DNA of 64,000 nt, from contig NZ_GL876926.1 of the NCBI RefSeq assembly GCF_000192575.1, positions 709,929-773,928 on the forward strand, written 5' to 3'. The first letter of the stretch is position 1, and every line of letters begins with the position of its first letter. Under the pieces are notes generated by a model that saw only the letters and a program-made list of their open reading frames with translations, did no database searches and was not told the DNA's origin. Origin of the DNA: Novosphingobium nitrogenifigens DSM 19370. GTDB taxonomy: Bacteria > Pseudomonadota > Alphaproteobacteria > Sphingomonadales > Sphingomonadaceae. This document shows, in pieces, positions 1-64,000 of this stretch. A program made the translations under genes and the position numbers.

Positions 1-789
1 TCGTTCGTGCCGTCCCTCGGCAAGAGCGAAACGGGCGGGACACGGGCGAAGCCGCATCGTGCGCTTGCACAGGGTGGAAATGCCCGTGCCGAGGCGCTGG
101 TCGCCGGATTTCGCAAGCAGCTCGAACGCGGTGGGGCAGGGCTCGTTTCCGCCCTCGTTGTCGGGGGCCTCTTTTCCGCGCTGGTCTTCATCGGCGCCGG
201 CCCGATGGTGAGCGAACGTCATCGCTCCGAGATCGTTTCGGTCTCGCTGATGTCGCAGCAGAGCGCGCCCAAGCCTGCTCCCGCCAAGGCACAGGAAAAG
301 CCTGCCGCCGCGCAGCCCCATGCCGCCACGGCCCCGGTCCCCGCACCGGTTCAGGCCGCGGCCCAGCCGACTGCCGCAACGCCGCAGCCGCTTGCACTCG
401 CGCCGTCGCAGGTGTCGGCACCCGCTGCTGCGGCTGCACCGGCTCCGGCCCCTGCCGCCGCTTCGGGTTCGGCTTCGGCGGCCCCTGTTGCGCCGAGCGG
501 TCCTGTTGATGGCGGTGATCTGTCGGCGCGTCTGGTTTCGTTCAAGGCGCCTTCCTATCCGATGGAATCGCGCCGCCAGCATGAACAGGGAACCGTTTTC
601 CTGCGCCTGCTCGTCGACACCGAAGGGCATGTTTCGGAGATCGGCATCGATCGTTCGAGCGGGTCGAGCCGTCTCGACAAGGCTGCGCTCGATGCCGTCC
701 GGCACTGGCGCTGGGCTCCGATGATGGTGCGCGGCGAAGCGGTGATGGTGCGCGGCGTCGTCAAGATTCCCTTCGTCCTGCAGGGTTGA
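1..789 (+). CDS. TonB-like energy transducer (5' end may lie outside window)
   Basis: Probable TonB-family protein that couples the inner-membrane proton gradient to outer-membrane receptors. The reading frame is open to the left edge; the first start inside the window is a GTG at 7, so the true start may be upstream. A single membrane segment lies about 45 residues in. A long Ala/Pro-rich periplasm-spanning linker follows, then a TonB C-terminal domain over the last 75 residues, with the YPMESRR entry, a GTVFLRLLVD strand and the final WRWAPM...IPFVLQG stretch. The cytoplasmic tail before the membrane segment is longer and more basic than in E. coli TonB. It lies 9 kb from a TonB-dependent receptor in the same window, which may be a coincidence because sphingomonads carry many of both. 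The family assignment is firm; the partner receptor is unknown. Confidence 0.85.
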   Translation, partial: SFVPSLGKSETGGTRAKPHRALAQGGNARAEALVAGFRKQLERGGAGLVSALVVGGLFSALVFIGAGPMVSERHRSEIVSVSLMSQQSAPKPAPAKAQEKPAAAQPHAATAPVPAPVQAAAQPTAATPQPLALAPSQVSAPAAAAAPAPAPAAASGSASAAPVAPSGPVDGGDLSARLVSFKAPSYPMESRRQHEQGTVFLRLLVDTEGHVSEIGIDRSSGSSRLDKAALDAVRHWRWAPMMVRGEAVMVRGVVKIPFVLQG

Positions 790-792
790 CCC

Positions 793-829
793 TCGAAAGG
801 CCGGTTTGGCTTGACTCACCGGCCTTCGA
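793..829 (+). terminator. Hairpin downstream of tonB-like gene
   Basis: An inverted repeat of about 11 bp with one bulge (arms 793-804 and 819-829, core AGGCCGG/CCGGCCT) starts 4 nt after the stop codon. There is no U-run, so it is only a weak candidate for intrinsic termination; it may stabilise the 3' end instead. Confidence 0.4.
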
Positions 830-895
830 TGTGATCTGCCTGCAGGTCTGAGCCGGAACGCAAGTTTCGGCGGCGGCACCGGCCCGTTCCTCCAT

Positions 896-932
896 CAGAC
901 TGCCTTGTCGGCGGATGCCGTTGGGCAGTCTG
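896..932. repeat. Nine-bp perfect inverted repeat with inner hairpin
   Basis: CAGACTGCC (896-904) and GGCAGTCTG (924-932) are perfect complements. The loop contains a second small stem, CGGC-GGAT-GCCG. It sits in the 277-bp gap between the tonB-like gene and the AroE-like gene, in front of a further cluster of imperfect palindromes. Its function is unknown. Confidence 0.5.
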
Positions 933-954
933 GTGGGAGAGAGGGTCGGTGCCG

Positions 955-1030
955 TTCAGATTCCGGGCGGTTCGGATTCTGGCCCATTCAGATTCCGAAT
1001 TGCCGGAATTTCTGATCCTTTCAGAATCCA
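955..1030. repeat. Cluster of related palindromic repeats
   Basis: The word CAGATTCCG occurs at 957-965 and 989-997, CAGAATCC at 1022-1029, and the opposite orientation (CGGATTCTG, CGGAATTTCTG) at 973-981 and 1004-1014. Neighbouring copies can pair to make two tandem hairpins directly upstream of the AroE-like gene. This may be a multi-site operator or a small REP-like element. Confidence 0.45.
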
Positions 1031-1066
1031 AAGATCGTTGACTCACCGGGCAAGGAGCAAGCGGCC

Positions 1067-1930
1067 GTGGCGAAACCTCCGATCGGGCGTGATACGCGTC
1101 TGTGCATGTCGCTGTCCGGGCGTCCCGGCAATGCGGGATCGCGGCTTCACAACCATCTCTACGACGCGCTCGGCCTCGACTATGTCTACAAGGCATTTAC
1201 GACGACCGATCTGCCCGCCGCGATTGGGGGCATCCGTGCGCTTGGCATTCGTGGCGCTGCAATTTCGATGCCGTTCAAGGAAGCGGTGATCCCCTTGCTC
1301 GATCGGCTCGATCCGACCGCTGCCGGGATCGAAAGCGTCAACACCATCGTCAACGATGACGGCGTACTCTCAGGGTACAACACCGATTATTCGGCCGTGC
1401 GCGATCTTTTGGCCGCAGGGCCTGCCGATCCGGCCCGTCCCTTTGTTTTGCGGGGAAGCGGCGGCATGGCCAAGGCGGTTGCCGCCGCGCTGCACTATTG
1501 CGGTTTTCACGAGGGCATGATTGTCGCGCGCAATGCCGAGGCCGGACCTGCGCTTGCGGCGCTTTACGGCTATGCGTGGAGTGCGGATCTTCCCGAACCG
1601 GGCGCCGCGCTGCTGGTCAATGTGACGCCGCTCGGGATGGAAGGCGCCGATGCAGAGGCTCTGGCCTTTCCCGAAGCGATGATCGCGGCTGCCGATGTCG
1701 CCTTCGACGTCGTTGCCCAACCGCCGCGCACCCCGTTCATTCGCATGGCCGAGGCGATGGGCAAGGCCATCGTGACCGGGACCGAAGTGATCGTGCGACA
1801 GGCGATCGAGCAATTCGTGCTTTATACCGGCGTGCGCCCTTCGCCCGGGCAGATCGTCGATGCCACCCGTTTTGCCCATGGCGAAGCTGCCGCTGCCCGG
1901 CTTGCGCAAGCCTATGGTCTTGGCGGCTGA
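1067..1930 (+). CDS. Shikimate dehydrogenase-like protein (SDH-L / HI0607 type)
   Basis: 287-residue member of the AroE superfamily, a probable NAD(P)-dependent oxidoreductase. The opening CMSLSGRPGN, the YKAFTTTDL stretch and SMPFKE match the SDH-L subgroup typified by Haemophilus HI0607 rather than canonical AroE. The catalytic Lys (in MPFKE) and Asp (in NTDYSAV) are present, as is the nucleotide-binding RGSGGMAKAV turn. SDH-L proteins have much weaker shikimate activity than AroE, so the physiological substrate is uncertain and this is probably not the only shikimate dehydrogenase of the cell. The start is a GTG with AAGGAG 8 nt upstream. The P1-family peptidase gene follows after 21 nt, so the two are probably co-transcribed. 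Confidence 0.85.
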   Translation: MAKPPIGRDTRLCMSLSGRPGNAGSRLHNHLYDALGLDYVYKAFTTTDLPAAIGGIRALGIRGAAISMPFKEAVIPLLDRLDPTAAGIESVNTIVNDDGVLSGYNTDYSAVRDLLAAGPADPARPFVLRGSGGMAKAVAAALHYCGFHEGMIVARNAEAGPALAALYGYAWSADLPEPGAALLVNVTPLGMEGADAEALAFPEAMIAAADVAFDVVAQPPRTPFIRMAEAMGKAIVTGTEVIVRQAIEQFVLYTGVRPSPGQIVDATRFAHGEAAAARLAQAYGLGG

Positions 1931-1951
1931 GGCAGGATAGGCAGGACGGCG

Positions 1952-2962
1952 ATGACAAGCCATCCTGCGCGCGACGATCGCCCCGTTCTTCAAGACCTTA
2001 TCACCGATGTTGCAGGCTTGCGCGTCGGGCACGCGACCGATGAAGGCGCCGGAACCGGTGTGACGGTCGTCTTGTGCGATGGGCTTTGGGCGGCGGCGGC
2101 CGATGTGCGCGGGGGTGGTCCGGGCTTGCGCGAGATCGAGGTCATGGCGCCGGAAAATCTGGTGCCGGGGGTCCATGCGATCACGCTGTCGGGGGGATCG
2201 GTCTTTGGTCTTGCCGCAGCGGACGGGGCGCTGGTCGAATTGTCGGCGGCGGGCGTTGGTTTGCCGATGCGGGCCGAGGGGCCGGTGGTGCCGATCGTGC
2301 CGGGTGCCGTTCTTTATGACCTTTCCAATCCCGGTGACAAGAACTGGGGAACCGAGCCTCCTTATCGCAGGCTCGGGCGCGAAGCGGCTCGTGCGGCTTT
2401 GGCGGCAGGCCATCATGGGACTTTTGCACTGGGGTCGGTCGGGGCCGGACGCGGCGCCATGGCGGGGGTGATTCCCGGCGGCATCGGCAGTGCTTCCTGC
2501 GCTCTGGAAGGTGGGCTCGTCGTCGGGGCTCTGGTCGCGGTCAATCCGGTCGGTGCCGTCCTGACCGAGGGGGACGAGGATTTCCTAAACGCGCCGTTTG
2601 CGGGGAGCGCCGATCCCTTTCCGGGCGGGAGCCGCCTTGCCGAACTCGGACGCCTTCAGCCCGGCGCGAATACCACGCTGGCGATCGTTGCCTGCAATGC
2701 CCGCCTCGACAAGGCGGAGGCCAAGCGACTGGCGATGATGGCACAAGACGGCCTCGCCCGCGCGATCAGGCCGGTGCACACTCCGTTCGACGGCGATGTC
2801 GTCTTTGCCCTGGCCAGTGGAGAAATCGACCTCGATGGGGTCGAGGTCGACGGGCCGCGCATTCGGCCCTGGCTTCTGGCCCGGCTCGGCGCGGCTGCTG
2901 CCGATTGCCTTGCCCGCGCTACGGTTCGCGGGGTGCGCGCGGCGGCAGATCCTGTGCGATGA
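1952..2962 (+). CDS. P1/S58-family aminopeptidase (DmpA/NylC-like Ntn hydrolase)
   Basis: 336-residue member of the P1 (DmpA, S58) peptidase family. These enzymes are made as a precursor that cleaves itself into alpha and beta chains, with the new N-terminal Ser/Thr as nucleophile; they release N-terminal (including D- or beta-) amino acids or hydrolyse amide oligomers. The family is recognised from ITDVAGLRVGHA at the N-terminus, ALSGGS-like ITLSGGSVFG, the GSVGAGRGAMAG and GGIGSAS loops, and HTPFDGDVVFA (His276-Thr277). That last segment is where I would place the self-cleavage site, but I cannot prove which residue is the nucleophile. There is no signal peptide, so it is probably cytoplasmic. 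Its last 44 bp overlap the end of the ABC ATPase gene on the other strand, whose operon may import its peptide substrates. Confidence 0.85.
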   Translation: MTSHPARDDRPVLQDLITDVAGLRVGHATDEGAGTGVTVVLCDGLWAAAADVRGGGPGLREIEVMAPENLVPGVHAITLSGGSVFGLAAADGALVELSAAGVGLPMRAEGPVVPIVPGAVLYDLSNPGDKNWGTEPPYRRLGREAARAALAAGHHGTFALGSVGAGRGAMAGVIPGGIGSASCALEGGLVVGALVAVNPVGAVLTEGDEDFLNAPFAGSADPFPGGSRLAELGRLQPGANTTLAIVACNARLDKAEAKRLAMMAQDGLARAIRPVHTPFDGDVVFALASGEIDLDGVEVDGPRIRPWLLARLGAAAADCLARATVRGVRAAADPVR

Positions 2963-4358
2963 GCTTTCCGGCCGAGAGACGGTAAAGCCTGTCGGCAAGG
3001 CCCTCGATCATCGACCGGTCATGCGTGACGAACAGGAATGCGAGGCCCTCGTCGGCAAGCGAGGCGATGAGGTCGAGAATTTCGGCGCGCACATGTGCAT
3101 CGAGCGCCGAGGTCGCTTCGTCGAGCACGATCACTTCGGGCTCGACCACCAAGGCGCGGGCAAGCGCGATGCGTTGGCGCTGACCGCCGGAAAATGCGCC
3201 GGGCAGACGGGATGCCGCATCCTCGGGAAGGCCGACGCGGGCAAGGACGGCACAAACGCGCGCATCCCGTTCGGCCGGGGGCAGGCGCGGTTCGAGCAGC
3301 CCCAACGGTTCGGCCACGATCCGTCCGACGCGCCAACGCGGATCGAGGCTGGCGCCGGGGTCCTGGAACACCGCCTGCACCTTGCGGCGAAGGCCGCGCA
3401 AGTCTGCGCCGCGCGCCTTGTGCAAGTCGTGACCGTCGATCAGGACTTGCCCATGCTGCGGGTGCTCGAGACCCAGGACAAGGCGCAGCAATGTCGATTT
3501 GCCTTCACCCGAAGAGCCGACCAGCCCGACGATTTGACCGGCATGAAGAGCAAGGTTCACTCCGGCGATCACGGTTCGCGCGCCATAGCCATGCTGCAGC
3601 CCGATCGCCTGCAGCACGGGCGGCGTGTCTGGTTGCGACCTGCGCCTTTGCGGCCGATGATGCATGCGCTCCAGAAGGGCGGCCGTGCGCGGGGCTTCGA
3701 GAATGGCGGGAAGGGGGCCGGTCTCGATTACATGGCCGTGATCGAGCAGGACGATGCGGTCGGCGATCCCGCGCGCAAGGTCGAGATCGTGAGTGACGAG
3801 CAGCAAGGCCATGTGCCGTTCGCGCACGAGGCGGGCGACAAGCGCCATGACTTGCGTGGCGGTTTCCGGATCGAGCGCGGTCGTCGGTTCGTCGGCGATG
3901 AGGACGGCCGGTTCGCTTGCGAGCGCAATGGCGATGGCCACCCGCTGCCGCTGTCCGCCGGAAAGTTCGTGGGGATAGCGCTGCGGCGGGATCGCGGTCG
4001 GGTCGAGGCCGACTTCGGCGAGCAGGCGCGCGGCTTCGGCAGCGGCGGCGCGGTGCTTCATGGCGTGGCGCGCGGTGACGGCCTCGGCCACCTGGGCGCC
4101 GATGGTCATCAAGGGATTGAGCGCGAGCAACGGCTCCTGAAAGATCATCGCCACGCGCCCTTCGCGGCGCACGGTTCCTTCGAGCGAGGCACCGGCGTGG
4201 AGCAGGCCGAGCGCCGCAAGGGAAGCCGACGATTTGCCGGAACCGGTCCCGCCGATCAGGGCGACGGCTTCTCCGGGCGCGAGGTTCAGCGAAAACTCCG
4301 ACAGCGCCCGATGCGCGCCATAGCGGATGCCGACCCGGTCGAAAGCGAGGACGCTCAT
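2919..4358 (-). CDS. Double ATP-binding protein of peptide-type ABC importer (DppD-DppF-like)
   Basis: 479-residue protein with two complete nucleotide-binding domains in one chain, energising a Dpp/Opp-type importer at the cytoplasmic face. Domain 1 (about residues 1-230) has Walker A GGTGSGKSS, signature LSGGQRQRV and Walker B VLIADEPTTAL. Domain 2 (about 245-475) has GSSGEGKST, FSGGQRQRI and VIVLDEATSAL. Both switch-loop histidines (VTHD) are present. No extended oligopeptide-transporter C-terminal motif is seen. The start is the ATG at 4358, which shares one base with the stop of the upstream permease (TGATG). The 3' end overlaps the convergent peptidase gene by 44 bp. Gene order and fusion make it the dedicated ATPase of the adjacent permeases; the substrate is unknown. 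Confidence 0.92.
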   Translation of the reverse strand: MSVLAFDRVGIRYGAHRALSEFSLNLAPGEAVALIGGTGSGKSSASLAALGLLHAGASLEGTVRREGRVAMIFQEPLLALNPLMTIGAQVAEAVTARHAMKHRAAAAEAARLLAEVGLDPTAIPPQRYPHELSGGQRQRVAIAIALASEPAVLIADEPTTALDPETATQVMALVARLVRERHMALLLVTHDLDLARGIADRIVLLDHGHVIETGPLPAILEAPRTAALLERMHHRPQRRRSQPDTPPVLQAIGLQHGYGARTVIAGVNLALHAGQIVGLVGSSGEGKSTLLRLVLGLEHPQHGQVLIDGHDLHKARGADLRGLRRKVQAVFQDPGASLDPRWRVGRIVAEPLGLLEPRLPPAERDARVCAVLARVGLPEDAASRLPGAFSGGQRQRIALARALVVEPEVIVLDEATSALDAHVRAEILDLIASLADEGLAFLFVTHDRSMIEGLADRLYRLSAGKLIAQDLPPRAPREP

Positions 4359-5170
4359 CAATGCTTTCCCTTGCCGCGCGAGGCGCGTGCGAGACCGTCG
4401 CCAAGCAAGGTGAACCCAGCCACGGCGATGATGATGGCCAGTCCGGGCACCACGGCAAGGCGCGGGGCCGTCCCGATCAGGGTTTGCGCGTCGGCAAGCA
4501 TGCGCCCCCAACTCGGCGCGGGCGTCTGGACGCCAAGTCCGGCATAGGACAGCCCGGCTTCGCCCAACAGGGCAAGTCCGGCCTGGATGCTGGCCTGAAC
4601 GATGATCGGGGCTGCCATGTTGGGCAGGACATGGGCGAGGGCGATCGCCGAGCGCGACCGTCCGGCCAGCTGGGCGGCGGCGATGAAATCGGCCGACCAG
4701 ATCGGCAGCGCGGCCCCCCGCGCCACACGGGCAAAGACCGGCACGTTGAAAAGCGCGATGGCAAGCGCCGCGTCGATCGCCCCCGGCCCGAGAACCGCGC
4801 TGAGCAGGATCGCGAGGAGAAGACCGGGAAAGGCGAACAGCACGTCGGCGGTGCGCATCAGTGTGTCGTCGAGCCAGCCCGCTCGTGCCGAGGCGACCAG
4901 TCCGAGCGGAACGCCAAGGGCAAGGGCAGCGGCAATGGCCGAGCCCGCGACGCCGAGTGAAACGCTGGCCCCGGCCATGACAAGCGAGAATTCGTCGCGG
5001 CCGAATTGATCGGTGCCGAGCCAATGGCGCGTCGAGGGGCCTTGCAACCGTGCGGCGATGTCGATGGCGGCAACGTCATAGGGCGTCCACAGCGGTGCGA
5101 TGAGCGCGGCAAGGACAAACAGGGCTGTCAGGGCAGCTCCTGTGGCCAATGCGGGATCGATGCGCCTCAT
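4358..5170 (-). CDS. DppC-type ABC transporter permease
   Basis: 270-residue inner-membrane permease of the peptide/nickel importer class (BPD_transp_1 domain). The N-terminus has one membrane segment followed by the characteristic periplasmic HWLGTDQFGRDEFS sequence of DppC/OppC proteins. Five further segments follow, with the coupling-helix (EAA) region around AAQLAGRSRSAIALAHVLPN. Its start codon overlaps the end of the fused binding protein-permease gene by 4 nt (ATGA) and its stop shares a base with the ATPase start, so translation is probably coupled through all three genes. With the DppB half of the upstream fusion it would form the translocation pore. Confidence 0.92.
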   Translation of the reverse strand: MRRIDPALATGAALTALFVLAALIAPLWTPYDVAAIDIAARLQGPSTRHWLGTDQFGRDEFSLVMAGASVSLGVAGSAIAAALALGVPLGLVASARAGWLDDTLMRTADVLFAFPGLLLAILLSAVLGPGAIDAALAIALFNVPVFARVARGAALPIWSADFIAAAQLAGRSRSAIALAHVLPNMAAPIIVQASIQAGLALLGEAGLSYAGLGVQTPAPSWGRMLADAQTLIGTAPRLAVVPGLAIIIAVAGFTLLGDGLARASRGKGKH

Positions 5171-7701
5171 CGTCCGGTTCTCCGGGCGACGCGCGGGTCG
5201 ATCAGGGCCTGCGCAAGATCGACCACGAAACTTGCGACCACGGTCGTTGCCGCCATCAGCAGGACGACCGCCTGCACGGTGATGAGATCGCGTTGTCCGA
5301 TGGCCTGAATGGCGAGACGTCCGAGCCCGGGGAGATAGAACACCTGTTCGACAAGAGCGCTGCCTGCAAGGAGGTAGGGGATCTGCAGCCCGACGATGGC
5401 AAGGACGGGGGCGGCGGCATTGGGCAGGGCATGGCGCCACAGGACTGCCGTTTCCGACAATCCCTTGGCCCGCGCAGTGCGGATGAAATCCTGTTCGAGG
5501 ACGTCGCCGAGGCTGGCGCGGGTGATCCGCGCGAGAATGGCCGCCTGCGGCATGGCGAGCGCGACCACGGGCAGGACGAGCGCCTTCAGCAAGGCGGAAA
5601 GACCCGCTTCCCGTCCGGGGAAACCACCGGCGGGGAACCAGCCCAGCCCCAGCGCAAAGACCAGCACCAGCAAGACCCCGAGCCAGAAATCGGGAACGGC
5701 AAGGCCGATGCGCGCGATCAGGCCGATGGCCTTGTCGACAAGAGTGTCGGGGTGGCGGGCGGCGAGAACCCCGGCGGGAACCCCGAGAGCCAGAGCTAAG
5801 AGGGCAGCGCCCGCGGCCAGCGGCAGGGAGACGGCAAGGCGTTCGGTAACCAGTCCGGCGACGGGCACGCGATAGGTGAAGCTGGTGCCGAGGTCACCGT
5901 GCAGCACGCCTGCGATCCAGCGCAGGAACCGGGCAAGAGGCGGTCCGTCGAGCCCGAGTTCGGCATGGAGCGCAGCAATCGCACGGGGGCTGGCATCGAT
6001 ACCGAGCATCGTTGCCGCCGGATCGCCCGGCGCGACGTTGAGCAGGACGAAGATGACGACACTGGTTGCAAGAAGCGTGGCGGCAAGAACGCCGATGCGA
6101 ATGAGCAGCCATCGCGCGCCCAGACGGCGGCCCGCCAATGCAAGCCCTGCCAGTGCGACCACGCCCACAACGATCGCGAAAGAGCGGCCACCAAGTCCTG
6201 CGCCACCCGAGGAAGCGCCTTCTCCCGCTCCGGCAAACCGTGCCGCCTGATAATCGAGTACTTGCGTCGGGCTGTTGACCCAGATGCCGGTGATCCGCTT
6301 GTCCTGCACGCCCAGAATGGGGGCCTGATAGAGGAAGGCATTGGCCGCATCCTCGGCCAGCCTGCGCTGGATTTCGCCCAGCAGCCGATGCCGTTCGAGC
6401 GGGTCGGTACTGGCCTTGAGTTGCGCCATCAGGGCGTCGTAAGCGGGGCTTTGATAGCCGAAATAATAGTCCTTCTTCGCATAGATGTCGTAGTCATAGG
6501 GTTCGGCGTGGTCGATCACGGTCAAGTCGAACTGATGGTGCAGGAACACTTCCTCGAGCCACGTCGGCCATTCCAGATTGCGGATGGTAACGGCAATGCC
6601 GACCGCGCGCAGTTGCGCGGCGACGAGTTCGCCGGTGCGCCGGGCATAGGAGGGGGGCGGCAGTTTCAGGACCAGCGAAAAGCCGTGGGGATAGCCTGCC
6701 TGCGTCAGCAATTGGCGCGCCAGCGCCGGATTGTAGGGATAGACGCCGGTCAAATCGACGTAGTCCGGGCTTTGCGGCGGGAAATGGCTGCCGATCGGGG
6801 TTCCGTAACCGGCCATGGCCCCGTCGATCAGCGCGCGACGATCGATGGCATGGGAAATCGCCCGCCGGACCAGCAGATTGGCAAGCGGCCCCTGTCGCTG
6901 GTTCATGGCCAGGATGACTTCGCCTTCGCTGGGATTGATGGCGAGAGAGAGGCGCGGGTCATGCCCCAGTTCGGCGAGGGTTTCGGGCGCCGGGAATGTC
7001 GGGAAGATGTCGAGCGCACCGGACTTGATCGCGGCGAAAGCGGCATTGGGATCGGCGATGAAGCGGAAGGTGATCCGCGCGAGATGGGCAGGGGTGCCCC
7101 AATAGGAAGGATTGCGGTCGAGCGTCAGGCTGTCGCCGCGCTGCCATGCAGCAAACCGGAAAGGCCCGGTGCCGACCGGGTGGGTCTTGAGCGTATCGAC
7201 GGCGCCGGGCGGGATGATCGCTGCATCCGAAAGGGCAAGCCGGGTGGGGAAACCCCCATCGGGTTCGGCAAGGTCGAATGCCACCTTGTCCGGGCCGATC
7301 GCGTGCATCGCGACGATCTCGCGCCAGGCTTCGGCGTGGATATTGGTCGAATCCTTGGCCGCCGCGCGCTGGAACGAAGCGATCACGGCACTGGCGTCGA
7401 ACGGCTCCCCGTCGTGAAAACGCACGCCATGGCGCAAGGCGAACTCATAGTGCCTGCCCCCCTGAGACACGGTCCATCCGGTTGCGAGCAAGGGGTGGAG
7501 CGTGTCGTCCGTCCCGACCCGCAACAGCCCTTCGTAGATGGTGTTGAAGGCGACTTCGGGAATGGCGGCCGCAGCCCCTTGCGTCGGGTCGAGATGCGGG
7601 GGTTCGAGCTGAATGCCGACATGCAAGGTGTCGGACGCCCATGCCGCTGGCGCGATCAGGATCGCGATCAGTGTGAGAAGGGTAGCGAGAGTGTGTCTCA
7701 T
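5167..7701 (-). CDS. Fusion of family-5 solute-binding protein and DppB-type permease
   Basis: 844-residue single chain that joins two normally separate importer parts. Residues 1-22 look like a Sec signal peptide ending AWA|SD. Residues about 25-485 form a peptide/nickel-type (SBP_bac_5) binding domain (LEPPHLDPTQ, VAFNTIYEGLL, LRHGVRFHDGEPF, AISHAIDRRALI). A Gly/Ala/Ser-rich linker and an extra hydrophobic segment (about 507-525) follow. Residues about 530-840 form a DppB permease (FVLLNVAPGDPA, GLDGPPLARFLRW, and a coupling helix around RTARAKGLSETAVLWRHALPN). The extra segment would return the chain from periplasm to cytoplasm, so the permease keeps its usual topology. No stop or frame break occurs at the junction. 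It overlaps the TPR gene (upstream) and the DppC gene (downstream) by 4 nt each. Confidence 0.9.
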   Translation of the reverse strand: MRHTLATLLTLIAILIAPAAWASDTLHVGIQLEPPHLDPTQGAAAAIPEVAFNTIYEGLLRVGTDDTLHPLLATGWTVSQGGRHYEFALRHGVRFHDGEPFDASAVIASFQRAAAKDSTNIHAEAWREIVAMHAIGPDKVAFDLAEPDGGFPTRLALSDAAIIPPGAVDTLKTHPVGTGPFRFAAWQRGDSLTLDRNPSYWGTPAHLARITFRFIADPNAAFAAIKSGALDIFPTFPAPETLAELGHDPRLSLAINPSEGEVILAMNQRQGPLANLLVRRAISHAIDRRALIDGAMAGYGTPIGSHFPPQSPDYVDLTGVYPYNPALARQLLTQAGYPHGFSLVLKLPPPSYARRTGELVAAQLRAVGIAVTIRNLEWPTWLEEVFLHHQFDLTVIDHAEPYDYDIYAKKDYYFGYQSPAYDALMAQLKASTDPLERHRLLGEIQRRLAEDAANAFLYQAPILGVQDKRITGIWVNSPTQVLDYQAARFAGAGEGASSGGAGLGGRSFAIVVGVVALAGLALAGRRLGARWLLIRIGVLAATLLATSVVIFVLLNVAPGDPAATMLGIDASPRAIAALHAELGLDGPPLARFLRWIAGVLHGDLGTSFTYRVPVAGLVTERLAVSLPLAAGAALLALALGVPAGVLAARHPDTLVDKAIGLIARIGLAVPDFWLGVLLVLVFALGLGWFPAGGFPGREAGLSALLKALVLPVVALAMPQAAILARITRASLGDVLEQDFIRTARAKGLSETAVLWRHALPNAAAPVLAIVGLQIPYLLAGSALVEQVFYLPGLGRLAIQAIGQRDLITVQAVVLLMAATTVVASFVVDLAQALIDPRVARRTGR

Positions 7702-9050
7702 GCCGCGATGCGTGCCCGTGCGGCGGCGGCCTGTTCGGGCAGGCCGAGCGCATCGTAGACGCGGGCAAGCGTGGTGTTGAGCGGGACGCCGCGTGGATCG
7801 TGAACCCGGCGCAGTTCGAGCGCCTGTTGCGCGTCCGCCCATGCGCCCGCCTTGACCTGCGCATCGAGCAGCACCAGCGCGAAAAGGTCGCGTTGGGCAT
7901 GGCTGCCGCCCAGATGGGAAAGGCGCGGCACCGCATCGCCGAGCAGGGCGACCGCCCGGACATGGTCGCCGCGCGCATGGGCGACGAGCCCCCGTGCCAG
8001 CGGGAGCGCGGCGTCGCGCCAGATGGGATCGCCTTCCGCCCTGTCGGCGGCCTGCTCCAGCGCGGCGAGCAAGGTATCGGCCTCTGCGCGTCCGGCGCGG
8101 GCGAGGCCATAGGCATATTGCACCGAAAGGAACGGCAACAGGGTGTCGGTCGCGCGGGGCGCCAGCCATTCGCCCAGATCCGCCCAGCGCGTGCCGACAT
8201 CGACCCCCGACGCCTCGAGCCGGGCCAGCATCGAGACGGCGCCGACCTGATCCTGCGAATAGCTTTTGTCATAGGCCCAGATCTGCATGTCATAGAGCCC
8301 GAGGACCGTGGCGAATTCCCCCTTGCTGAGATGAAAGAGGGCAAGGTGCCACCACAAGTGCGTCACCATGAAGCTGTTGAGATTTTGCCAGCCCGAAGAC
8401 CATTGCGTCAGCGCGGCAAGGCCTTCGTCGATCTGTCCGCGCGTCAACCAGACATGGGCAAGCGCGTGCTGCGCCCAGGGATCGGTGGGCGCGACGCCGA
8501 GGCCCGCCCATGCGGCCTTTTCCGCCTCGTCGAGCAAGTGCAGCTGTTCATAGGCGAAAGCGAGCATCCCGCCGAGATAGGGCAAGTCTCCCTCGCTGTG
8601 ATGGACAGCGAGGGCGGCGCGCAGCATTCCGGCAAATTCGCCCCGGTTGAAATGATGATATTGCAAGAGCTTGAGCGCGGCTAGGTCGCGCGGCGACTGC
8701 GCCACGATCGTGTCGAGCGTGGTGATGGTGCCGTCGATGTCTCCAGCGATCCATTGCCGCAACACTTCGATCCAGAGCACTTCGCGCGATGTCAGGGCGT
8801 CGCGCCCGGCCGCCTCGCGCGCGGCGGCGAGAAAGGGCTCGGCATGGGTTTCCGCCCCGCTCGTCTCGGCAAGGAGGTGCAAGATCCCTGCAAATGTCGC
8901 GACCATGGCTGGCATGGGCGCGGCCGTGACATCGAGAATGCCTAGAATGCGTGTCTCGTAGGAGATCAGTCCGCCGATGAAAGCGTCGATCGCTGTCAGT
9001 GCGGTGGCGTCTGCGCCGGTCACGGGATTGCCGAGAAAATCGGAGGTCAT
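7698..9050 (-). CDS. TTC38-like tetratricopeptide repeat protein
   Basis: About 450-residue soluble helical-repeat protein resembling the TTC38 family: HALAHVWLTRGQIDEGLAAL and the His/Trp-rich VTHLWWHLALFHLSKGEF stretch are the clearest marks. There is no signal peptide. Its role is unknown in bacteria; here its position between an exported hydrolase and the transporter suggests a scaffold or accessory function in uptake or processing of the same substrate. I prefer the ATG at 9050, because MTSDFLGNPV matches the usual family beginning; ATG 9077 is an in-frame alternative that would overlap the hydrolase gene by 20 bp. Neither has a strong ribosome-binding site. Its stop overlaps the next gene's ATG by 4 nt. 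Confidence 0.8.
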   Translation of the reverse strand: MTSDFLGNPVTGADATALTAIDAFIGGLISYETRILGILDVTAAPMPAMVATFAGILHLLAETSGAETHAEPFLAAAREAAGRDALTSREVLWIEVLRQWIAGDIDGTITTLDTIVAQSPRDLAALKLLQYHHFNRGEFAGMLRAALAVHHSEGDLPYLGGMLAFAYEQLHLLDEAEKAAWAGLGVAPTDPWAQHALAHVWLTRGQIDEGLAALTQWSSGWQNLNSFMVTHLWWHLALFHLSKGEFATVLGLYDMQIWAYDKSYSQDQVGAVSMLARLEASGVDVGTRWADLGEWLAPRATDTLLPFLSVQYAYGLARAGRAEADTLLAALEQAADRAEGDPIWRDAALPLARGLVAHARGDHVRAVALLGDAVPRLSHLGGSHAQRDLFALVLLDAQVKAGAWADAQQALELRRVHDPRGVPLNTTLARVYDALGLPEQAAAARARIAA

Positions 9051-9057
9051 GAAAGGG

Positions 9058-10017
9058 TCAACCGAAATGGGTTTCATCAAGAAAGGTGATGGCGTCGGCA
9101 GCCGAGCGGGCGGGGATTTCCCACTGCGGCAAATGACCGACCCTGGGATAGATCACCAGACGCGAACCAGGAATGGCCTGATGAAAACGATGCGCGGCAT
9201 CGACCGCGATCAACTGGTCGTCTTCACCCCACAGGATCAGCGTGGGCACCGCGATCTTCGCCAGAAGTTCGGGAGAAGCCGCAACCGATCCGGGGCGAGC
9301 GGACATCAGGATGGGGCGATGGCCGGGAAACCGTTGCAGGTCGGCCCATCGCTGAATGAACGGCTCGGTCAGTACCGATTGATCGACGACATCCTTCTTC
9401 AACCCCTCGCGGATGAGCGGCGTGTTGTCGATTGAGGCCAGCAGGGCACGGCCCAGACGATACTGCATCAGGCGAAAGGCGAGCGGCGGTTTCTGCAATT
9501 GGGCCGAAGGCCATCCGGCTGCATCGACAAGGATCAGCCGGGCGATCCGTTCGGGATGATGCGTGGCCCAGTTCCACGCAACGCCGCCGCCCATCGAATT
9601 GCCCGCAACCGCAATCCCGGACAGTCCGAGCTTGCTTGCAAAGCGTTCGACCGCCTCGGTCATGCTGTCGGGCGATGCGATGAAACCGGCAGGCGCGGCG
9701 CTGAGCCCGTGTCCGGGCAAGTCGAGCGCGATCACCCGATACTTGCCCGAAAGCGGCGCGGCCCAACCGTCCCACGAAAACGCATTGTCGCCGAACCCGT
9801 GCAGCAACAGGACGACCGGGGCATCGGCGGGGCCGCTCTCCAGATAGTGGAGCACCAGTCCCCCGCCCAGATCCGCATAGTGCGAATTGGGGCGGCCATA
9901 GCGGACCTTGAGCGTTTCGGCCGCGAAGTCCGGCGCGCGCAGGGCGAGCCAGGCTCCCCCCGCGGCGAGAGAAAGGAGGCCTGCCAGCGATCCGGCAATC
10001 AGGGAGAATTTCCGCAA
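9058..10017 (-). CDS. Membrane-anchored or exported alpha/beta hydrolase
   Basis: 319-residue alpha/beta-fold hydrolase. Residues 5-25 form an N-terminal signal or anchor helix (MRKFSLIAGSLAGLLSLAAG), so the catalytic domain should be periplasmic or membrane-tethered. The fold is shown by HGFGDNAFSW (oxyanion region), GNSMGGG (nucleophile elbow Ser), the acid Asp in LWGEDDQLI and the catalytic His in VGHLPQWE. It resembles esterases and C-C bond hydrolases, but the substrate cannot be read from the sequence. It lies directly downstream of the TonB-dependent receptor (53-nt gap), as if it processes the imported compound before the binding protein takes it. Some ambiguity remains whether the helix is cleaved. 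Confidence 0.85.
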   Translation of the reverse strand: MRKFSLIAGSLAGLLSLAAGGAWLALRAPDFAAETLKVRYGRPNSHYADLGGGLVLHYLESGPADAPVVLLLHGFGDNAFSWDGWAAPLSGKYRVIALDLPGHGLSAAPAGFIASPDSMTEAVERFASKLGLSGIAVAGNSMGGGVAWNWATHHPERIARLILVDAAGWPSAQLQKPPLAFRLMQYRLGRALLASIDNTPLIREGLKKDVVDQSVLTEPFIQRWADLQRFPGHRPILMSARPGSVAASPELLAKIAVPTLILWGEDDQLIAVDAAHRFHQAIPGSRLVIYPRVGHLPQWEIPARSAADAITFLDETHFG

Positions 10018-10070
10018 GGATTGAGACCTCTTGTGCTGGATTGAAAAAGGGCCGGATCAGAAGTGCCAAA

Positions 10071-12359
10071 TCAGAAATGATACCCAAGCTGGATGCCGTA
10101 CGTGCCGGGGCGACCGGGCTGGGCAACCCTGGCGTTGGGCAGGAAGTAGTTGCGGACGAGATCGTAGCGGGTGTTGAAGATGTTGCGGCCATAAAGACCG
10201 ACCGACCATTTCCCTTCAGCCGGGCGCAGGGTCAGGTTGGCGTTGACGATCCAGCGCGCAGGCAGGTCGTAAGCCGCGCCAAGGAATGAGGGCAGCTTCG
10301 AGCGCCAGGCATAGTCGCCTGCCGCTTCGACGATGTAATCCCCGGCGGGGATCGTCGCGGTGACGCTGCCCTGATAGCTCCAGTGCGCGATCGGCAACGA
10401 TTGTCCGGCATAGCTGATCGTGGAGGCGGAATAGCTGCCCGCCGATCCCTGCAATGAATTGGGATCGACCGCGTCGTAACGGATATATTCGCCGCCCTTG
10501 TACGAGCCCGACTGGGTGATGCGCAGTCCCTTGACCGGGGTCACGACCACTTCGGCCTCGGCGCCATAGATGCGCGACTTGGGCGCGTTGGTGATGCGTC
10601 CAATGAGGCCGGTCTGCTCGCTGAGCACGGTGCCAAGCACCTGCTGGTTGCGGTAGTCGTAATAGAACCCCGCGACATTGAGGCGGAACGCCCGCGAGAT
10701 GTCGCCCTTGAATCCCAGTTCATACGCGTAAAGTACTTCGGGCTGAAACGCGTCGATCTGGTTCTGGTAGGGTGAGTTGTAGGCGGTATAGCCCCCTGAT
10801 TTCACTCCCCGGCTGGCATTGGCATAGATCAGGATGCCGGTCTTGGGGCGGTATTCGATGCCGACTTTGCCCGAAACTTCGTCGAAGCCGGTGTTGCGAT
10901 CGCCGTCGGCAAAGGTCGGATAGAGCCAGGTAAGCGGGGTCGATGCCGAATAGGCGCCGATGTCGGTCGCAAAGCCGCGCAGGCGGCGGTCTTCGTGTTC
11001 GTACCGGATGCCGCCGATCAGGGTGATGGCCGGGGTCACATGATAGTTGACCTGGCCAAAGCCGCTGATGGAATCGACGATCTGGCGGAAATGGGTGTTG
11101 GTGACGATCCCGAGGCTGTTGGTGAAGTCGGATTCGAACCCGTCTTTTTGCAACTGGTGGGAGTAATAGACGCCGCCGACCCAGTCGAGCTTGCCCGGAC
11201 GCGACGAGGATAGCCGCAGTTCCTGGGAGAAGACGTGTTCGTTGCCATACCAGAATTCCTCGGACTCGTTGGCGGCCGAGGCGTCCCAGGATTGCAGTTC
11301 GGCGCGACGGAAATAGTCGTAGGCGGTGATGCTGGTCAGGCGGATCGCGTCGCTGAGGTCGATGGCGGCATTGATGCTGCCCCCTTGCGTCATGTTGTCG
11401 CGGCCCGGCTTTGCATTCGCCGACCACCCGAACGACGAGGTGAATTGCGGCGTGAAACCCCAGCCGGTCGCATGGATATTGGTATCGGCGGGAATGATCG
11501 CGCCGGGCGTTCCGACGCCATAGCCGCCCGTCTGGAAATCGTTGGTCAGGTAGAGGCCGACCAGATCGGATTTGTCATAGCCGCCGTGAACCGAAACCGT
11601 GATTGTCGCCGCCGACGAGGGGCGCCATTCCAGCGTCGCTTTGCCGAACGTGCGGTTGGCGTCGCCAAGGCTCTGGTTGGTGTCGCGATTGTACTGGAAT
11701 CCGCCGCCCTGTTCGCTGACGGCGCTGACACGGAAACGCAGCGTGTCGCTCAGCGGGCCGGAGATATAGGCTTCGCCCTTGAAGGCATCGTACTTGCCGT
11801 ATTCGAGATTGATACCGGCCGAAAGCTGGGCGGTCGGCGTGCGCGAGACGAAATTGATGGCGCCGCCGGTGGTATTGCGCCCGTAAAGCGTCCCCTGGGG
11901 CCCGCGCAGCACTTCGACGCGGTCGATGTCGAACAACGCGCTCTGCGTCATGGCCGGGACCGGATAGGCGACATCGTCGATATAGATACCGACCGTGGGT
12001 GCGTTGTTCGAGGCATAGTCGTCAAAGCCGACGCCGCGCAGCCGGAACTGCGGCTGTCCGCCGCCGAATGCAGGGACGATTTCGAGGTTGGGAACCTGAT
12101 CCTGCAACTGGTTGACGTTGGTGATGCCGCGCTTGGAAAGCTGGTCGCCGGTCAGGACGGTAAGAGCAATGCCGGTGTTCTGGGCCGGTTCGGCGCGGCG
12201 CTGTGCGGTGACGACAATGTCGTCGTTTGCCAGAGACGCTTGCGCGGCCGAAGTCTGGGTGGGGGTGGCCGGTTCGGGCGCGGCATCGGCGTGGGCAAGC
12301 GTTGGCAGGGTGGCAAGGGCGAGCAGGCTCGCCGTCGTCGTCAAGCGGTGAACAGTCAT
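10071..12359 (-). CDS. TonB-dependent outer-membrane receptor
   Basis: 762-residue TonB-dependent receptor for energised uptake across the outer membrane. A Sec signal peptide ends around THAHADA-like residues 20-26 (LATLPTLAHADA). A TonB-box-like DDIVVTAQR follows at about residue 48, then a plug domain (VLTGDQLSKRGI, VEVLRGPQGTLYGRNTTGGAINF) and a 22-strand barrel ending in the aromatic GYHF expected of an outer-membrane protein. The family in sphingomonads is very broad (siderophores, vitamins, glycans, aromatics, peptides). No iron-specific neighbours are present; the adjacent peptide-type ABC importer and hydrolase suggest an organic substrate, but this is inference. It is the first gene of a six-gene minus-strand run. 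Confidence 0.93.
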   Translation of the reverse strand: MTVHRLTTTASLLALATLPTLAHADAAPEPATPTQTSAAQASLANDDIVVTAQRRAEPAQNTGIALTVLTGDQLSKRGITNVNQLQDQVPNLEIVPAFGGGQPQFRLRGVGFDDYASNNAPTVGIYIDDVAYPVPAMTQSALFDIDRVEVLRGPQGTLYGRNTTGGAINFVSRTPTAQLSAGINLEYGKYDAFKGEAYISGPLSDTLRFRVSAVSEQGGGFQYNRDTNQSLGDANRTFGKATLEWRPSSAATITVSVHGGYDKSDLVGLYLTNDFQTGGYGVGTPGAIIPADTNIHATGWGFTPQFTSSFGWSANAKPGRDNMTQGGSINAAIDLSDAIRLTSITAYDYFRRAELQSWDASAANESEEFWYGNEHVFSQELRLSSSRPGKLDWVGGVYYSHQLQKDGFESDFTNSLGIVTNTHFRQIVDSISGFGQVNYHVTPAITLIGGIRYEHEDRRLRGFATDIGAYSASTPLTWLYPTFADGDRNTGFDEVSGKVGIEYRPKTGILIYANASRGVKSGGYTAYNSPYQNQIDAFQPEVLYAYELGFKGDISRAFRLNVAGFYYDYRNQQVLGTVLSEQTGLIGRITNAPKSRIYGAEAEVVVTPVKGLRITQSGSYKGGEYIRYDAVDPNSLQGSAGSYSASTISYAGQSLPIAHWSYQGSVTATIPAGDYIVEAAGDYAWRSKLPSFLGAAYDLPARWIVNANLTLRPAEGKWSVGLYGRNIFNTRYDLVRNYFLPNARVAQPGRPGTYGIQLGYHF

Positions 12360-12379
12360 GGTTTCCCCCCAAGGCTGAA

Positions 12380-12395
12380 ATCGCGGATCCGCGAT
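12380..12395. promoter_or_regulatory. Perfect 16-bp palindrome in receptor leader
   Basis: The sequence ATCGCGGATCCGCGAT is a perfect palindrome 20 nt upstream of the receptor start codon and downstream of the proposed promoter. It could be the operator of a dimeric repressor of the uptake operon, or an RNA hairpin near the ribosome-binding site. Confidence 0.45.
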
Positions 12396-12431
12396 GGTGT
12401 GATGGTTGCGGTCTGTGCGCCTCTTGAATGA

Positions 12432-12458
12432 CTATTAATTTGGTAGAGATAAAGTCAA
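12432..12458 (-). promoter_or_regulatory. Candidate promoter of the uptake operon
   Basis: On the minus strand TTGACT (12458-12453) and TAATAG (12437-12432) are separated by 15 nt, in a strikingly AT-rich stretch for this genome, about 75-100 nt upstream of the receptor gene. The spacer is shorter than ideal, so the assignment is tentative. Confidence 0.4.
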
Positions 12459-12695
12459 GTTTTGCTTTAGGCTGTGATAGCCCCAGCATGTCGCAGCGCC
12501 GCGAGGCCGCTTCCGCACCGCAAGATGGGGCGGCGGAGCAGCCTGCGCGGGCAGCGGCCATGGAAAGCTACCCTGCACTGTGCCGCCCCCTTGCCCGAAG
12601 GCAGGAACGCGGCAAGGGGATGGTATTGTATTTCAAGAACCTGTCCAGCGGGGACGGAAAGGAGTGGTTTGCCGGCCCTGCTGGCAGGAGGAGCG

Positions 12696-13520
12696 TCAGC
12701 GCAAGCCGAACCCGAGCGCATGAAGGGCCGACTTGAGCCGGTCCCTGCCGTTGAGCGTCGCAGCATTTCGGCCGCGTGCCGCCACCAGCGCGCGCCAGCC
12801 GACGGGGTTTTGTCCTTGCTCCTTTTGAAAGACGCGCGCGGTTTCGTCGAAGCGGGCGATGCCCTCCCGCTGCGCTTCGAGCGCATAGGCTTTATGGTGA
12901 AGAACGACGTCCTGGGGCAGGCGCGGCTTGACTGCGGCAGGGCGCGCAGGGTCAGGATGACCGACGACGAGCCCGAACACGACGGCCGCACCCCTGGGCA
13001 ATCCGGCAAGGGCCGCAACGTCTTCGGGCCGGTTGCGCAGGCCGCCGATATAGACCGTCCCCAGACCGAGCGATTCTGCTGCGACAACGGCATTCTGGGC
13101 GGCAAGGGCCGCATCGATCGCGGCAAGGGTGAAGCCTTCGAGATAGTCGTATCCCTCAGCCGCTTCGCCGAGGTCGCCGCTGATGAGCGTGGCGCGGGCA
13201 AGGTCTGCCACCCAGAGCAGGATCAGCGGGGCTTCGACGATATGCTTTTGCCCACCGGCAAGCTCGGCCAGGCGTTCGCGCCGGGCCGCATCCTCGACGG
13301 CGACCACGCTCCAGAGTTGCAGGTTGGACGACGTTGCAGCCGACTGGGCCGCGGCGACGAGCGTCTCGATCGTTCCTGCGGGCAGGGGGTCGGGAAGATA
13401 GGCGCGGACCGACCGGTGCGAGAGCAACTGGTCGATGACCGGATTGGAGTGGACCGATGCAGGTGCATCGGCGCCATAGCGAAGCGTCAAGGCATCGGGG
13501 CGGGGATCATCGAGAGCCAT
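12696..13520 (-). CDS. Nitroreductase-family NAD(P)H:FMN oxidoreductase
   Basis: 274-residue flavin oxidoreductase resembling the NfsA/FRP group. Family marks are the opening HRSVRAYLPDPLPAGTIETLV with the FMN-binding HRSxR, the ATSSNLQLW dimer/flavin segment, AALAAQNAVVAAESLGLGTVYIGGLRN, and VFGLVVGHPD; the C-terminal extension (residues 200-274) is typical of NfsA-like enzymes. Such proteins reduce quinones, nitro groups or flavins using NADPH; the natural substrate is not evident. The start is taken at ATG 13520 (MALDDPRP); upstream in-frame sequence lacks family similarity. It is transcribed divergently from the efflux operon. Confidence 0.85.
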   Translation of the reverse strand: MALDDPRPDALTLRYGADAPASVHSNPVIDQLLSHRSVRAYLPDPLPAGTIETLVAAAQSAATSSNLQLWSVVAVEDAARRERLAELAGGQKHIVEAPLILLWVADLARATLISGDLGEAAEGYDYLEGFTLAAIDAALAAQNAVVAAESLGLGTVYIGGLRNRPEDVAALAGLPRGAAVVFGLVVGHPDPARPAAVKPRLPQDVVLHHKAYALEAQREGIARFDETARVFQKEQGQNPVGWRALVAARGRNAATLNGRDRLKSALHALGFGLR

Positions 13521-13652
13521 GATGGTGCGATCTTTTCTGCATGAGGAGGAGGCGAAAGAGGGAAAGTCCTCGTTTGAAATGTAGTTTTTCCCGGGCCCGC
13601 CCGAAACCGAGAATTTTTCAACGGTCTGCAACCTGATCTGACGTTGCATATT

Positions 13653-13658
13653 TATAAT
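13653..13658 (+). promoter_or_regulatory. Candidate -10 element of efflux operon
   Basis: A perfect TATAAT lies 56 nt upstream of the TolC-like start, in an AT-rich pocket within the 194-bp divergent region. No good -35 is found at 17 nt. A TTGCGCAA palindrome (13660-13667) just downstream could be a regulator site. Confidence 0.35.
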
Positions 13659-13714
13659 GTTGCGCAAGCGTTCCGAACTTGGCGCTGCATCGGCCTGCGG
13701 TATAGCCGGGAATC

Positions 13715-15124
13715 GTGAGGGGTCTTCGTTTCCTTGGGCTGTTGGTTTGCCCGGCGCTTGTCGTCGGTCTGGACGGGTGCGTTCGTGTCCCGCCCGCGCC
13801 GATCGATCTTCCATCGCGCGCAGCGGCACGCACCGATGCGCCGCTCGATCGTGCCGAAGTCGACCGGCGGGCGGCTCTGCTCGCGCCCGACGTGCCGCAT
13901 CCGACTGATGGGCTCGACCGGCTTGCCCTGCTTGCGGCGATCATGGTGCAGGACCCGCGCGTCGAGGCGGCCCGTGCGGCCCTGGAAGGCGCACGACGTG
14001 ACGCCCGTCTGGCGCACAAGGCCGCATCCCCGACGCTCACGCTCAGCAGCGAATACGCCAACGATCCCACGACTTCTTCGCCGTGGTTGATCGGGGGCGC
14101 GTTCGACCTGCCGCTCGATTACGGTGGGCGGCGTGAAGGGCGTATTCGCGGGGCCGAACTCGGCGTCGTCGGCGCTCGGTACGATCTTGCCGAAACGGTC
14201 TGGAGCGAGCGTGTCGCCGCTCAGCGCGCCTTGATCGATGTCCTCGCGGGCGAGCGTCAGGTTGCGCTCGGCACGGCCCTTGTCGGCATGATCGATCGCC
14301 AGATCGCGGCAATGGACCGTCGCGCGGCAGCGGGCGAAATCGCACCGCTCGACCTTGCCCCGGTACGCGCGCAGCGGGCAGCTGCTGCCCGTGCGCTCGA
14401 CGACGCCCATGCGCGGGTGCGCGGGGGTAGGGCTGCGATTGCCGGAGTGCTGGGGGTTCCGGTATCGGCGCTCGACGGGATCGGCTTTATTTGGCCCGAC
14501 TTCGACCAGTCCCCGATGATCGCAGCGGTGGAGCGGGAGGACGTGCGCGCCGCCTTGCCTCATCGCGCCGACATCCTGCGCACGATGGTTGCCTACGATC
14601 AGGCGGAAGCGGCCTTGCAGGTGGAGATCGCCAAGCAGGTGCCGACGGTCAGTCTGGGGCCGGGCTACACTTGGGAACGCGGGCTGGTGAAATGGCCGGT
14701 CAACGTCAATCTCCAGATGCCTTCGTTCGATTTCAACCGCTCGGCCATTGCGGCGGCACAGGCGCATCGAGCGACAGCCGGGCAGGCGGTCGAAGCCGCG
14801 CTGGCCAATGCGCAGGCCGCGATCGAAACGGCGGCGAGCGAACGGCGCGCCGCTGCACTCGCCTATGCCCGGATCATGCGCGAGGAAGTGCCGCAAGCCC
14901 GCCTCGCCGCCGATCGCGCAGACGACCGCTTGCGTTTGGGGGCGATCGGACGGGCGGACTGGGCGGCGTTGAAAAGCGGCGACATCGCGGCGCGGCTTGC
15001 TGCCATCGATGCGCTGACCCGGCTGCGGCAAGCACAGATCGCCCTTGAGGACAGTCTGCGCCGTCCGCTCGACGGGCCGGAAACGCATGTCGCCGCCGCG
15101 ACATTATGGGGGAACAGACCGTGA
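13715..15124 (+). CDS. TolC-family outer-membrane efflux protein (lipoprotein)
   Basis: 469-residue outer-membrane factor of a tripartite RND pump. The N-terminal hydrophobic stretch ends in a lipobox-like GLDGC (Cys22), so it is probably a lipoprotein like OprM/CusC. Helical hairpins with many Ala/Arg and the repeated pattern of the OEP family (PTLTLSSEYANDP near 80-95, and PTVSLGPGYTWERG with FDFNRS near 310-340) cover two internal repeats. The start is a GTG at 13715 (MRGLRFLGLL); no nearer start would keep the signal sequence. It is the first gene of a three-gene operon; its stop overlaps the adaptor start by 4 nt. Confidence 0.85.
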   Translation: MRGLRFLGLLVCPALVVGLDGCVRVPPAPIDLPSRAAARTDAPLDRAEVDRRAALLAPDVPHPTDGLDRLALLAAIMVQDPRVEAARAALEGARRDARLAHKAASPTLTLSSEYANDPTTSSPWLIGGAFDLPLDYGGRREGRIRGAELGVVGARYDLAETVWSERVAAQRALIDVLAGERQVALGTALVGMIDRQIAAMDRRAAAGEIAPLDLAPVRAQRAAAARALDDAHARVRGGRAAIAGVLGVPVSALDGIGFIWPDFDQSPMIAAVEREDVRAALPHRADILRTMVAYDQAEAALQVEIAKQVPTVSLGPGYTWERGLVKWPVNVNLQMPSFDFNRSAIAAAQAHRATAGQAVEAALANAQAAIETAASERRAAALAYARIMREEVPQARLAADRADDRLRLGAIGRADWAALKSGDIAARLAAIDALTRLRQAQIALEDSLRRPLDGPETHVAAATLWGNRP

Positions 15125-16113
15125 AGCGATGGCAGGGAGCCATGCTCCTGGGGGCAGGACTGGCCGTGGGGGCACTCGGCATGCGTCTTGCCGAGCCCCT
15201 GTTCGAAACCGATGCCTCCGACGCGGCTACGGCTCCCGCTTCGGCGGTGGGTGGTGGACTTCATGTCGAGGACAAGGTGCAGAACGAGGCAGGGCTGCGT
15301 CTTGCCAGGCTTGAAGGGACAAGCAAGCCGGGCGCTTCGGACGGCTTCGCGCGGGCACTCGACCTTTCGCCACTGGCCGCGATTGCCTCGGACATTGCCG
15401 CTGCAACGGCCGCGCACGATGCGTCGGCGCGGGAACTGGCTCGTCTTGCCGGGCTGGTCGCCGCCGATGCGGGGGCTTCCCGGCGCGATCTTGATGCTGC
15501 ACGAGCGCAGGAAGGACAGGATCGCGCAAGGCTGACACTCGCCTGCGAGCGGCCGACACTCGAATTCGGGGCCGGTCTCGGGCGCCTTGGATGCGCGGCC
15601 ATGGCAAAGCTGGCGGCGCAGGCCGCGCGAGGCGACCTTGCGATTGTCCGCCTCGATTTTCCCGATGGACCGGTTCCCGACGGTGCCGAGGTGGACCTCG
15701 ACCTCGGGCCCGATGGAGCGCGTATTGCGGTGCATGTGCTCGGCCCCGCGATTGCCGGGGATACGCAGTTGCAGACCGCCGGGACACTTGCCCTCGTCCA
15801 TGGGGCAGCCGCTCATGCGACCGGCGTCGGCCGGATCATCGGCGCGCATCGGGCAACCGGCAGCGCCCGCGCTGGGATGATCGTCCCGCGCGAGGCGATC
15901 GTTCGCGCGGACGGAACCATTCAGGTCTATCGCGCTACCGGGCCGGAGGATTTCGAGCGCGTGCCGCTGGAACGGGCCGAAGCGGTACCGTCGGGCTGGT
16001 TCGTTCCGGCGGGTGGACGGCTGAAATCCGGCGACCGCATCGTGGTTGCGGGGGCTGGCACTTTGCTGGGGCTGGAACGCTCGGCGTCCGGCGGCCAGAG
16101 CGGGGACGACTGA
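15121..16113 (+). CDS. Atypical RND periplasmic adaptor (membrane fusion protein)
   Basis: 330-residue probable adaptor linking the RND pump and TolC-like protein. A signal/anchor helix covers residues 5-22. The C-terminal 90 residues resemble the membrane-proximal domain of CusB/CzcB adaptors (VPREAIVRADGTIQVYRATG, FERVPLERAEAV, GGRLKSGDRIVVAGA). The N-terminal half is Ala-rich helix but lacks the recognisable paired lipoyl half-motifs of ordinary adaptors, and is short. The GTG at 15121 is chosen because GGGGGA lies 7 nt upstream; ATG 15106 has no such site. It sits between the TolC-like gene (4-nt overlap) and the RND gene (4-nt gap), which is the main evidence for its role. Confidence 0.75.
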   Translation: MKRWQGAMLLGAGLAVGALGMRLAEPLFETDASDAATAPASAVGGGLHVEDKVQNEAGLRLARLEGTSKPGASDGFARALDLSPLAAIASDIAAATAAHDASARELARLAGLVAADAGASRRDLDAARAQEGQDRARLTLACERPTLEFGAGLGRLGCAAMAKLAAQAARGDLAIVRLDFPDGPVPDGAEVDLDLGPDGARIAVHVLGPAIAGDTQLQTAGTLALVHGAAAHATGVGRIIGAHRATGSARAGMIVPREAIVRADGTIQVYRATGPEDFERVPLERAEAVPSGWFVPAGGRLKSGDRIVVAGAGTLLGLERSASGGQSGDD

Positions 16114-16117
16114 GCCG

Positions 16118-19100
16118 ATGCTCTCCGTCATTGTCCGGCAGTCCTTGCGCTATCCGTGGCTGGTGCTGCTTGTCGCACTGACCGTTCTGGTCTTCGGTCT
16201 GATGACCTTGCGCGGGGCGGCTTATGACGTCTTCCCCGAATTCGTGCCGCCGCAGGCGAGCGTGCAGACCGAAGCTCCCGGCTTTTCGCCGAGACAGGTC
16301 GAAATGCTGGTCACCCGGCCGCTCGAAGCGGTGGTCAATGGTGCCAACGGGGTCGAATCCGTCCGCTCGGAATCGATTCAGGGCCTTTCGGTCATCAACG
16401 TCACGTTCAAGCAGGGTAGCGACGCCTATCGCTCGCGCCAGCAGGTGTCCGAGGCGATTGGCGATGTCGTGCCGACGCTTCCCCCCGGCGTCGACCCGCC
16501 CCGGCTGACGCCGCTGGTCTCCTCGACGATGGACCTGCTCAAGATCGGGTTCACGTCCGATCGCCTGTCGCCGATGCAATTGCGTGATCTGGTCGAATGG
16601 ACGGTCAAGCCGCGCCTTCTGGCGGCACCTGGCGTGGCGCGCGCCAACGTCTTTGGCGGAGACGATCGCCGGATCGAGGTTCAGGCCGATCCCGCGCAAC
16701 TCTATGCCCGGGGGCTCGGCTTTACCGACTTGCGCGATGCGGTCGGACGGGCGGTCACCGTCAACGGTGGCGGTTTTGCCGATACGCCGAGCCAGCGTAT
16801 CCTGCTGGATCCGGGACCGAGCGCTGCCGATCCTGCCGCCATTGCCGCCGGGGTTCTGAACAGCGGGCCGGGTGGCAGCGTGCGCATCGGGGACGTCGCA
16901 CGGGTCGTCGACGCTGATACGCCGCGCCTGGGTGACGCGCTCATCATGGGCAAGCCCGGCGTGCTGATGACTCTCTCCAGCCAATACGGCGCCAATACGC
17001 TCGACACGACGCTGGAAGCGGAAAAGGCGCTCGCCGAACTGGCGCCGGCACTCGCGGCGCAGGGGGTGAAGCTCTATCCCTCGCTGCACCGTCCCGCCAA
17101 TTTCATCGACGCGGCGCTGCATGGTCTGACCATCGACCTTGTTGTCGGGGCGATCATGATCGCGCTCGTCCTGCTGTTCATTCTGCGCGATGCCCGGGTG
17201 ACGCTGATCGCGTTCGTGTCGATCCCGCTGTCCCTGCTGGCAACGCTGATCGTGCTCGACCGGTTCGGGCAGACGATCAACACGATGACTTTGGGCGGTC
17301 TTGCCGTGGCGCTTGGCGTGGTGATCGACGATGCCATCGTCGACATCGAGAACATTGTCCGTCGTCTGCGCGGGGTCAACGATCGTGCCGCGCGGCGGGA
17401 CATCATCGCCGCTGCATCGGTCGAAGTGCGCGGGCCGGTCGTCTACGCGACCTTCGTGCTCGTGCTCACCATGTTGCCGGTGATCCTTCTGACCGGATTG
17501 CAGGGGGCATTTTTCGCGCCGCTGGGTGTGGCTTTCGTCCTGGCGACGCTGGCCTCGCTGCTGGTTGCCTTGACGGTCACGCCCGCGCTCGCGCTGCTGC
17601 TGCTCGATGGGCGGGCTCCGGCCGAGGAACCCGCCTTGCTCAAGCGGCTCAAGGACCAGCACGGGCGTCTGCTCGACCGGCTTTGCCATCATCCGGGGCT
17701 GGCGCTGGGGCTGATCGGCCTGCTCGGGCTGATCACGGTCATGACTGCGCCTCTGTTCGGCAGCGAATTGTTGCCGGTGTTCCGCGAGCGCCACTATGTC
17801 GTTCAGGTTTCCGGGCCTCCGGGGGCATCGTTCGCGTGGATGCGCGACACCGGCTTGCGCCTGTCGAAACGGTTGCTGGCCTTGCCGCAAGTCCTGAGCG
17901 TCGAGGAGCAGGTGGGCCGTGCCGAAGCGGGCGAGGACACCTGGCCGCCGGGCAAGGGAGAGTTTCACGTTCGGCTGAAAGACGTCGGCGCGCGCGGAGA
18001 GGATGCGGCGCTCGACGGGATCCGGCAGGCGCTCGACGCGACGCCGGGGATCAAGGGCGAAGTGACGACCTTTCTGGGCGACCGCATCAGCGAAAGCCTG
18101 TCGGGGGAAACCGCCGACATTGCCGTCAGCGTGCAGGGCGGGGACCTCGATACGCTCGACCGCCTGGCGGGGCAGGTCGCGGCAATCCTGCGGGCAACGC
18201 CGGGGGCTGCCGACGTCCAGATGAAGGCCGAGCCCGGCAACCCGATGCTCGGCCTTACGCTCGATCCGCGCAAGATGGCGCTTCACGGCGTCAGTGCGGC
18301 GGACGCAGGGGATGCGATCCGGGCCGCTTTTGCGGGCCTTTCTTCGGGGGAAGTCGTCCTGCCCGACCGGACGGTCCCGGTCGCGGTGACTTTGCCGCCG
18401 GAACTGCGACGCGATCCCGAAGCGCTGGGGCAGGTTCTCGTCAAAGGGACCGGCGGCGGCACCGTCCGTCTGTCGGACATTGCCTCGATCTCGCTCGGCG
18501 ACGCGCGCGCGGTGATCGCGCATCAGGGCGGACAACGGCGCCAGATCGTCATTGCCAATGTCGTTCACGGAGCCGACGTTTCCACGGTCACGGCGGCGGC
18601 CCAGGCGCGCATTGCCCGCGAGGTTGCCATGCCTGCCGGGACGTTCCTGTCATGGGCGGGCGCTGCCCAAGGGGCTGCGGCGGCTCAGCGGGAAATCGCC
18701 TGGCACGTCGGATTGGCAGCGGTCGCCATGATCGCCTTGCTGGTGCTCGCTTTCGGCGGATTGCGTCCGGCCCTGCTCATTCTGGCGGGGCTTCCGCTGG
18801 CCATGTTCGGCGGGACGATTGCCGTGGCCTTGAGCGGCGGGACCGTTTCGCTCGGTGCGCTGGTCGGCTTCATTTCGCTGTTCGGGATTTCGGCGCGCAA
18901 CGCGATCCTGCTGGTCGCGCATGTCGACCATCTTGTGCGCGAAGAAGGGGCTGAATGGTCGTTGGCAACCGTCGTGCGCGCGACGCGAGAGCGGGTGACG
19001 CCGATCATTCTCACGGCTGCCGTGACGGGATTCGCGCTCTTGCCGATTGCGGCGGAAAGCGGTCAGGCCGGACGCGAGATCGAAGGGCCGATGGCCCTCG

Positions 19101-19195
19101 TCATCCTCGGGGGGCTGGCAAGTTCGCTGTGTCTCGTTCTGATGGTCCTGCCCGCCCTGATCTGGCGCTGGCGTTTCGCGCCGGACGCGGAATGA
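16118..19195 (+). CDS. RND efflux transporter permease (CzcA/CusA-like)
   Basis: 1025-residue inner-membrane proton-driven pump. The N-terminus (YDVFPEFVPPQ, VQTEAPGFSPRQVEMLVT, PLE, NGANGVESVRSES) is of the heavy-metal-efflux type, and the hydrophobic blocks at about 335-555 and 865-1015 give the usual twelve segments. The proton-relay segment in TM4 reads GVVIDDAIVDIEN (Asp404, Asp405, Glu411): it has the double Asp of the AcrB-type pumps, while the first Asp of the CzcA motif is Ala/Leu. No Met ladder or His-rich metal site is obvious. Substrate class is therefore open: it may export metals or organic compounds. The start ATG 16118 lies 4 nt after the adaptor stop. Confidence 0.88.
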   Translation: MLSVIVRQSLRYPWLVLLVALTVLVFGLMTLRGAAYDVFPEFVPPQASVQTEAPGFSPRQVEMLVTRPLEAVVNGANGVESVRSESIQGLSVINVTFKQGSDAYRSRQQVSEAIGDVVPTLPPGVDPPRLTPLVSSTMDLLKIGFTSDRLSPMQLRDLVEWTVKPRLLAAPGVARANVFGGDDRRIEVQADPAQLYARGLGFTDLRDAVGRAVTVNGGGFADTPSQRILLDPGPSAADPAAIAAGVLNSGPGGSVRIGDVARVVDADTPRLGDALIMGKPGVLMTLSSQYGANTLDTTLEAEKALAELAPALAAQGVKLYPSLHRPANFIDAALHGLTIDLVVGAIMIALVLLFILRDARVTLIAFVSIPLSLLATLIVLDRFGQTINTMTLGGLAVALGVVIDDAIVDIENIVRRLRGVNDRAARRDIIAAASVEVRGPVVYATFVLVLTMLPVILLTGLQGAFFAPLGVAFVLATLASLLVALTVTPALALLLLDGRAPAEEPALLKRLKDQHGRLLDRLCHHPGLALGLIGLLGLITVMTAPLFGSELLPVFRERHYVVQVSGPPGASFAWMRDTGLRLSKRLLALPQVLSVEEQVGRAEAGEDTWPPGKGEFHVRLKDVGARGEDAALDGIRQALDATPGIKGEVTTFLGDRISESLSGETADIAVSVQGGDLDTLDRLAGQVAAILRATPGAADVQMKAEPGNPMLGLTLDPRKMALHGVSAADAGDAIRAAFAGLSSGEVVLPDRTVPVAVTLPPELRRDPEALGQVLVKGTGGGTVRLSDIASISLGDARAVIAHQGGQRRQIVIANVVHGADVSTVTAAAQARIAREVAMPAGTFLSWAGAAQGAAAAQREIAWHVGLAAVAMIALLVLAFGGLRPALLILAGLPLAMFGGTIAVALSGGTVSLGALVGFISLFGISARNAILLVAHVDHLVREEGAEWSLATVVRATRERVTPIILTAAVTGFALLPIAAESGQAGREIEGPMALVILGGLASSLCLVLMVLPALIWRWRFAPDAE

Positions 19196-19610
19196 GGTGG
19201 GCAAAGTGTCAGGTGCGGACTTTCCAAGGATATCCGTTGCGCTTGGCAATCGGTGCACCGCAATGGCGGCAATGACCGAGCCAGAGATTTCCTTCCTGAC
19301 GCACCTTGTTCCGATCGGGCGCATGCTTCCCCAAAGCGCAGGCGATCCGTGCTTTCAAGTTAACCATCAAGACTATCCGCATTCCTCACGTTGAGCGAAG
19401 GTTCATGGGCTTTCGTGTTAGTACCCAGGAAAGGAAATACGGGATTGAGGGCAGGAGCATCTCGATTCAAGATATTTTTTTGCACCTTTTCTAAACAAGG
19501 CTGCTGCGACCGGCGTAGCGGTGCCAATGAAAACGGCGCGACCGGTCCCGCCGATCGCGCCGTCTCTTAGGTCGGAAAAGGCCATTCATGGCCTGGGAAA
19601 GGGCTGAGGA
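19196..19610. other. Intergenic region after efflux operon
   Basis: This 415-bp gap lies between the convergent RND gene and pilin gene. It contains the pilin terminator (19530-19563) and an AT-rich stretch with a T-run (19470-19477) that could serve rightward termination or a promoter. Short open frames here show no codon bias or recognisable domains; I see no supported gene. Confidence 0.5.
19530..19563 (-). terminator. Intrinsic terminator of flp pilin gene
   Basis: A perfect 9-bp stem (ACGGCGCGA 19533-19541, TCGCGCCGT 19555-19563) is followed on the minus strand by TTTTC. It lies 47 nt beyond the pilin stop codon. Confidence 0.8.
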
Positions 19611-19793
19611 TCAGTACTTTCCACTCTGCGCCGTAGCCATGTCACCGGACACGAGGCTGAACGTGTTCGACAGCGAGTTGCCCAGCGCCCCCATCGCGGT
19701 GATCGCGGCGACGGCGATCAAGGCTGCGATAAGTCCATATTCGATCGCGGTAGCTCCGGTTTCATCCCGGAAGACGGACTTGATGAACTGCAT
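19611..19793 (-). CDS. Flp/Fap-type IVb pilin
   Basis: 60-residue prepilin of the Flp (Tad) type. It has a short leader MQFIKSVFRDETG, the prepilin-peptidase site after Gly13, and the class-typical ATAIEYGLIAALIAVA hydrophobic segment with Glu5 of the mature chain, followed by a short polar tail. Flp pilins assemble into adhesive fimbriae through Tad machinery; no tad, rcp or cpa genes are in this window, so this copy is isolated or serves a system elsewhere. A purine-rich AGAAGAGAG lies just upstream of the ATG. Confidence 0.93.
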   Translation of the reverse strand: MQFIKSVFRDETGATAIEYGLIAALIAVAAITAMGALGNSLSNTFSLVSGDMATAQSGKY

Positions 19794-20105
19794 GGTTGTC
19801 TCTCTTCTGCGGGCCCCCGCGATGTTTATGCCGGGCGTTGGTTAAAAATGGTTTGTCGCGATCGGGAAAAACCCCGGAATTGAAGGGCATTACGAAATTG
19901 ACATGTTCGATGGTCGTGGGGTGCTCGACGGGCGCCGAATGCCGGTTCCCCGCGATCAGGCCGAGCCTCGAAAATTCGGGCTTTTGATCTGGTCGATGAT
20001 TTCATCGTGCCAGACGCACGGTTGATCGCGTGGGTGCGAAATTAGCCTCCGAATCAGGGGAAACACCAGTTGAAACGAAACCGGAGATATGATCCCTGTT
20101 AAGTA
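19794..20105. other. Divergent intergenic region, flp / ftsB
   Basis: The 312-bp gap separates the divergent pilin and ftsB genes. It includes a TTGACA (about 19897) without a matching -10 at the right distance and an A-rich patch near 19850. No gene or structured RNA is supported. Confidence 0.4.
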
Positions 20106-20426
20106 ATGAAGCGTCATCGGCACTCCTTGCGACTTCCACGCGAAAGCGTGACCCAGACTTTGGCACTGGTGGTGCTGCTGGTGTTGGGTTCGCTTGCCAT
20201 TGCCGGGCCCAGCGGGATGTTGGCCTGGACCGAAAATGCGCGGATGCTCGAACAGGATCAGCGCGAAATCGCGAAGTTGACTGCCCAGCGGGATCGCCTT
20301 CACAATCGGGTGGAACTGCTCGACCCGCATCATGCCGATCCGGACCTCGTGGGTGAACTCCTGCGTCGCGATCTCAATGTTGCGCATCCCGACGAAGTGG
20401 TGCTTCCGCGTCAGACGGGCGGATGA
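20106..20426 (+). CDS. ftsB: FtsB/DivIC septum-formation initiator
   Basis: 106-residue bitopic membrane protein of the divisome, which bridges FtsQ and FtsL and helps activate septal peptidoglycan synthesis. A short basic N-terminus is followed by a membrane helix (about 18-38), a coiled coil with heptads (ARMLEQDQREIAKLTAQRDRL, about 46-66) and the family RVELLDP...ELLRRDLNVAHPDEVVL region. Length and layout match alphaproteobacterial FtsB. Here it is followed by folE rather than the pyruvate dehydrogenase genes often found in the class. Confidence 0.88.
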   Translation: MKRHRHSLRLPRESVTQTLALVVLLVLGSLAIAGPSGMLAWTENARMLEQDQREIAKLTAQRDRLHNRVELLDPHHADPDLVGELLRRDLNVAHPDEVVLPRQTGG

Positions 20427-20571
20427 CCCGGCCCGACGCCCGTTGGGGCAAGGGCATTGCGACGGCATTGCGGTGAGGGCTTCTTAAGGATAGCTGATCT
20501 TGCGCTGAAGCGTCTGTGTGTCCACATGGGCCAGGCGTGGTGAAATTCGGCGTTAGGAAAGCCTTCTATCA

Positions 20572-21192
20572 ATGACGACATTCGATTTGCCCGACATGGA
20601 TGACGACACCGAAACGCGTCCGGGCAAGATTCCGGTTCCCGACCATGTTCAGGAAGCGATCCGCACGCTGATCCGATGGGCTGGCGATGACCCGGAACGC
20701 GAAGGGCTTCGCGATACCCCGTTGCGCGTCGCGCGCGCGTGGAAGGAATATTGTCAGGGCTATGGCGAGGACCCGTCATTCCATCTCGGACGCCAGTTCG
20801 AGGAAGTCGGCGGCTATCACGAACTCGTCCTGCTCAAGGACATTCCGTTCCAGTCGCATTGCGAGCACCACATGGCGCCGATCATCGGCAAGGCTTCGAT
20901 CGCCTATCTTCCACGCGACAAGGTGGTCGGCATTTCCAAGCTTGCGCGCGTCCTTCACGGCTATGCCCGTCGCCTGCAGATTCAGGAGCGCCTGACCAGC
21001 GAAGTGGCGCAATGCATCTGGGATAGCCTGAAGCCGCACGGCGTTGCCGTCGTGATCGAGGCGCAGCACGGTTGCATGACCGGTCGCGGCGTGCGCACGC
21101 CGGGCGTCGGCATGGTGACCAGTCGTCTGATGGGGGAATTCCTCAAGGACAACCGCAGCCGCAAGGAAGTGCTCAGCCTGATGGGCTATTGA
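20572..21192 (+). CDS. folE: GTP cyclohydrolase I
   Basis: 206-residue type I GTP cyclohydrolase, the first enzyme of tetrahydrofolate synthesis (GTP to dihydroneopterin triphosphate). Zinc and active-site residues are visible in CEHHMAPI (Cys and His) and HGCMTGRGVRTPG (Cys), with the LQIQERLT and STYRKV-like LPRDKVVGISKLARV segments of the family. The start ATG is preceded by an AGGAAAG purine stretch. Length matches the bacterial enzyme. It lies downstream of ftsB and upstream of an exported hydrolase gene. Confidence 0.96.
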   Translation: MTTFDLPDMDDDTETRPGKIPVPDHVQEAIRTLIRWAGDDPEREGLRDTPLRVARAWKEYCQGYGEDPSFHLGRQFEEVGGYHELVLLKDIPFQSHCEHHMAPIIGKASIAYLPRDKVVGISKLARVLHGYARRLQIQERLTSEVAQCIWDSLKPHGVAVVIEAQHGCMTGRGVRTPGVGMVTSRLMGEFLKDNRSRKEVLSLMGY

Positions 21193-21206
21193 GGCTTCCG
21201 GGCGGG

Positions 21207-22124
21207 ATGCTCCGGAAAAGCTTGGTCGGAAAGATGAAGGCGGTGACGATGTCGATGCTTTTCCCCGTCGTCGCGGCCCTTTCGATGGCGACCCCGGCTG
21301 TGGCTCAGCCGGGCGCCGATCTTCCCGCCGCCATCTGGCAGGACCCGGTCGCCGACGCTGCCCATCCCGCCCGTATGGAAGTCTTGCATATTCCCTCCGG
21401 TGGCGAGACGATCAATGGGATCGTCTATATTGCCGCAGGGGTCGGTCCCCATCCAACAGTCGTCGTGTGTCACGGCCTTCCCGGCAATGAAAAGAATCTC
21501 GACCTGGCTCAGGCACTGCGCCGGGCCGGGTGGAACGCGGTCACGTTCAATTATCGTGGTTCGTGGGGAAGTCCCGGGACTTATCGCTTCGGACAGAACC
21601 CACAGGACCTGCACGCAGTGCTCGCCTATCTGCGGCAGTCCGATCACGCGGCGGCGCTCGGCATCGATCCGGCACGCATGGCGGTGGTCGGGCACAGCAT
21701 GGGCGGTTGGGTGACGGCGATGGACGGCGGTCATGAACCGGGCGTTGTCGCGCTGGCGGTCTATTCGGCGGCGAACATGGGTGCGCTCGGCCGGGCAAGT
21801 CATGTCGAAACCGTCAAGCTGGTGGCGGAAAATTACGAGACTTTGGCGGGCACGACGCCCGATGCGCTTGCCGGAGAGCTCAACGCCCATTCCACCGACT
21901 ATGATTTTCTGGGGCAGGCACCTGCCTTGGCCCGCGTGCCGTTTCTCGTCCTGACTTCGAACGACGGGTTCGGCCCTCATGGCGATCAACTGGTCGCCGC
22001 GATCCGCAAGGCTGGCGGCACGAAGATCGAGACCGCCCATGTCGATACCGACCACGGCTGGTCGGATCGGCGGATCGATCTGGAAGCGCGGATCATTCGC
22101 TTCCTCGCCCGCTTCCTGAACTGA
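21207..22124 (+). CDS. Exported alpha/beta hydrolase (dienelactone/S9-like)
   Basis: About 305-residue secreted hydrolase. A signal peptide ends TPAVAQ (position depends on start: ATG 21207 or ATG 21234). The fold is supported by VVVCHGLPGNEKN (oxyanion), GHSMGGWV (nucleophile Ser), LTSNDGFG (acid) and DTDHGWSD (catalytic His). The pattern resembles prolyl-oligopeptidase-like and dienelactone hydrolases, but no specific substrate can be read. I prefer 21207, because the purine stretch immediately before 21234 leaves no spacing. It starts 14 nt after folE and converges on the peroxiredoxin gene. Confidence 0.8.
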   Translation: MLRKSLVGKMKAVTMSMLFPVVAALSMATPAVAQPGADLPAAIWQDPVADAAHPARMEVLHIPSGGETINGIVYIAAGVGPHPTVVVCHGLPGNEKNLDLAQALRRAGWNAVTFNYRGSWGSPGTYRFGQNPQDLHAVLAYLRQSDHAAALGIDPARMAVVGHSMGGWVTAMDGGHEPGVVALAVYSAANMGALGRASHVETVKLVAENYETLAGTTPDALAGELNAHSTDYDFLGQAPALARVPFLVLTSNDGFGPHGDQLVAAIRKAGGTKIETAHVDTDHGWSDRRIDLEARIIRFLARFLN

Positions 22125-22140
22125 TCCGCGCGGAACGGAC

Positions 22141-22157
22141 CGGTGCGCGATGCACCG
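22141..22157. terminator. Hairpin between convergent genes
   Basis: A CGGTGC/GCACCG stem with a GCGAT loop lies in the 49-bp gap between the convergent hydrolase and peroxiredoxin genes. There is no U-run on either side, so it is a weak terminator candidate. Confidence 0.3.
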
Positions 22158-22173
22158 ATCCGGCCGCAAGAGA

Positions 22174-22653
22174 TCAGAGGTTTTCCAGCACGTATTCGGC
22201 TGCGCTGACCTTGAAGTCGCCGGGGGCTTCGACGTGGAGCTGTTCGACGACGCCGTCGTTGATCACTGCCGCAAAGCGCTGGCCGCGCTGGCCCAGGCCG
22301 AAACCGCTGCCGTCGAGCACGAGACCCAGAGCCTTGACGAAGTCGCCGTTGCCGTCAGCCAGCATGGTGATTTCGGGCGAACCGCTGGCAGCGGCCCATG
22401 CCTTCATCACGAAAGGATCGTTGACCGCGGTGCACGCGATTTCATCGACGCCCTTGGCCTTGATTTCGGCAGCCTTGTCGACGAACCCGGGCAGGTGGCG
22501 AGCCGAGCAGGTCGGCGTGAACGCACCGGGGACCGAAAACAGCACGACTTTCTTGCCGGCGAAATAGTCGGCCGACTGCACCGCTTCGTTGCCTTCGGCG
22601 GTGGCCTTGATGAGCTTGACGTCGGGCAGCTTGTCTCCAACCGCGATTGTCAT
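22174..22653 (-). CDS. Peroxiredoxin (Prx5 / AhpC-TSA type)
   Basis: 159-residue thiol peroxidase of the PRX5 group, which reduces hydrogen peroxide and alkyl hydroperoxides. The peroxidatic Cys49 lies in the diagnostic PGAFTPTCSARHLPGF motif. DPFVMKAWA and the LGLVLDGSGFGLGQRGQRFA region are also typical of PRX5. No signal peptide is seen. The start ATG 22653 is the point where similarity to the family begins. It is transcribed divergently from ahcY. Confidence 0.92.
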   Translation of the reverse strand: MTIAVGDKLPDVKLIKATAEGNEAVQSADYFAGKKVVLFSVPGAFTPTCSARHLPGFVDKAAEIKAKGVDEIACTAVNDPFVMKAWAAASGSPEITMLADGNGDFVKALGLVLDGSGFGLGQRGQRFAAVINDGVVEQLHVEAPGDFKVSAAEYVLENL

Positions 22654-22778
22654 CCCCGTGTTCCTTTCTCGTGTGAGGGCACTTTTTTTGAAGGATCGCC
22701 CGTAAATCAGGCGGGTCCGTGCCCGGATATAGGCGTCACCCGTGACAGCGCAACCATGCTTGGTGTTTCGCGACAATG

Positions 22779-22798
22779 ATATAAAGACATCTTTATAT
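22779..22798. promoter_or_regulatory. Perfect palindromic operator candidate upstream of ahcY
   Basis: ATATAAAGA-CA-TCTTTATAT: two perfect 9-bp arms around a 2-bp spacer, 100 nt before the ahcY start and in an otherwise GC-rich region. An AT-rich palindrome in front of an S-adenosylhomocysteine hydrolase gene fits an ArsR-family methionine-cycle regulator of the SahR kind, but the exact regulator is inferred. Confidence 0.6.
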
Positions 22799-22898
22799 TC
22801 CTCGGCGATAGCGCTAAGGGGAGCCTCGGGACGCGAAGGGGAGAGGTTTCCTTGGCGCAACCCCGAACCCGTTTCATTCAATCCAGGAGTGCCCGTCC

Positions 22899-24299
22899 GT
22901 GAGCCAGCAGGACTACGTGATCGCCGATATCGGCCTTGCCGAATTTGGCCGTGCCGAAATCGCCATCGCGGAAACCGAAATGCCGGGGCTGATGGCCCTG
23001 CGCGACGAATTCGGCCCGACGCAGCCTTTGAAGGGCGCGCGGATCACCGGCTCGCTGCACATGACGATCCAGACCGCCGTCCTGATCGAAACGCTCGTCG
23101 CGCTGGGCGCCGACGTGCGCTGGGCGACCTGCAACATCTATTCGACGCAGGACCACGCTGCCGCCGCGATCGCGGCGGGCGGCATCCCGGTCTTCGCGAT
23201 CAAGGGTGAAAGCCTCGCGGAATACTGGGACTATGTCGGTCGTATTTTCGACTGGGACGACGGCAGCGGCCGTACCGCCAACCTCATTCTCGACGACGGT
23301 GGTGATGCCACCATGTTCGCCCTGTGGGGCGCGCGCGTCGAAGCGGGCGAAACCCTGCCTGAACCGGCCAATGCCGAGGAGATCGAATTCCAGCGCGCGC
23401 TCAAGGAATTCATCAAGCGCAAGCCCGGCTACCTCACCATGAGCGTCGCTCACATCAAGGGCGTGTCGGAAGAAACCACCACCGGCGTTCACCGCCTCTA
23501 TCACATCGCCAAGGACGGCAAGCTGCCTTTCCCGGCGATCAACGTGAACGATTCGGTGACCAAGTCGAAGTTCGACAACCTTTACGGCTGCAAGGAATCG
23601 CTCGTCGACGCGATCCGTCGCGCTACCGACGTCATGCTGGCGGGCAAGGTTGCCTGCGTCGCGGGCTTTGGCGACGTCGGCAAGGGCTCAGCCGCATCGC
23701 TGCGCAATGGTGGCGCGCGCGTCGTCGTGACCGAAATCGACCCGATCTGCGCTCTGCAGGCGGCGATGGAAGGTTATGAAGTCGTGACCATGGAAGAAGC
23801 GGTGAAGCGTGCCGAAATCTTCGTCACCGCCACCGGCAACGAAGACGTCATCACCGCCGAGCACATGAAGGCGATGAAGCCGATGAGCATCGTGTGCAAC
23901 ATCGGCCACTTCGACAGCGAGATCCAGATCTCGGCCCTGTCGAACTACAAGTGGACCGAAGTGAAGCCCGGCACCGACCTCGTCGAATTCCCCGACGGTA
24001 AGCAGATCATCATTCTGGCCAAGGGACGTCTGGTCAATCTGGGCTGCGCAACCGGTCACCCCAGCTTCGTCATGTCGGCGAGCTTCACCAACCAGGTGCT
24101 GGCGCAGCTCGAGCTCTTCACGAAGAGCGCCGATTACGAAAACCACGTTTACGTGCTGCCCAAGCATCTCGACGAAAAGGTCGCGGCGCTGCATCTCGCC
24201 AAGCTCGGCGTGCAGCTGACCCGTCTGTCGGAAAAGCAGGCTGCCTATATCGGCGTGAAGCCGGAAGGTCCGTTCAAGGCCGACCACTACCGCTATTGA
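22899..24299 (+). CDS. ahcY: S-adenosylhomocysteine hydrolase
   Basis: 466-residue NAD-dependent adenosylhomocysteinase, which splits S-adenosylhomocysteine into homocysteine and adenosine and so relieves product inhibition of methyltransferases. Family marks are [32 protein letters not shown], the NAD-binding [26 protein letters not shown] and the C-terminal KADHYRY with the tyrosine that reaches into the neighbouring subunit. The start is a GTG at 22899 with AGGAG upstream. It has its own terminator and a palindromic operator candidate in front, so it is probably a single-gene unit regulated by methionine-cycle metabolites. Confidence 0.97.
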
Positions 24300-24307
24300 T
24301 CACTTGC

Positions 24308-24343
24308 GTTCGGGGTCGGGATCATTCCGGCCCCGAACATTTT
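24308..24343 (+). terminator. Intrinsic terminator of ahcY
   Basis: GTTCGGGG (24308-24315) pairs with CCCCGAAC (24331-24338), with extra pairing inside the loop, followed by ATTTTCC. It starts 8 nt after the ahcY stop. Confidence 0.75.
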
Positions 24344-24417
24344 CCTGCTGCCATTTCTGCCTGATAGGAATGGCACGGCCATTGTAATTGCGCGCCGCTC
24401 CCCCTAGCCAGAGCAGG

Positions 24418-26775
24418 ATGCATCTCAATCAAGCCGCCTTGGTCGTGATCGGACTGCTTCTGGCTGCATGGACCACGGTCGCAGCCTGGGCAGTACTAGC
24501 CGCACGGGCCCGCCAACGCCGCGCCGATGCGAGCTTGCGGCTTGCGCGGCGGCTTGGCCGCATGGTCGAGGAAGCCCCGGCCATGCCGATGGTCGTCAGG
24601 GTTGACGGTCGGATCGAGGGGCCGGCACGTCTTGCCGGATGGTTCGGTTTCGAGACCATGCCCGGCTATCTCTCCGAGCTGGAAGCCGGTGCCCATGGCG
24701 GTGAACGCGGTTTCGACGAATATCAACTCTCGCTTTTGAGCGATGCCGTGCGGCGGACGCAAAAGACCGCCGCGCCGTTTCGCCTCAATCTGACACCGTG
24801 TGGCAGCAAGCGGGCACTGGGCGTGCGGGGGCATCTTGCCGACCCGCAAATCTCGCCCGCAGGAGCCGCGCTGGTGTGGTTCTTCGACTTTACCGAAAGC
24901 GAAGAGGAACTGCGCCATCTTCGGGCCGAGACCGCAGGTGCGCGCGCGGATTTCGCGGGTCTTTCCGGTCTGATCGAGGCCGCCCCGCTGCCGATGTGGT
25001 TCCGTGGGCCCGATCTTGCGCTGCGCCTGGTTAACACCGCCTATGTCCGGGCCGTCGGGGCTCGTACCGGAGAGGACGTGGTTCTCGACGGGGTCGAACT
25101 GGTCGAAACCGTCGATGGCGCCACCCCCCGCGATATTGCCCGGCTTGCGCAGGCTCGCCACATGCCGATCGAGCGCGTGGTATCGGCAACGATCGGCGGA
25201 CAGCGTCGTTCGCTGCGCGTCATCGACTTGCCACTGGGCGACGATGGCGTTGCCGGATATGCCGTCGATATCGAGGAAATGGAGGAGCTGACGCGTCAGT
25301 TCCGGCGTTTCCGCGCGGCGCAGCGGCAAATGCTCGACACCATGTCGGCCGGAATTGCGCAGTTCGATGAACGCCGCAATCTCGTCTTCGTCAATCAGCC
25401 GTTCCTGCGCCTGTTCAACATTCCGCAGGCCTGGGTCGTCGATACCCCGCCTTTCGACCGCGTGCTCGACCGGATGCGCGATGCCGGGCGCCTGCCCGAG
25501 GTGCGCGATTTCCCGGAATGGCGGCGCGAGCGCCAGGGATGGTTCCTCAGCCGTGAGGCCCGCGAGGAGCCCTGGCTGCTGTCCGACGGCACTCACCTGC
25601 GCGTCGTGGCACAGCCCATGCCGGATGGCGGGTTGCTGATGATGTTCGAGGATCGGACCGAACAGCTCCAGCTCTCGGCAACACGCGACACGCTCTTACG
25701 GAGCCGGACTGCGACGTTCGACAACCTGTTCGAATCGCTCGCCGCCTTCGGCCCGGACAGCCGCGTGCAATTGTGGAACCGCCGCTTCGTCGCGGATTGG
25801 GGGCTCGACGAGGAATTCCTCGACAGCCACCCCCGCGCCGACGCGCTGCTGGCGCGCATGGCTGTCAAGTTGCGCCGCCCCGGACAGGTCGCGACGATCG
25901 GGCAGGTGATCGAGGCGGCCACGCTCGAACGGCGGCAGCAGAGCGGGCGGCTCGAACTTGCCGACGGGCGTTATCTCGCCTTTGCCGGGGTTCCGCTTCC
26001 CGACGGCAACGGGTTGCTGACGATCCTCGACATTACCGATTCGCAAAAGGCAGAGACGATGCTGCGCGAACGCAATGCGGCCCTGCTTGAGGCCGACGCG
26101 GTCAAGACGCGCTTCATTGCCAACATGAGCTACGAGTTCCGCACTCCACTGACGTCGATTGGCGGGTTTGCGGAAATGCTCCAGAGCGGCCTTGCCGGGG
26201 ATTTGCCCGAGCGGGCGAAGGAATATGTCGGGGCCATCCTCACGTCGGTCAAACGGCTCGGCGAGCAGATCGAGACCGTGCTGGACCTCTCTCAGGGTGA
26301 GGCCGGAACTTTGCCGATCGCCCGTGAAGCAGTGGCGATCTTCCCCCTGCTGTCCGAAGTCGTGCACGAACGGGACGAGGCGCTTACAGAAGGAGGGTTG
26401 ACGCTCGACCTGCGCGGAACCGAAGCGGTCGGCACTGTCACTGGTGACCCGCGCCGCCTGCGTCGCGCATTCGGCCATCTCGTCGACAATGCCATCGCCG
26501 CCACCGGGCAGGGCGGACGCATCCTGGTCGAATGCACGCGGCGGCCCGATCGCAAGGTGCAGGTGGTCGTCTCTGACAACGGGCGGGGCATGGAACCTGC
26601 CCAGCTTGCCCGCGCTCTCGAAGGATTGGCGATCTCGTCCGACGGCCGCAGCATCGAGCGTCGTTCCGGGCTCGGTCTCCCGCTCGTGCGACAGTTGATC
26701 GAAGCTCACGGCGGGAGCATAGAGATCATGTCGGAACCGGGGCAGGGGACGAGCGCTGTGGTGGTATTGCCGTGA
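24418..26775 (+). CDS. divL: DivL-like PAS kinase with Tyr in place of phosphoacceptor His
   Basis: 785-residue membrane-anchored sensor protein. Residues about 7-28 form one membrane helix; several PAS-like modules fill about 35-540; the dimerisation helix has MSYEFRTPLTSIGGF, where Tyr572 replaces the normal phosphorylated His; the ATPase domain keeps the N box (HLVDNAIA), DNGRGM and GLGLPLVRQLIEAHGG. This layout is that of Caulobacter DivL (Tyr550), an essential pseudokinase-like partner that reads DivK and controls the CckA-ChpT-CtrA cell-cycle phosphorelay. ATG 24418 is used since it gives the membrane helix at the N-terminus. The stop overlaps tsaE by 4 nt (GTGA). Assignment is by motif and neighbourhood. 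Confidence 0.85.
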   Translation: MHLNQAALVVIGLLLAAWTTVAAWAVLAARARQRRADASLRLARRLGRMVEEAPAMPMVVRVDGRIEGPARLAGWFGFETMPGYLSELEAGAHGGERGFDEYQLSLLSDAVRRTQKTAAPFRLNLTPCGSKRALGVRGHLADPQISPAGAALVWFFDFTESEEELRHLRAETAGARADFAGLSGLIEAAPLPMWFRGPDLALRLVNTAYVRAVGARTGEDVVLDGVELVETVDGATPRDIARLAQARHMPIERVVSATIGGQRRSLRVIDLPLGDDGVAGYAVDIEEMEELTRQFRRFRAAQRQMLDTMSAGIAQFDERRNLVFVNQPFLRLFNIPQAWVVDTPPFDRVLDRMRDAGRLPEVRDFPEWRRERQGWFLSREAREEPWLLSDGTHLRVVAQPMPDGGLLMMFEDRTEQLQLSATRDTLLRSRTATFDNLFESLAAFGPDSRVQLWNRRFVADWGLDEEFLDSHPRADALLARMAVKLRRPGQVATIGQVIEAATLERRQQSGRLELADGRYLAFAGVPLPDGNGLLTILDITDSQKAETMLRERNAALLEADAVKTRFIANMSYEFRTPLTSIGGFAEMLQSGLAGDLPERAKEYVGAILTSVKRLGEQIETVLDLSQGEAGTLPIAREAVAIFPLLSEVVHERDEALTEGGLTLDLRGTEAVGTVTGDPRRLRRAFGHLVDNAIAATGQGGRILVECTRRPDRKVQVVVSDNGRGMEPAQLARALEGLAISSDGRSIERRSGLGLPLVRQLIEAHGGSIEIMSEPGQGTSAVVVLP

Positions 26776-27224
26776 CCATTGTCGAATTGCCCGATTTCGC
26801 GGCGACCGATCGTCTTGCCGCGCAGATCGCCCGGCTCGTGCGGCCGGGTGACGTGGTCGCGCTCGAAGGCGGACTGGGGGCGGGAAAGACGACCCTTGCC
26901 CGCGCGATTCTGGCGGCGCTTGGGCATGAAGGCGAAGTTCCTTCCCCGACATTCCAGATCATCGAGGTCTATGATCCGCCGACGGTGCGGATGCCGGTCG
27001 TCCATGCCGACTTCTATCGCCTGGAAAATCCCGACGAGACCGACGAGATCGGGCTCGAGGAATATCGACAGGGGGCCGTGCTCTTGGCCGAATGGCCCGA
27101 AAATGCCGGCGGCTTCGTTCACGAACCCGGATGCCTTTCTATTCGCGTGGAAATGGCGGAAAAGGGGCGACGGGCCATTGTCGAGCCGGGCAGGGATTGG
27201 CTAGAGCGAGAGGCATGGACCTGA
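26772..27224 (+). CDS. tsaE: tRNA threonylcarbamoyladenosine biosynthesis ATPase TsaE
   Basis: 150-residue P-loop ATPase that works with TsaB, TsaC and TsaD to make t6A37 in tRNAs reading ANN codons. The Walker A loop GGLGAGKTT is at residues 33-41; SPTF, HADFYRL, and GLEEY of the family follow (switch I/II regions). The start is a GTG overlapping the divL stop; the stop overlaps the kinase gene amgK by 10 nt. The linkage divL-tsaE-amgK-murU-addB-addA recurs in alphaproteobacteria, to my knowledge. Confidence 0.94.
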   Translation: MTIVELPDFAATDRLAAQIARLVRPGDVVALEGGLGAGKTTLARAILAALGHEGEVPSPTFQIIEVYDPPTVRMPVVHADFYRLENPDETDEIGLEEYRQGAVLLAEWPENAGGFVHEPGCLSIRVEMAEKGRRAIVEPGRDWLEREAWT

Positions 27225-28231
27225 GCATTCCCGACGGCGTCACCCGCTTCCTCGCAACTGCCGGATGGACCGGCGTGACTGTCGATCCCTTGCCCGGCGA
27301 CGCTTCGTTCCGCCGGTATTTCCGCGTCCGTTCGGGCGCAGGCGCGACGGCCATGCTGATGCACGCGCCGCCGCCGCAGGAAGATCCCGAACCGTTCCTG
27401 CGCGCCGCGCACTGGCTCGACGCCAATGGTCTGCGCGCGCCTGCGATTCTGGCCGAGGATGCCGCCAGCGGTTTCGTCCTGCTCGAGGATTTCGGAGACG
27501 TTCGCGTGCGCGAGTACCTCGACCAGTGGCCCGATGACGAGGAAGACGTCTATCGCGCTGCCGTCGATACGTTGCTGCGGCTTCACGCGCTTCCGCCCGG
27601 ACCGTTCACTGCCTATTCGCTGGCCGAATACCAGCGCGAGACGCGCCTCTTCATCGACTGGTTCTGCCCGGCACAGGGGCTTTATGTCGATGGTCGGGGC
27701 TGGGCGGCTGCGTGGGAAGAGGTCCTTTCGCCGCTGTTGTCGCGCCAGCGTCCGGGGGTGACGGTCCTGCGCGACTATCACGCCGAAAACCTGATGCTGC
27801 TGGGCGGGCTCGATCGTCAGGGCCTGCTCGATTTTCAGGACGCTCTGGTCGGGCACCCGGCCTACGATCTGGTTTCGCTGCTTCAGGACGCGCGCCGCGA
27901 TGTCTCGCCCGATCTCGAGATCGCGATGTTCGATCACTATTGCACCCATGCCGCCGAGGCACTCGGCAATGCCTTCGATCCGGCCGATTTCCTTGCCGAT
28001 TATGCGGGTCTCGGTGCGCAGCGGAATGCCAAGATCGTGGGCATTTTCGTCCGTCTGTGGAAGCGCGATGGCAAGCCGCGCTATCTCGGTCTGATCCCAC
28101 GGGTCTGGGCCTTGCTCGAACGCGACCTGACCCATCCCGCGTTGGCGCCGGTGGCCGAATGGTTCGATCGCAATATCCCGGCCGAATTACGCGATCCGGC
28201 AGGAGTTCTTGGCGGGAGCTTTGCAGGATGA
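27215..28231 (+). CDS. amgK: Cell-wall sugar kinase AmgK (APH-fold)
   Basis: 338-residue aminoglycoside-phosphotransferase-fold kinase, most likely AmgK, which phosphorylates the anomeric hydroxyl of N-acetylmuramate/N-acetylglucosamine in peptidoglycan recycling. The fold is supported by DASFRRYFRV (nucleotide loop), LLEDFGD, the catalytic VLRDYHAENLMLL and metal-binding LLDFQDALVG. The specific role is inferred from the next gene, which encodes a MurU-like nucleotidyltransferase: AmgK and MurU together bypass de novo UDP-MurNAc synthesis in Pseudomonas and many alphaproteobacteria. The start ATG 27215 overlaps tsaE by 10 nt. Confidence 0.85.
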   Translation: MDLSIPDGVTRFLATAGWTGVTVDPLPGDASFRRYFRVRSGAGATAMLMHAPPPQEDPEPFLRAAHWLDANGLRAPAILAEDAASGFVLLEDFGDVRVREYLDQWPDDEEDVYRAAVDTLLRLHALPPGPFTAYSLAEYQRETRLFIDWFCPAQGLYVDGRGWAAAWEEVLSPLLSRQRPGVTVLRDYHAENLMLLGGLDRQGLLDFQDALVGHPAYDLVSLLQDARRDVSPDLEIAMFDHYCTHAAEALGNAFDPADFLADYAGLGAQRNAKIVGIFVRLWKRDGKPRYLGLIPRVWALLERDLTHPALAPVAEWFDRNIPAELRDPAGVLGGSFAG

Positions 28232-28956
28232 ACGACGAACGTCCGCTGGCAAGCGATGTCGCCATGCTGCTCTCCGCCGGGATGGGCAAGCGTATGCGCC
28301 CCCTCACAGCGACCCGGCCCAAGCCGCTGGTGCGAGTCGCCGGAAAGCCGTTGATCGATTACAGCCTCGACAAGCTGGTCGAGGCCGGGATCGGGCGTGC
28401 GGTGGTCAATGTCCACTATCTGGGCGATCAGCTGGCGGCCTATCTTTCCAATCGCACGACACCGAAAGTGACGATCTCGGACGAGAGCGATGCCTTGCTC
28501 GAAACCGGGGGCGGGCTTGTCCGCGCTTTGCCGTTGATCGACGCCGATACCTTTTTCTGCCTCAACACCGATGTCATCTGGCTCGACGGCCCACGCAATG
28601 CCTTTGCGGCGCTGAGCGATGCCTGGGACGAGGACAAGATGGACGCGCTGCTGCTGGTGGTCAGCCATGCGCAGGCGTTCAACTATACCGGCCTTGGCGA
28701 TTTCCATCTCGACCAGATGGGGCATCTGTCGCGGCGCAAGGCGGGACGGGTCGCGCCTTTCATCTATACCGGGGTTCAGATCGTGTCGCGGCGCCTGTTG
28801 CGCGATGCGCCCGAGGGCAGCTTCTCGACCGGAGTGCTGTGGGATCGAGCCATGGCCGAAGGGCGCCTTTACGGACTGTCCCATACCGGGCTGTGGTTCG
28901 AAGTGGGGACACCGGCCATGATCGCCCCGACCGAGCTCGCGCTGACGCATTACTGA
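28228..28956 (+). CDS. murU: N-acetylmuramate-1-phosphate uridylyltransferase MurU
   Basis: 242-residue sugar-phosphate nucleotidyltransferase. The signature AGMGKRMRPLTATRPKPL (nucleotide-binding loop) is at the N-terminus, followed by DESDALLETGGGLV and NTDVIWLDG (metal-binding Asp). Length and the adjacent amgK gene (ATGA overlap) point to MurU, which makes UDP-MurNAc from MurNAc-1-phosphate in the recycling pathway that is insensitive to fosfomycin. The generic alternative is another hexose-1-phosphate nucleotidyltransferase. It is followed by addB after 3 nt. Confidence 0.86.
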   Translation: MNDERPLASDVAMLLSAGMGKRMRPLTATRPKPLVRVAGKPLIDYSLDKLVEAGIGRAVVNVHYLGDQLAAYLSNRTTPKVTISDESDALLETGGGLVRALPLIDADTFFCLNTDVIWLDGPRNAFAALSDAWDEDKMDALLLVVSHAQAFNYTGLGDFHLDQMGHLSRRKAGRVAPFIYTGVQIVSRRLLRDAPEGSFSTGVLWDRAMAEGRLYGLSHTGLWFEVGTPAMIAPTELALTHY

Positions 28957-28959
28957 GCG

Positions 28960-31956
28960 ATGCGTGCCGGACCGCAAGTCTATTCGATCGCTGCCCATCG
29001 TGGATTTGCCGATGCACTCGTCGCGGGGCTGATCCCGCGCTATCGGGAGGATGGCTTCGGCCTTGCCCGGCTGACCCTGCTTTTGCCGAGCCGCCGCGCC
29101 GTGCGCGCGGTGACCGAGGCTTTCGTCCGTGCGAGCGGCGGGGCGCTGATGCTGCCGCGCATGGCGGTGGTCGGTGATCTCGACCTTGACGAAACGCTCG
29201 GGCCGCTGGTCGATCCGCTGCCCGACGACGCGGGCGGGGATATTCCGCCGGCGGTCGATCCGACTTTGCGCCTGTTGATCCTTGCCGATCTGCTGCGCAT
29301 CGAAGTGGCGAGTGAAACACCCGACCATGTTCCCGGAGAAGCGGCTCTGCTGCGTCTGGCGCGTGGCGTTGCCGAGACGATCGATCGCCTGCTGGTCGAG
29401 GAAGTGACACCCGAACGCCTGCTCGATCCGGCGGTGATCGGGCTGGTCGGTGACCTTGCCGAGCACTGGAAGGACAGCACCCGGCTCTTTGCCAAAGTGC
29501 TCTATCGCTGGCGTGCCGAACTCGACGAGCGCGGCGCGTGCGATGCTCCCGAACGGCGCAATCGCCTGTTGCGGGCTCTGGCCCGCCGCTGGCGCGAGAC
29601 GCCACCGGCGCATCCGGTGGTTGCGGCGGGGGTAACGTCGGCAGCTCCGGCGGTTGCTCACCTCTTGCGGTGTGTTGCCGATCTGCCGGGCGGGGCGATT
29701 ATCCTGCCCGATCTCGATCTTGCTCTCGATCAGGAGGTCTGGGACGCGCTCGGCCATGCCGGTGCACCGGCTGATGATGGCGCGGTCTTTGGCCGGGGCG
29801 ACATCGTCACCCACCCCCAATATCACTTGAAACTCCTGCTCAACCGCATGGGCATCGCTCGCGATGAAGTGCAGGCATGGCACCGTGCAGGCCCGTCGGC
29901 AGCCCCCCCGGCTCGCAGCCGGGCGATTTCCAACTTGTTCCTTCCCCCGGTCGCGAGTGCGATCTGGGCAAGGCTCCCTTCCGAGGACCGCAGCCTTGCA
30001 GGCGTGCGGATCATGACCAGTGCCCATCCCGGCGAAGAATCGCTGGCGATTGCGGCTCTCGTTCGGCGCGCCCTGGAGCAGCCGGAGCGCCGGGTTGCGC
30101 TGGTGACACCCGATCGAGGCCTTGCAGAGCGGGTGATCGGTCATTTGCAACGGTGGAATGTCGGCGCCGACGACAGCGCCGGGCGTCCTTTGCCGCAGAC
30201 GGCAGCGGGGCGTCTGTTGCTCGCTCTTGCCGAATGCTGGGCCGAACGGGCGGCACCCGTTCCGCTGATCGCGCTGCTCGGCCATCCGCTTGTTCGCGCA
30301 GGAGAAGGGCGTGCGCTCTGGCTCGATCGCGTGCGTCGGCTCGATCTTGCCTTGCGTGGACCGCGTCCCGGCCCCGGGCTCGACGGGGTCGGCGAAGCCT
30401 TGCAACGGGCGCGCTATCTCGAACGCGACCTTATCGCATGGTGGGAAAGCGCGACTGCGCTGCTGGCGCCCTTGCTCGCGCATGCCGAACCCTTGCCGCT
30501 TGCCGATGCTCTTGCCCATCTCGTCGAAGCGGCCGAGCGTTTGTGCGGAGAAGCGATCTGGGCCGAAGCGGACGGCCGCGCACTCGCCGCGTTTGTCGAG
30601 GACTGGAGTGGGGCGGCGGGCGACGCGCGCCTTGCCGGAGTTCTCGTCGATCCGGCCGAACTGCCCGCTCTCTTGCGTGATGCGATCGATCAGGTCGCTG
30701 TGCGCCCCCCTTATGGCGGGCACTCGCGCCTTGCCATCTACGGCTTGCTCGAAGCGCGGATGAACCGGGCTGACCTCGTTATTTGTGCAGGGCTCAACGA
30801 AGGAACCTGGCCGACGGCGCCGTCTGCCGATCCGGTGCTTGCTCCGGCAGTCCTGCGGGCTCTGGGTATTCCGGGACCCGATTTCCGCATCGGTCTTGCC
30901 GCACACGACTTTGCCGCCGCGCTGGGATCGCCCGAAGTCGTCCTGAGCCATGCCTTGCGCGATGCAGCCGGGCCCGCAGTGCCCTCGCGCTTTCTCTTGC
31001 GCATTCGCGCCATGCTCGGGCAATCGATCCAGACCGAAACTGCCGCTATCGAATGGGCGAGCGCACTCGATCAGGCGGACCCGGTGCCGCACAGTCCGCG
31101 CCCACGGCCGATGCCGAGTGCGGAACAACGGCGCGTCGATATTGCCGCAACAGCGCTCGATCGCCTGCGCGGCGATCCCTATCAATTCTATGCCAGCGCG
31201 ATCCTGCGCCTTTCCTCGCTCGATCCGCTCGACGCAGACCCGACGCCTGCATGGCGTGGGACGGCGGTCCACGCCATTCTCGAGGCATGGCACAAGGCGG
31301 GCGCTCCGCCCGGACAACTGATCGTGCTTGCCCGCGAGGCGCTCGATGCGATGAGCGCGCATCCGCTCATGCGGGCGCTGTGGACGCCGCGTCTGATCGA
31401 GGCGCTGGAATGGATCGAGGAAGAGCAGGCCCGTCTTGCCGGTGAAGGCCGTACCGTTGCCGCTTTCGAGCAATGGGGCGACATCACCGTGCGCGGGGTC
31501 AAGATCAAGGGCCGTGCCGACCGTATAGACCGCTTGCCCGACGGAACGCTCGCGATTGTCGACTACAAGACCGGCTCGCCACCGAGCCCGACCATGGTGG
31601 CCGAAGGCTTTGCGCTGCAATTGGGCCTGATCGGGCTGATTGCCGAACGGGATGGCTTTGCCAACCTGCACGGCAAGGCGCGGCGGTTCGAATACTGGTC
31701 TCTGTCACGTCGTCGCGACGGATCGGGCTTTGGATGGTGCCGCGAACCCGTCCATGACGGGAAGGGCCGCTCGGGCGTGCTGCGCGATGAGTTCCTGCCG
31801 TTGACGGACGATTATCTGCACGATGCGCTCGACCGCTGGATCCTGGGGAGCGAGCCTTTCACGGCCCGTCTCAATCCCAATCTTCCCGGCTATTCCGATT
31901 ATGACCAACTGATGCGCCTCGACGAGTGGCAAGGCCGCGAAGGAGAGGGGGCATGA
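28960..31956 (+). CDS. addB: Double-strand break repair protein AddB
   Basis: 998-residue AddB subunit of the AddAB helicase-nuclease, which resects double-strand ends up to Chi-like sites for RecA loading. The N-terminal half has the inactive helicase-like fold (LLPSRRAVRAVTEAFV, LPRMAVVGDLD). The C-terminal part has the RecB-type nuclease domain with ITVRGVKIKGRADRIDR and the catalytic IVDYKTG. It matches the alphaproteobacterial AddB lineage in length. Its stop overlaps the addA start (ATGA), consistent with stoichiometric translation. Confidence 0.93.
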   Translation: MRAGPQVYSIAAHRGFADALVAGLIPRYREDGFGLARLTLLLPSRRAVRAVTEAFVRASGGALMLPRMAVVGDLDLDETLGPLVDPLPDDAGGDIPPAVDPTLRLLILADLLRIEVASETPDHVPGEAALLRLARGVAETIDRLLVEEVTPERLLDPAVIGLVGDLAEHWKDSTRLFAKVLYRWRAELDERGACDAPERRNRLLRALARRWRETPPAHPVVAAGVTSAAPAVAHLLRCVADLPGGAIILPDLDLALDQEVWDALGHAGAPADDGAVFGRGDIVTHPQYHLKLLLNRMGIARDEVQAWHRAGPSAAPPARSRAISNLFLPPVASAIWARLPSEDRSLAGVRIMTSAHPGEESLAIAALVRRALEQPERRVALVTPDRGLAERVIGHLQRWNVGADDSAGRPLPQTAAGRLLLALAECWAERAAPVPLIALLGHPLVRAGEGRALWLDRVRRLDLALRGPRPGPGLDGVGEALQRARYLERDLIAWWESATALLAPLLAHAEPLPLADALAHLVEAAERLCGEAIWAEADGRALAAFVEDWSGAAGDARLAGVLVDPAELPALLRDAIDQVAVRPPYGGHSRLAIYGLLEARMNRADLVICAGLNEGTWPTAPSADPVLAPAVLRALGIPGPDFRIGLAAHDFAAALGSPEVVLSHALRDAAGPAVPSRFLLRIRAMLGQSIQTETAAIEWASALDQADPVPHSPRPRPMPSAEQRRVDIAATALDRLRGDPYQFYASAILRLSSLDPLDADPTPAWRGTAVHAILEAWHKAGAPPGQLIVLAREALDAMSAHPLMRALWTPRLIEALEWIEEEQARLAGEGRTVAAFEQWGDITVRGVKIKGRADRIDRLPDGTLAIVDYKTGSPPSPTMVAEGFALQLGLIGLIAERDGFANLHGKARRFEYWSLSRRRDGSGFGWCREPVHDGKGRSGVLRDEFLPLTDDYLHDALDRWILGSEPFTARLNPNLPGYSDYDQLMRLDEWQGREGEGA

Positions 31957-34900
31957 GCGCGCCGCGTACGCTGGGCAAGATCGTTCATCCGCTTCATGGA
32001 AACCAGATGCATGCGGTCGATCCCGACCGGACCGTCTGGCTCTCGGCTTCGGCGGGGACGGGCAAGACGCAAGTCCTGACCTCGCGGGTCCTGCGTCTTT
32101 TGCTGCAACCCGATGTCGAACCCGACCAGATCCTGTGCCTGACCTTCACCAAGGCGGGGGCAGCCGAAATGGCGACCCGTATCGGTGAGAAGCTCGCTGA
32201 CTGGGTCCGCATGGACGACGTCACTCTCGCCACGCATCTTCAGGCGATCGGCGCTCCGTTCGATCCGGTTGCGCTCGATCGGGCGCGCAGCCGGTTCGCG
32301 GCAGTGCTCGACTGCCCCGGCGGTGGCTTGCGGATCGAGACGATCCACGCCTTTTCGCAATGGCTGTTGTCTGCCTTTCCCGAGGAAGCAGGCCTGCGTC
32401 CGGGCGCCCGGGCGATGGAGGATCGCGACCGCGATCTCCTTTTCCGCGAAGTCCTCATCGATTTGCTGGTCCGTGCGGAAAGCGCAGGGGACGAGGCTTT
32501 CATCGATGCACTCGCCGCGCTCAGCCTGCGCATGGGCGAGAGCGATCTTGCCGGGTTCCTGCTGCGTTGCGCGTCGGCACAGGACTTGTGGACCGGACCG
32601 GGTGGGTGGCAACCGCCCTTGCGTCCGCGCATCAACCGCCTGCTCGGACTTCCTGCCGATGCGGACCGGTCGATGCTGGCCGCGCATTTCACCGACCGGG
32701 CGTTTCCGGTCGTTTCCCTGTCGCGGTGCCTCGACGCACTGCGGGGGTGGGCGACGAAGACTGCCGACGGGATGATCGCGCCGATCGCAACCTGGCTTGC
32801 CGCCTCGCCCGAAGAGCGGGCCGTGAGTTTCGATGCGCTGGAACGCGCGCTTTTCACCAAGGAAAGCACGCCCAAATACGCCAAGAACCTCGAAAAGCAG
32901 GACCCCGATTACGTCTCGCACGCCGAAGATGTCGGTGAGGCACTTGAGGCTGTGCGCGATCTCGTTCGCGCGTTCGCTCTGGCTGATCTGCTCGATCCCG
33001 CACTGACGGTCGGATGCCGGTTTGCGCGCGCGTGGCAGGAAGCCAAGGATCGCGAAGGCTTTATCGATTTCGACGATCAGATCCGCGCCGCCGCCGCCCT
33101 TCTGACCGAACGGGCTCCGGCCGACTGGATCCGCTTCAAGCTTGATCGCCGGTTCGACCATGTCCTCGTCGACGAGGCGCAGGATACGAATGCGGCGCAA
33201 TGGCGGATCGTGCTCGACGGACTGACCGGCGATTTCTTCACCGGGGCGGGCAAGGAAACCGACGGCGCCCGTACATTGTTCGTTGTGGGCGATTACAAAC
33301 AGGCGATTTTCCGGTTTCAGGGCACTAGCCCTGAAAATTTCGACCGGGCCCGGCGGCGTGTCGAAAACGAATTGCTGTCGCTTGCCCGCATGGCTGATGA
33401 CCCGACGCTCGAACTGCTCGACCTCGGGCTCGGGCGTTCGTTCCGTTCGTCGCAGACGATCCTCTCGTTCGTCGACCGCGCAATTGCCGGGATCGGGCCT
33501 GCCCGGCTCGGCCTCGCCGCCGCGCCGGAATTGCATGAAGGGCAGATCCTGCCGGGGCTGGTCACTTTGTGGCAACCGGTGGGACTGGGCGAGACCGCTG
33601 AACTTGGCGCCGAGGACGATACCGGGGGCGACGAGGGCTGGCTTGCCGGGACCGATCGTGAACTTGCGGCCCGTATCGCGCGACAGGTCCGGCAGTGGCT
33701 CGACGAGGGATTTTCGCTGAGCAAGGGACGTCATCGTCGGGCGACACCCGGCGATGTCATGATCCTCGTGCGCAAGCGTGGCGATCTTGCGGGGCTGATC
33801 GTGGCACGGCTCCATGCCGAAGGCGTTCCGGTGGCGGGCGTCGACCGCCTGCGTCTCGGCGCGCCGCTCGCGGTCAAGGACATGATCGCCGCGCTGACTT
33901 TCTGCGTTCAGCCGGGCGACGATCTCAATCTGGCGGGCCTGTTGGTGTCGCCCCTGATCGGATGGAGCCAGCAGGACCTGCTTGCCCACGGCTATCGCGG
34001 CAAGGGCGTGCCGCTCTGGGACCATCTGCGCGCGACCGAGAATGCGCAAACTCACGGGGCTCTGACCCGCTTGCGTGAATTGCTGTCGCGGGCCGATTTC
34101 GCGCCGCCCGCCGCCTTGCTTACCTGGATTCTGGTCGGACCGTGGCAAGGGCGCAAGGCGCTGGTCGCGCGACTTGGTGCCGAAGCCAACGACCCCATCG
34201 ACGAATTGCTCAACGCCGCCATGGCCTATGCCACGGCGCATGTGCCGAGCCTTGCGGGGTTTCTCCACTGGTTCGCGGCCGGGGACGGCGACGTAAAACG
34301 CGAGGCGGGCGGCAATGCCGATCTCGTCCGGGTCATGACCGTTCACGGGTCCAAGGGGTTGCAGGCGCCGATCGTCATTCTTGCCGATGCGGCCGACGAT
34401 CCCGGCAAGTCGCGTCCGGCGCCGGTCGTTCTGATGGACGATGGGGAACGCGCGGTTCCCTTGCCCCCCTTGCGCAAGGACGAGAAGCCGTTGCCCGTGC
34501 GTTCCGCCGAGGAGATCGCGCGGCGCGAAGAGCGCGAGGAACACTGGCGCCTGCTCTATGTCGCGATGACCCGCGCGGAGGAGGCGCTGTTCGTGACCGG
34601 ATCGCTTGGGCCCCGCGACAAGGGGGAAGTGCCCGAGGAAAGCTGGTACGCAGAACTCGCAAGGCTCCTTCCCACCGATGGGGGACTTGAGGACCCGATC
34701 TGGACGCGCCGGTGGGAGGAAGGGGCCCTTGCCCCCTTGCCGCCGAAAGATCCCGCAACGGGGCCGGCTCCATCGGTGGTCCTGCCCGACGAACTCGTCC
34801 GGGCGATTGCCCCCGAACCTCGTCCGTTGCGTCCGTTGGCGCCCAGCGCGCTGGGCGAGGACGAGGCTCCGGCTCCGCCGACCCGTCCGGGGCCCGGCGC

Positions 34901-35432
34901 GCGCAATGCGGCGCGGCGCGGTACCTTGTTGCACCGGTTGCTCGAACGCCTGCCCGATCTTGCGCCGGAGGCTCGCGCGGCATCGGCCATGGCATGGGTA
35001 CGGCGCATGGCAACCGACCTGCCTGAAAACGAGCAGGCCGGGCTTGTCGATGCCGCGCTTGCGGTTCTCACCAACCCCGAGTGGCAGGACGTCTTCGGGC
35101 CGGGTTCGCTTGCCGAAGTGCCGATTGCCGCGCTGGTCGGGCCACGCCTCATTAACGGGACGATCGACCGGCTCCTGATCACGGCGCAAGCGGTGCGCAT
35201 TGTCGATTTCAAGACCGACCGGCGTCCCCCGGAGGATCTGGACGCGATTCCGACGGCCTATCTTCGCCAGATGGCAGCCTATGTCGCGGCCATGCGGGTT
35301 ATCCACCCCGGAAAGCGGGTTGAAGCAGCCTTGCTCTATACCGCAACGCCGCGCCTGTTCGCTTTGCCGGACGAATTGCTGGCCGCGCAAAAGCTCGGGC
35401 TTGCCGAGACAGAGGAAAGCTTTTCCGGCTGA
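31953..35432 (+). CDS. addA: Double-strand break repair helicase AddA
   Basis: 1159-residue UvrD/PcrA-like helicase with a C-terminal nuclease domain, the motor subunit of AddAB. Visible motifs are SASAGTGKTQVLTSR (Walker A, about residues 33-47), FTKAGAAEMATRI (Ia), VDEAQDTNAAQW (Walker B), GDYKQAIFRFQG (III), VMTVHGSKGLQAPIV (V) and YVAMTRAEEALFV (VI). The nuclease motif IVDFKTDRRPP lies in the last 80 residues. The start ATG 31953 overlaps addB by 4 nt. trxA follows 63 nt later with its own ribosome-binding site. Confidence 0.94.
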   Translation: MSAPRTLGKIVHPLHGNQMHAVDPDRTVWLSASAGTGKTQVLTSRVLRLLLQPDVEPDQILCLTFTKAGAAEMATRIGEKLADWVRMDDVTLATHLQAIGAPFDPVALDRARSRFAAVLDCPGGGLRIETIHAFSQWLLSAFPEEAGLRPGARAMEDRDRDLLFREVLIDLLVRAESAGDEAFIDALAALSLRMGESDLAGFLLRCASAQDLWTGPGGWQPPLRPRINRLLGLPADADRSMLAAHFTDRAFPVVSLSRCLDALRGWATKTADGMIAPIATWLAASPEERAVSFDALERALFTKESTPKYAKNLEKQDPDYVSHAEDVGEALEAVRDLVRAFALADLLDPALTVGCRFARAWQEAKDREGFIDFDDQIRAAAALLTERAPADWIRFKLDRRFDHVLVDEAQDTNAAQWRIVLDGLTGDFFTGAGKETDGARTLFVVGDYKQAIFRFQGTSPENFDRARRRVENELLSLARMADDPTLELLDLGLGRSFRSSQTILSFVDRAIAGIGPARLGLAAAPELHEGQILPGLVTLWQPVGLGETAELGAEDDTGGDEGWLAGTDRELAARIARQVRQWLDEGFSLSKGRHRRATPGDVMILVRKRGDLAGLIVARLHAEGVPVAGVDRLRLGAPLAVKDMIAALTFCVQPGDDLNLAGLLVSPLIGWSQQDLLAHGYRGKGVPLWDHLRATENAQTHGALTRLRELLSRADFAPPAALLTWILVGPWQGRKALVARLGAEANDPIDELLNAAMAYATAHVPSLAGFLHWFAAGDGDVKREAGGNADLVRVMTVHGSKGLQAPIVILADAADDPGKSRPAPVVLMDDGERAVPLPPLRKDEKPLPVRSAEEIARREEREEHWRLLYVAMTRAEEALFVTGSLGPRDKGEVPEESWYAELARLLPTDGGLEDPIWTRRWEEGALAPLPPKDPATGPAPSVVLPDELVRAIAPEPRPLRPLAPSALGEDEAPAPPTRPGPGARNAARRGTLLHRLLERLPDLAPEARAASAMAWVRRMATDLPENEQAGLVDAALAVLTNPEWQDVFGPGSLAEVPIAALVGPRLINGTIDRLLITAQAVRIVDFKTDRRPPEDLDAIPTAYLRQMAAYVAAMRVIHPGKRVEAALLYTATPRLFALPDELLAAQKLGLAETEESFSG

Positions 35433-35495
35433 TCGGTTGCAAGAGACGAAGGACTGCCTAGATTGGCGGTCGATCTTTTATTGGAGACTCCCACA

Positions 35496-35816
35496 ATGCC
35501 GACCAAACCCGTCACCGATGCCAGCTTTGCCGAAGACGTGCTGCAGGCCGACAAGCCGGTGCTGGTCGATTTCTGGGCGGACTGGTGCGGCCCGTGCAAG
35601 ATGATCGGCCCCGCTCTCGAAGAAATCGCCGATGAACTCGCCGACAAGGTCGAGATCGCCAAGATGGACATCATGGCCAACACCTCGGTCCCGAGTGAAA
35701 TCGGCGTACAGTCGATTCCGCTGCTGGTCCTGTTCAAGGACGGCAAGCCGGTGGCCCAGAAGCTGGGCGCCGCGCCCAAGAGCCAGCTCAAGGGGTGGCT
35801 GGAAAGCGTTCTCTGA
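35496..35816 (+). CDS. trxA: Thioredoxin 1
   Basis: 106-residue cytoplasmic thioredoxin. The redox pair Cys31/Cys34 is in WCGPC, with DFWADWCGPCK context, Asp25 buried under the active site, and the cis-Pro in IQSIPLL-like VQSIPLLVLF. It reduces ribonucleotide reductase, methionine sulfoxide reductase and peroxiredoxins. The start ATG 35496 has TTGGAGAC upstream. It lies downstream of addA as in many alphaproteobacteria, and ends at a bidirectional hairpin facing the inositol-phosphatase gene. Confidence 0.96.
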   Translation: MPTKPVTDASFAEDVLQADKPVLVDFWADWCGPCKMIGPALEEIADELADKVEIAKMDIMANTSVPSEIGVQSIPLLVLFKDGKPVAQKLGAAPKSQLKGWLESVL

Positions 35817-35828
35817 CCATCTGCAAGG

Positions 35829-35857
35829 GGAAGGGCTCGACAATGGGCCCTTCCACC
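35829..35857. terminator. Terminator between convergent trxA and IMPase genes
   Basis: GGAAGGGC (35829-35836) and GCCCTTCC (35847-35854) form a perfect 8-bp stem in the 51-bp gap, followed by ACCTTT on the plus strand. It probably serves trxA. Confidence 0.65.
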
Positions 35858-35867
35858 TTTGCCTTGT

Positions 35868-36671
35868 TCAGAGTTCCGCCAGTCGTGCCGCCATGTCGTC
35901 GAACAGGGCGGGACTTGCCGCGGCAATCAGGCCCGGCTCAAGATGGCGATCGACGCGATAGGCGCCTCCGTCCGGGCGGGCAGCCTTGCCTCCCGCTTCA
36001 TTGACGAAAAGCACGCCGGCCGCATGGTCCCATGCCAGCGTGCGTTCGAAAATCGACACGTCGTTCACGCCCAGCGCGATCCGGGGATATTGTTCGGCCG
36101 CACACCGGGGAATATCGACCAGCGTGTAATGGGGCGCCACGTGCGCTTTCATCGCCTCACGCCGTCCGCCATCGAGGAAGACCAGCGAAATCGCGGCAAT
36201 CGGCGGTTCCTGCCCAGTGGTGCGGGCACGGACGGGTTCGCCGTTGACGAAAGCACCCTGACCGCGATGCGCGCTGCACAGGCGACCGCTCAAGACGTCA
36301 TAGATCCAGCCCGACACCGTCTCGCCCTTTTCGGCGAGCGCCAGCAGGATGCCGAAGGGCGGTTTTCCGGCAGCGAAATTGTTGGTGCCGTCGAGTGGGT
36401 CGATGATCCAGCACAGGCTGTCACCAAGCCGGTCGAGCACGGCGGGATCGGCATGGGCCGCTTCCTCGCCGACGATCGCCGCTTCGGGCAGAAGCCGCGC
36501 CAAGGCTTCGCTCAGGCGCGCTTCGGCATCGGTGTCGGCAACCGTCACCATGTCATCGGCGGCCTTGGCGATGATGTCGCCGGTCGCAAGATGCTGATAG
36601 CGCGGCAGGATCGCATTCTGGGCGACATCGGCCAAGAGGGCGGCGATGTCCCGATCGAGAGACTGGCTCAT
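35868..36671 (-). CDS. Inositol-monophosphatase-family phosphatase
   Basis: 267-residue member of the Li-sensitive, Mg-dependent phosphatase superfamily. Metal ligands are in EEAAH (GEE motif) and WIIDPLDGTNNF, and the second signature AWDHAAGVLFVNEAGG is near the C-terminus. Such enzymes hydrolyse inositol-1-phosphate, histidinol phosphate or 3'-phosphoadenosine phosphate; the sequence alone does not tell which. It is the last gene of the argJ-gst-phosphatase run (7-nt gap to gst), so a link to arginine metabolism is not obvious. Confidence 0.88.
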   Translation of the reverse strand: MSQSLDRDIAALLADVAQNAILPRYQHLATGDIIAKAADDMVTVADTDAEARLSEALARLLPEAAIVGEEAAHADPAVLDRLGDSLCWIIDPLDGTNNFAAGKPPFGILLALAEKGETVSGWIYDVLSGRLCSAHRGQGAFVNGEPVRARTTGQEPPIAAISLVFLDGGRREAMKAHVAPHYTLVDIPRCAAEQYPRIALGVNDVSIFERTLAWDHAAGVLFVNEAGGKAARPDGGAYRVDRHLEPGLIAAASPALFDDMAARLAEL

Positions 36672-36678
36672 TGTGCGC

Positions 36679-37296
36679 TCAGGACAGCGGGATCATGACC
36701 TGGCTGGCATAGCCGGGCCTTGCCGTCAGGCCCGCGTACCAGTCTTCCATGTTCGGCAGCGACGGGCGTTCGAACGGCAGCGTGAAGAAGGTATAGGCAT
36801 AGACGCCCATCGGGATGTCCGCGATGCCGAAGGCCTTGCCCGCGAGGAACGGCGTCTGGCCGAGAGCCGCGTCGAACCGCTCGGCGAGCTTGATCGTCGC
36901 GGCGATGGAGGCGGAGACCTGCGGATCGTTCACATCCTTGCCCTGACGGACGATGCCCTGAAACGCGGTGCGCTGCGCTTCGGCGAAAGTGAATTGCCAA
37001 TCCATCCACTTGTCGCCCTGCGCGCGTTCGGCGGGAGCCTCGGGGCGCAGATGGGGCGCGTGAGCGTCAGCGAGATAGCGCAGGATCGCGTTCGATTCCC
37101 ACAACGAGAACCCGCCGGGAACGCTGTCGTCCTCGATCGTCGGGATCAACCGGTTGGGGTTCATCGCCAGATAGTCGTCGGTAAAGCCGAACGCACCGCC
37201 CATGTCGATGCGGCGGTGTTCGATCCCCATCTCGATAGCCGCCCAGGCGACTTTCTTGACGTTGTGGGAATTGAGGCGGCCCCAGATGGTGATCAT
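36679..37296 (-). CDS. Glutathione S-transferase family protein
   Basis: 205-residue GST: N-terminal thioredoxin-fold domain with SHNVKKVAWA (the catalytic Ser/Asn position) and the cis-Pro/GSH-binding NRLIPTIEDD and LWESNAILRYLA, then an all-helical C-terminal domain with FLAGKAFGIADIPMGVYAY. It conjugates or transfers glutathione; substrates unknown. It lies between argJ (7-nt gap) and the phosphatase gene (7-nt gap), all three being co-transcribed by appearance. Confidence 0.92.
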   Translation of the reverse strand: MITIWGRLNSHNVKKVAWAAIEMGIEHRRIDMGGAFGFTDDYLAMNPNRLIPTIEDDSVPGGFSLWESNAILRYLADAHAPHLRPEAPAERAQGDKWMDWQFTFAEAQRTAFQGIVRQGKDVNDPQVSASIAATIKLAERFDAALGQTPFLAGKAFGIADIPMGVYAYTFFTLPFERPSLPNMEDWYAGLTARPGYASQVMIPLS

Positions 37297-37303
37297 GGTG
37301 ATG

Positions 37304-38530
37304 TCAGCTCCGGTAATCGGCGTTGATGGCGATGTAGCCGTGGGTCAGGTCACAGGTCCAAACGGTCGCCTGACCGTCGCCGAGCCCAATATCGACCTCG
37401 ATCGAGATCTCGCGTCCCTTCAAATGGGCAGCGACCGGGGTTTCGTCATAATCGGCAAGCGGCTGTCCGTCGCGGGCAGCCCAAGTGCCGCCAAAGCCGA
37501 TCGACAGGCGGTCGCGATCGGCGGGTTCCCCGGCCTTGCCCACGGCCATGACGACGCGGCCCCAATTGGCGTCTTCCCCGGCGATCGCGGTCTTGACCAG
37601 CGGGGAATTGGCGATGGCAAGCCCGATCCGGCGCGCACTGGCGTCCGAAACCGCGCCGCTCACGTGGACTGCAATGAACTTCTGCGCGCCTTCGCCATCC
37701 TTGACCACAAGGTGCGACAGCTCGCGGCAGACCTGTTCGAGCGCGGCAGCAAAGGCATCGGCGCCGGTCGAGTTTTCATTCTCGATCCGGACGTTGCCCG
37801 CCTTGCCGGTGGCAAAGGCAAGCACGGTGTCGCTGGTCGAGGTATCGCTATCGACCGTGATGCACGAGAACGTGCGCAGGTTCACCGCCGAAAGGGCCTG
37901 TTGCAGGAACGCGGGCGAGACGTCCGCGTCAGTGAATACATAGCCGAGCATCGTCGCCATGTCGGGCGCGATCATGCCCGATCCCTTGATGATCGCAGAC
38001 AGGGTTACGGTCTTGTCGCCGACGACGGCCGTCGCGGTCGCGCCCTTGGGGAAGGTGTCGGTCGTGCCGATCGTACGGGCGGCGTCTTCCCATGTCGCGG
38101 GGGCTGCGACCAGCGCGGCCTCGATCCCGGCGCGCGCCTTGTCCTTGGGCAGCGGGACGCCGATCACGCCGGTGGAAGAGACGAAAACCTGCTCGCGCGG
38201 GGCGCCCAGGTGCGCCGAAACCTGATCCATGATCGCCTCGACCGCCTCGCGTCCGCGATAGCCGGTGAAGGCATTGGAATTGCCGGCATTGACGATGAGA
38301 GCACGGGCATGGCCCTGCGCCACGTTCTGGCGTCCGAGTTCGACTTCCGATGAACAGCATACGTTGCGGGTGAAAACGCCGGCAACGGCAGTCCCTTCGA
38401 CGAGTTCGACGTAAGTGAGGTCGGTTCGTCCCCAGTTCTTGTATCCTGCACGCACGGTACGCACCGTGACGCCTTCGATCGGCGGCAGGACGGGGAAGGG
38501 AGCGGCGAGCGGAGAGACAGCGTCGGACAT
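37304..38530 (-). CDS. argJ: Bifunctional ornithine acetyltransferase / N-acetylglutamate synthase
   Basis: 408-residue ArgJ, which transfers acetyl from N-acetylornithine to glutamate, closing the acetyl cycle of arginine synthesis. It is made as a precursor that cleaves itself before Thr193 in the conserved KGSGMIAPDMATML, which becomes the nucleophile of the beta chain. AGNSNAFTG near residue 85 and FSCITVDSDTSTSD in the beta chain are also typical. Whether it retains the acetyl-CoA-dependent first-step activity cannot be read. It heads a three-gene minus-strand run and diverges from the small exported gene before secA. Confidence 0.96.
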   Translation of the reverse strand: MSDAVSPLAAPFPVLPPIEGVTVRTVRAGYKNWGRTDLTYVELVEGTAVAGVFTRNVCCSSEVELGRQNVAQGHARALIVNAGNSNAFTGYRGREAVEAIMDQVSAHLGAPREQVFVSSTGVIGVPLPKDKARAGIEAALVAAPATWEDAARTIGTTDTFPKGATATAVVGDKTVTLSAIIKGSGMIAPDMATMLGYVFTDADVSPAFLQQALSAVNLRTFSCITVDSDTSTSDTVLAFATGKAGNVRIENENSTGADAFAAALEQVCRELSHLVVKDGEGAQKFIAVHVSGAVSDASARRIGLAIANSPLVKTAIAGEDANWGRVVMAVGKAGEPADRDRLSIGFGGTWAARDGQPLADYDETPVAAHLKGREISIEVDIGLGDGQATVWTCDLTHGYIAINADYRS

Positions 38531-38695
38531 GGTTTCACGCCCCTAACGCCTGCGCGCGCGCGCGTCCATGGCGTTCGGCACCATGGACACGAAGGACAAG
38601 GGGACGCGAAGGACAAGGTGTTTCTGTACCGCCCCCGATCAAAGGGCATCTTTGGCAATGGACGATTAAGCAAATTACCCCTATCTGGCACTCTC

Positions 38696-38956
38696 ATGCG
38701 TTTCCTGCTGGTTCTCCTTGCCATGCTTTCGGGCCTTTCGCTGGCCGATGTCGCGGTTGCGGCATCGCCTGCCGAAGTGGTCGGCGTGGCGCGGCAGGCT
38801 GCAGCCGAAACAGCTCCTGCGGCAGTTCTGTGCCCGGTGCGCGCGCGTCATGCGATGCCGCCCCAGCGGGTTGAACTGGCACGCCCCCTGCCGCTCGACG
38901 AGGAAGTCTTTGCGACGTCCTGCGGCACCACCGTCGCGGATCATCCGCACGAATAG
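38696..38956 (+). CDS. Small exported protein upstream of secA (SecM-like candidate)
   Basis: 86-residue protein with a clear Sec signal peptide (MRFLLVLLAMLSGLSLADVAVA|AS), followed by 64 residues with two Cys (in VLCPVRARHAMPPQ and ATSCGTT) and several Pro/Arg clusters. I do not recognise a family. It is on the same strand as secA, 121 nt upstream, which recalls E. coli secM, an exported peptide whose ribosome stalling controls secA. No copy of the SecM arrest motif or the RAPP/RAGP motifs is present, so the parallel rests on position, size and signal peptide only. The gap to secA has a strong hairpin. Confidence 0.7.
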   Translation: MRFLLVLLAMLSGLSLADVAVAASPAEVVGVARQAAAETAPAAVLCPVRARHAMPPQRVELARPLPLDEEVFATSCGTTVADHPHE

Positions 38957-38963
38957 CGGGGCC

Positions 38964-38987
38964 GGGCGCGTCCTTATTTACGCGCCC
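38964..38987 (+). promoter_or_regulatory. Hairpin between small exported gene and secA
   Basis: GGGCGCGT (38964-38971) and ACGCGCCC (38980-38987) make a perfect 8-bp stem with an 8-nt AT-rich loop, 7 nt after the upstream stop codon and 90 nt before secA. There is no U-run. It may be an attenuator or part of a switch controlling secA translation. Confidence 0.4.
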
Positions 38988-39077
38988 ATTCCATTGCATC
39001 AGCCATCCTTTGCCGGGCGATGACCGCAGCCATGCGCGGCCGCCTTGCGCCAAACCATAAAAACCGGGAAACCTGCC

Positions 39078-41822
39078 ATGTTCGGCTCCATTGCCAAGGC
39101 CCTGTTCGGCTCGTCCAACGACCGCTACGTCAAGTCGCTCGACAAGATCGTGCGCAAGATCAACGCTCTCGAGCCGGAAATCCAGGCGCTGTCGGACGAA
39201 GACCTGTCGCTCCAGACGCAGAAGTTCCGCGAACGCCTTGCTGCGGGTGAAACACTCGACGACATCCTTCCCGAAGCGTTCGCGACGTGCCGCGAAGGTT
39301 CGCGCCGCGTGCTCGGCATGCGCCACTTCGACGTGCAGATGATCGGCGGGATCGTGCTCCATCGGGGCGAAATCGCCGAAATGCGTACCGGTGAAGGCAA
39401 GACCCTGGTGGCAACGCTGGCGACCTATCTCAATGCCATCGAGCGCAAGGGCGTCCACGTCGTCACGGTCAACGACTACCTCGCTCGCCGCGACGCGGAA
39501 TGGATGGGCCAGCTCTATCGCTTTCTCGGGCTTACGGTGGGGGTGATCGTTCCCAACCTCAATGAAGAGGAACGGCGCGAAGCCTACAATTCGGACATCA
39601 CCTACGCGACGAACAACGAACTCGGGTTCGACTACCTGCGCGACAACATGAAGCACGAGCGGGGCCAGATGGTCCACCGCCCGTTCAATTATGCGATCGT
39701 CGACGAAGTGGACTCGATCCTCATCGACGAAGCGCGCACGCCGCTCATCATTTCGGGTCCGACCGAGGACAAGAGCGAGCTTTATGTCGCCGTCGATCAG
39801 GTGGTGAAGCACATCGCGCCCGAACATTATGAAGCCGACGAGAAGCAGAAGACCGTCACCCTGACCGAAGACGGCGTCGAATGGGCCGAGCGCCAGTTCG
39901 AACAGGCCGGGCTACTGGTCGGATCGAACCTTTACGATGTCGAGAACACGATGGTCGTCCATCACCTCGACCAGGCGCTCAAGGCCAATGTCATGTTCAA
40001 GCGTGACATCGACTACATCGTCAAGGACGGCAAGGTTGTCATCATCGACGAGTTCACCGGCCGCATGATGGACGGTCGCCGCTGGTCCAACGGCCTGCAT
40101 CAGGCGGTCGAGGCCAAGGAAGGCGTCCGGATCGAGCCGGAAAACCAGACCATGGCGTCGATTACCTTCCAGAACTATTTCCGCATGTATCCCAAGCTGG
40201 GCGGCATGACCGGGACGGCCGCGACCGAGGCGCCCGAGTTCTACGACATCTACAAGATGAATGTCGTCACCATCCCGACCAACGTGCCGGTGCAGCGCGT
40301 CGACGAGGAAGACGAATTCTACAAGAACACCCACGACAAGTTTGCCGCGATCGCCCGCCTGATCCGCGAACGCTATGAAACCGGGCAGCCGGTTCTGGTC
40401 GGTACGGTCTCGATCGAGAAGTCGGAACTGCTGTCCGACTTCCTCAATGCCGAAGGGGTCAAGCACAACGTGCTCAACGCCCGCTTCCACGAAATGGAAG
40501 CCCATATCGTGGCGCAGGCCGGGCGTCTGGGCGCGGTTACCATCGCCACCAACATGGCCGGGCGCGGGACCGACATCCAGTTGGGCGGCAATGTCGAATT
40601 CCGGGTCGACGACGAACTGGCCGAAATGCCCGAAGGCCCCGAGCGCGATGCCGCGATCGAACGGATCAAGGCCGAAGTCGCCGAGGAAAAGCGCAAAGTG
40701 CTCGAGGCGGGCGGTCTCTGCGTGATCGGGACCGAGCGCCACGAAAGCCGCCGCATCGACAACCAGCTGCGCGGCCGTTCCGGGCGTCAGGGCGACCCCG
40801 GCCTGTCGAAGTTCTATCTCTGCCTCGAAGACGACCTGCTGCGCATCTTCGGTCCGGACACGATGTTCGCGAAGATGATGAACGCCAACCTTGCCGACGG
40901 CGAGGCGATCGGTTCGCGCTATCTGTCGAAGGCGATCGAGATCGCCCAGAAGAAGGTCGAAGCACGCAACTACGACATCCGCAAGCAGGTCGTCGAGTAC
41001 GACGACGTCATGAACGACCAGCGCAAGGTCATCTACGAACAGCGCGCGGACATCATGGACGCCGAGGCAGTCGGTGACGTGGTGATCGACATGCGTCGCG
41101 ATACCGTCAACACGCTGGTCGCCGATGCGTGTCCCGCCGGTTCTTACCCTGAGCAGTGGGACGTCGAAGGGCTCAAGGCGCGCGCCTACGAAGTGCTCGG
41201 CATCGAAATTCCGCTCGAGGAATGGATGCAGGAAGATCACATCGAGCCCGAGCGGATCGAGGATCACATCAACGCGCTGGCCGATGCTCGCATGGAGGAG
41301 CGCGTGGCCTCGATCGAGGCGGCGGCCTGGAGCAATCTGGAAAAGGCGATCCTGCTCGAACGGCTCGACTATTACTGGAAGGAACACCTCGCGACGCTCG
41401 ACGCCCTGCGTCAGGTCGTGTTCCTGCGCGCCTATGCGCAAAAGACGCCGATCAACGAATACAAGCAGGAAGCTTTCGGTCTTTTCGAAAAAATGCTGGA
41501 AGGCATCCGTATCGATGTCACCCGCATCCTGATGACGGCCGAATTCCGCATGCAGCAGCCCGACCCGATGCCGCTGCCCGATCTTCCCGATTTCCTCACT
41601 CAACCGGGTCTTCTGGAAACCCATATCGATCCGCTGACCGGCGAAAACGATGCGCGCCCGATCCCGAGCCCGGCGTCCTCGCTCGGCATGCTCGGCGCGC
41701 AGGGGCCGGGGCAGGTTCCCATGGGCACCAACCCCTGGGCCGATCAGGACATCAGCCGCAACGCTCCGTGCCCGTGCGGATCGGGTGAAAAGTACAAGCA
41801 TTGCCACGGCGCGATGGTCTGA
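39078..41822 (+). CDS. secA: Preprotein translocase ATPase SecA
   Basis: 914-residue motor of the Sec pathway, driving unfolded preproteins through SecYEG. Walker [15 protein letters not shown], Walker [15 protein letters not shown], the pre-protein cross-linking domain, the NBD2 motifs [10 protein letters not shown] and [10 protein letters not shown], and the C-terminal zinc-binding [14 protein letters not shown] (for SecB and phospholipid contact) are all present. The start ATG 39078 gives the usual N-terminus [16 protein letters not shown]. The ribosome-binding site is weak (GGGAAA), which fits translational control from the upstream region. Confidence 0.97.
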
Positions 41823-41845
41823 TCCTTCGCGACTGCCGATGAATC

Positions 41846-41875
41846 AAAAAAGGGGCGCCGGAAACGGTGCCCCTT
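41846..41875. terminator. Bidirectional terminator after secA
   Basis: AAAGGGGCGCC (41849-41859) and GGTGCCCCTTT (41865-41875) form an 11-bp stem with one G-T pair and a GGAAAC loop, flanked by an A-run on the left. It can serve secA and, on the other strand, the convergent exported-protein gene. Confidence 0.75.
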
Positions 41876-41947
41876 TGCGTTGGTATAAGGCCGCGCGCCA
41901 TCTGAGCGAAACGACCTGCAATGGGTTCATCTCATCGCAGGTCCGTA

Positions 41948-42460
41948 TCAGCGGCAGGAAATCGCCTGCCCGGAGGCGTTGGTGCAGGTTCCGGTGTGAA
42001 CCGGCTTTCCGGTCGCGGGATCGATGCTGGTGGTGCCGGAATAGCTGTTGCCGGTGTTGGCATTGGTTGCGCTGGTCGAGCGGCTGCCGGACCAGGTGCC
42101 GTTTGCCGAGCGGGTGAAGCCGCCCGAGGTCTGGACCGAGCCGTTGCTGCCGCTCGCCGAGGCACTACCGCTGCGGCTGACCGAACCGTCGGCACCGACT
42201 GTCGTGCTGCCCGAGCGATACCCGCGTCCGCCGCTCGCTCCGGCATAGCCGCCGGCGCTCGAAACGGTGGTCGAACCGTCGGCATTGTAGGTCGTGGTGT
42301 GGCCGCTCGCCGCCACGCCGCGTTGGCCGCCGACAACCGTGGCGCCGTTCGCGCCGTTGCCGATATGGGCAACCCCACGCGCTTGTGCGCTCGTGCCGAA
42401 GGCAAGTGAGGTGGCGGCAAGGGCAAGGGTCAGGATCGGGAGAAAGGTCTTGATCGTCAT
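41948..42460 (-). CDS. Low-complexity exported Gly/Ser/Thr/Ala-rich protein
   Basis: 170-residue protein with a Sec signal peptide (MTIKTFLPILTLALAATSLAFGTSAQA). The mature part is made of Ser/Gly/Thr-rich repeats such as YNADGSTTVSS, STTVGADGSVS and SASASGSNGSVQ, ending with a small cysteine-containing segment (HTGTCTNASGQAISC) that could form one disulphide. I recognise no domain; it may be a surface or matrix protein with short beta-repeat units. The ATG at 42460 has GGAG 8 nt upstream. A GTG three codons earlier is an alternative. Confidence 0.7.
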   Translation of the reverse strand: MTIKTFLPILTLALAATSLAFGTSAQARGVAHIGNGANGATVVGGQRGVAASGHTTTYNADGSTTVSSAGGYAGASGGRGYRSGSTTVGADGSVSRSGSASASGSNGSVQTSGGFTRSANGTWSGSRSTSATNANTGNSYSGTTSIDPATGKPVHTGTCTNASGQAISCR

Positions 42461-42673
42461 GGTGCTCACTCCATCTGGGAATGACCATCCTGATGACGGG
42501 CCGATGCCTCAGGGGTGTGTCGTGCAACCTGCGAGGTGCGACAGTGCATGTCGGGGAAAGCGCGGTGTCACGGTTTGACGCAAACCGATCGTCAGACCCC
42601 TTGCGCACAACGGCGGGACGACATGATTTTCAGGCTGGTGAAGAGTGATCTTTCGCTGTCAGCCAAGCGAAAG

Positions 42674-42785
42674 AAAATGGCTCCCTGAGTTGGATTCGAA
42701 CCAACGGCCGCTCGATTAACAGTCGAGAGCTCTACCGCTGAGCTATCAGGGAGCGGCCCCGGTTTCCCGGGGCAGGAGCGCGCTA
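42674..42785. repeat. 112-bp direct repeat, copy 1 (carries tRNA-Asn)
   Basis: This segment is identical but for one base (42764 T versus 44351 G) to 44261-44372. Identity covers the whole tRNA-Asn gene, 4 nt beyond its CCA end and 33 nt of 5' flank. The unit flanks the PldA-like gene in direct orientation, 1587 bp apart. Confidence 0.85.
42678..42752 (-). tRNA. tRNA-Asn (GTT), copy 1
   Basis: A full cloverleaf reads on the minus strand: acceptor TCCCTGA/TCAGGGA, D arm with TAGCTCAGCGG, anticodon arm CTCGA-CTGTTAA-TCGAG with anticodon GTT, and T loop GGTTCGAATCC. CCA is encoded. It is followed at the other side by the PldA-like gene. Confidence 0.95.
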
Positions 42786-42840
42786 ATACCAGCCAAATTC
42801 GGTTTGGCAAGTGGGTGCCTGAGAAAGTGTCGTCAGGTGT

Positions 42841-44097
42841 TTAGCGTACGAGCGCGAAACCGATGCGCAAGCGGGTGGCGTAACGGTTGTAATCGAGCAG
42901 ATTCTCGCCGTATCCCACGAAGGATTGCAGGTAGAGGTAGAAGTCCGGCCCGCCACCAAGGATACGGGGCAGAGGATAGGACAAGTCCGCGCTGAGCGAA
43001 CCTTTGCCCGTGCTGAAATTGAAGCGCGAAGTCGTGGACAGGCGCAACCCGTCGTCCTTGCCGATTTCCCAGAACAGGCCTGCATTGCCGCGATAGCGGA
43101 TGATGTCGGGATTGTCCGACTTGTCGCCGACATAGATCGACACGCGCGGCGAAACGGTCATCCGGTAATCGCCCAGAGGAATCGCCGCCATGGGCGCGAG
43201 GTAGAAACTGTTGATGCTGCGCGAAGCGGTTCCGTCGCGGCCGTTCGATTCGTGGCGCAGGCCGATTTGTCCCCCGAGTGCGATCCCGTTGTTGAGAACC
43301 GCAGAAGGCGTGATGTAGATGAGCTCGGGCTGAAAATCGATGTTGTGGAACGGCGACGAGACGGCGTTCAGATCCCAGAACATGCGCTGCGTATAGGCAA
43401 AGTGCAGCCCCTGGCGCCAATCGGCCGGAGCCTTGCCCACGGAGCTGGAGCCGAACAGCTTGTATTTGAAGCTGAGCTGAAGCCGTGCATCTACGCCGGG
43501 ACCATAGACGGCATAGATCGGCTGATAGGCGGAAAGATCGGACAGAAAAGCATTGCCGACGGTCTTGTCGGTAGGCGGCGGGGCAGGCTGCCGTTCCGCA
43601 ACAGGCGGGGAAGGGGGGGGAGGCGCAGCTTCAGCCGCGACGGCGGGGCTCTCGTCGTTTCGGGCCAGACGCGAGACCGTGGGAGCCTCGATCATGATCG
43701 TTTGCGTGGACCATGCCGGAATGGTCAGCATCGCACCGGCGGAGGCTTCCTTCACGGGCACGCGATAGCGCGCCTGCGCGAATTCATGGGCGGGAACGGC
43801 AAGCGTTGACCCGGCGGTATCGACGCGGGAAAGCATGACGGTGTGCGGGCTCGGGCTGCCCTTGTCCGTCACGCGTGCTTCGATCCGATCGGGCAGGATG
43901 ATGCTGTCGGCTACATCGCCGGGGTTGAGCAGGCGCAAGTCGACAAAGACGCTTCCCTGATCGTCCTGCTGCGAGACGCCCCCGACGAGCACTTCGATAT
44001 GCGATGCCGCCAGTGCCGTTCCCGGCAATGCCAACAGAGTGAGCGAGGCGAGTGCGGCGAGACGGGTGCCATGGGACGGGAGGGACTTCAACGACAT
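42841..44097 (-). CDS. PldA-like outer-membrane phospholipase A with extra N-terminal domain
   Basis: 418-residue exported protein. A signal peptide ends GTALAA. Residues about 30-135 form a beta-rich region of unknown type (VLVGGVSQQDDQGSVFVDLRL), then a Pro-rich linker (about 140-165), then a barrel domain of OMPLA type. The catalytic RHESNGRDGTASRSINSFY keeps His282, Ser284 and Asn296 at the same spacing as His142, Ser144 and Asn156 of E. coli PldA. The ATG at 44097 is the only start before the signal sequence. It should hydrolyse outer-membrane phospholipids as a dimer. The extra domain is unusual compared with the 289-residue E. coli enzyme. Identical tRNA-Asn units lie on both sides. 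Confidence 0.85.
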   Translation of the reverse strand: MSLKSLPSHGTRLAALASLTLLALPGTALAASHIEVLVGGVSQQDDQGSVFVDLRLLNPGDVADSIILPDRIEARVTDKGSPSPHTVMLSRVDTAGSTLAVPAHEFAQARYRVPVKEASAGAMLTIPAWSTQTIMIEAPTVSRLARNDESPAVAAEAAPPPPSPPVAERQPAPPPTDKTVGNAFLSDLSAYQPIYAVYGPGVDARLQLSFKYKLFGSSSVGKAPADWRQGLHFAYTQRMFWDLNAVSSPFHNIDFQPELIYITPSAVLNNGIALGGQIGLRHESNGRDGTASRSINSFYLAPMAAIPLGDYRMTVSPRVSIYVGDKSDNPDIIRYRGNAGLFWEIGKDDGLRLSTTSRFNFSTGKGSLSADLSYPLPRILGGGPDFYLYLQSFVGYGENLLDYNRYATRLRIGFALVR

Positions 44098-44260
44098 GGC
44101 AGCTCCGATGGTTCGACGCACGCAGCCCGCGTGGCGACAGACCGCGCAGGCACTATATATGATAGGTAAAAACCCTGAGTTGCGAACGGAAGCAAGGTCA
44201 AGGCCTTGCTGAATGATTTCGCTGATGTCGGGGAGAGCGGCAAGAAATGCACGCTGAAGT

Positions 44261-44372
44261 AAAATGGCTCCCTGAGTTGGATTCGAACCAACGGCCGCTC
44301 GATTAACAGTCGAGAGCTCTACCGCTGAGCTATCAGGGAGCGGCCCCGGTTGCCCGGGGCAGGAGCGCGCTA
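44261..44372. repeat. 112-bp direct repeat, copy 2 (carries tRNA-Asn)
   Basis: Second copy of the unit at 42674-42785, differing at one base. Recombination between the copies would delete or duplicate the PldA-like gene together with one tRNA. Confidence 0.85.
44265..44339 (-). tRNA. tRNA-Asn (GTT), copy 2
   Basis: Identical in sequence to copy 1, with anticodon GTT and encoded CCA. It is upstream of the PldA-like gene on the same strand, with 167 nt between. Confidence 0.95.
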
Positions 44373-44429
44373 TTAGCAGGCGTTTGCGGTTTGGCAAGCA
44401 CCCAAATCACTTGAGACGCGGAAAATTTT

Positions 44430-45212
44430 TCAGGACATGAACTGTTCGGCGAAAATCCGTTCGTCGAGGCTCTTGCCCTTGTCGAAAAGCAGGGTGAGCT
44501 GGTGTTCGGGCCAGGCGCGCACGCGCACTTCGGCAACGTCGCGCACTTCCTTTTGATCGGCGACGACAAGGACCGGGCGTTTCACCGATTCTCGTGCACG
44601 GATCACGATCTCGGCATTCTCGGGCAGGATCGCCCCGCGCCAGCGACGAGGCCGGAACGGGCTGATCGGGGTGAGGGCAAGCATGTTCGACCCCAGCGGC
44701 AGGATCGGCCCGTTGGCCGAGAGGTTATAGGCGGTTGAGCCGGCAGGCGTAGCCACCAGAACCCCGTCGCAGGAGAGTTCGGGAATGCGGACCTTGCCGT
44801 TGACCGTGATCTCGAGCTTTGCCGTCTGGCGGGTTTCGCGCAGCAGCGAGACTTCGTTGATTGCCCATGAGGTCTGGACTTCGCCGGTATTTGTGGTTGC
44901 CTCCATCCACAGCGGAGACACGGCAATCCGGCGTGCCCGCGCAATGCGTTCTTCAAGTGGGCGCGTGGATTTCAGCCTGTTCATCAGGAACCCGACCGTG
45001 CCGAGATTGATGCCGTAGACCGGAACGACCCGATCAGTGTCGAGCATGTGGTGGAGTATCTGCAGCATGAAACCGTCGCCGCCCAAGGCGACGACAATGT
45101 CCGCTTCATCGGGGGAAACCCATTCGCGCGTCGCGCGCAAGGTCGTTTCGGCTTCCTGGGCCCGATCGGTGGGCGAGGCCACCAGAGCAAGGCGGGGCAG
45201 GGTGTCGGACAT
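44430..45212 (-). CDS. nadK: NAD kinase
   Basis: 260-residue NAD kinase, which makes NADP+ from NAD+ and ATP (or polyphosphate). The GGDG motif (VALGGDGFMLQ), INLGTVGFL, the NE/D-S of AINEVSL and TPAGSTAYNLSANGPILPL, LTPISP are present. Start at ATG 45212 (MSDTLPRLAL). The gene is close to the alphaproteobacterial consensus length. It is divergent from the EAL-domain gene, with 118 bp between them. Confidence 0.95.
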   Translation of the reverse strand: MSDTLPRLALVASPTDRAQEAETTLRATREWVSPDEADIVVALGGDGFMLQILHHMLDTDRVVPVYGINLGTVGFLMNRLKSTRPLEERIARARRIAVSPLWMEATTNTGEVQTSWAINEVSLLRETRQTAKLEITVNGKVRIPELSCDGVLVATPAGSTAYNLSANGPILPLGSNMLALTPISPFRPRRWRGAILPENAEIVIRARESVKRPVLVVADQKEVRDVAEVRVRAWPEHQLTLLFDKGKSLDERIFAEQFMS

Positions 45213-45330
45213 TATCCCCTCGGGGTGAAATGGTTGCCAGAGGCTGAAATCTCTGCGTCCCGCCAAATCGACGACACTTGTCCGAGGTTTATGGACCGCC
45301 CCATTGTGGTGCAACGATTATCGGTCAGCC

Positions 45331-46668
45331 ATGATGATTTTGCACGACAGTTGGATTATCCCCGCCCGCATGACAGGCGACCAAGACGCGGCAATCGATT
45401 CCACAGACCTGTTGACCGGACTGGCATCCGCCGAAGCCGCGCGCACCTGGCTGCGCCGCACCGCGCCTGCCGCACCGGTTCTTGCCATGCTGGTCAGCCT
45501 GCCGCGGCTTCAGGCGGTCAATCTCGCCTATGGCAAGACGCACGGCGACCAGGTCCTGATCGAAGTGGCGCGGCGCGTTGCCGATTTCGTCGATGTCGAA
45601 TTGGGAAGCGCGGCTCTGGTCGCGCGCCTCGGTGGCGGAAAGTTTCTGGTCGCGACGGTGCAGGATACCAGCCGCGAACGCTGGCAATATCTGGGCGAGG
45701 CCTTGGGGCGCGCGATCGCGCGGACTTTGACCGTTCGGGGGGAGGAATTCCACCTGCTGCCACGAACGGTTCTTTTGCGGTCGAGCGCGCTCGGCGAGGA
45801 AGGGGGCAGCGGCGAGGCACTGCTGCATCATCTGGAGGAAACCGCAACGACTCTGGACCGCCTTTCCGGGCGGCGTATGTTGTGGGCCGACGATGTCCTG
45901 GGGACGCCGGGGGCAAGCCTTGCCGTGCTGGAAGGCGAATTGCTCGGCGCCATGCACCGCGACGAAATCAGCGTCCTGTTCCAGCCCCAGTTCGATGTTG
46001 CGACCGGGCGCCTTGCCGGTGCGGAAGCCCTCGCGCGGTGGGAACATCCGCGTTTCGGACAGATTTCTGCCGAAACGCTGTTCGCGGTCGCCGACCGGGG
46101 CGATCACGTGGCGCAATTGTCGCGGCACATCATTGGGCGCGCCATGGCGCTTGCGACGCAATGGCCCGGACACTTGCGGCTGTCGCTGAACATCACGGCC
46201 GAGGATTTCGCGCTGGGCGACGTCGTGCGCACGGTTCGTCACCTGCTTGGGGAAACCGGGTTCGCGGCGGGGAGATTGACGCTTGAAATCACCGAACAGT
46301 CGTTGATCAGCGATTTCGAAGCCTGCGCTCGTGCCTTGCGCGCCCTTGCCACCGACGGCGTGCGCGTGGCGCTCGACGACTTCGGAACCGGCTTTTCCAA
46401 TTTCCGCACGCTCAAGGCATTGCCGCTCGATGCGCTCAAGCTCGACAAGTCGCTGGTCAAGGACATCGCCCACGATCCCCGCGACCGGGCGATCGTCTCG
46501 GCGGTGATCGCGATGGCGCGCGCGCTGGCGATGAAAGTGATCGCCGAAGGGGTCGAGCACCAGCAGCAGCTTGCCATCCTTCGCGAAGAAGGCTGCGACT
46601 TGTTTCAGGGGTTCCTGCGTTCAGGGCCGATGGCGCCGCTCGAATTCCTGCGCCTGACGTCGAGCTAA
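45331..46668 (+). CDS. Cyclic-di-GMP phosphodiesterase (EAL) with degenerate GGDEF domain
   Basis: 445-residue cytoplasmic protein. Residues about 25-190 have a GGDEF fold in which the signature has decayed to RLGGGKF, so diguanylate cyclase activity is unlikely. Residues about 200-440 form an EAL domain with all catalytic features: AEALARW (Glu232), the Asn in LSLNIT, the Glu of LEITEQ, DDFGTGFS, LKLDKSL, AEGVE and LFQGF, so hydrolysis of c-di-GMP is predicted. No membrane or sensory domain is seen. The start is uncertain: ATG 45331 or 45370 (MTGDQDA); neither has a strong ribosome-binding site. Confidence 0.88.
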   Translation: MMILHDSWIIPARMTGDQDAAIDSTDLLTGLASAEAARTWLRRTAPAAPVLAMLVSLPRLQAVNLAYGKTHGDQVLIEVARRVADFVDVELGSAALVARLGGGKFLVATVQDTSRERWQYLGEALGRAIARTLTVRGEEFHLLPRTVLLRSSALGEEGGSGEALLHHLEETATTLDRLSGRRMLWADDVLGTPGASLAVLEGELLGAMHRDEISVLFQPQFDVATGRLAGAEALARWEHPRFGQISAETLFAVADRGDHVAQLSRHIIGRAMALATQWPGHLRLSLNITAEDFALGDVVRTVRHLLGETGFAAGRLTLEITEQSLISDFEACARALRALATDGVRVALDDFGTGFSNFRTLKALPLDALKLDKSLVKDIAHDPRDRAIVSAVIAMARALAMKVIAEGVEHQQQLAILREEGCDLFQGFLRSGPMAPLEFLRLTSS

Positions 46669-46681
46669 CGTCAGGGCGCTG

Positions 46682-49600
46682 TTACGCGGCTTTCTTCGAT
46701 GCCTTGCGCACGATGGCCGACAGCCCCTTGGTCAATTGCACCAGACCGTTGAGGCGCCCTTCCGGATTGCCCCAGGCCCGCTGGATGACGAGCTTGTTGT
46801 CGGGCCGCAGCTTGGCGACGCCGTTCAGGCGTTCGATATAGGCGACAAGGCCGAGCGGGTCGGCAAAGCTGTCGTTGTGGAAGCTGACCAGCACGCCCTT
46901 GGAACCGACGTCGATCTTGGCGATGCCCGCGATGATCGCCTGACGCTTCACTTCGATCAGACGCAGGAGGTTTTGCGTCGCCGGTGGGAGCGGGCCGAAG
47001 CGGTCGATCATTTCGGCGGCAAGCGATTCGACTGCCTGCGCATTTTCGGCCTCGTTCATGCGGCGGTAGAGCGCCATGCGCACGGCGAGGTCGGGCACAT
47101 AATCTTCGGGAATCATGATCGGCGCGTCGACCGTGATCTGCGGATTGAGCGCGCCGCGTTCGCGCAAAACGCCGTAATCGCCCGCCTTGGCCGCCAGAAT
47201 CGCGTCTTCGAGCATCGACTGATACAGTTCGAACCCGACTTCCTTGATATGGCCGGACTGTTCATCGCCGAGGAGGTTGCCCGCCCCGCGCAAGTCGAGG
47301 TCGTGGCTGGCAAGCTGGAACCCGGCGCCAAGCGAATCGAGGTCGCCCAGAACCTTGAGCCGCTTTTCCGCGATTTCGGACAGCGCCTGATTCTCGGGGT
47401 AAGTGAGATAGGCGTAAGCGCGCAGCTTTCCGCGCCCGACCCGACCGCGCAGCTGATAGAGCTGGGCAAGGCCGAAGCGATCGGCGCGGTGCAGGATGAT
47501 GGTGTTGGCGCTGGGAATGTCGATCCCGCTCTCGATGATCGTCGTCGACAGCAGCACTTCGTACTTCTTGTCGTAAAAGGCCGACATGCGGTCTTCGACG
47601 TCGCTCGAACTCATCTGCCCGTGGGCGGAAACCGCGCGGATTTCCGGCACGTTGAGCCGCAGCCATTCTTCCATCTCGGGCATGTCGGCAATGCGCGGCA
47701 CGACGATGAAGCTCTGCCCGCCGCGCTGATGTTCGCGCAGCAGCGCATCGCGAATGACGACATCATCCCACGGCATGACGTAAGTGCGGACGGCAAGGCG
47801 ATCGACCGGGGGCGTCTGGATTGTCGAAAGCTCGCGCAAGCCCGACATCGCCATCTGCAGGGTGCGCGGGATCGGCGTTGCCGTCAGCGTCAGGACGTGG
47901 ACGTCGGTCTTGAGCTCTTTCAGCTTTTCCTTGTGGGTGACGCCGAAACGCTGTTCCTCGTCGACGATGACAAGGCCGAGGCGACGGAATTCGACCGTCT
48001 TGGAAAGCAGGGCATGGGTGCCGATGACGATATCGACAGTCCCGTTGGCAAGTCCGGAACGGGTCTCTGCCGCTTCCTTGGCCGGGACGAGCCGTGACAG
48101 GCGCCCGATCTGAAGCGGGAAGCCGGAAAAACGCTCGACGAATGAAGTATAGTGCTGGCGCGCGAGCAGCGTGGTCGGTGCGACGACTGCGACCTGATGT
48201 CCGGCCATGGCGGCAACGAATGCGGCCCGCAGCGCGACTTCGGTCTTGCCGAAACCGACATCGCCACAGACGAGGCGGTCCATCGGCTTGCCCGAGGCCA
48301 TGTCGCCCAGAACGTCCTCGATCGCGCGTTCCTGATCCTCGGTCTCGTTCCAGGGGAAGCGGTCGACAAAGGGGCCGTAGCTTGCCGGATCGGTTTCGAG
48401 CGGATCGGCTTGCCGCAAGGCACGCTGGGCGGCGGTCGCCATAAGCTGCCCCGCCATTTCGAGAATGCGCTCGCGCAGCCGCGCCTTGCGCTTCTGCCAC
48501 GCTTCGCCCCCGAGCCGGTCAAGCGCGACACCGTCGCTTTCGTGGCCATAGCGGGAAAGGACGTCGAGGTTCTCGACCGGGATATAGAGCTTGTCGCCCC
48601 CCGCGTACGTGAGCTGGACGCAATCGTGCGGGCTGTTCCCGACATTGATCGCCTCCAGCCCGTCGTACCGGCCGATGCCGTGCTCCATGTGCACGACCAG
48701 ATCGCCGGGATTGAGCGCGGACAGCTCGGCAAGGAAGGCGTCGGCGTCCTTCTTCTTTTTCTTTCGCCGGACGAGGCGGTCGCCCAGAATGTCCTGCTCG
48801 GTCAGAAGCTCGATTTCGCCGTTCGCAAAACCGTGTTCGAGCGGCAGGACGACCGCGACCGGGCGGCCCGAGGCGGCAAGGCCCAAGGCTTCCTGCCAGG
48901 TTTCGGCCGTGACCGGCGCGGCCTTTCCGGCTTCGCCCAGAAGGCTGGCAAGGCGGGCGCGCGATCCTTGCGAATAGGCCGCAAGGATCGGTTTCAATCC
49001 CCGCGTGGCAAGGGCGGCCAGATGCTTGGCCGCCGCTTCATAGATATTGACGCCCTGCGCGCGTTCGGGGGCAAAGTCCCGCGCACCGGCAAAGCCGAAG
49101 TCGATCGTGCGGGCCGTTTCCGGTTCGGCAAAAATCGACATGCGATGGACCGGCCACCCGGCAAGCGCTCGTTCGTATTCGTCGCTGTCGAGATAGAGCG
49201 CCTGCGGATCGAGCGGGCGATAGCTGCCCGGTTGGCGCTGGGCAGCGTCGGCGCGCGCCTGGCGGTAGTCCGCGATGTCGGCGAGGCGGCTTTCGGCAGC
49301 CTTGGCCGCGCTCGTATCGAGCATGACTACATCGCCTTCGCCCAGATGGTCGAACAGCGTGACCATGCGGTCTTCGAACAAGGGCAGCCAGTGCTCCATG
49401 CCCGCAAGACGGCGGCCTTCGCTGACGGCCTGATAGAGCGGATCGCCGGTCGCATTGGCGCCAAAGATCTCGCGATAGCGGCTGCGGAAGCGCTTGATGC
49501 TCGTTTCGTCGAGCAAGGCTTCGCTGGCGGGAAGCAGCAGGTGGCTCTCGACCGGTTGGACCGAGCGTTGCGTGCTCGGATCGAACAGGCGCAGCGTTTC

Positions 49601-50167
49601 AAGCTCGTCGCCGAAGAAGTCGAGGCGCAGGCCGTGGTCGAGCCCGCTCGGGAAAATGTCGAAGACCCCGCCGCGTACGGCATATTCGCCGGTGTCGACC
49701 ACTGTATCGGTGCGGGCATAGCCCTGCCGTTGGAGCAGGGCGATCAGGGTTTCGCGCCCGATCTCGATGCCGGGCTTGAGTACGCGGGTCGATTCGCGAA
49801 TGCGGAACGGGGTCAGGACCCGTTGCAGCACCGCGTTGATCGTCGTGACGACAAGCTGGGGCCCTTCGCGCTTCGATTGCAGCCGGGCAAGCGCGGCAAG
49901 ACGGCGTGCGCTGATCGCAAGAGCAGGTGACGCACGATCGAAGGGAAGACAGTCCCACGCGGGAAATTCGACGACATCGAGTTCGGGCGCGAAAAACGCC
50001 GCCGTATCGACGATTGCGCGCATTGCCACGTCATCGGCGGCAACGAACACGGCCCGACCGGGTGCCGCCCGGGCAATGTCGGCCAAGACCAGCGGTTGCG
50101 CGCCGCGCGCCACCGACGAAAGCGTCAGCGGCGCCGTTGCCGAAAGGATGCGGGAAATGTCAGGCAT
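46682..50167 (-). CDS. mfd: Transcription-repair coupling factor
   Basis: 1161-residue Mfd, which removes stalled RNA polymerase and recruits UvrA. The N-terminal UvrB-like module (PAWDCLPFDRASP), the RNA-polymerase-interacting domain (GDLVVHMEHGIGRYDGLEAI), the RecG-like translocase with CGDVGFGKTEVALRAAF (Walker A), DEEQRFGV, TATPIPRT and LRGRVGRG, and the C-terminal TRCF domain (APIMIPEDYVPD) are all present. The start ATG 50167 gives a typical MPDISRIL beginning. sdhE lies 35 nt upstream on the same strand, so the two are likely co-transcribed; recG is close by on the other strand. Confidence 0.97.
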   Translation of the reverse strand: MPDISRILSATAPLTLSSVARGAQPLVLADIARAAPGRAVFVAADDVAMRAIVDTAAFFAPELDVVEFPAWDCLPFDRASPALAISARRLAALARLQSKREGPQLVVTTINAVLQRVLTPFRIRESTRVLKPGIEIGRETLIALLQRQGYARTDTVVDTGEYAVRGGVFDIFPSGLDHGLRLDFFGDELETLRLFDPSTQRSVQPVESHLLLPASEALLDETSIKRFRSRYREIFGANATGDPLYQAVSEGRRLAGMEHWLPLFEDRMVTLFDHLGEGDVVMLDTSAAKAAESRLADIADYRQARADAAQRQPGSYRPLDPQALYLDSDEYERALAGWPVHRMSIFAEPETARTIDFGFAGARDFAPERAQGVNIYEAAAKHLAALATRGLKPILAAYSQGSRARLASLLGEAGKAAPVTAETWQEALGLAASGRPVAVVLPLEHGFANGEIELLTEQDILGDRLVRRKKKKKDADAFLAELSALNPGDLVVHMEHGIGRYDGLEAINVGNSPHDCVQLTYAGGDKLYIPVENLDVLSRYGHESDGVALDRLGGEAWQKRKARLRERILEMAGQLMATAAQRALRQADPLETDPASYGPFVDRFPWNETEDQERAIEDVLGDMASGKPMDRLVCGDVGFGKTEVALRAAFVAAMAGHQVAVVAPTTLLARQHYTSFVERFSGFPLQIGRLSRLVPAKEAAETRSGLANGTVDIVIGTHALLSKTVEFRRLGLVIVDEEQRFGVTHKEKLKELKTDVHVLTLTATPIPRTLQMAMSGLRELSTIQTPPVDRLAVRTYVMPWDDVVIRDALLREHQRGGQSFIVVPRIADMPEMEEWLRLNVPEIRAVSAHGQMSSSDVEDRMSAFYDKKYEVLLSTTIIESGIDIPSANTIILHRADRFGLAQLYQLRGRVGRGKLRAYAYLTYPENQALSEIAEKRLKVLGDLDSLGAGFQLASHDLDLRGAGNLLGDEQSGHIKEVGFELYQSMLEDAILAAKAGDYGVLRERGALNPQITVDAPIMIPEDYVPDLAVRMALYRRMNEAENAQAVESLAAEMIDRFGPLPPATQNLLRLIEVKRQAIIAGIAKIDVGSKGVLVSFHNDSFADPLGLVAYIERLNGVAKLRPDNKLVIQRAWGNPEGRLNGLVQLTKGLSAIVRKASKKAA

Positions 50168-50202
50168 GAGCGTGCAAGAGCAGAAAGTCGACCGGTCCGC
50201 GA

Positions 50203-50469
50203 TCAGCGCGGGATCTCGACGTAGTCGAGCTTGGCCATCGCATCCATCATCGGCCCCGCATAGTCGGCGGGGATTGGAATGGTGCCCAGAGCCCACCCCA
50301 TGATGTCGACGTCATCCTCGTCCATCAGGCGTTCGTACCACGCGATCGAGGCTTCATCCCATTCGGTGTGGTGACGGTCGAAAAAGCAGCCGATCATGTA
50401 GTCGGCTTCGCGCGTACCGCGATGCCAGGCGCGAAACTTCAGGCGGCGAAGACGATCTTCTTTTTCCAT
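50203..50469 (-). CDS. sdhE: Succinate dehydrogenase assembly factor SdhE
   Basis: 88-residue flavinylation factor of the SdhE/Sdh5/YgfY family, which promotes covalent FAD attachment to SdhA. The diagnostic RGTRE (in AWHRGTREADYMIG) is at residues 17-21, and the five-helix layout ends in the usual WALG..IP segment. It is positioned between mfd and the host-attachment-type gene; a clear intrinsic terminator separates it from the latter. Confidence 0.93.
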   Translation of the reverse strand: MEKEDRLRRLKFRAWHRGTREADYMIGCFFDRHHTEWDEASIAWYERLMDEDDVDIMGWALGTIPIPADYAGPMMDAMAKLDYVEIPR

Positions 50470-50491
50470 GGACGGGGGCCCTACGCCAAAG

Positions 50492-50543
50492 AAAACGCCG
50501 CCGCAAGTGAACCACCGGGAAGGGCAGCACGCTTGCGACGGCG
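50492..50543 (-). terminator. Intrinsic terminator of host-attachment-family gene
   Basis: A 12-bp stem (CGCCGCCGCAAG 50496-50507, CTTGCGACGGCG 50532-50543) with one G-T pair is followed on the minus strand by TTTTCTTTGG. It lies 34 nt after the stop of the gene at 50577. Confidence 0.75.
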
Positions 50544-50576
50544 CTCGAATGCCAAGTCTTTCCGACCGGAGTCGGA

Positions 50577-50960
50577 TCAGTCTTCGGATTCGCGCAAGGT
50601 TTCGAGAATCTCGCTTTCGTGACGACCGATCAGATCCTTGCCCAGTTCCTTCACCAGCGCGCGTTCGACGGCGGGGGTCAGGTGGGGGCGCACTTCACCG
50701 AGCACGCGGGGCGGAGCGATCAGGGCGAAATGTTCAACCTTGTGTTCGGCAACCTGCCGATTCATCCACGCCGCGACGGCAGCCGCGTGGTCGGCATCGG
50801 CGTGGCGCTGACCCGACGTGCCGCTGGCATGATGGGCTTCGGCCAAAGCCGGGGTTTCGACCGGGGCAAGAACAGGAACAGCTTCGTTGCCGGCATTGCG
50901 CAGCAACCGCCAATCGTGACTGTCGAGAACAACAACGACCAGACCATGGGCGAGCAGCAT
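50577..50960 (-). CDS. Host-attachment-family protein
   Basis: 127-residue protein of the family annotated as required for attachment to host cells (Host_attach). Marks are the LLAHGLVVVVLDSHDWRLLRN opening, the VAAWMNRQVAEHKVEHFALIAPPRVLGEVR core and KELGKDLIGRHESEI tail, a fold resembling archaeal release factor eRF1/Pelota domains. The name comes from Agrobacterium; in other alphaproteobacteria the role is unclear, with a ribosome-related one plausible but unproven. ATG 50960 has AGGAGA upstream. It diverges from recG. Confidence 0.85.
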   Translation of the reverse strand: MLLAHGLVVVVLDSHDWRLLRNAGNEAVPVLAPVETPALAEAHHASGTSGQRHADADHAAAVAAWMNRQVAEHKVEHFALIAPPRVLGEVRPHLTPAVERALVKELGKDLIGRHESEILETLRESED

Positions 50961-51115
50961 TGGGATCTCCTCTCGTTTGAGTTTGTCTTGATGACCAGAC
51001 GCGTCCCGGGACGTTATCACAATGCGCTGGATCAAATTAGAGTGCAGGATCAATTCGCACCTTTCGCGTGCGGGAGTGGCGCGCGGACGATGTTCCCGTT
51101 ATGACCCGCAGGGCC

Positions 51116-53173
51116 ATGCGCCCCGATCTTCTCAATCCGCTTTTCGCCGAAACCGAAAGTCTCAAGGGCGTTGGCCCGGGGCTGGCCCGTCCTCTTGAAA
51201 AGCTCGGCCTGACCCGTGTCAGGGATCTCGTCTATCACCTGCCGGATCGGTTCGTGTCCCGCCGCGCGGTGACGCGCCTTGACGAGGCAGGGATCGGCGA
51301 AAACATCGTCATCGGCCTTACCGTGCGCGAACATCGTGCCAGTGCCGGGCGGGGGCCCTTTCGCGTGCTGGCCGAGGACGATGCGGGCGATATCGTGACG
51401 CTCACGTATTTCGGCCGTGCATCCTATACCGCGCGCAAGCTGCTGCCGGTGGGCGAACGGCGCTGGATCGCAGGGCGCCTCGACCAGTTCGGGCAGATGC
51501 GCCAGATCGTTCACCCCGATCATGTCGCGCAGGACAGCGGCGAACTGACCGCGCATCTCACCGAGCCGGTCTACCCCCTGTCAGAAGGGCTCACGCAAGG
51601 TCGGATCGCCGGACTGGTGCATCAGGCGCTCGGGCATTTGCCTCACCTGCCCGAATGGGTCGAGCCGGGACTGCTGGCGCGGGAAGCCTGGCCAAACTGG
51701 GCCGAGGCGGTGGCCGAGGCGCACAAGGGTGAGAATGCCAAGGCGCGGGATCGCCTCGCCTACGACGAATTGCTCGCGAACAGCCTTGCCCTGATGCTTG
51801 TCCGGGCAAGCAACCGGACAAGGCGGGGCTTGCCGCTCCACGGCGACGGGCATTTGCGCAAGCGACTCGACCTTCCGTTTTCACTGACCGGCGCGCAGCA
51901 ACGCGCCATTGCCGAAGTCGAAGCCGATCTTGCGCAGGGTGCGCCAATGTTGCGTTTGCTGCAGGGCGATGTCGGCTCGGGCAAGACGGCAGTGGCGCTT
52001 CATGCCATGCTGATCGCGGTCGAGGCCGGGGCTCAGGCCGCCATGCTGGCGCCGACCGAAATCCTGGCCCGCCAACATGCCGAGACCCTGCGTCGCATGG
52101 CGGCCGGAACCGGGGTGACCATCGCTCTCCTGACCGGACGGGACAAGGGCAAGGCGCGCGAGGCGACGCTGATGGGCCTCCTCGACGGTTCGATCCAGAT
52201 CTGCGTCGGCACGCATGCGATCTTTCAGGAAGCGGTCGCCTATCGCAATCTCGCGCTGGTGGTGATCGACGAGCAGCATCGCTTTGGCGTCGGCCAGCGA
52301 TTGATGCTGACGCAAAAGGCCCGCACCACTGCGCATTGCCTTGCCATGACCGCAACGCCGATCCCGCGCACGCTGACATTGGCGCAATATGGCGAAATGG
52401 ACGTTTCCCGGCTCGACGAGATGCCGCCCGGACGCCAGCCCATCGACACGCGCGTCGTTTCGACCGATCGCGTCGAGGAAGTGATCGCGGGGATCGGTCG
52501 GCATCTGGCCAAGGGTGGGCAGGCCTATTGGGTATGCCCCATGGTTCGCGAACAGGAGACCGAGGATCTGGCCGCAGCCGAAGCGCGCCATGCCTTGTTG
52601 AAAGAGCGGTTCGGGGATGGCGTCGAGCTCGTCCACGGGCAATTGCGTCCCGAGGCGAAGGACGCGGCGATGGAGCGTTTCGCGCGGGGCGAGGCCGGTT
52701 TGCTGGTGGCAACGACCGTCATCGAAGTCGGTGTCGACGTTCCCAATGCGACATTGATGGTGATCGAGCACGCCGAACGCTTCGGCCTTGCCCAGTTGCA
52801 CCAGTTGCGCGGGCGAGTGGGGCGCGGAACCGGGCGGTCGACCTGTCTTTTGCTGCGCGGCGAAGCCCTGTCGGAAACCGGGCGCGAGCGTCTGGCGCTC
52901 ATGCGCGAAACGCAGGACGGGTTCCTGTTGGCCGAGGAAGACTTGCGTCTGCGTGGCGGCGGTGAACTGCTCGGGACGCGCCAGTCGGGCGATACTCCAT
53001 TCCGCGTTGCCAGTTTTGATCAGATCGCGCGCCTTTTGCCTCTCGCTCATGACGACGCACGCCTGCTGATGGAGCGGGACGGGGGGCTCTCCAGCCCGCG
53101 CGGAGAAGCGGCGCGGGTGCTGCTTTATCTGTTCGAGCGGGATTGGGGGGTGCAATTGCTGCGCGGGGGATGA
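51116..53173 (+). CDS. recG: ATP-dependent DNA helicase RecG
   Basis: 685-residue RecG, which regresses stalled forks and remodels branched DNA. An N-terminal wedge/OB domain (IVIGLTVREHRAS, LTYFGRASYTARKLLPVG) precedes the helicase core with LQGDVGSGKTAVAL (Walker A), DEQHRFGV, TATPIPRTL, ATTVIEVGVDVPNAT and LRGRVGRG; the C-terminal TRG-type segment follows. The beginning is assigned at ATG 51116 (MRPDLLNPLF); ATG 51101 is also in frame. The gene diverges from the host-attachment-type gene and ends near tRNA-Pro. Confidence 0.96.
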   Translation: MRPDLLNPLFAETESLKGVGPGLARPLEKLGLTRVRDLVYHLPDRFVSRRAVTRLDEAGIGENIVIGLTVREHRASAGRGPFRVLAEDDAGDIVTLTYFGRASYTARKLLPVGERRWIAGRLDQFGQMRQIVHPDHVAQDSGELTAHLTEPVYPLSEGLTQGRIAGLVHQALGHLPHLPEWVEPGLLAREAWPNWAEAVAEAHKGENAKARDRLAYDELLANSLALMLVRASNRTRRGLPLHGDGHLRKRLDLPFSLTGAQQRAIAEVEADLAQGAPMLRLLQGDVGSGKTAVALHAMLIAVEAGAQAAMLAPTEILARQHAETLRRMAAGTGVTIALLTGRDKGKAREATLMGLLDGSIQICVGTHAIFQEAVAYRNLALVVIDEQHRFGVGQRLMLTQKARTTAHCLAMTATPIPRTLTLAQYGEMDVSRLDEMPPGRQPIDTRVVSTDRVEEVIAGIGRHLAKGGQAYWVCPMVREQETEDLAAAEARHALLKERFGDGVELVHGQLRPEAKDAAMERFARGEAGLLVATTVIEVGVDVPNATLMVIEHAERFGLAQLHQLRGRVGRGTGRSTCLLLRGEALSETGRERLALMRETQDGFLLAEEDLRLRGGGELLGTRQSGDTPFRVASFDQIARLLPLAHDDARLLMERDGGLSSPRGEAARVLLYLFERDWGVQLLRGG

Positions 53174-53207
53174 CCTCCGCGCGGTCCGGCGTGGTCGCCC
53201 GGACATG

Positions 53208-53232
53208 AAAAACGCCGACCTTGCGGCCGGCG
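53208..53232 (-). terminator. Bidirectional terminator, tRNA-Pro / recG
   Basis: CGCCG (53213-53217) and CGGCG (53228-53232) enclose a GC-rich loop with further pairing; on the minus strand the stem is followed by TTTTT, suited to ending the tRNA-Pro transcript. On the plus strand CTTTC follows, so it may also serve recG. Confidence 0.6.
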
Positions 53233-53264
53233 CTTTCAATCCCCTGGACACCCAAGGAAGTAAG

Positions 53265-53341
53265 TGGTCGGGGAGAGAGGATTCGAACCTCCGGCCCCTG
53301 CCTCCCGAAGACAGTGCTCTACCAGGCTGAGCTACTCCCCG
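53265..53341 (-). tRNA. tRNA-Pro (CGG)
   Basis: 77-nt cloverleaf on the minus strand: acceptor CGGGGAG/CTCCCCG with A73 and encoded CCA, D arm AGCTCAGCCTGG, anticodon arm CTGTC-TTCGGGA-GGCAG with anticodon CGG, and GGTTCGAATCC T loop. It reads CCG codons. Confidence 0.95.
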
Positions 53342-53529
53342 ACCGGAGGCCGCTCATTGCTGGGCGGCCAAGGCAGAGCCGCCCTATAGGTAGGGGTTTC
53401 CGACGTGGCAAGCGGAGAAAATGACATTTCTGCAAAATTTCGCGTCGGGGCTGTGGGTAACTTTGGCGATCCACAGGAATCCGCGGAGTTTGCTTTGTCG
53501 CGAAATCACACAGGGTTAGGTTAGGCAGT

Positions 53530-54477
53530 ATGACGAGCAGCGCGCAAACCCACTACGAACAGCAATACCTCGACCTTATGGCGCGAATCTGGAGCCACGG
53601 GGACGAGCGGATCGATCGGACCGGAGTCGGAACGCGCTCGATCTTCGGCACCACGCTGCGGTTCGACCTGTCGGACGGGCAAGTGCCTCTGCTCACGACC
53701 AAGCGCATCTACTGGAAGACGGCGACCCGCGAATTCCTGTGGTTCCTGACCGGAGAGACCAACATTCGCCCGCTCTGCGCGCAAGGCGTCGAAATCTGGA
53801 CCGACTGGCCACTCGACCGCTATCGGCGCGAAACCGGCGATCGGATGACGCGCGAGGATTTTTCCCGTCGCATTGTCGAGGACGCTGATTTCGCGGCCCG
53901 CTGGGGCGAACTCGGCCCGGTCTATGGCAAGCAATGGACTGACTGGCCGGTCTATGAGGCCGATGCTGCGGCCGGGGCAGGGCTGTTCCGGCGGCGTGAG
54001 CGCGGGATCAATCAGGTCGCCGAGCTGGTCGAAGGGCTGCGTCGCAATCCGGGCGGACGGCGTCACATCGTCGAGGGCTGGAATGTCGCCGAGCTCGACG
54101 CGATGGCTTTGCCGCCCTGTCACAAGACCTATCAGTTCCATGTCGCCGACGGCAGGCTGTCCGGCATCGTCTATCAACGCAGTTGCGATGTGGCGCTGGG
54201 CCTTCCGTTCAATCTCTGGGGCGGGGCGCTCTTCATCCATATGCTGGCGCAGCAATGCGATCTCCTGCCCGGCGAGCTCGTGTGGATGGGCGGGGACACT
54301 CATCTCTATCTCAATCACGGCGATCTCGTCGAAGCGCAGCTCGCTCGCCAGCCCGCCGGCTCGCCCCGTCTTGTCCTGGGGCGCCGTCCGGCGAGCATTT
54401 TCGACTATGAAATTGGCGATTTCACGGTGCTCGACTATCACCCGCAAAAGCATCTGGCAGCGCCTGTGGCGGTCTGA
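53530..54477 (+). CDS. thyA: Thymidylate synthase (ThyA type)
   Basis: 315-residue folate-dependent thymidylate synthase, converting dUMP to dTMP. The catalytic Cys197 is in LPPCHKTYQF, and the family RRHIVEGWNVAELD, QRSCDVALGLPFN and HLYLNHGDLVEAQL are present. It is 51 residues longer than E. coli ThyA because of an insert between about 85 and 135 (TDWPLDRYRRETGDRM), like the insert of the Lactobacillus casei enzyme. It begins at ATG 53530; the upstream gap holds nested inverted repeats. Confidence 0.95.
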   Translation: MTSSAQTHYEQQYLDLMARIWSHGDERIDRTGVGTRSIFGTTLRFDLSDGQVPLLTTKRIYWKTATREFLWFLTGETNIRPLCAQGVEIWTDWPLDRYRRETGDRMTREDFSRRIVEDADFAARWGELGPVYGKQWTDWPVYEADAAAGAGLFRRRERGINQVAELVEGLRRNPGGRRHIVEGWNVAELDAMALPPCHKTYQFHVADGRLSGIVYQRSCDVALGLPFNLWGGALFIHMLAQQCDLLPGELVWMGGDTHLYLNHGDLVEAQLARQPAGSPRLVLGRRPASIFDYEIGDFTVLDYHPQKHLAAPVAV

Positions 54478-54486
54478 TGCGAATGA

Positions 54487-54515
54487 TTGACCACGTCCTG
54501 TCCCTGTAATATAAT
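54487..54515 (+). promoter_or_regulatory. Near-consensus sigma-70 promoter of the bkd operon
   Basis: TTGACC (54487-54492) and TATAAT (54510-54515) are separated by exactly 17 nt, 69 nt upstream of bkdA1, inside an AT-rich patch. This is the best-matched promoter in the window. Confidence 0.75.
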
Positions 54516-54583
54516 TTCCCAATCATAAAATAATCCGTCTTCGGCCGAGATTCGGCGGGGCGGGGATACGGGACAGGACGAGC

Positions 54584-55876
54584 ATGGACGGCAATCTGCC
54601 GCGGTTGGCACTGCACGTGCCCGAGCCGCGCTTTCGCCCCGGTGATGCGGTCGATTTCGGCGCTTTGCTGCTCTCACGCGCCGGGGAACAGCTACGCCCC
54701 GACGAAACATGCGCGGCAAGCGCAACGCATGGGCTGTGTCACGATCTGATCCGTGTTCTGGGCGAGGACGACCTCGCGCACGGTCCATGGAATCCCGCGC
54801 TCGATCCAGGAACGCTGATCCGCATGTTGCGGCTGATGGCGCTGACCCGGGCGTTTGACGCACGGATGGTGCGCGCCCAGAGGCAGGGCAAGACCAGCTT
54901 CTACATGAAATCGACCGGGGAAGAGGCGACCGCGGTCGCGACCGCGCTGGCGCTTGCGGACGATGACATGGTGTTCCCGACGTATCGTCAGCAGGGCTTG
55001 CTGATCGCGCGGGGGTACCCTCTGGTCGAGATGGTCGACCAGATCTTTTCCAACCGCGCCGACCGGCTCAAGGGGCGGCAATTGCCGATCATGTATTCGG
55101 CACGGGCGCAGTCGGTCTTCTCGATCTCTGGCAATCTGGCGACGCAGATCCCGCAAGCGGTGGGCTGGGCCATGGCGAGTGCCATTCGCGGCGACAGCCG
55201 GATCGCGACCGCCTTTGTCGGGGAAGGATCGAGCGCGGAAGGGGACTTCCATTCCGGCCTGACTTTCGCGGCGGTCTACCATGCACCGGTCGTCATCAAT
55301 CTCGTCAACAACCAATGGGCGATCTCGAGCTTTTCGGGATTTGCCGGTGCCGAACGGACGACCTTTGCTGCGCGCGCGATCGGGTACGGGATCGCGGGCC
55401 TGCGCGTCGACGGCAACGATCCGCTGGCGGTCTTTGCCGCCGTGCGCTGGGCTGCCGATCGGGCCCGCGCCAATGCCGGGCCGACCTTGATCGAACATTT
55501 CACCTATCGTGCAGAGGGACATTCGACGTCCGACGATCCTGGGCAATATCGTTCCGCAGCCGAACGCACCGAATGGCCACTGGGCGATCCCGTCGACCGC
55601 CTGATGCGTCATCTTGTCACGCTCGGCGTCTGGGATGCAGGGCAACAGGCGGACATGGATGCCGCCGTGGATGCCGAAGTGCGCGACGCGGTTCGGGCCG
55701 CCGAAGCGCACGGCACGCTGGGGCAGGGGCTCCACCACCCGTTCCGCACCATGTTCGAGGACGTCTTCGAAACGCCACCCTGGCACCTTGTCGAACAGAG
55801 TGAGCAGGCGATCCGGGAGCGCCGCATCAAGTGGCCCGACTGGAGCGACGAGGGCGATGTGGGAGAGCGGCCATGA
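54584..55876 (+). CDS. bkdA1: Branched-chain 2-oxoacid dehydrogenase E1, alpha subunit
   Basis: 430-residue thiamine-diphosphate-dependent E1 alpha, which decarboxylates the 2-oxoacids of Val, Leu and Ile. The TPP motif is AFVGEGSSAEGDFH...NLVNNQWAIS; SFYMKSTGEEA, FPTYRQQGLLIARG and the phosphorylation-loop-like YRAEGHSTSDDP are typical of the BkdA1 type rather than the pyruvate enzyme. The N-terminal 50 residues (HVPEPRFRPGDAVDF) resemble Pseudomonas BkdA1. The stop overlaps the beta-subunit start by 4 nt. No E3 (lpd) gene lies in the window. Confidence 0.9.
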   Translation: MDGNLPRLALHVPEPRFRPGDAVDFGALLLSRAGEQLRPDETCAASATHGLCHDLIRVLGEDDLAHGPWNPALDPGTLIRMLRLMALTRAFDARMVRAQRQGKTSFYMKSTGEEATAVATALALADDDMVFPTYRQQGLLIARGYPLVEMVDQIFSNRADRLKGRQLPIMYSARAQSVFSISGNLATQIPQAVGWAMASAIRGDSRIATAFVGEGSSAEGDFHSGLTFAAVYHAPVVINLVNNQWAISSFSGFAGAERTTFAARAIGYGIAGLRVDGNDPLAVFAAVRWAADRARANAGPTLIEHFTYRAEGHSTSDDPGQYRSAAERTEWPLGDPVDRLMRHLVTLGVWDAGQQADMDAAVDAEVRDAVRAAEAHGTLGQGLHHPFRTMFEDVFETPPWHLVEQSEQAIRERRIKWPDWSDEGDVGERP

Positions 55877-56892
55877 CCTCTCGCTCCATGACCATGATCG
55901 AGGCGATCAACGACGCTCTCGATGTCATGCTGTCCCGCGATCCTTCGGTGATCGTCCTTGGCGAGGATGTCGGCTATTTCGGCGGCGTCTTTCGCGCGAC
56001 TGCCGGGTTGCAGCGGAAACACGGCAAGACCCGCGTTTTCGATACGCCGATTTCCGAATGCGGCATCATCGGTGTCGCGGTCGGCATGGGTGCCTATGGC
56101 CTGCGCCCGGTACCCGAGATCCAGTTTGCGGACTACATCTATCCCGGCCTCGATCAGCTCGTGTCAGAGGCCGCGCGGCTGCGCTATCGCTCGGCGGGGG
56201 AATATACCGCGCCGATGACCGTGCGGGCACCGTTTGGCGGCGGCATCTTTGGAGGGCAAACGCACAGCCAGAGCCCCGAGGCGCTGTTCACCCATGTCGC
56301 CGGATTGAAGACGGTCGTGCCGAGCACGCCCCATGACGCCAAGGGTCTGCTGATCGCGGCGATCGAGGACAACGATCCGGTGATCTTCTTCGAGCCCAAG
56401 CGGCTCTACAACGGCCCCTTCAACGGGCATTACGACGAACCCGCGATTCCCTGGTCCCGCCATCCCGACAGCATGGTTCCCGAAGGGCATTACCGCATCC
56501 CTCTCGGCAACGCGCGCGTTGCCCGCGAAGGGCAGGACGTGACCGTGCTGGCCTATGGCACCATGGTCCATGTCGCACTCGAAGTGGCGGCACGCGAAGG
56601 TATCGATGCCGAAGTGATCGACTTGCGCACGCTGGTCCCGCTCGATATCGTTGCTGTGGAAAAGTCGGTGCAAAAGACCGGCAAATGCCTCGTCGTGCAT
56701 GAGGCCACGCGCACAGGCGGGTTCGGTGCGGAACTCGCCGCCCTCGTTCAGGAACGGTGTTTCTGGCACCTCGAAGCCCCGGTCGAGCGCGTGACCGGTT
56801 TCGACACGCCGTACCCGCACAGTCTCGAATGGGCCTATTTCCCCGGCCCCGTCCGCCTTGGTGAAGCCTTTGCCCGCCTCGCCCGCGCCTGA
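55873..56892 (+). CDS. bkdA2: Branched-chain 2-oxoacid dehydrogenase E1, beta subunit
   Basis: 339-residue E1 beta (transketolase-like pyrimidine-binding fold). Visible marks are VLGEDVGYFGGVFRAT, the DTPISECGIIGVAVGMGAYG segment, QSPEALFTHVAGLKTVVPSTPHDAKGLL, and DLRTLVPLDIVAVEKSVQKTGK. The start ATG 55873 overlaps the alpha-subunit stop, consistent with one-to-one assembly into the alpha2-beta2 E1 that delivers an acyl group to the lipoyl of E2 encoded next. Confidence 0.92.
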   Translation: MTSRSMTMIEAINDALDVMLSRDPSVIVLGEDVGYFGGVFRATAGLQRKHGKTRVFDTPISECGIIGVAVGMGAYGLRPVPEIQFADYIYPGLDQLVSEAARLRYRSAGEYTAPMTVRAPFGGGIFGGQTHSQSPEALFTHVAGLKTVVPSTPHDAKGLLIAAIEDNDPVIFFEPKRLYNGPFNGHYDEPAIPWSRHPDSMVPEGHYRIPLGNARVAREGQDVTVLAYGTMVHVALEVAAREGIDAEVIDLRTLVPLDIVAVEKSVQKTGKCLVVHEATRTGGFGAELAALVQERCFWHLEAPVERVTGFDTPYPHSLEWAYFPGPVRLGEAFARLARA

Positions 56893-56923
56893 TCCCCGTT
56901 CTGCTGCCGGAGTTGCCGAGCCC

Positions 56924-58138
56924 ATGAGCCGCATCATTTTCCGTCTTCCCGACATTGGCGAAGGGATTGCCGAAGCCGAAATCGTCGCCTGGCACGTCGC
57001 GGTCGGCGACTGGGTCGAAGAGGACAAGCCGCTTGCCGACGTCATGACCGACAAGGCCACGGTCGAGATGGAAAGCCCTGCGACCGGGCGCATCGTCGAG
57101 CTTGGGGGCGAAGTGGGATCGCGCCTTGCCATCGGAGCGCCGCTGGTCGTCATCGAGACCGGGGACGGCGATGGGTCCGAGCGGGGCAACGATGAACACG
57201 CGTCCTCCCTTCCGCCTCCGCCCCGAATCGTTCCGGACCGTGAGGACCGCCCTGCGGCGGCACCGTTACTGCGTGTTCTGGCCAGTCCGGCGGTTCGGGC
57301 GCGGGCGCGCGATCTGGGGATCGACCTTGCCGTGGTTCGTCCCGGCCCGGACGGGCGCGTGCGCCATGGGGACCTCGACCGATATGTTGCATGGTCGGGC
57401 GGCGGCCATGGCGCAGCAGGAAAGGCTCGCGCCGACGAAGTGGTGAAGGTCGCCGGGCTGCGTCGCCGGATCGCCGAGAACATGGCGGCGTCCAAGCGGC
57501 ACATCCCGCATTTTTCCTATGTCGAGGAAATCGACGTGACCGCGCTCGAAAGCATGCGCGCCGATCTTAACGGCGAGGACGACACCCGACCGCGTCTCAC
57601 TCTGCTGCCGTTCCTGGTCACGGCGATCTGCCGGGTGATTCCCGATTTTCCCATGATCAATGCGCGGTATGACGACGAAGCCGAAGTGGTGACGCGTCAT
57701 GGCGCCGTACACATGGGGATCGCCACACAGACCCCGCAGGGCCTGATGGTTCCGGTGTTGCGCAATGCGCAGGACAAAAACCTGTGGCAACTGGCCCGCG
57801 AGATCGCCCGCCTTGCCGAGGACGCGCGCTCGGGCGTGATCGCGCGTCAGGACCTCATCGGCTCGACACTGACCATCACCAGTCTCGGCGCATTGGGAGG
57901 TGTCGCGACGACACCCGTCATCAATCGTCCCGAAGTCGCAATCATCGGCCCCAACCGAATCGTCGAGCGGCCGATGTTCGTGCCCGACGGACTGGGGGGA
58001 GAGCGTGTTGCCAAGCGCAAGCTCATGAATCTGTCGATCAGTTGCGATCACCGCGTCGTCGATGGCTGGGATGCGGCCTCGTTCGTTCAGGCGGTGAAGA
58101 ATCTGCTTGAACGTCCGGCTCGGCTGCTGGCGCCCTGA
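56924..58138 (+). CDS. bkdB: Branched-chain 2-oxoacid dehydrogenase E2 (lipoyl acyltransferase)
   Basis: 404-residue E2 core. A single lipoyl domain (residues 1-80) carries the lipoylated Lys44 in MTDKATVEM; an E1/E3-binding domain (LASPAVRARARDLGIDL, about 118-155) and a catalytic acyltransferase domain (about 175-404) follow, with the active-site His in ISCDHRVVDGWDA. The start ATG 56924 has CCGGAG upstream. The single lipoyl domain and neighbours point to the branched-chain complex rather than pyruvate dehydrogenase. It ends 10 nt before the convergent exported-protein gene. Confidence 0.92.
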   Translation: MSRIIFRLPDIGEGIAEAEIVAWHVAVGDWVEEDKPLADVMTDKATVEMESPATGRIVELGGEVGSRLAIGAPLVVIETGDGDGSERGNDEHASSLPPPPRIVPDREDRPAAAPLLRVLASPAVRARARDLGIDLAVVRPGPDGRVRHGDLDRYVAWSGGGHGAAGKARADEVVKVAGLRRRIAENMAASKRHIPHFSYVEEIDVTALESMRADLNGEDDTRPRLTLLPFLVTAICRVIPDFPMINARYDDEAEVVTRHGAVHMGIATQTPQGLMVPVLRNAQDKNLWQLAREIARLAEDARSGVIARQDLIGSTLTITSLGALGGVATTPVINRPEVAIIGPNRIVERPMFVPDGLGGERVAKRKLMNLSISCDHRVVDGWDAASFVQAVKNLLERPARLLAP

Positions 58139-58148
58139 GAGCGTCCTT

Positions 58149-58661
58149 TCAGCGTACCACGCCGCGATAGGTGATCTGTCCCGCGCCGGTGGCGGCGCGG
58201 CGACCGGGAACGCGCCAGCGCACATGCGTGACGTCGTCCGGGGCTGCACGGCGCCAGATGCCGCCGGCATCGCGCACGAGCAGCGTGGGCAGCGGGCCCC
58301 AGGTGCGCCCGCCGTCCACGGATACTTCCTCGTTGGCATCCGTGCTCGACTGGAAGGCGACCGTATGGGGGAGGGGGTTCATCACGGTGAAGTCACCGGT
58401 TTCGTTCGAGGTCCAGTTCACGACGAAGATCAGCCGGTCTCCGGGGTGAAGCTGCTCTGCCCGTTCGAGCACTCGCGCCATGCGTCCGCCCGGCGCGCTT
58501 TCGAAGCGTTCGACGAAGACGTCACTGGCAAGCCGGACGCGGGCCGGGCGCGGGGCAAGCGCCCGGTTTATCGAGAGGGGGGTAGGCGCGGTTGCCGCCA
58601 ACGCGACAAGGGGCATCATCGTTATCGAACCGATCATCGCACGTGCCGTCTGCTTCAACAT
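58149..58661 (-). CDS. Exported protein of unknown function
   Basis: 170-residue protein with a signal peptide ending around LVALAATAP. The mature part is a predicted beta-sandwich (RVRLASDVFVERFES, PGDRLIFVVNWTSNETGDFTVMNPLPHTVAFQSS, SVDGGRTWGPLPTLLV, DDVTHVRWRVPG), resembling DUF11/conserved-repeat domains of surface proteins. I recognise the type but not a function. It converges on the bkd operon with a 10-bp gap. Confidence 0.75.
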   Translation of the reverse strand: MLKQTARAMIGSITMMPLVALAATAPTPLSINRALAPRPARVRLASDVFVERFESAPGGRMARVLERAEQLHPGDRLIFVVNWTSNETGDFTVMNPLPHTVAFQSSTDANEEVSVDGGRTWGPLPTLLVRDAGGIWRRAAPDDVTHVRWRVPGRRAATGAGQITYRGVVR

Positions 58662-58804
58662 CTGTGGCGCCCCAAGCCATGCCTGTCGTTGGTACCCCTG
58701 TTTCCTTGCACGATCGTGGCGAAGTTCAGGTTAACGGCACCTGATTCTCCCCCACAAAGGGCCGGGTGAAATCAGCATGTGGAAAAAAACTTTGTGCAGG
58801 TTTG

Positions 58805-58833
58805 TTGACAGTCTCGATGCGGGGCCATAGAGG
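58805..58833 (+). promoter_or_regulatory. Candidate promoter of tRNA-Asp genes
   Basis: A perfect TTGACA (58805-58810) is 17 nt before TAGAGG (58828-58833), and the first tRNA-Asp begins 21 nt further on. The -10 is poor, but the spacing and position suit a stable-RNA promoter. Confidence 0.55.
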
Positions 58834-58853
58834 CACGGCTCCCAAGCGGAAAC

Positions 58854-58930
58854 GCGGGTGTAGCTCAGTTGGTTAGAGTGCCGGCCTGTCACGCCGGAGG
58901 TCGCGGGTTCGAGCCCCGTCACTCGCGCCA
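58854..58930 (+). tRNA. tRNA-Asp (GTC), copy 1
   Basis: 77-nt cloverleaf with encoded CCA: acceptor GCGGGTG/CACTCGC, D arm AGCTCAGTTGG, anticodon arm CCGGC-CTGTCAC-GCCGG with anticodon GTC, T loop GGTTCGAGCC. Confidence 0.96.
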
Positions 58931-58972
58931 TCCGCTTGGGAAGATGCCCTTTTTCGGGGCGAAACCAGATGC

Positions 58973-59049
58973 GCGGGTGTAGCTCAGTTGGTTAGAGTGC
59001 CGGCCTGTCACGCCGGAGGTCGCGGGTTCGAGCCCCGTCACTCGCGCCA
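58973..59049 (+). tRNA. tRNA-Asp (GTC), copy 2
   Basis: Identical to the first copy over all 77 nt, 42 nt downstream on the same strand and probably in the same transcript. Confidence 0.96.
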
Positions 59050-59142
59050 TGGTTTCGCAAAGTCCGATCGGGCGAAGTCCAGGTGGTTCGCCGCCTGATC
59101 TTCACCGAGCGGCGAGTGATCTGGATAAAGATCAGGCAAGGT

Positions 59143-59173
59143 GGCGGACGACGCAAGTCGGTCCGCCTCTTTG
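59143..59173 (+). terminator. Intrinsic terminator after tRNA-Asp pair
   Basis: GGCGGAC (59143-59149) pairs with GTCCGCC (59161-59167), continuing inside as GAC-GCAA-GTC with one bulged base; TCTTT follows. It lies 94 nt after the second tRNA. Confidence 0.6.
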
Positions 59174-59212
59174 CGTTTCGGCCTGAGGTTGCCGTTTTTC
59201 AAATCAGGTGAC

Positions 59213-59228
59213 GACCGAAATTTCGGTC
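59213..59228. repeat. Perfect 16-bp palindrome
   Basis: GACCGAAATTTCGGTC in the gap between the tRNA-Asp pair and the convergent DUF2842 gene. Two further GAGAATC(A/G)CC words (59272-59302) stand nearby. No gene starts close by on either strand, so an operator role is not obvious. Confidence 0.45.
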
Positions 59229-59312
59229 GAAGTTTCGGACGGGCTTGCCGATCCGCGAATCGCTCGCCTTTCGAGAATCACCGAAATCTTGAGAATCGCC
59301 GGGCTGGAGGAG

Positions 59313-59543
59313 CTACCCCCAGCGTCCGGTTTCCATCCAGATCATGAATCGCCTGAGCGGCAGGATCCAGATCGTGCCCAGCGCGATATAGGCCACCATC
59401 TGGGCCAGCACCGGCCATGTTGCCAGCGGACCGGCCAGCATGGCCACGACGCCGACATAAATTGCCAGTGCGATGACGAGCGTCAAGACGCCGATGGGTT
59501 TGCGCCAGGTCGGCCTTGCATCGCCCGGGTTGAAATCAGGCAT
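59313..59543 (-). CDS. DUF2842 small membrane protein
   Basis: 76-residue protein with two membrane helices (about 19-40 and 45-65), starting MPDFNPGDARPTWRKPIGVL and ending RRFMIWMETGRWG. The WRKPxG start and WILPLRRFMIWMETG end are typical of DUF2842, a small family widespread in alphaproteobacteria with unknown function. Its first codons overlap the end of fthC by 8 nt, so it is translated from the same mRNA. Confidence 0.85.
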   Translation of the reverse strand: MPDFNPGDARPTWRKPIGVLTLVIALAIYVGVVAMLAGPLATWPVLAQMVAYIALGTIWILPLRRFMIWMETGRWG

Positions 59544-60147
59544 CCCCGCTTTCTCCAAAGGGACCGAACAGGCGGGTGGGCGTCACCACCGCAACCAACG
59601 GTCGATCGTGGTCTTCATGGGGCAGCTCTTCGACAAGCTGGCAGTCCCACGCCAAGCCTACCGCGGGAACGTCGTGATGGGCACCCAGCCAACGGTCGTA
59701 ATGACCACCGCCCTGCCCAAGCCGTGCACCGTTCGCCGTAAAGCCCACCAGGGGGACGAACAGGAAATCGGGCTCGAGCGCTTCTACATCCGCTTCGGGC
59801 TGGGGAACGCCATAGGGGCCGGGAACAAGCAATTCGTCGAGATGCGGCAATGTCCAGTGCCGGAATTCCATCGGAGTATCGCGCCCGGCGAACCACGGCA
59901 TGGCGATCTTGTGTCCGGCATCATGGAAAAAGCGCGCGTAACCGACCGCAGGTGCCTCGTAGCGACCCGGGATATAAAGGCCGATCGTTGCCCCCTTGGG
60001 GATGAGGTCGACCAGGGCCGTTGGCGGACGCAGCAGAAGCAGGGCGCGAATGCGCGGATCGAGCGATTCGACATGAGCCTTGCGAGTGGCGCGCAGAGCC
60101 TTGCGCAGCGCAGCCTTGTCGACCGCGGCAGTATCCTCGTCGTTCAC
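59536..60147 (-). CDS. fthC: 5-formyltetrahydrofolate cyclo-ligase
   Basis: 203-residue ATP-dependent enzyme converting 5-formyl-THF to 5,10-methenyl-THF. ATP-binding and folate-binding marks are RKALRATRKAH (N-terminal), the IPKGATIGLYIPGRYEAP strand, VPLVGFTANGARLGQGGGHYDRWL (nearly invariant) and the PTRLFGP end. The start is a GTG at 60147 with AAGGAGA 7 nt upstream, better than any ATG. Upstream on the same strand is the 6S RNA candidate, which is the usual 6S/ygfA arrangement of proteobacteria. Confidence 0.93.
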   Translation of the reverse strand: MNDEDTAAVDKAALRKALRATRKAHVESLDPRIRALLLLRPPTALVDLIPKGATIGLYIPGRYEAPAVGYARFFHDAGHKIAMPWFAGRDTPMEFRHWTLPHLDELLVPGPYGVPQPEADVEALEPDFLFVPLVGFTANGARLGQGGGHYDRWLGAHHDVPAVGLAWDCQLVEELPHEDHDRPLVAVVTPTRLFGPFGESGDA

Positions 60148-60242
60148 CGGGCATCTCCTTTGTCCGGGGCGCGACGGCCTTTCGTCGAGGATCGTGCGCG
60201 CTGTGCGGCGGGGTGACGGGCCCACCATGGGTCGTTTGCTCG

Positions 60243-60347
60243 GAAAATCCTCTGACGCCTCAACGTCAGGTGGGAACCATGTGATCCGGACCACGGTCCA
60301 GACCAGGGACAGCTCCCTTGGATTCGATATAGCCTCAGGGATGTTTC
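60243..60347 (-). ncRNA. ssrS: 6S RNA candidate
   Basis: In the 237-nt gap between zapA and fthC the minus strand can fold into a long interrupted hairpin. The closing stem pairs GAAACATCCCTGAGGC (60347-60332) with GCGTCAGAGGATTTTC (60258-60243). A large central bubble follows, then an upper stem around AAGGGAGC/TTCCC, ending in the hairpin CTGGAC-CGTG-GTCCGG. This open-promoter-like shape and the place next to fthC are the marks of 6S RNA, the regulator of sigma-70 polymerase. The core is about 105 nt, shorter than the usual 150-180, so the ends given are a minimum. Confidence 0.55.
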
Positions 60348-60384
60348 ATGCGGCTCGTGCCGGGCAGAACCCGTCAGCCTCTAT

Positions 60385-60765
60385 TTAGGAGGCCTCGCCG
60401 CTTTGCTCAAGACGTTCGGCAAGCTTTTCCACCCTGGCTGCCAGATCGGCGACACGCGCGAGCAGTTCGGGCGCAATCGGATCCCTTACCACTTCCGGTT
60501 CGGGAGCGGGTGGCGGTGCGGGAGGGGCCGGTGGGGGAGGCGCAGGGACCGGCGCCGGTCCCGCCTTTTCCAGCGCAAGGAGTTCATCCGCAAGCATGAG
60601 CGTCGCAAAGAGCAGCATGCGCACTTCGGTCTGCCCCTGGCCGAGGCGCAGCCTGCGCACCCGGTCGTCAACCATGCGGGCAAGAGTTTCGATGTGGGCT
60701 TCCTCGCCCACGGGAACGGCGACGGCGTGCGAGCGGCCGCCGATGGTCAGGGTGACGTTCTTCAC
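60385..60765 (-). CDS. zapA: Cell-division protein ZapA
   Basis: 126-residue ZapA, which cross-links FtsZ protofilaments at midcell. The N-terminal globular domain (VTLTIGGRSHAVAVPVGEEAHIETLARMVDDRV) and the LLFATLMLADELLALE helix are typical. A Pro-rich stretch (about 70-95) precedes a short C-terminal coiled coil (ELLARVADLAARVEKLAERLE), a longer tail than in E. coli. Its ATG overlaps the stop of the upstream coiled-coil gene by 4 nt. Confidence 0.88.
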   Translation of the reverse strand: MKNVTLTIGGRSHAVAVPVGEEAHIETLARMVDDRVRRLRLGQGQTEVRMLLFATLMLADELLALEKAGPAPVPAPPPPAPPAPPPAPEPEVVRDPIAPELLARVADLAARVEKLAERLEQSGEAS

Positions 60766-60962
60766 GGCTTTTGCGGCAGATTGGCAAGCAGCAGGTCGAG
60801 CTGCTGCAATTCGTTGCTGACGGTGTCCTTGAGGCGGCGATGGCGCGCCCGCAAGGCAATCATTTCGGCCATTTCCGCTTCGCGCGCATCCGCGCTCGCC
60901 TCAAGCCGGGCAACGGCTTGCTCGATGCGATCGAGCGCCTGTTCGAGACCTTCTGTTCCCAT
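60762..60962 (-). CDS. Small conserved coiled-coil protein upstream of zapA
   Basis: 66-residue acidic coiled coil (MGTEGLEQALDRIEQAVARLEAS ... HRRLKDTVSNELQQLDLLLANLPQ), without Cys, membrane helix or signal. I do not recognise a characterised family. It starts the operon with zapA (ATGA overlap) and is divergent from tkt; co-translation with zapA suggests it helps the divisome, as an FtsZ- or ZapA-binding helix, but that is inference. Confidence 0.75.
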   Translation of the reverse strand: MGTEGLEQALDRIEQAVARLEASADAREAEMAEMIALRARHRRLKDTVSNELQQLDLLLANLPQKP

Positions 60963-61264
60963 GCTGCATTGGCTAGCACATCGCCCCGCTGGCGCAAGCG
61001 GCATGGCGACAATCCCGGTGCAAGGCGTCCGACCGCTGCGCCGCGTCGACGCAACGCGCATGCCTTGCTTGACGAAGTCGCTGTTTGCAGCCAATGCATA
61101 GGAATGCACGGAGGCCTCGTCGCTGCGTTACTTCCAGGCGGAAAGAACGTTCCGGAGGCGGGGCCCAGCCTTGACGGTTGGGGGCGCGCTGGCCCAAGAG
61201 CGCCGCAACCGAATCAGTCTCGTTTGCGTGGGAATTCCACGCTGGAAAGGTTTTTCTTCTAGGT
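60963..61264. other. Divergent intergenic region, coiled-coil gene / tkt
   Basis: 302 bp between the divergent genes. I see a TTGACG (61069-61074) without a matching -10 at the right distance and GGAAAGG upstream of tkt, but no supported promoter, gene or structured RNA. Confidence 0.4.
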
Positions 61265-63232
61265 ATGACCCGCGAACCCAACGCGCTGGCGCCGATGGCG
61301 GGCGCGATCCGCGCGCTCGCCATGGATGCCGTGCAGGCCGCCAACTCGGGCCACCCCGGCATGCCGATGGGCATGGCCGATGTCGCAACGGTGCTCTGGT
61401 CGCAGTTCCTGAAATTCGACCCGGCCGCGCCGCGCTGGGCTGATCGCGATCGTTTCGTGCTCTCTGCCGGGCATGGTTCGATGCTGATCTACGCGCTGCT
61501 GCACCTGTCGGGTTACGCGTCACCGACGATGGACGACATCCGCAACTTCCGCCAGTTGGGCAGCGTTTGCGCAGGGCACCCGGAAAACTTCCTGATCCCC
61601 GGCGTCGAATGCACCACCGGTCCGCTGGGACAGGGGCTGGCGATGGCGGTCGGCATGGCGATGGCCGAACGTCATCTCAACGCCGTGTTCGGTGACGATC
61701 TCGTCGACCACCGCACTTGGGTGATCGCCGGTGACGGCTGCCTGATGGAAGGCATCAATCACGAGGCAGTCGGTCTTGCCGGGACGCTCGGCCTTGGTCG
61801 CCTCAACGTCCTGTGGGACGACAATCGCATCACCATCGACGGCGACACCAGCCTGTCGACGACCGAAGATGTCGCGGCGCGTTACGCGGCGAGCGGTTGG
61901 CACGTCGCGAGCTGCGACGGCCACGACTTTGCCGACATCGCCCGCGCTCTTGCCGAAGCTGCTGCCGATCCGCGTCCGTCGCTGGTCGCGTGCCGCACCG
62001 TCATCGGCAAGGGTGCCCCGAACAAGGAAGGCGGGCACAGCGTCCACGGCGCTCCGCTCGGTGCCGACGAAGTGGCTGCAACGCGCGCCAACATCGGTTG
62101 GACTGCGGCTCCCTTCGAAGTTCCCGCCGAAGTGCTGGCCGCGTGGCGCGCCACCGGCGAGCGTGGTCGCGCCGCTCATGCCGAGTGGCAGGCCCGCACC
62201 GCAGGCAATCCGCTGCGTGGTGAATTCGACCGTCGCATGGCTGGCGAACTGCCGCCGATGGGCGAAGTCGAAGCCAGCTTTGCCGCATGGCTCTCTGAAC
62301 CGCGCAAGGTTGCCACGCGCAAGGCCTCCGAGCTTGCTCTTGAAGTGCTGACACCTGCCGTTCCCGAACTCTTCGGCGGTTCGGCCGACCTTACCGGCTC
62401 GAACCTGACCAAGACCAAGGCCACGACGCCTTTCGGTGCGCAGGCCTATGGCGGGCGTCACGTGCACTATGGCATCCGCGAATTCGGCATGGCTGCGGCC
62501 ATGAACGGCGCCTCGCTTCATGGCGGGGTCATCCCCTATGGCGGCACGTTCCTGGTCTTCTCGGACTATTGCCGCAATGCGATCCGCATGTCCGCGCTTC
62601 AGCATGTGCGCGCGGTCTATGTCCTGACGCACGATTCGATCGGTCTTGGCGAAGACGGTCCGACCCATCAGCCGGTCGAACACGTCATGAGCATGCGCCT
62701 GATCCCCAATCTTCAGGTTTTCCGTCCGGCGGACATCATCGAGACTGCCGAATGCTGGCAACTTGCGCTGGCCACCCCGGCAACGCCGTCGGTGCTGGCC
62801 CTGTCGCGTCAGAACCTGCCGGAACTGCGCAGCGAAGGCGGCAACCTGTCGGCCAAGGGCGGCTATCGCCTTGTCGCGGCAACTGCGCCGCGTCAGGTCG
62901 TGTTGCTGGCCACCGGTTCGGAAGTCGAACTCGCCGTCACTTGTGCCAAGGCTCTCGAAGAGAAGGGCATCGGTGCCGATGTCATCTCGATGCCGAGCTG
63001 GGAACTCTTCGACGCGCAGGACGCGGCCTATCGCGCCGACATCCTGCCCGCAGGCGTGCTCAAGGTCTCGATCGAGGCGGGCGTCACCACCGGTTGGCAG
63101 AAATACGTCTGCGACGGGCTGATGTTCGGCATCGACACGTTTGGTGCATCGGCGCCTGCCGATGTACTTTACGACCATTTCGGTCTCACCGCGGAAAAGA
63201 TCGTTCCGCAAATTCTCGCCCGGATCGCGTGA
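61265..63232 (+). CDS. tkt: Transketolase
   Basis: 655-residue thiamine-diphosphate enzyme of the pentose phosphate pathway, moving C2 units between sugar phosphates. The N-terminal part has AANSGHPGMPMG, GHGSMLIYALLHLSGY and the TPP motif GDGCLMEGINHEAVGLAG...WDDNRIT. The middle has GPTHQPVEH and FRPADIIE, and the C-terminus CGDGL-like VCDGLMFGIDTFGASAPADVLYDHFGLT. The start ATG 61265 (MTREPNALAPM) is chosen by family similarity. gap follows after 20 nt, so these two carbon-metabolism genes are likely one operon. Confidence 0.96.
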   Translation: MTREPNALAPMAGAIRALAMDAVQAANSGHPGMPMGMADVATVLWSQFLKFDPAAPRWADRDRFVLSAGHGSMLIYALLHLSGYASPTMDDIRNFRQLGSVCAGHPENFLIPGVECTTGPLGQGLAMAVGMAMAERHLNAVFGDDLVDHRTWVIAGDGCLMEGINHEAVGLAGTLGLGRLNVLWDDNRITIDGDTSLSTTEDVAARYAASGWHVASCDGHDFADIARALAEAAADPRPSLVACRTVIGKGAPNKEGGHSVHGAPLGADEVAATRANIGWTAAPFEVPAEVLAAWRATGERGRAAHAEWQARTAGNPLRGEFDRRMAGELPPMGEVEASFAAWLSEPRKVATRKASELALEVLTPAVPELFGGSADLTGSNLTKTKATTPFGAQAYGGRHVHYGIREFGMAAAMNGASLHGGVIPYGGTFLVFSDYCRNAIRMSALQHVRAVYVLTHDSIGLGEDGPTHQPVEHVMSMRLIPNLQVFRPADIIETAECWQLALATPATPSVLALSRQNLPELRSEGGNLSAKGGYRLVAATAPRQVVLLATGSEVELAVTCAKALEEKGIGADVISMPSWELFDAQDAAYRADILPAGVLKVSIEAGVTTGWQKYVCDGLMFGIDTFGASAPADVLYDHFGLTAEKIVPQILARIA

Positions 63233-63252
63233 TCCAACAGGAGGTGTGAACT

Positions 63253-64000
63253 ATGGCGACCAAAGTCGCAATCAATGGTTTCGGACGTATTGGCCGCAAT
63301 GTCGCTCGCGCCATTCTCGAGCGTCCCGACTGTGGCCTCGAACTCGTCGCGATCAACGACCTGGGCAGCCCGGTCGCCAACGCCCGCCTGTTCAAGCGTG
63401 ACAGCGTCCACGGTGCCTATGCCGGCACGGTCGAAGTCGACGGCTCGGACCTGATCGTCGATGGCAAGCGCATCAAGGTGACTGCCGAACGCGATCCGGC
63501 CAAGCTGCCGCACGCGGCCGACGGCATCGACATCGCGCTCGAATGCACCGGCTTTTTCACTGATCGTGAAGGCGGCCAGAAGCATCTCGACGCGGGCGCC
63601 AAGCGCGTGCTGATCTCGGCTCCGGCCAAGAATGTCGACCTCACTGTCGTTTACGGCGTGAACCACGACAAGCTGACCGCCGAACACAAGATCGTCTCGA
63701 ACGCTTCGTGCACCACGAACTGCCTCGCGCCGTTCGCCAAGGTGCTGCATGAATCGGTCGGCATCGAGCATGGCCTGATGACGACGATCCACAGCTACAC
63801 CAACGACCAGAAGATCCTCGACCAGATCCACTCGGACCCGCGTCGCGCTCGCGCCGCGGCGATGAGCATGATCCCGACCACCACCGGCGCTGCCCGTGCG
63901 GTCGGCGAAGTCCTGCCCGAACTCAAGGGCAAGCTCGACGGTTCGGCGATCCGCGTGCCGACCCCGAATGTCTCGGTCGTCGACCTGACCTTCGTGCCCA
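63253..64000 (+). CDS. gap: Glyceraldehyde-3-phosphate dehydrogenase, type I (3' end beyond window)
   Basis: The first 249 residues of a glycolytic GAPDH. The frame is open to the right edge, so the C-terminal quarter is missing. NAD-binding [15 protein letters not shown] is at the N-terminus, the active-site Cys153 in [13 protein letters not shown], and [15 protein letters not shown] and [21 protein letters not shown] follow. A strong AGGAGGTG precedes the ATG. Whether it prefers NAD (Gap1) or NADP cannot be judged; the VAINDLGSP beginning of the cofactor loop suggests NAD. Confidence 0.96.

Follow-up and report, generated by a model that had tools for sequence, protein, structure and literature searches.

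A full-size 6S RNA (ssrS) gene between zapA and fthC in Novosphingobium nitrogenifigens that scores below the Rfam cut-off

The zapA-fthC interval

The DNA analysed here, referred to as the window, is a stretch of 64,000 nt from N. nitrogenifigens DSM 19370 (contig NZ_GL876926.1, positions 709,929 to 773,928). An earlier note on this sequence had placed a candidate 6S RNA, a small RNA that restrains RNA polymerase, on the minus strand at 60243-60347, in the gap between zapA and fthC. Pfam searches bore out the identity of the flanking genes (ZapA and 5-FTHF_cyc-lig domains on either side, all on the minus strand), and the RNA itself was found to extend beyond the noted segment:

60388-60765, minus strand: zapA, upstream neighbour (PF05164, E = 5.9e-14)
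60213-60378, minus strand: 6S RNA (ssrS) gene, about 166 nt, from matches to RF00013 and to the clade model R1, with ends taken from conservation
59539-60147, minus strand: fthC, encoding 5-formyltetrahydrofolate cyclo-ligase, downstream neighbour (PF01812, E = 3.2e-26)

The zapA gene ends with a TAA codon at 60387-60385. The fthC domain match was made on the reading 59539-60153 and the start was chosen by eye; it is likely the GTG at 60147, which is preceded by an AAGGAG-like site near 60161.

The RNA lies after zapA and before fthC (or fau) in the window, in 75 of the 80 loci of relatives and in Escherichia coli K-12, where ssrS (b2911) occupies the same position and strand in the order zapA-ssrS-fau. 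No zapA was detected by a search of the remaining five loci. According to the part of PMC7641849 consulted, the pairing of ssrS with the cyclo-ligase gene is conserved broadly across the Proteobacteria, the alphaproteobacteria among them, and the two genes are co-transcribed in E. coli.

Several tRNA genes were observed in the same region. Tandem tRNA-Asp(GTC) genes are located near the 6S gene (58854-58930 and 58973-59049, plus strand), and an equal-scoring tRNA pair also lies near the 6S gene in several relatives, for example L003, L006, L007, L008, L012, and L014. Two tRNA-Asn(GTT) genes, identical in sequence and equal in score, were found about 1.6 kb apart on the minus strand (42678-42752 and 44265-44339).

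Matches to the Rfam 6S model

In a permissive local search against 361 bases of the locus, the Rfam 6S model (RF00013) matched 60373-60215 over its full length (model positions 1-187; 34.9 bits, E = 1.1e-5); the E value of this match was 0.002 in the 62-kb search. The score lies below the Rfam gathering score of 46.4 bits, which is a curator's annotation cut-off and not a biological definition, and a search of the whole window at gathering cut-offs reported five tRNAs only and no 6S RNA. The covariance-model check proposed by the earlier note thus came out in favour of 6S RNA through the full-length match, and its opposite, the absence of a hit, held at Rfam's curated cut-off only. Over the whole genome, RF00013 returned nothing even at E = 10 and missed this gene too, probably because of its first-look filter.

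Low scores were common to the genus. By a search at the DNA level, the region was detected in 35 of 41 genomes, one of them the window's own. With the permissive setting, RF00013 matched 19 of 20 loci from the same genus (L001-L020), all at full length with 30.0-45.8 bits, so that the gene of a global transcription regulator falls under the Rfam cut-off in all 20; the exception, L008, gave no match at E = 1. Among ten further loci, nine were matched at the same site and eight of them exceeded the cut-off (47.6-59.2 bits), all eight belonging to other families of the order. The same-genus locus L021 scored below it (37.4 bits), and L023, whose contig ends inside the RNA, was not matched. The window's own locus is counted among these 30. 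Under stricter filters, by which weak matches are lost, RF00013 was found at E = 1 in 120 of the 147 order genomes, 65 of them exceeding the cut-off; the two same-genus members among these matches scored below it (43.2 and 35.2 bits). In the class, a similarly strict search at E = 0.01 returned 109 of 143 genomes, of which 87 exceeded the cut-off. Compared with the alphaproteobacterial members of RF00013, the Novosphingobium RNAs are alike in their full-length alignment, in their rod with a central bubble and in length, but differ in scoring under the curated cut-off. Because of these scores, the 6S gene may be overlooked or mistaken for a truncated one, which constitutes a gap in annotation.

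Recovery by a clade model

The clade model, R1, is a covariance model based on 29 sequences from the order, among them the window locus, with a hand-drawn structure of 38 pairs. In the window's genome, R1 gave a single match of 168.3 bits (150 of the 1647 first-look candidates scored); since the window sequence is part of the model, this match and its ends are partly there by construction. The earlier note had counted a clear 6S gene elsewhere in the genome as evidence against the candidate; no second gene was found with RF00013, in the whole-genome search that missed this gene too, or with R1 over those 150 candidates.

Across the order, R1 matched 146 of 147 genomes, among them the window's own and some others used to build the model, with stricter filters that lose weak matches. 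G140 was the sole genome of the 147 without a match. R1 also matched 80 of 80 loci that had been chosen on their fthC protein alone, in each case before fthC and on the same strand (one of them, L110, is cut off). Moreover, R1 coincided with all 65 Rfam 6S genes of the order that exceed the cut-off, and, of the 109 Rfam 6S matches in the class, the best 30 were all recovered at the same positions, with E values of 2.8e-9 or lower. This recovery places the low-scoring Novosphingobium RNA and the accepted 6S RNAs in one family.

Fold and extent of the RNA

The stem, bubble and hairpin described in the earlier note for 60243-60347 were recovered by folding (-45 kcal/mol, with 15 pairs below the bubble in the minimum-energy structure). 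The conserved structure, however, covers 166 nt, from 60378 to 60213, and the Rfam match 159 nt (60373-60215), so that the extent of about 105 nt was not borne out. We picked the ends at 60378 and 60213 from an alignment of relatives, on the basis of conservation. The helix taken for the closing stem turned out to be the inner one, P2, which adjoins the central bubble; the true outer closing stem, P1, lies beyond the noted segment. From the 5' end of the RNA to its 3' end, the structure is as follows:

60363-60375, minus strand: P1, outer closing stem, 5' strand, pairing with 60226-60215
60332-60342, minus strand: P2, inner closing stem, 5' strand, which with the adjoining bubble forms the predicted pRNA template
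60318-60331, minus strand: central bubble, 5' side (alignment A1)
60272-60317, minus strand: apical arm with P3, P4 and the terminal loop (helices 3-5 with 96.4-100% of cells paired)
60259-60271, minus strand: central bubble, 3' side (alignment A1)
60247-60258, minus strand: P2, 3' strand (covariation in A1)
60215-60226, minus strand: P1, 3' strand (covariation in A1)

The RNA thus has the rod architecture of 6S RNA, with a closing stem, a large central bubble and an apical stem. Its length also fits, since 6S RNAs range from about 160 to 200 nt in the portion of PMC8414754 consulted. Rfam 6S matches in other alphaproteobacteria mostly measured about 151-165 nt, with some outliers (lengths judged by eye), and by this likeness the window RNA is of normal size; the E. 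coli K-12 6S RNA is longer (183 nt versus about 166 nt). The general architecture is also shared with Bacillus subtilis 6S-1 and with most of the class loci sampled (the best 30 of 109).

To describe covariation, we used A1, a MAFFT alignment of 28 distinct sequences in 29 rows (L023 left out), and the alignments A2 and A3, which were fitted to the model and hence lean towards it. In A1, 97.6% of cells were paired, versus 36-48% for slid partners, and 16 of the 38 pairs were changed on both sides; every one of the five helices contained at least one such pair. Across the five covariation measures, no value was reached by any of 500 shuffles. P1 was paired in 96.1% of cells, with changes on both sides in 3 of its 11 pairs, and P2 in 99.6% of cells, with such changes in 4 of its 10 pairs. 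A2 was paired in 98.1% of cells and showed 10 pairs changed on both sides, a value equalled by 91 of 500 shuffles; P2 hardly varied there (none of its 10 pairs had changes on both sides). Some genomes are common to A1 and A2, and their counts are thus not independent. In A3, 92.5% of cells were paired and 18 pairs were changed on both sides (equalled by 1 of 500 shuffles), while further pair types were equalled by 100 of 500 shuffles. In the main, both fitted alignments point to the same structure as A1. A3 includes one antisense row (L166), which was kept for covariation, dropped from the counts of confined hairpins and exchange pairs presented below, and unparsed for the pRNA motif.

These data also bear on the idea that the fold merely reflects inverted repeats occurring by chance in an intergenic gap. 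Taken alone, the fold of the 105-nt core would allow it, being only moderately unusual (1 of 200 dinucleotide shuffles equally stable, z = -3.44). However, sequence, structure and position are conserved across the order, and we regard chance as a negligible explanation. The 166-nt form folded at -70.8 kcal/mol, and none of 200 shuffles was equally stable (z = -2.97).

Promoter-like pair and boundaries of the unit

A conserved pair of promoter-like elements was observed upstream of the RNA:

60406-60411, minus strand: -35-like element CTTGAG, within the 3' end of zapA (conserved pattern)
60383-60388, minus strand: -10-like element CTAAAT, overlapping the zapA stop codon (conserved pattern)

The pattern TTG(A/C)N, 17 nt, (C/T)TANNT, which we take to resemble the alphaproteobacterial housekeeping promoter, was present with this single spacing in all 79 relatives with room upstream (L110 left out), with its end always 4-5 nt upstream of the 166-nt form. 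Among shuffled upstream regions, 0 of 1580 had the pair in place and 17 of 1580 had a looser form anywhere; the pattern was picked after the alignment had been inspected. Conservation of the -35-like element may be partly coding, since it sits in zapA codons. A generic scan for sigma-70 promoters and terminators reported neither at the locus.

Together with P1, this pair bears on the size of the RNA. The earlier note had allowed for a reduced form, which at about 105 nt would comprise the bubble and its flanking stems only. In its favour, truncated B. subtilis 6S-1 RNAs with just the bubble and short arms work in vitro, according to the section of PMC8876501 consulted. Against it, the outer stem is conserved with covariation and the promoter-like pair keeps its distance from the 166-nt end, both beyond the 105-nt core. 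The reduced form was therefore rejected as highly unlikely, and the note appears to have caught only the inner part of an RNA whose length is near that of other alphaproteobacterial 6S RNAs.

The boundaries also speak to another possibility, that the RNA is a cis-acting leader of fthC, such as a riboswitch or an attenuator, and not a trans-acting RNA. It does precede fthC on that gene's strand, and the scan showed no terminator-like site between them, so that the RNA and fthC may be co-transcribed. On the other hand, about 50 nt separate the end of the window's conserved unit from the Shine-Dalgarno-like site of fthC, the spacing between the RNA and the fthC match ranges from 8 to 303 nt in 75 relatives, and the architecture is that of 6S RNA from end to end. 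We consider a leader very unlikely, and the locus is best read as a 6S gene.

Predicted pRNA

By analogy with U44 of E. coli, a start site of pRNA synthesis could be proposed:

60329-60342, plus strand: predicted pRNA 5'-AUAGCCUCAGGGAU-3', starting opposite U60329

At the level of sequence, the template site reads GGCUAUA where E. coli has GCCGAUA, and the motif with the A next to the start was found in 29 of 29 rows of A1. The predicted product differs from the E. coli K-12 pRNA, AUCGGCUCAGGGGA. Its positions 4/5 are GC in all 29 rows of A1, in all 79 parsed rows of A2 and in all 37 parsed rows of A3 (the motif was unparsed in 4 of 41 A3 rows). The window RNA thus has no GG at these positions, a trait that is frequent among 6S RNAs and does not define them. 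GG is given for E. coli, Aquifex aeolicus and Rhodobacter sphaeroides in the part of PMC8414754 consulted, and it occurred in 11 of the 13 class rows listed (best 30 of 109 loci; 14 rows of the class alignment A4 parsed and 16 of 30 unparsed).

The 5' side of the bubble at 60325-60331 reads UAUAUCG in the window and UAUAAGC in most same-genus rows of A1; the bubbles of L015 and L016 are also exceptions, and differ in another way.

Release hairpin

Folding of the strand that would be freed by pRNA synthesis gave a candidate release structure:

60252-60269, minus strand: predicted 7-pair strand-exchange (release) hairpin, mutually exclusive with P2

In the window, this hairpin had an energy of -9.8 kcal/mol, and 4 of 1000 shuffles were equally stable. 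For 30 distinct sequences of the family, 432 of 30,000 shuffled bubbles were equally stable (range 0-96 per 1000), and this energy control is a stronger test than the pair counts and covariation given below. As a positive control, E. coli 6S RNA with its template blocked at U44 folded into a 9-pair hairpin of the 3' bubble, which is already described in the part of PMC8876501 consulted; a like hairpin thus replaces P2 in E. coli when the template is blocked, with 9 pairs there versus 7 here.

In the window's family (Novosphingobium, Erythrobacter, and allies), a hairpin confined to the 3' bubble was found at -2 kcal/mol or below in none of 21 and none of 79 sequences; every 3' bubble instead paired with the 3' strand of P2 through 7-8 pairs, with a median of -9.8 kcal/mol. 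At the same cut-off, 5 of 48 sequences belonging to the order's other families had the confined hairpin, as did 20 of 30 loci of the class (the best 30 of 109). Exchange pairing of at least 6 pairs was seen in 21 of 21 and 79 of 79 family sequences, in 9 of the 48 sequences outside the family but within the order, and in 0 of 30 class loci (again the best 30 of 109), a threshold that about 35-49% of shuffles also reached. The 40 regions fetched are a part of the non-family genomes of the order matched by R1, and were picked by us down the list. L110, which is cut off, was excluded from the hairpin counts.

With the template blocked, a hairpin of at least 5 pairs was formed by 29 of 29 sequences in A1, 79 of 79 in A2, 36 of 37 in A3 and 14 of 14 in A4, versus 68 of 145, 232 of 395, 63 of 185 and 21 of 70 shuffled bubbles, respectively. 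The hairpin was already present in free folds, with no blocking, of 12 of 29 (A1), 14 of 79 (A2), 23 of 37 (A3), and 7 of 14 (A4) sequences, and is thus not strictly limited to the released state. In a narrower region, at least 4 pairs were formed in 27 of 29 sequences of A1 and 76 of 78 of A2 (L045, in which the searched 3' motif is absent, and L110, which has no 5' motif, were left out of the latter).

Covariation of the exchange hairpin alone was mixed. In A1, 91.7% of its cells were paired, versus 20-52% for slid partners; 1 of 500 shuffles paired equally well, and 2 of 500 had as many cells changed on both sides. By contrast, 269 of 500 shuffles matched the covariation score, 76 of 500 had as many pairs with changes on both sides, and all 500 had as many pair types. 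Sequences within the family also resemble one another too closely to be treated as independent.

Taken together, the window's family may lack the confined 3'-bubble hairpin seen in most of the class loci sampled and in B. subtilis 6S-1 (PMC8876501, in the part consulted), and use instead a strand-exchange hairpin with the 3' strand of P2, of the gammaproteobacterial type. We put this forward tentatively and place it somewhat on the doubtful side of even. If true, the release switch of 6S RNA would have been rebuilt within one order, whose predicted pRNA also went from GG to GC at positions 4/5. A real difference in the release hairpin would make the order a set of natural variants for testing the release of RNA polymerase by 6S RNA.

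Identity and proposed function

The identity of the RNA put forward by the earlier note is strongly supported by the full-length RF00013 match, the reciprocal recovery with R1, the covariation, and the synteny. Structure, conservation, promoter-like motif and the single copy found agree with these observations, and the best explanation, with a probability of about 0.97, is a Novosphingobium 6S RNA (ssrS) gene whose promoter, polymerase binding and pRNA release would be those of its family. The locus is an ordinary, full-size alphaproteobacterial 6S gene that falls below the Rfam cut-off in the genus and carries two lineage-specific details. A search by title and beginning of abstract returned no paper on 6S RNA in Sphingomonadales or in Novosphingobium, Zymomonas mobilis, Sphingomonas or Erythrobacter, the main 6S surveys being outside its scope.

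Polymerase binding and pRNA-driven release are described as traits of the 6S family in the parts of PMC8414754 and PMC8876501 consulted, and a mode of action can be proposed by analogy. A promoter at the end of zapA would give rise to an RNA of about 166 nt, whose transcription may continue into fthC. This transcript would fold as a rod whose central bubble imitates an open promoter, and the rod would bind RNA polymerase with the housekeeping sigma factor, lowering the use of real promoters as growth slows. During outgrowth, the polymerase would copy the 5' bubble and the inner stem into the short pRNA. Its synthesis would unwind P2, and the freed 3' strand, together with the 3' bubble, could then form the 7-pair hairpin and help release the enzyme.

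Finally, an insertion of about 13-14 nt was observed in the apical loop of the 6S RNAs of L013, L020, L021, and L023, and the stretch CUCUGUUUCCAUUGGGG was common to the insertions of L013, L020, and L023.
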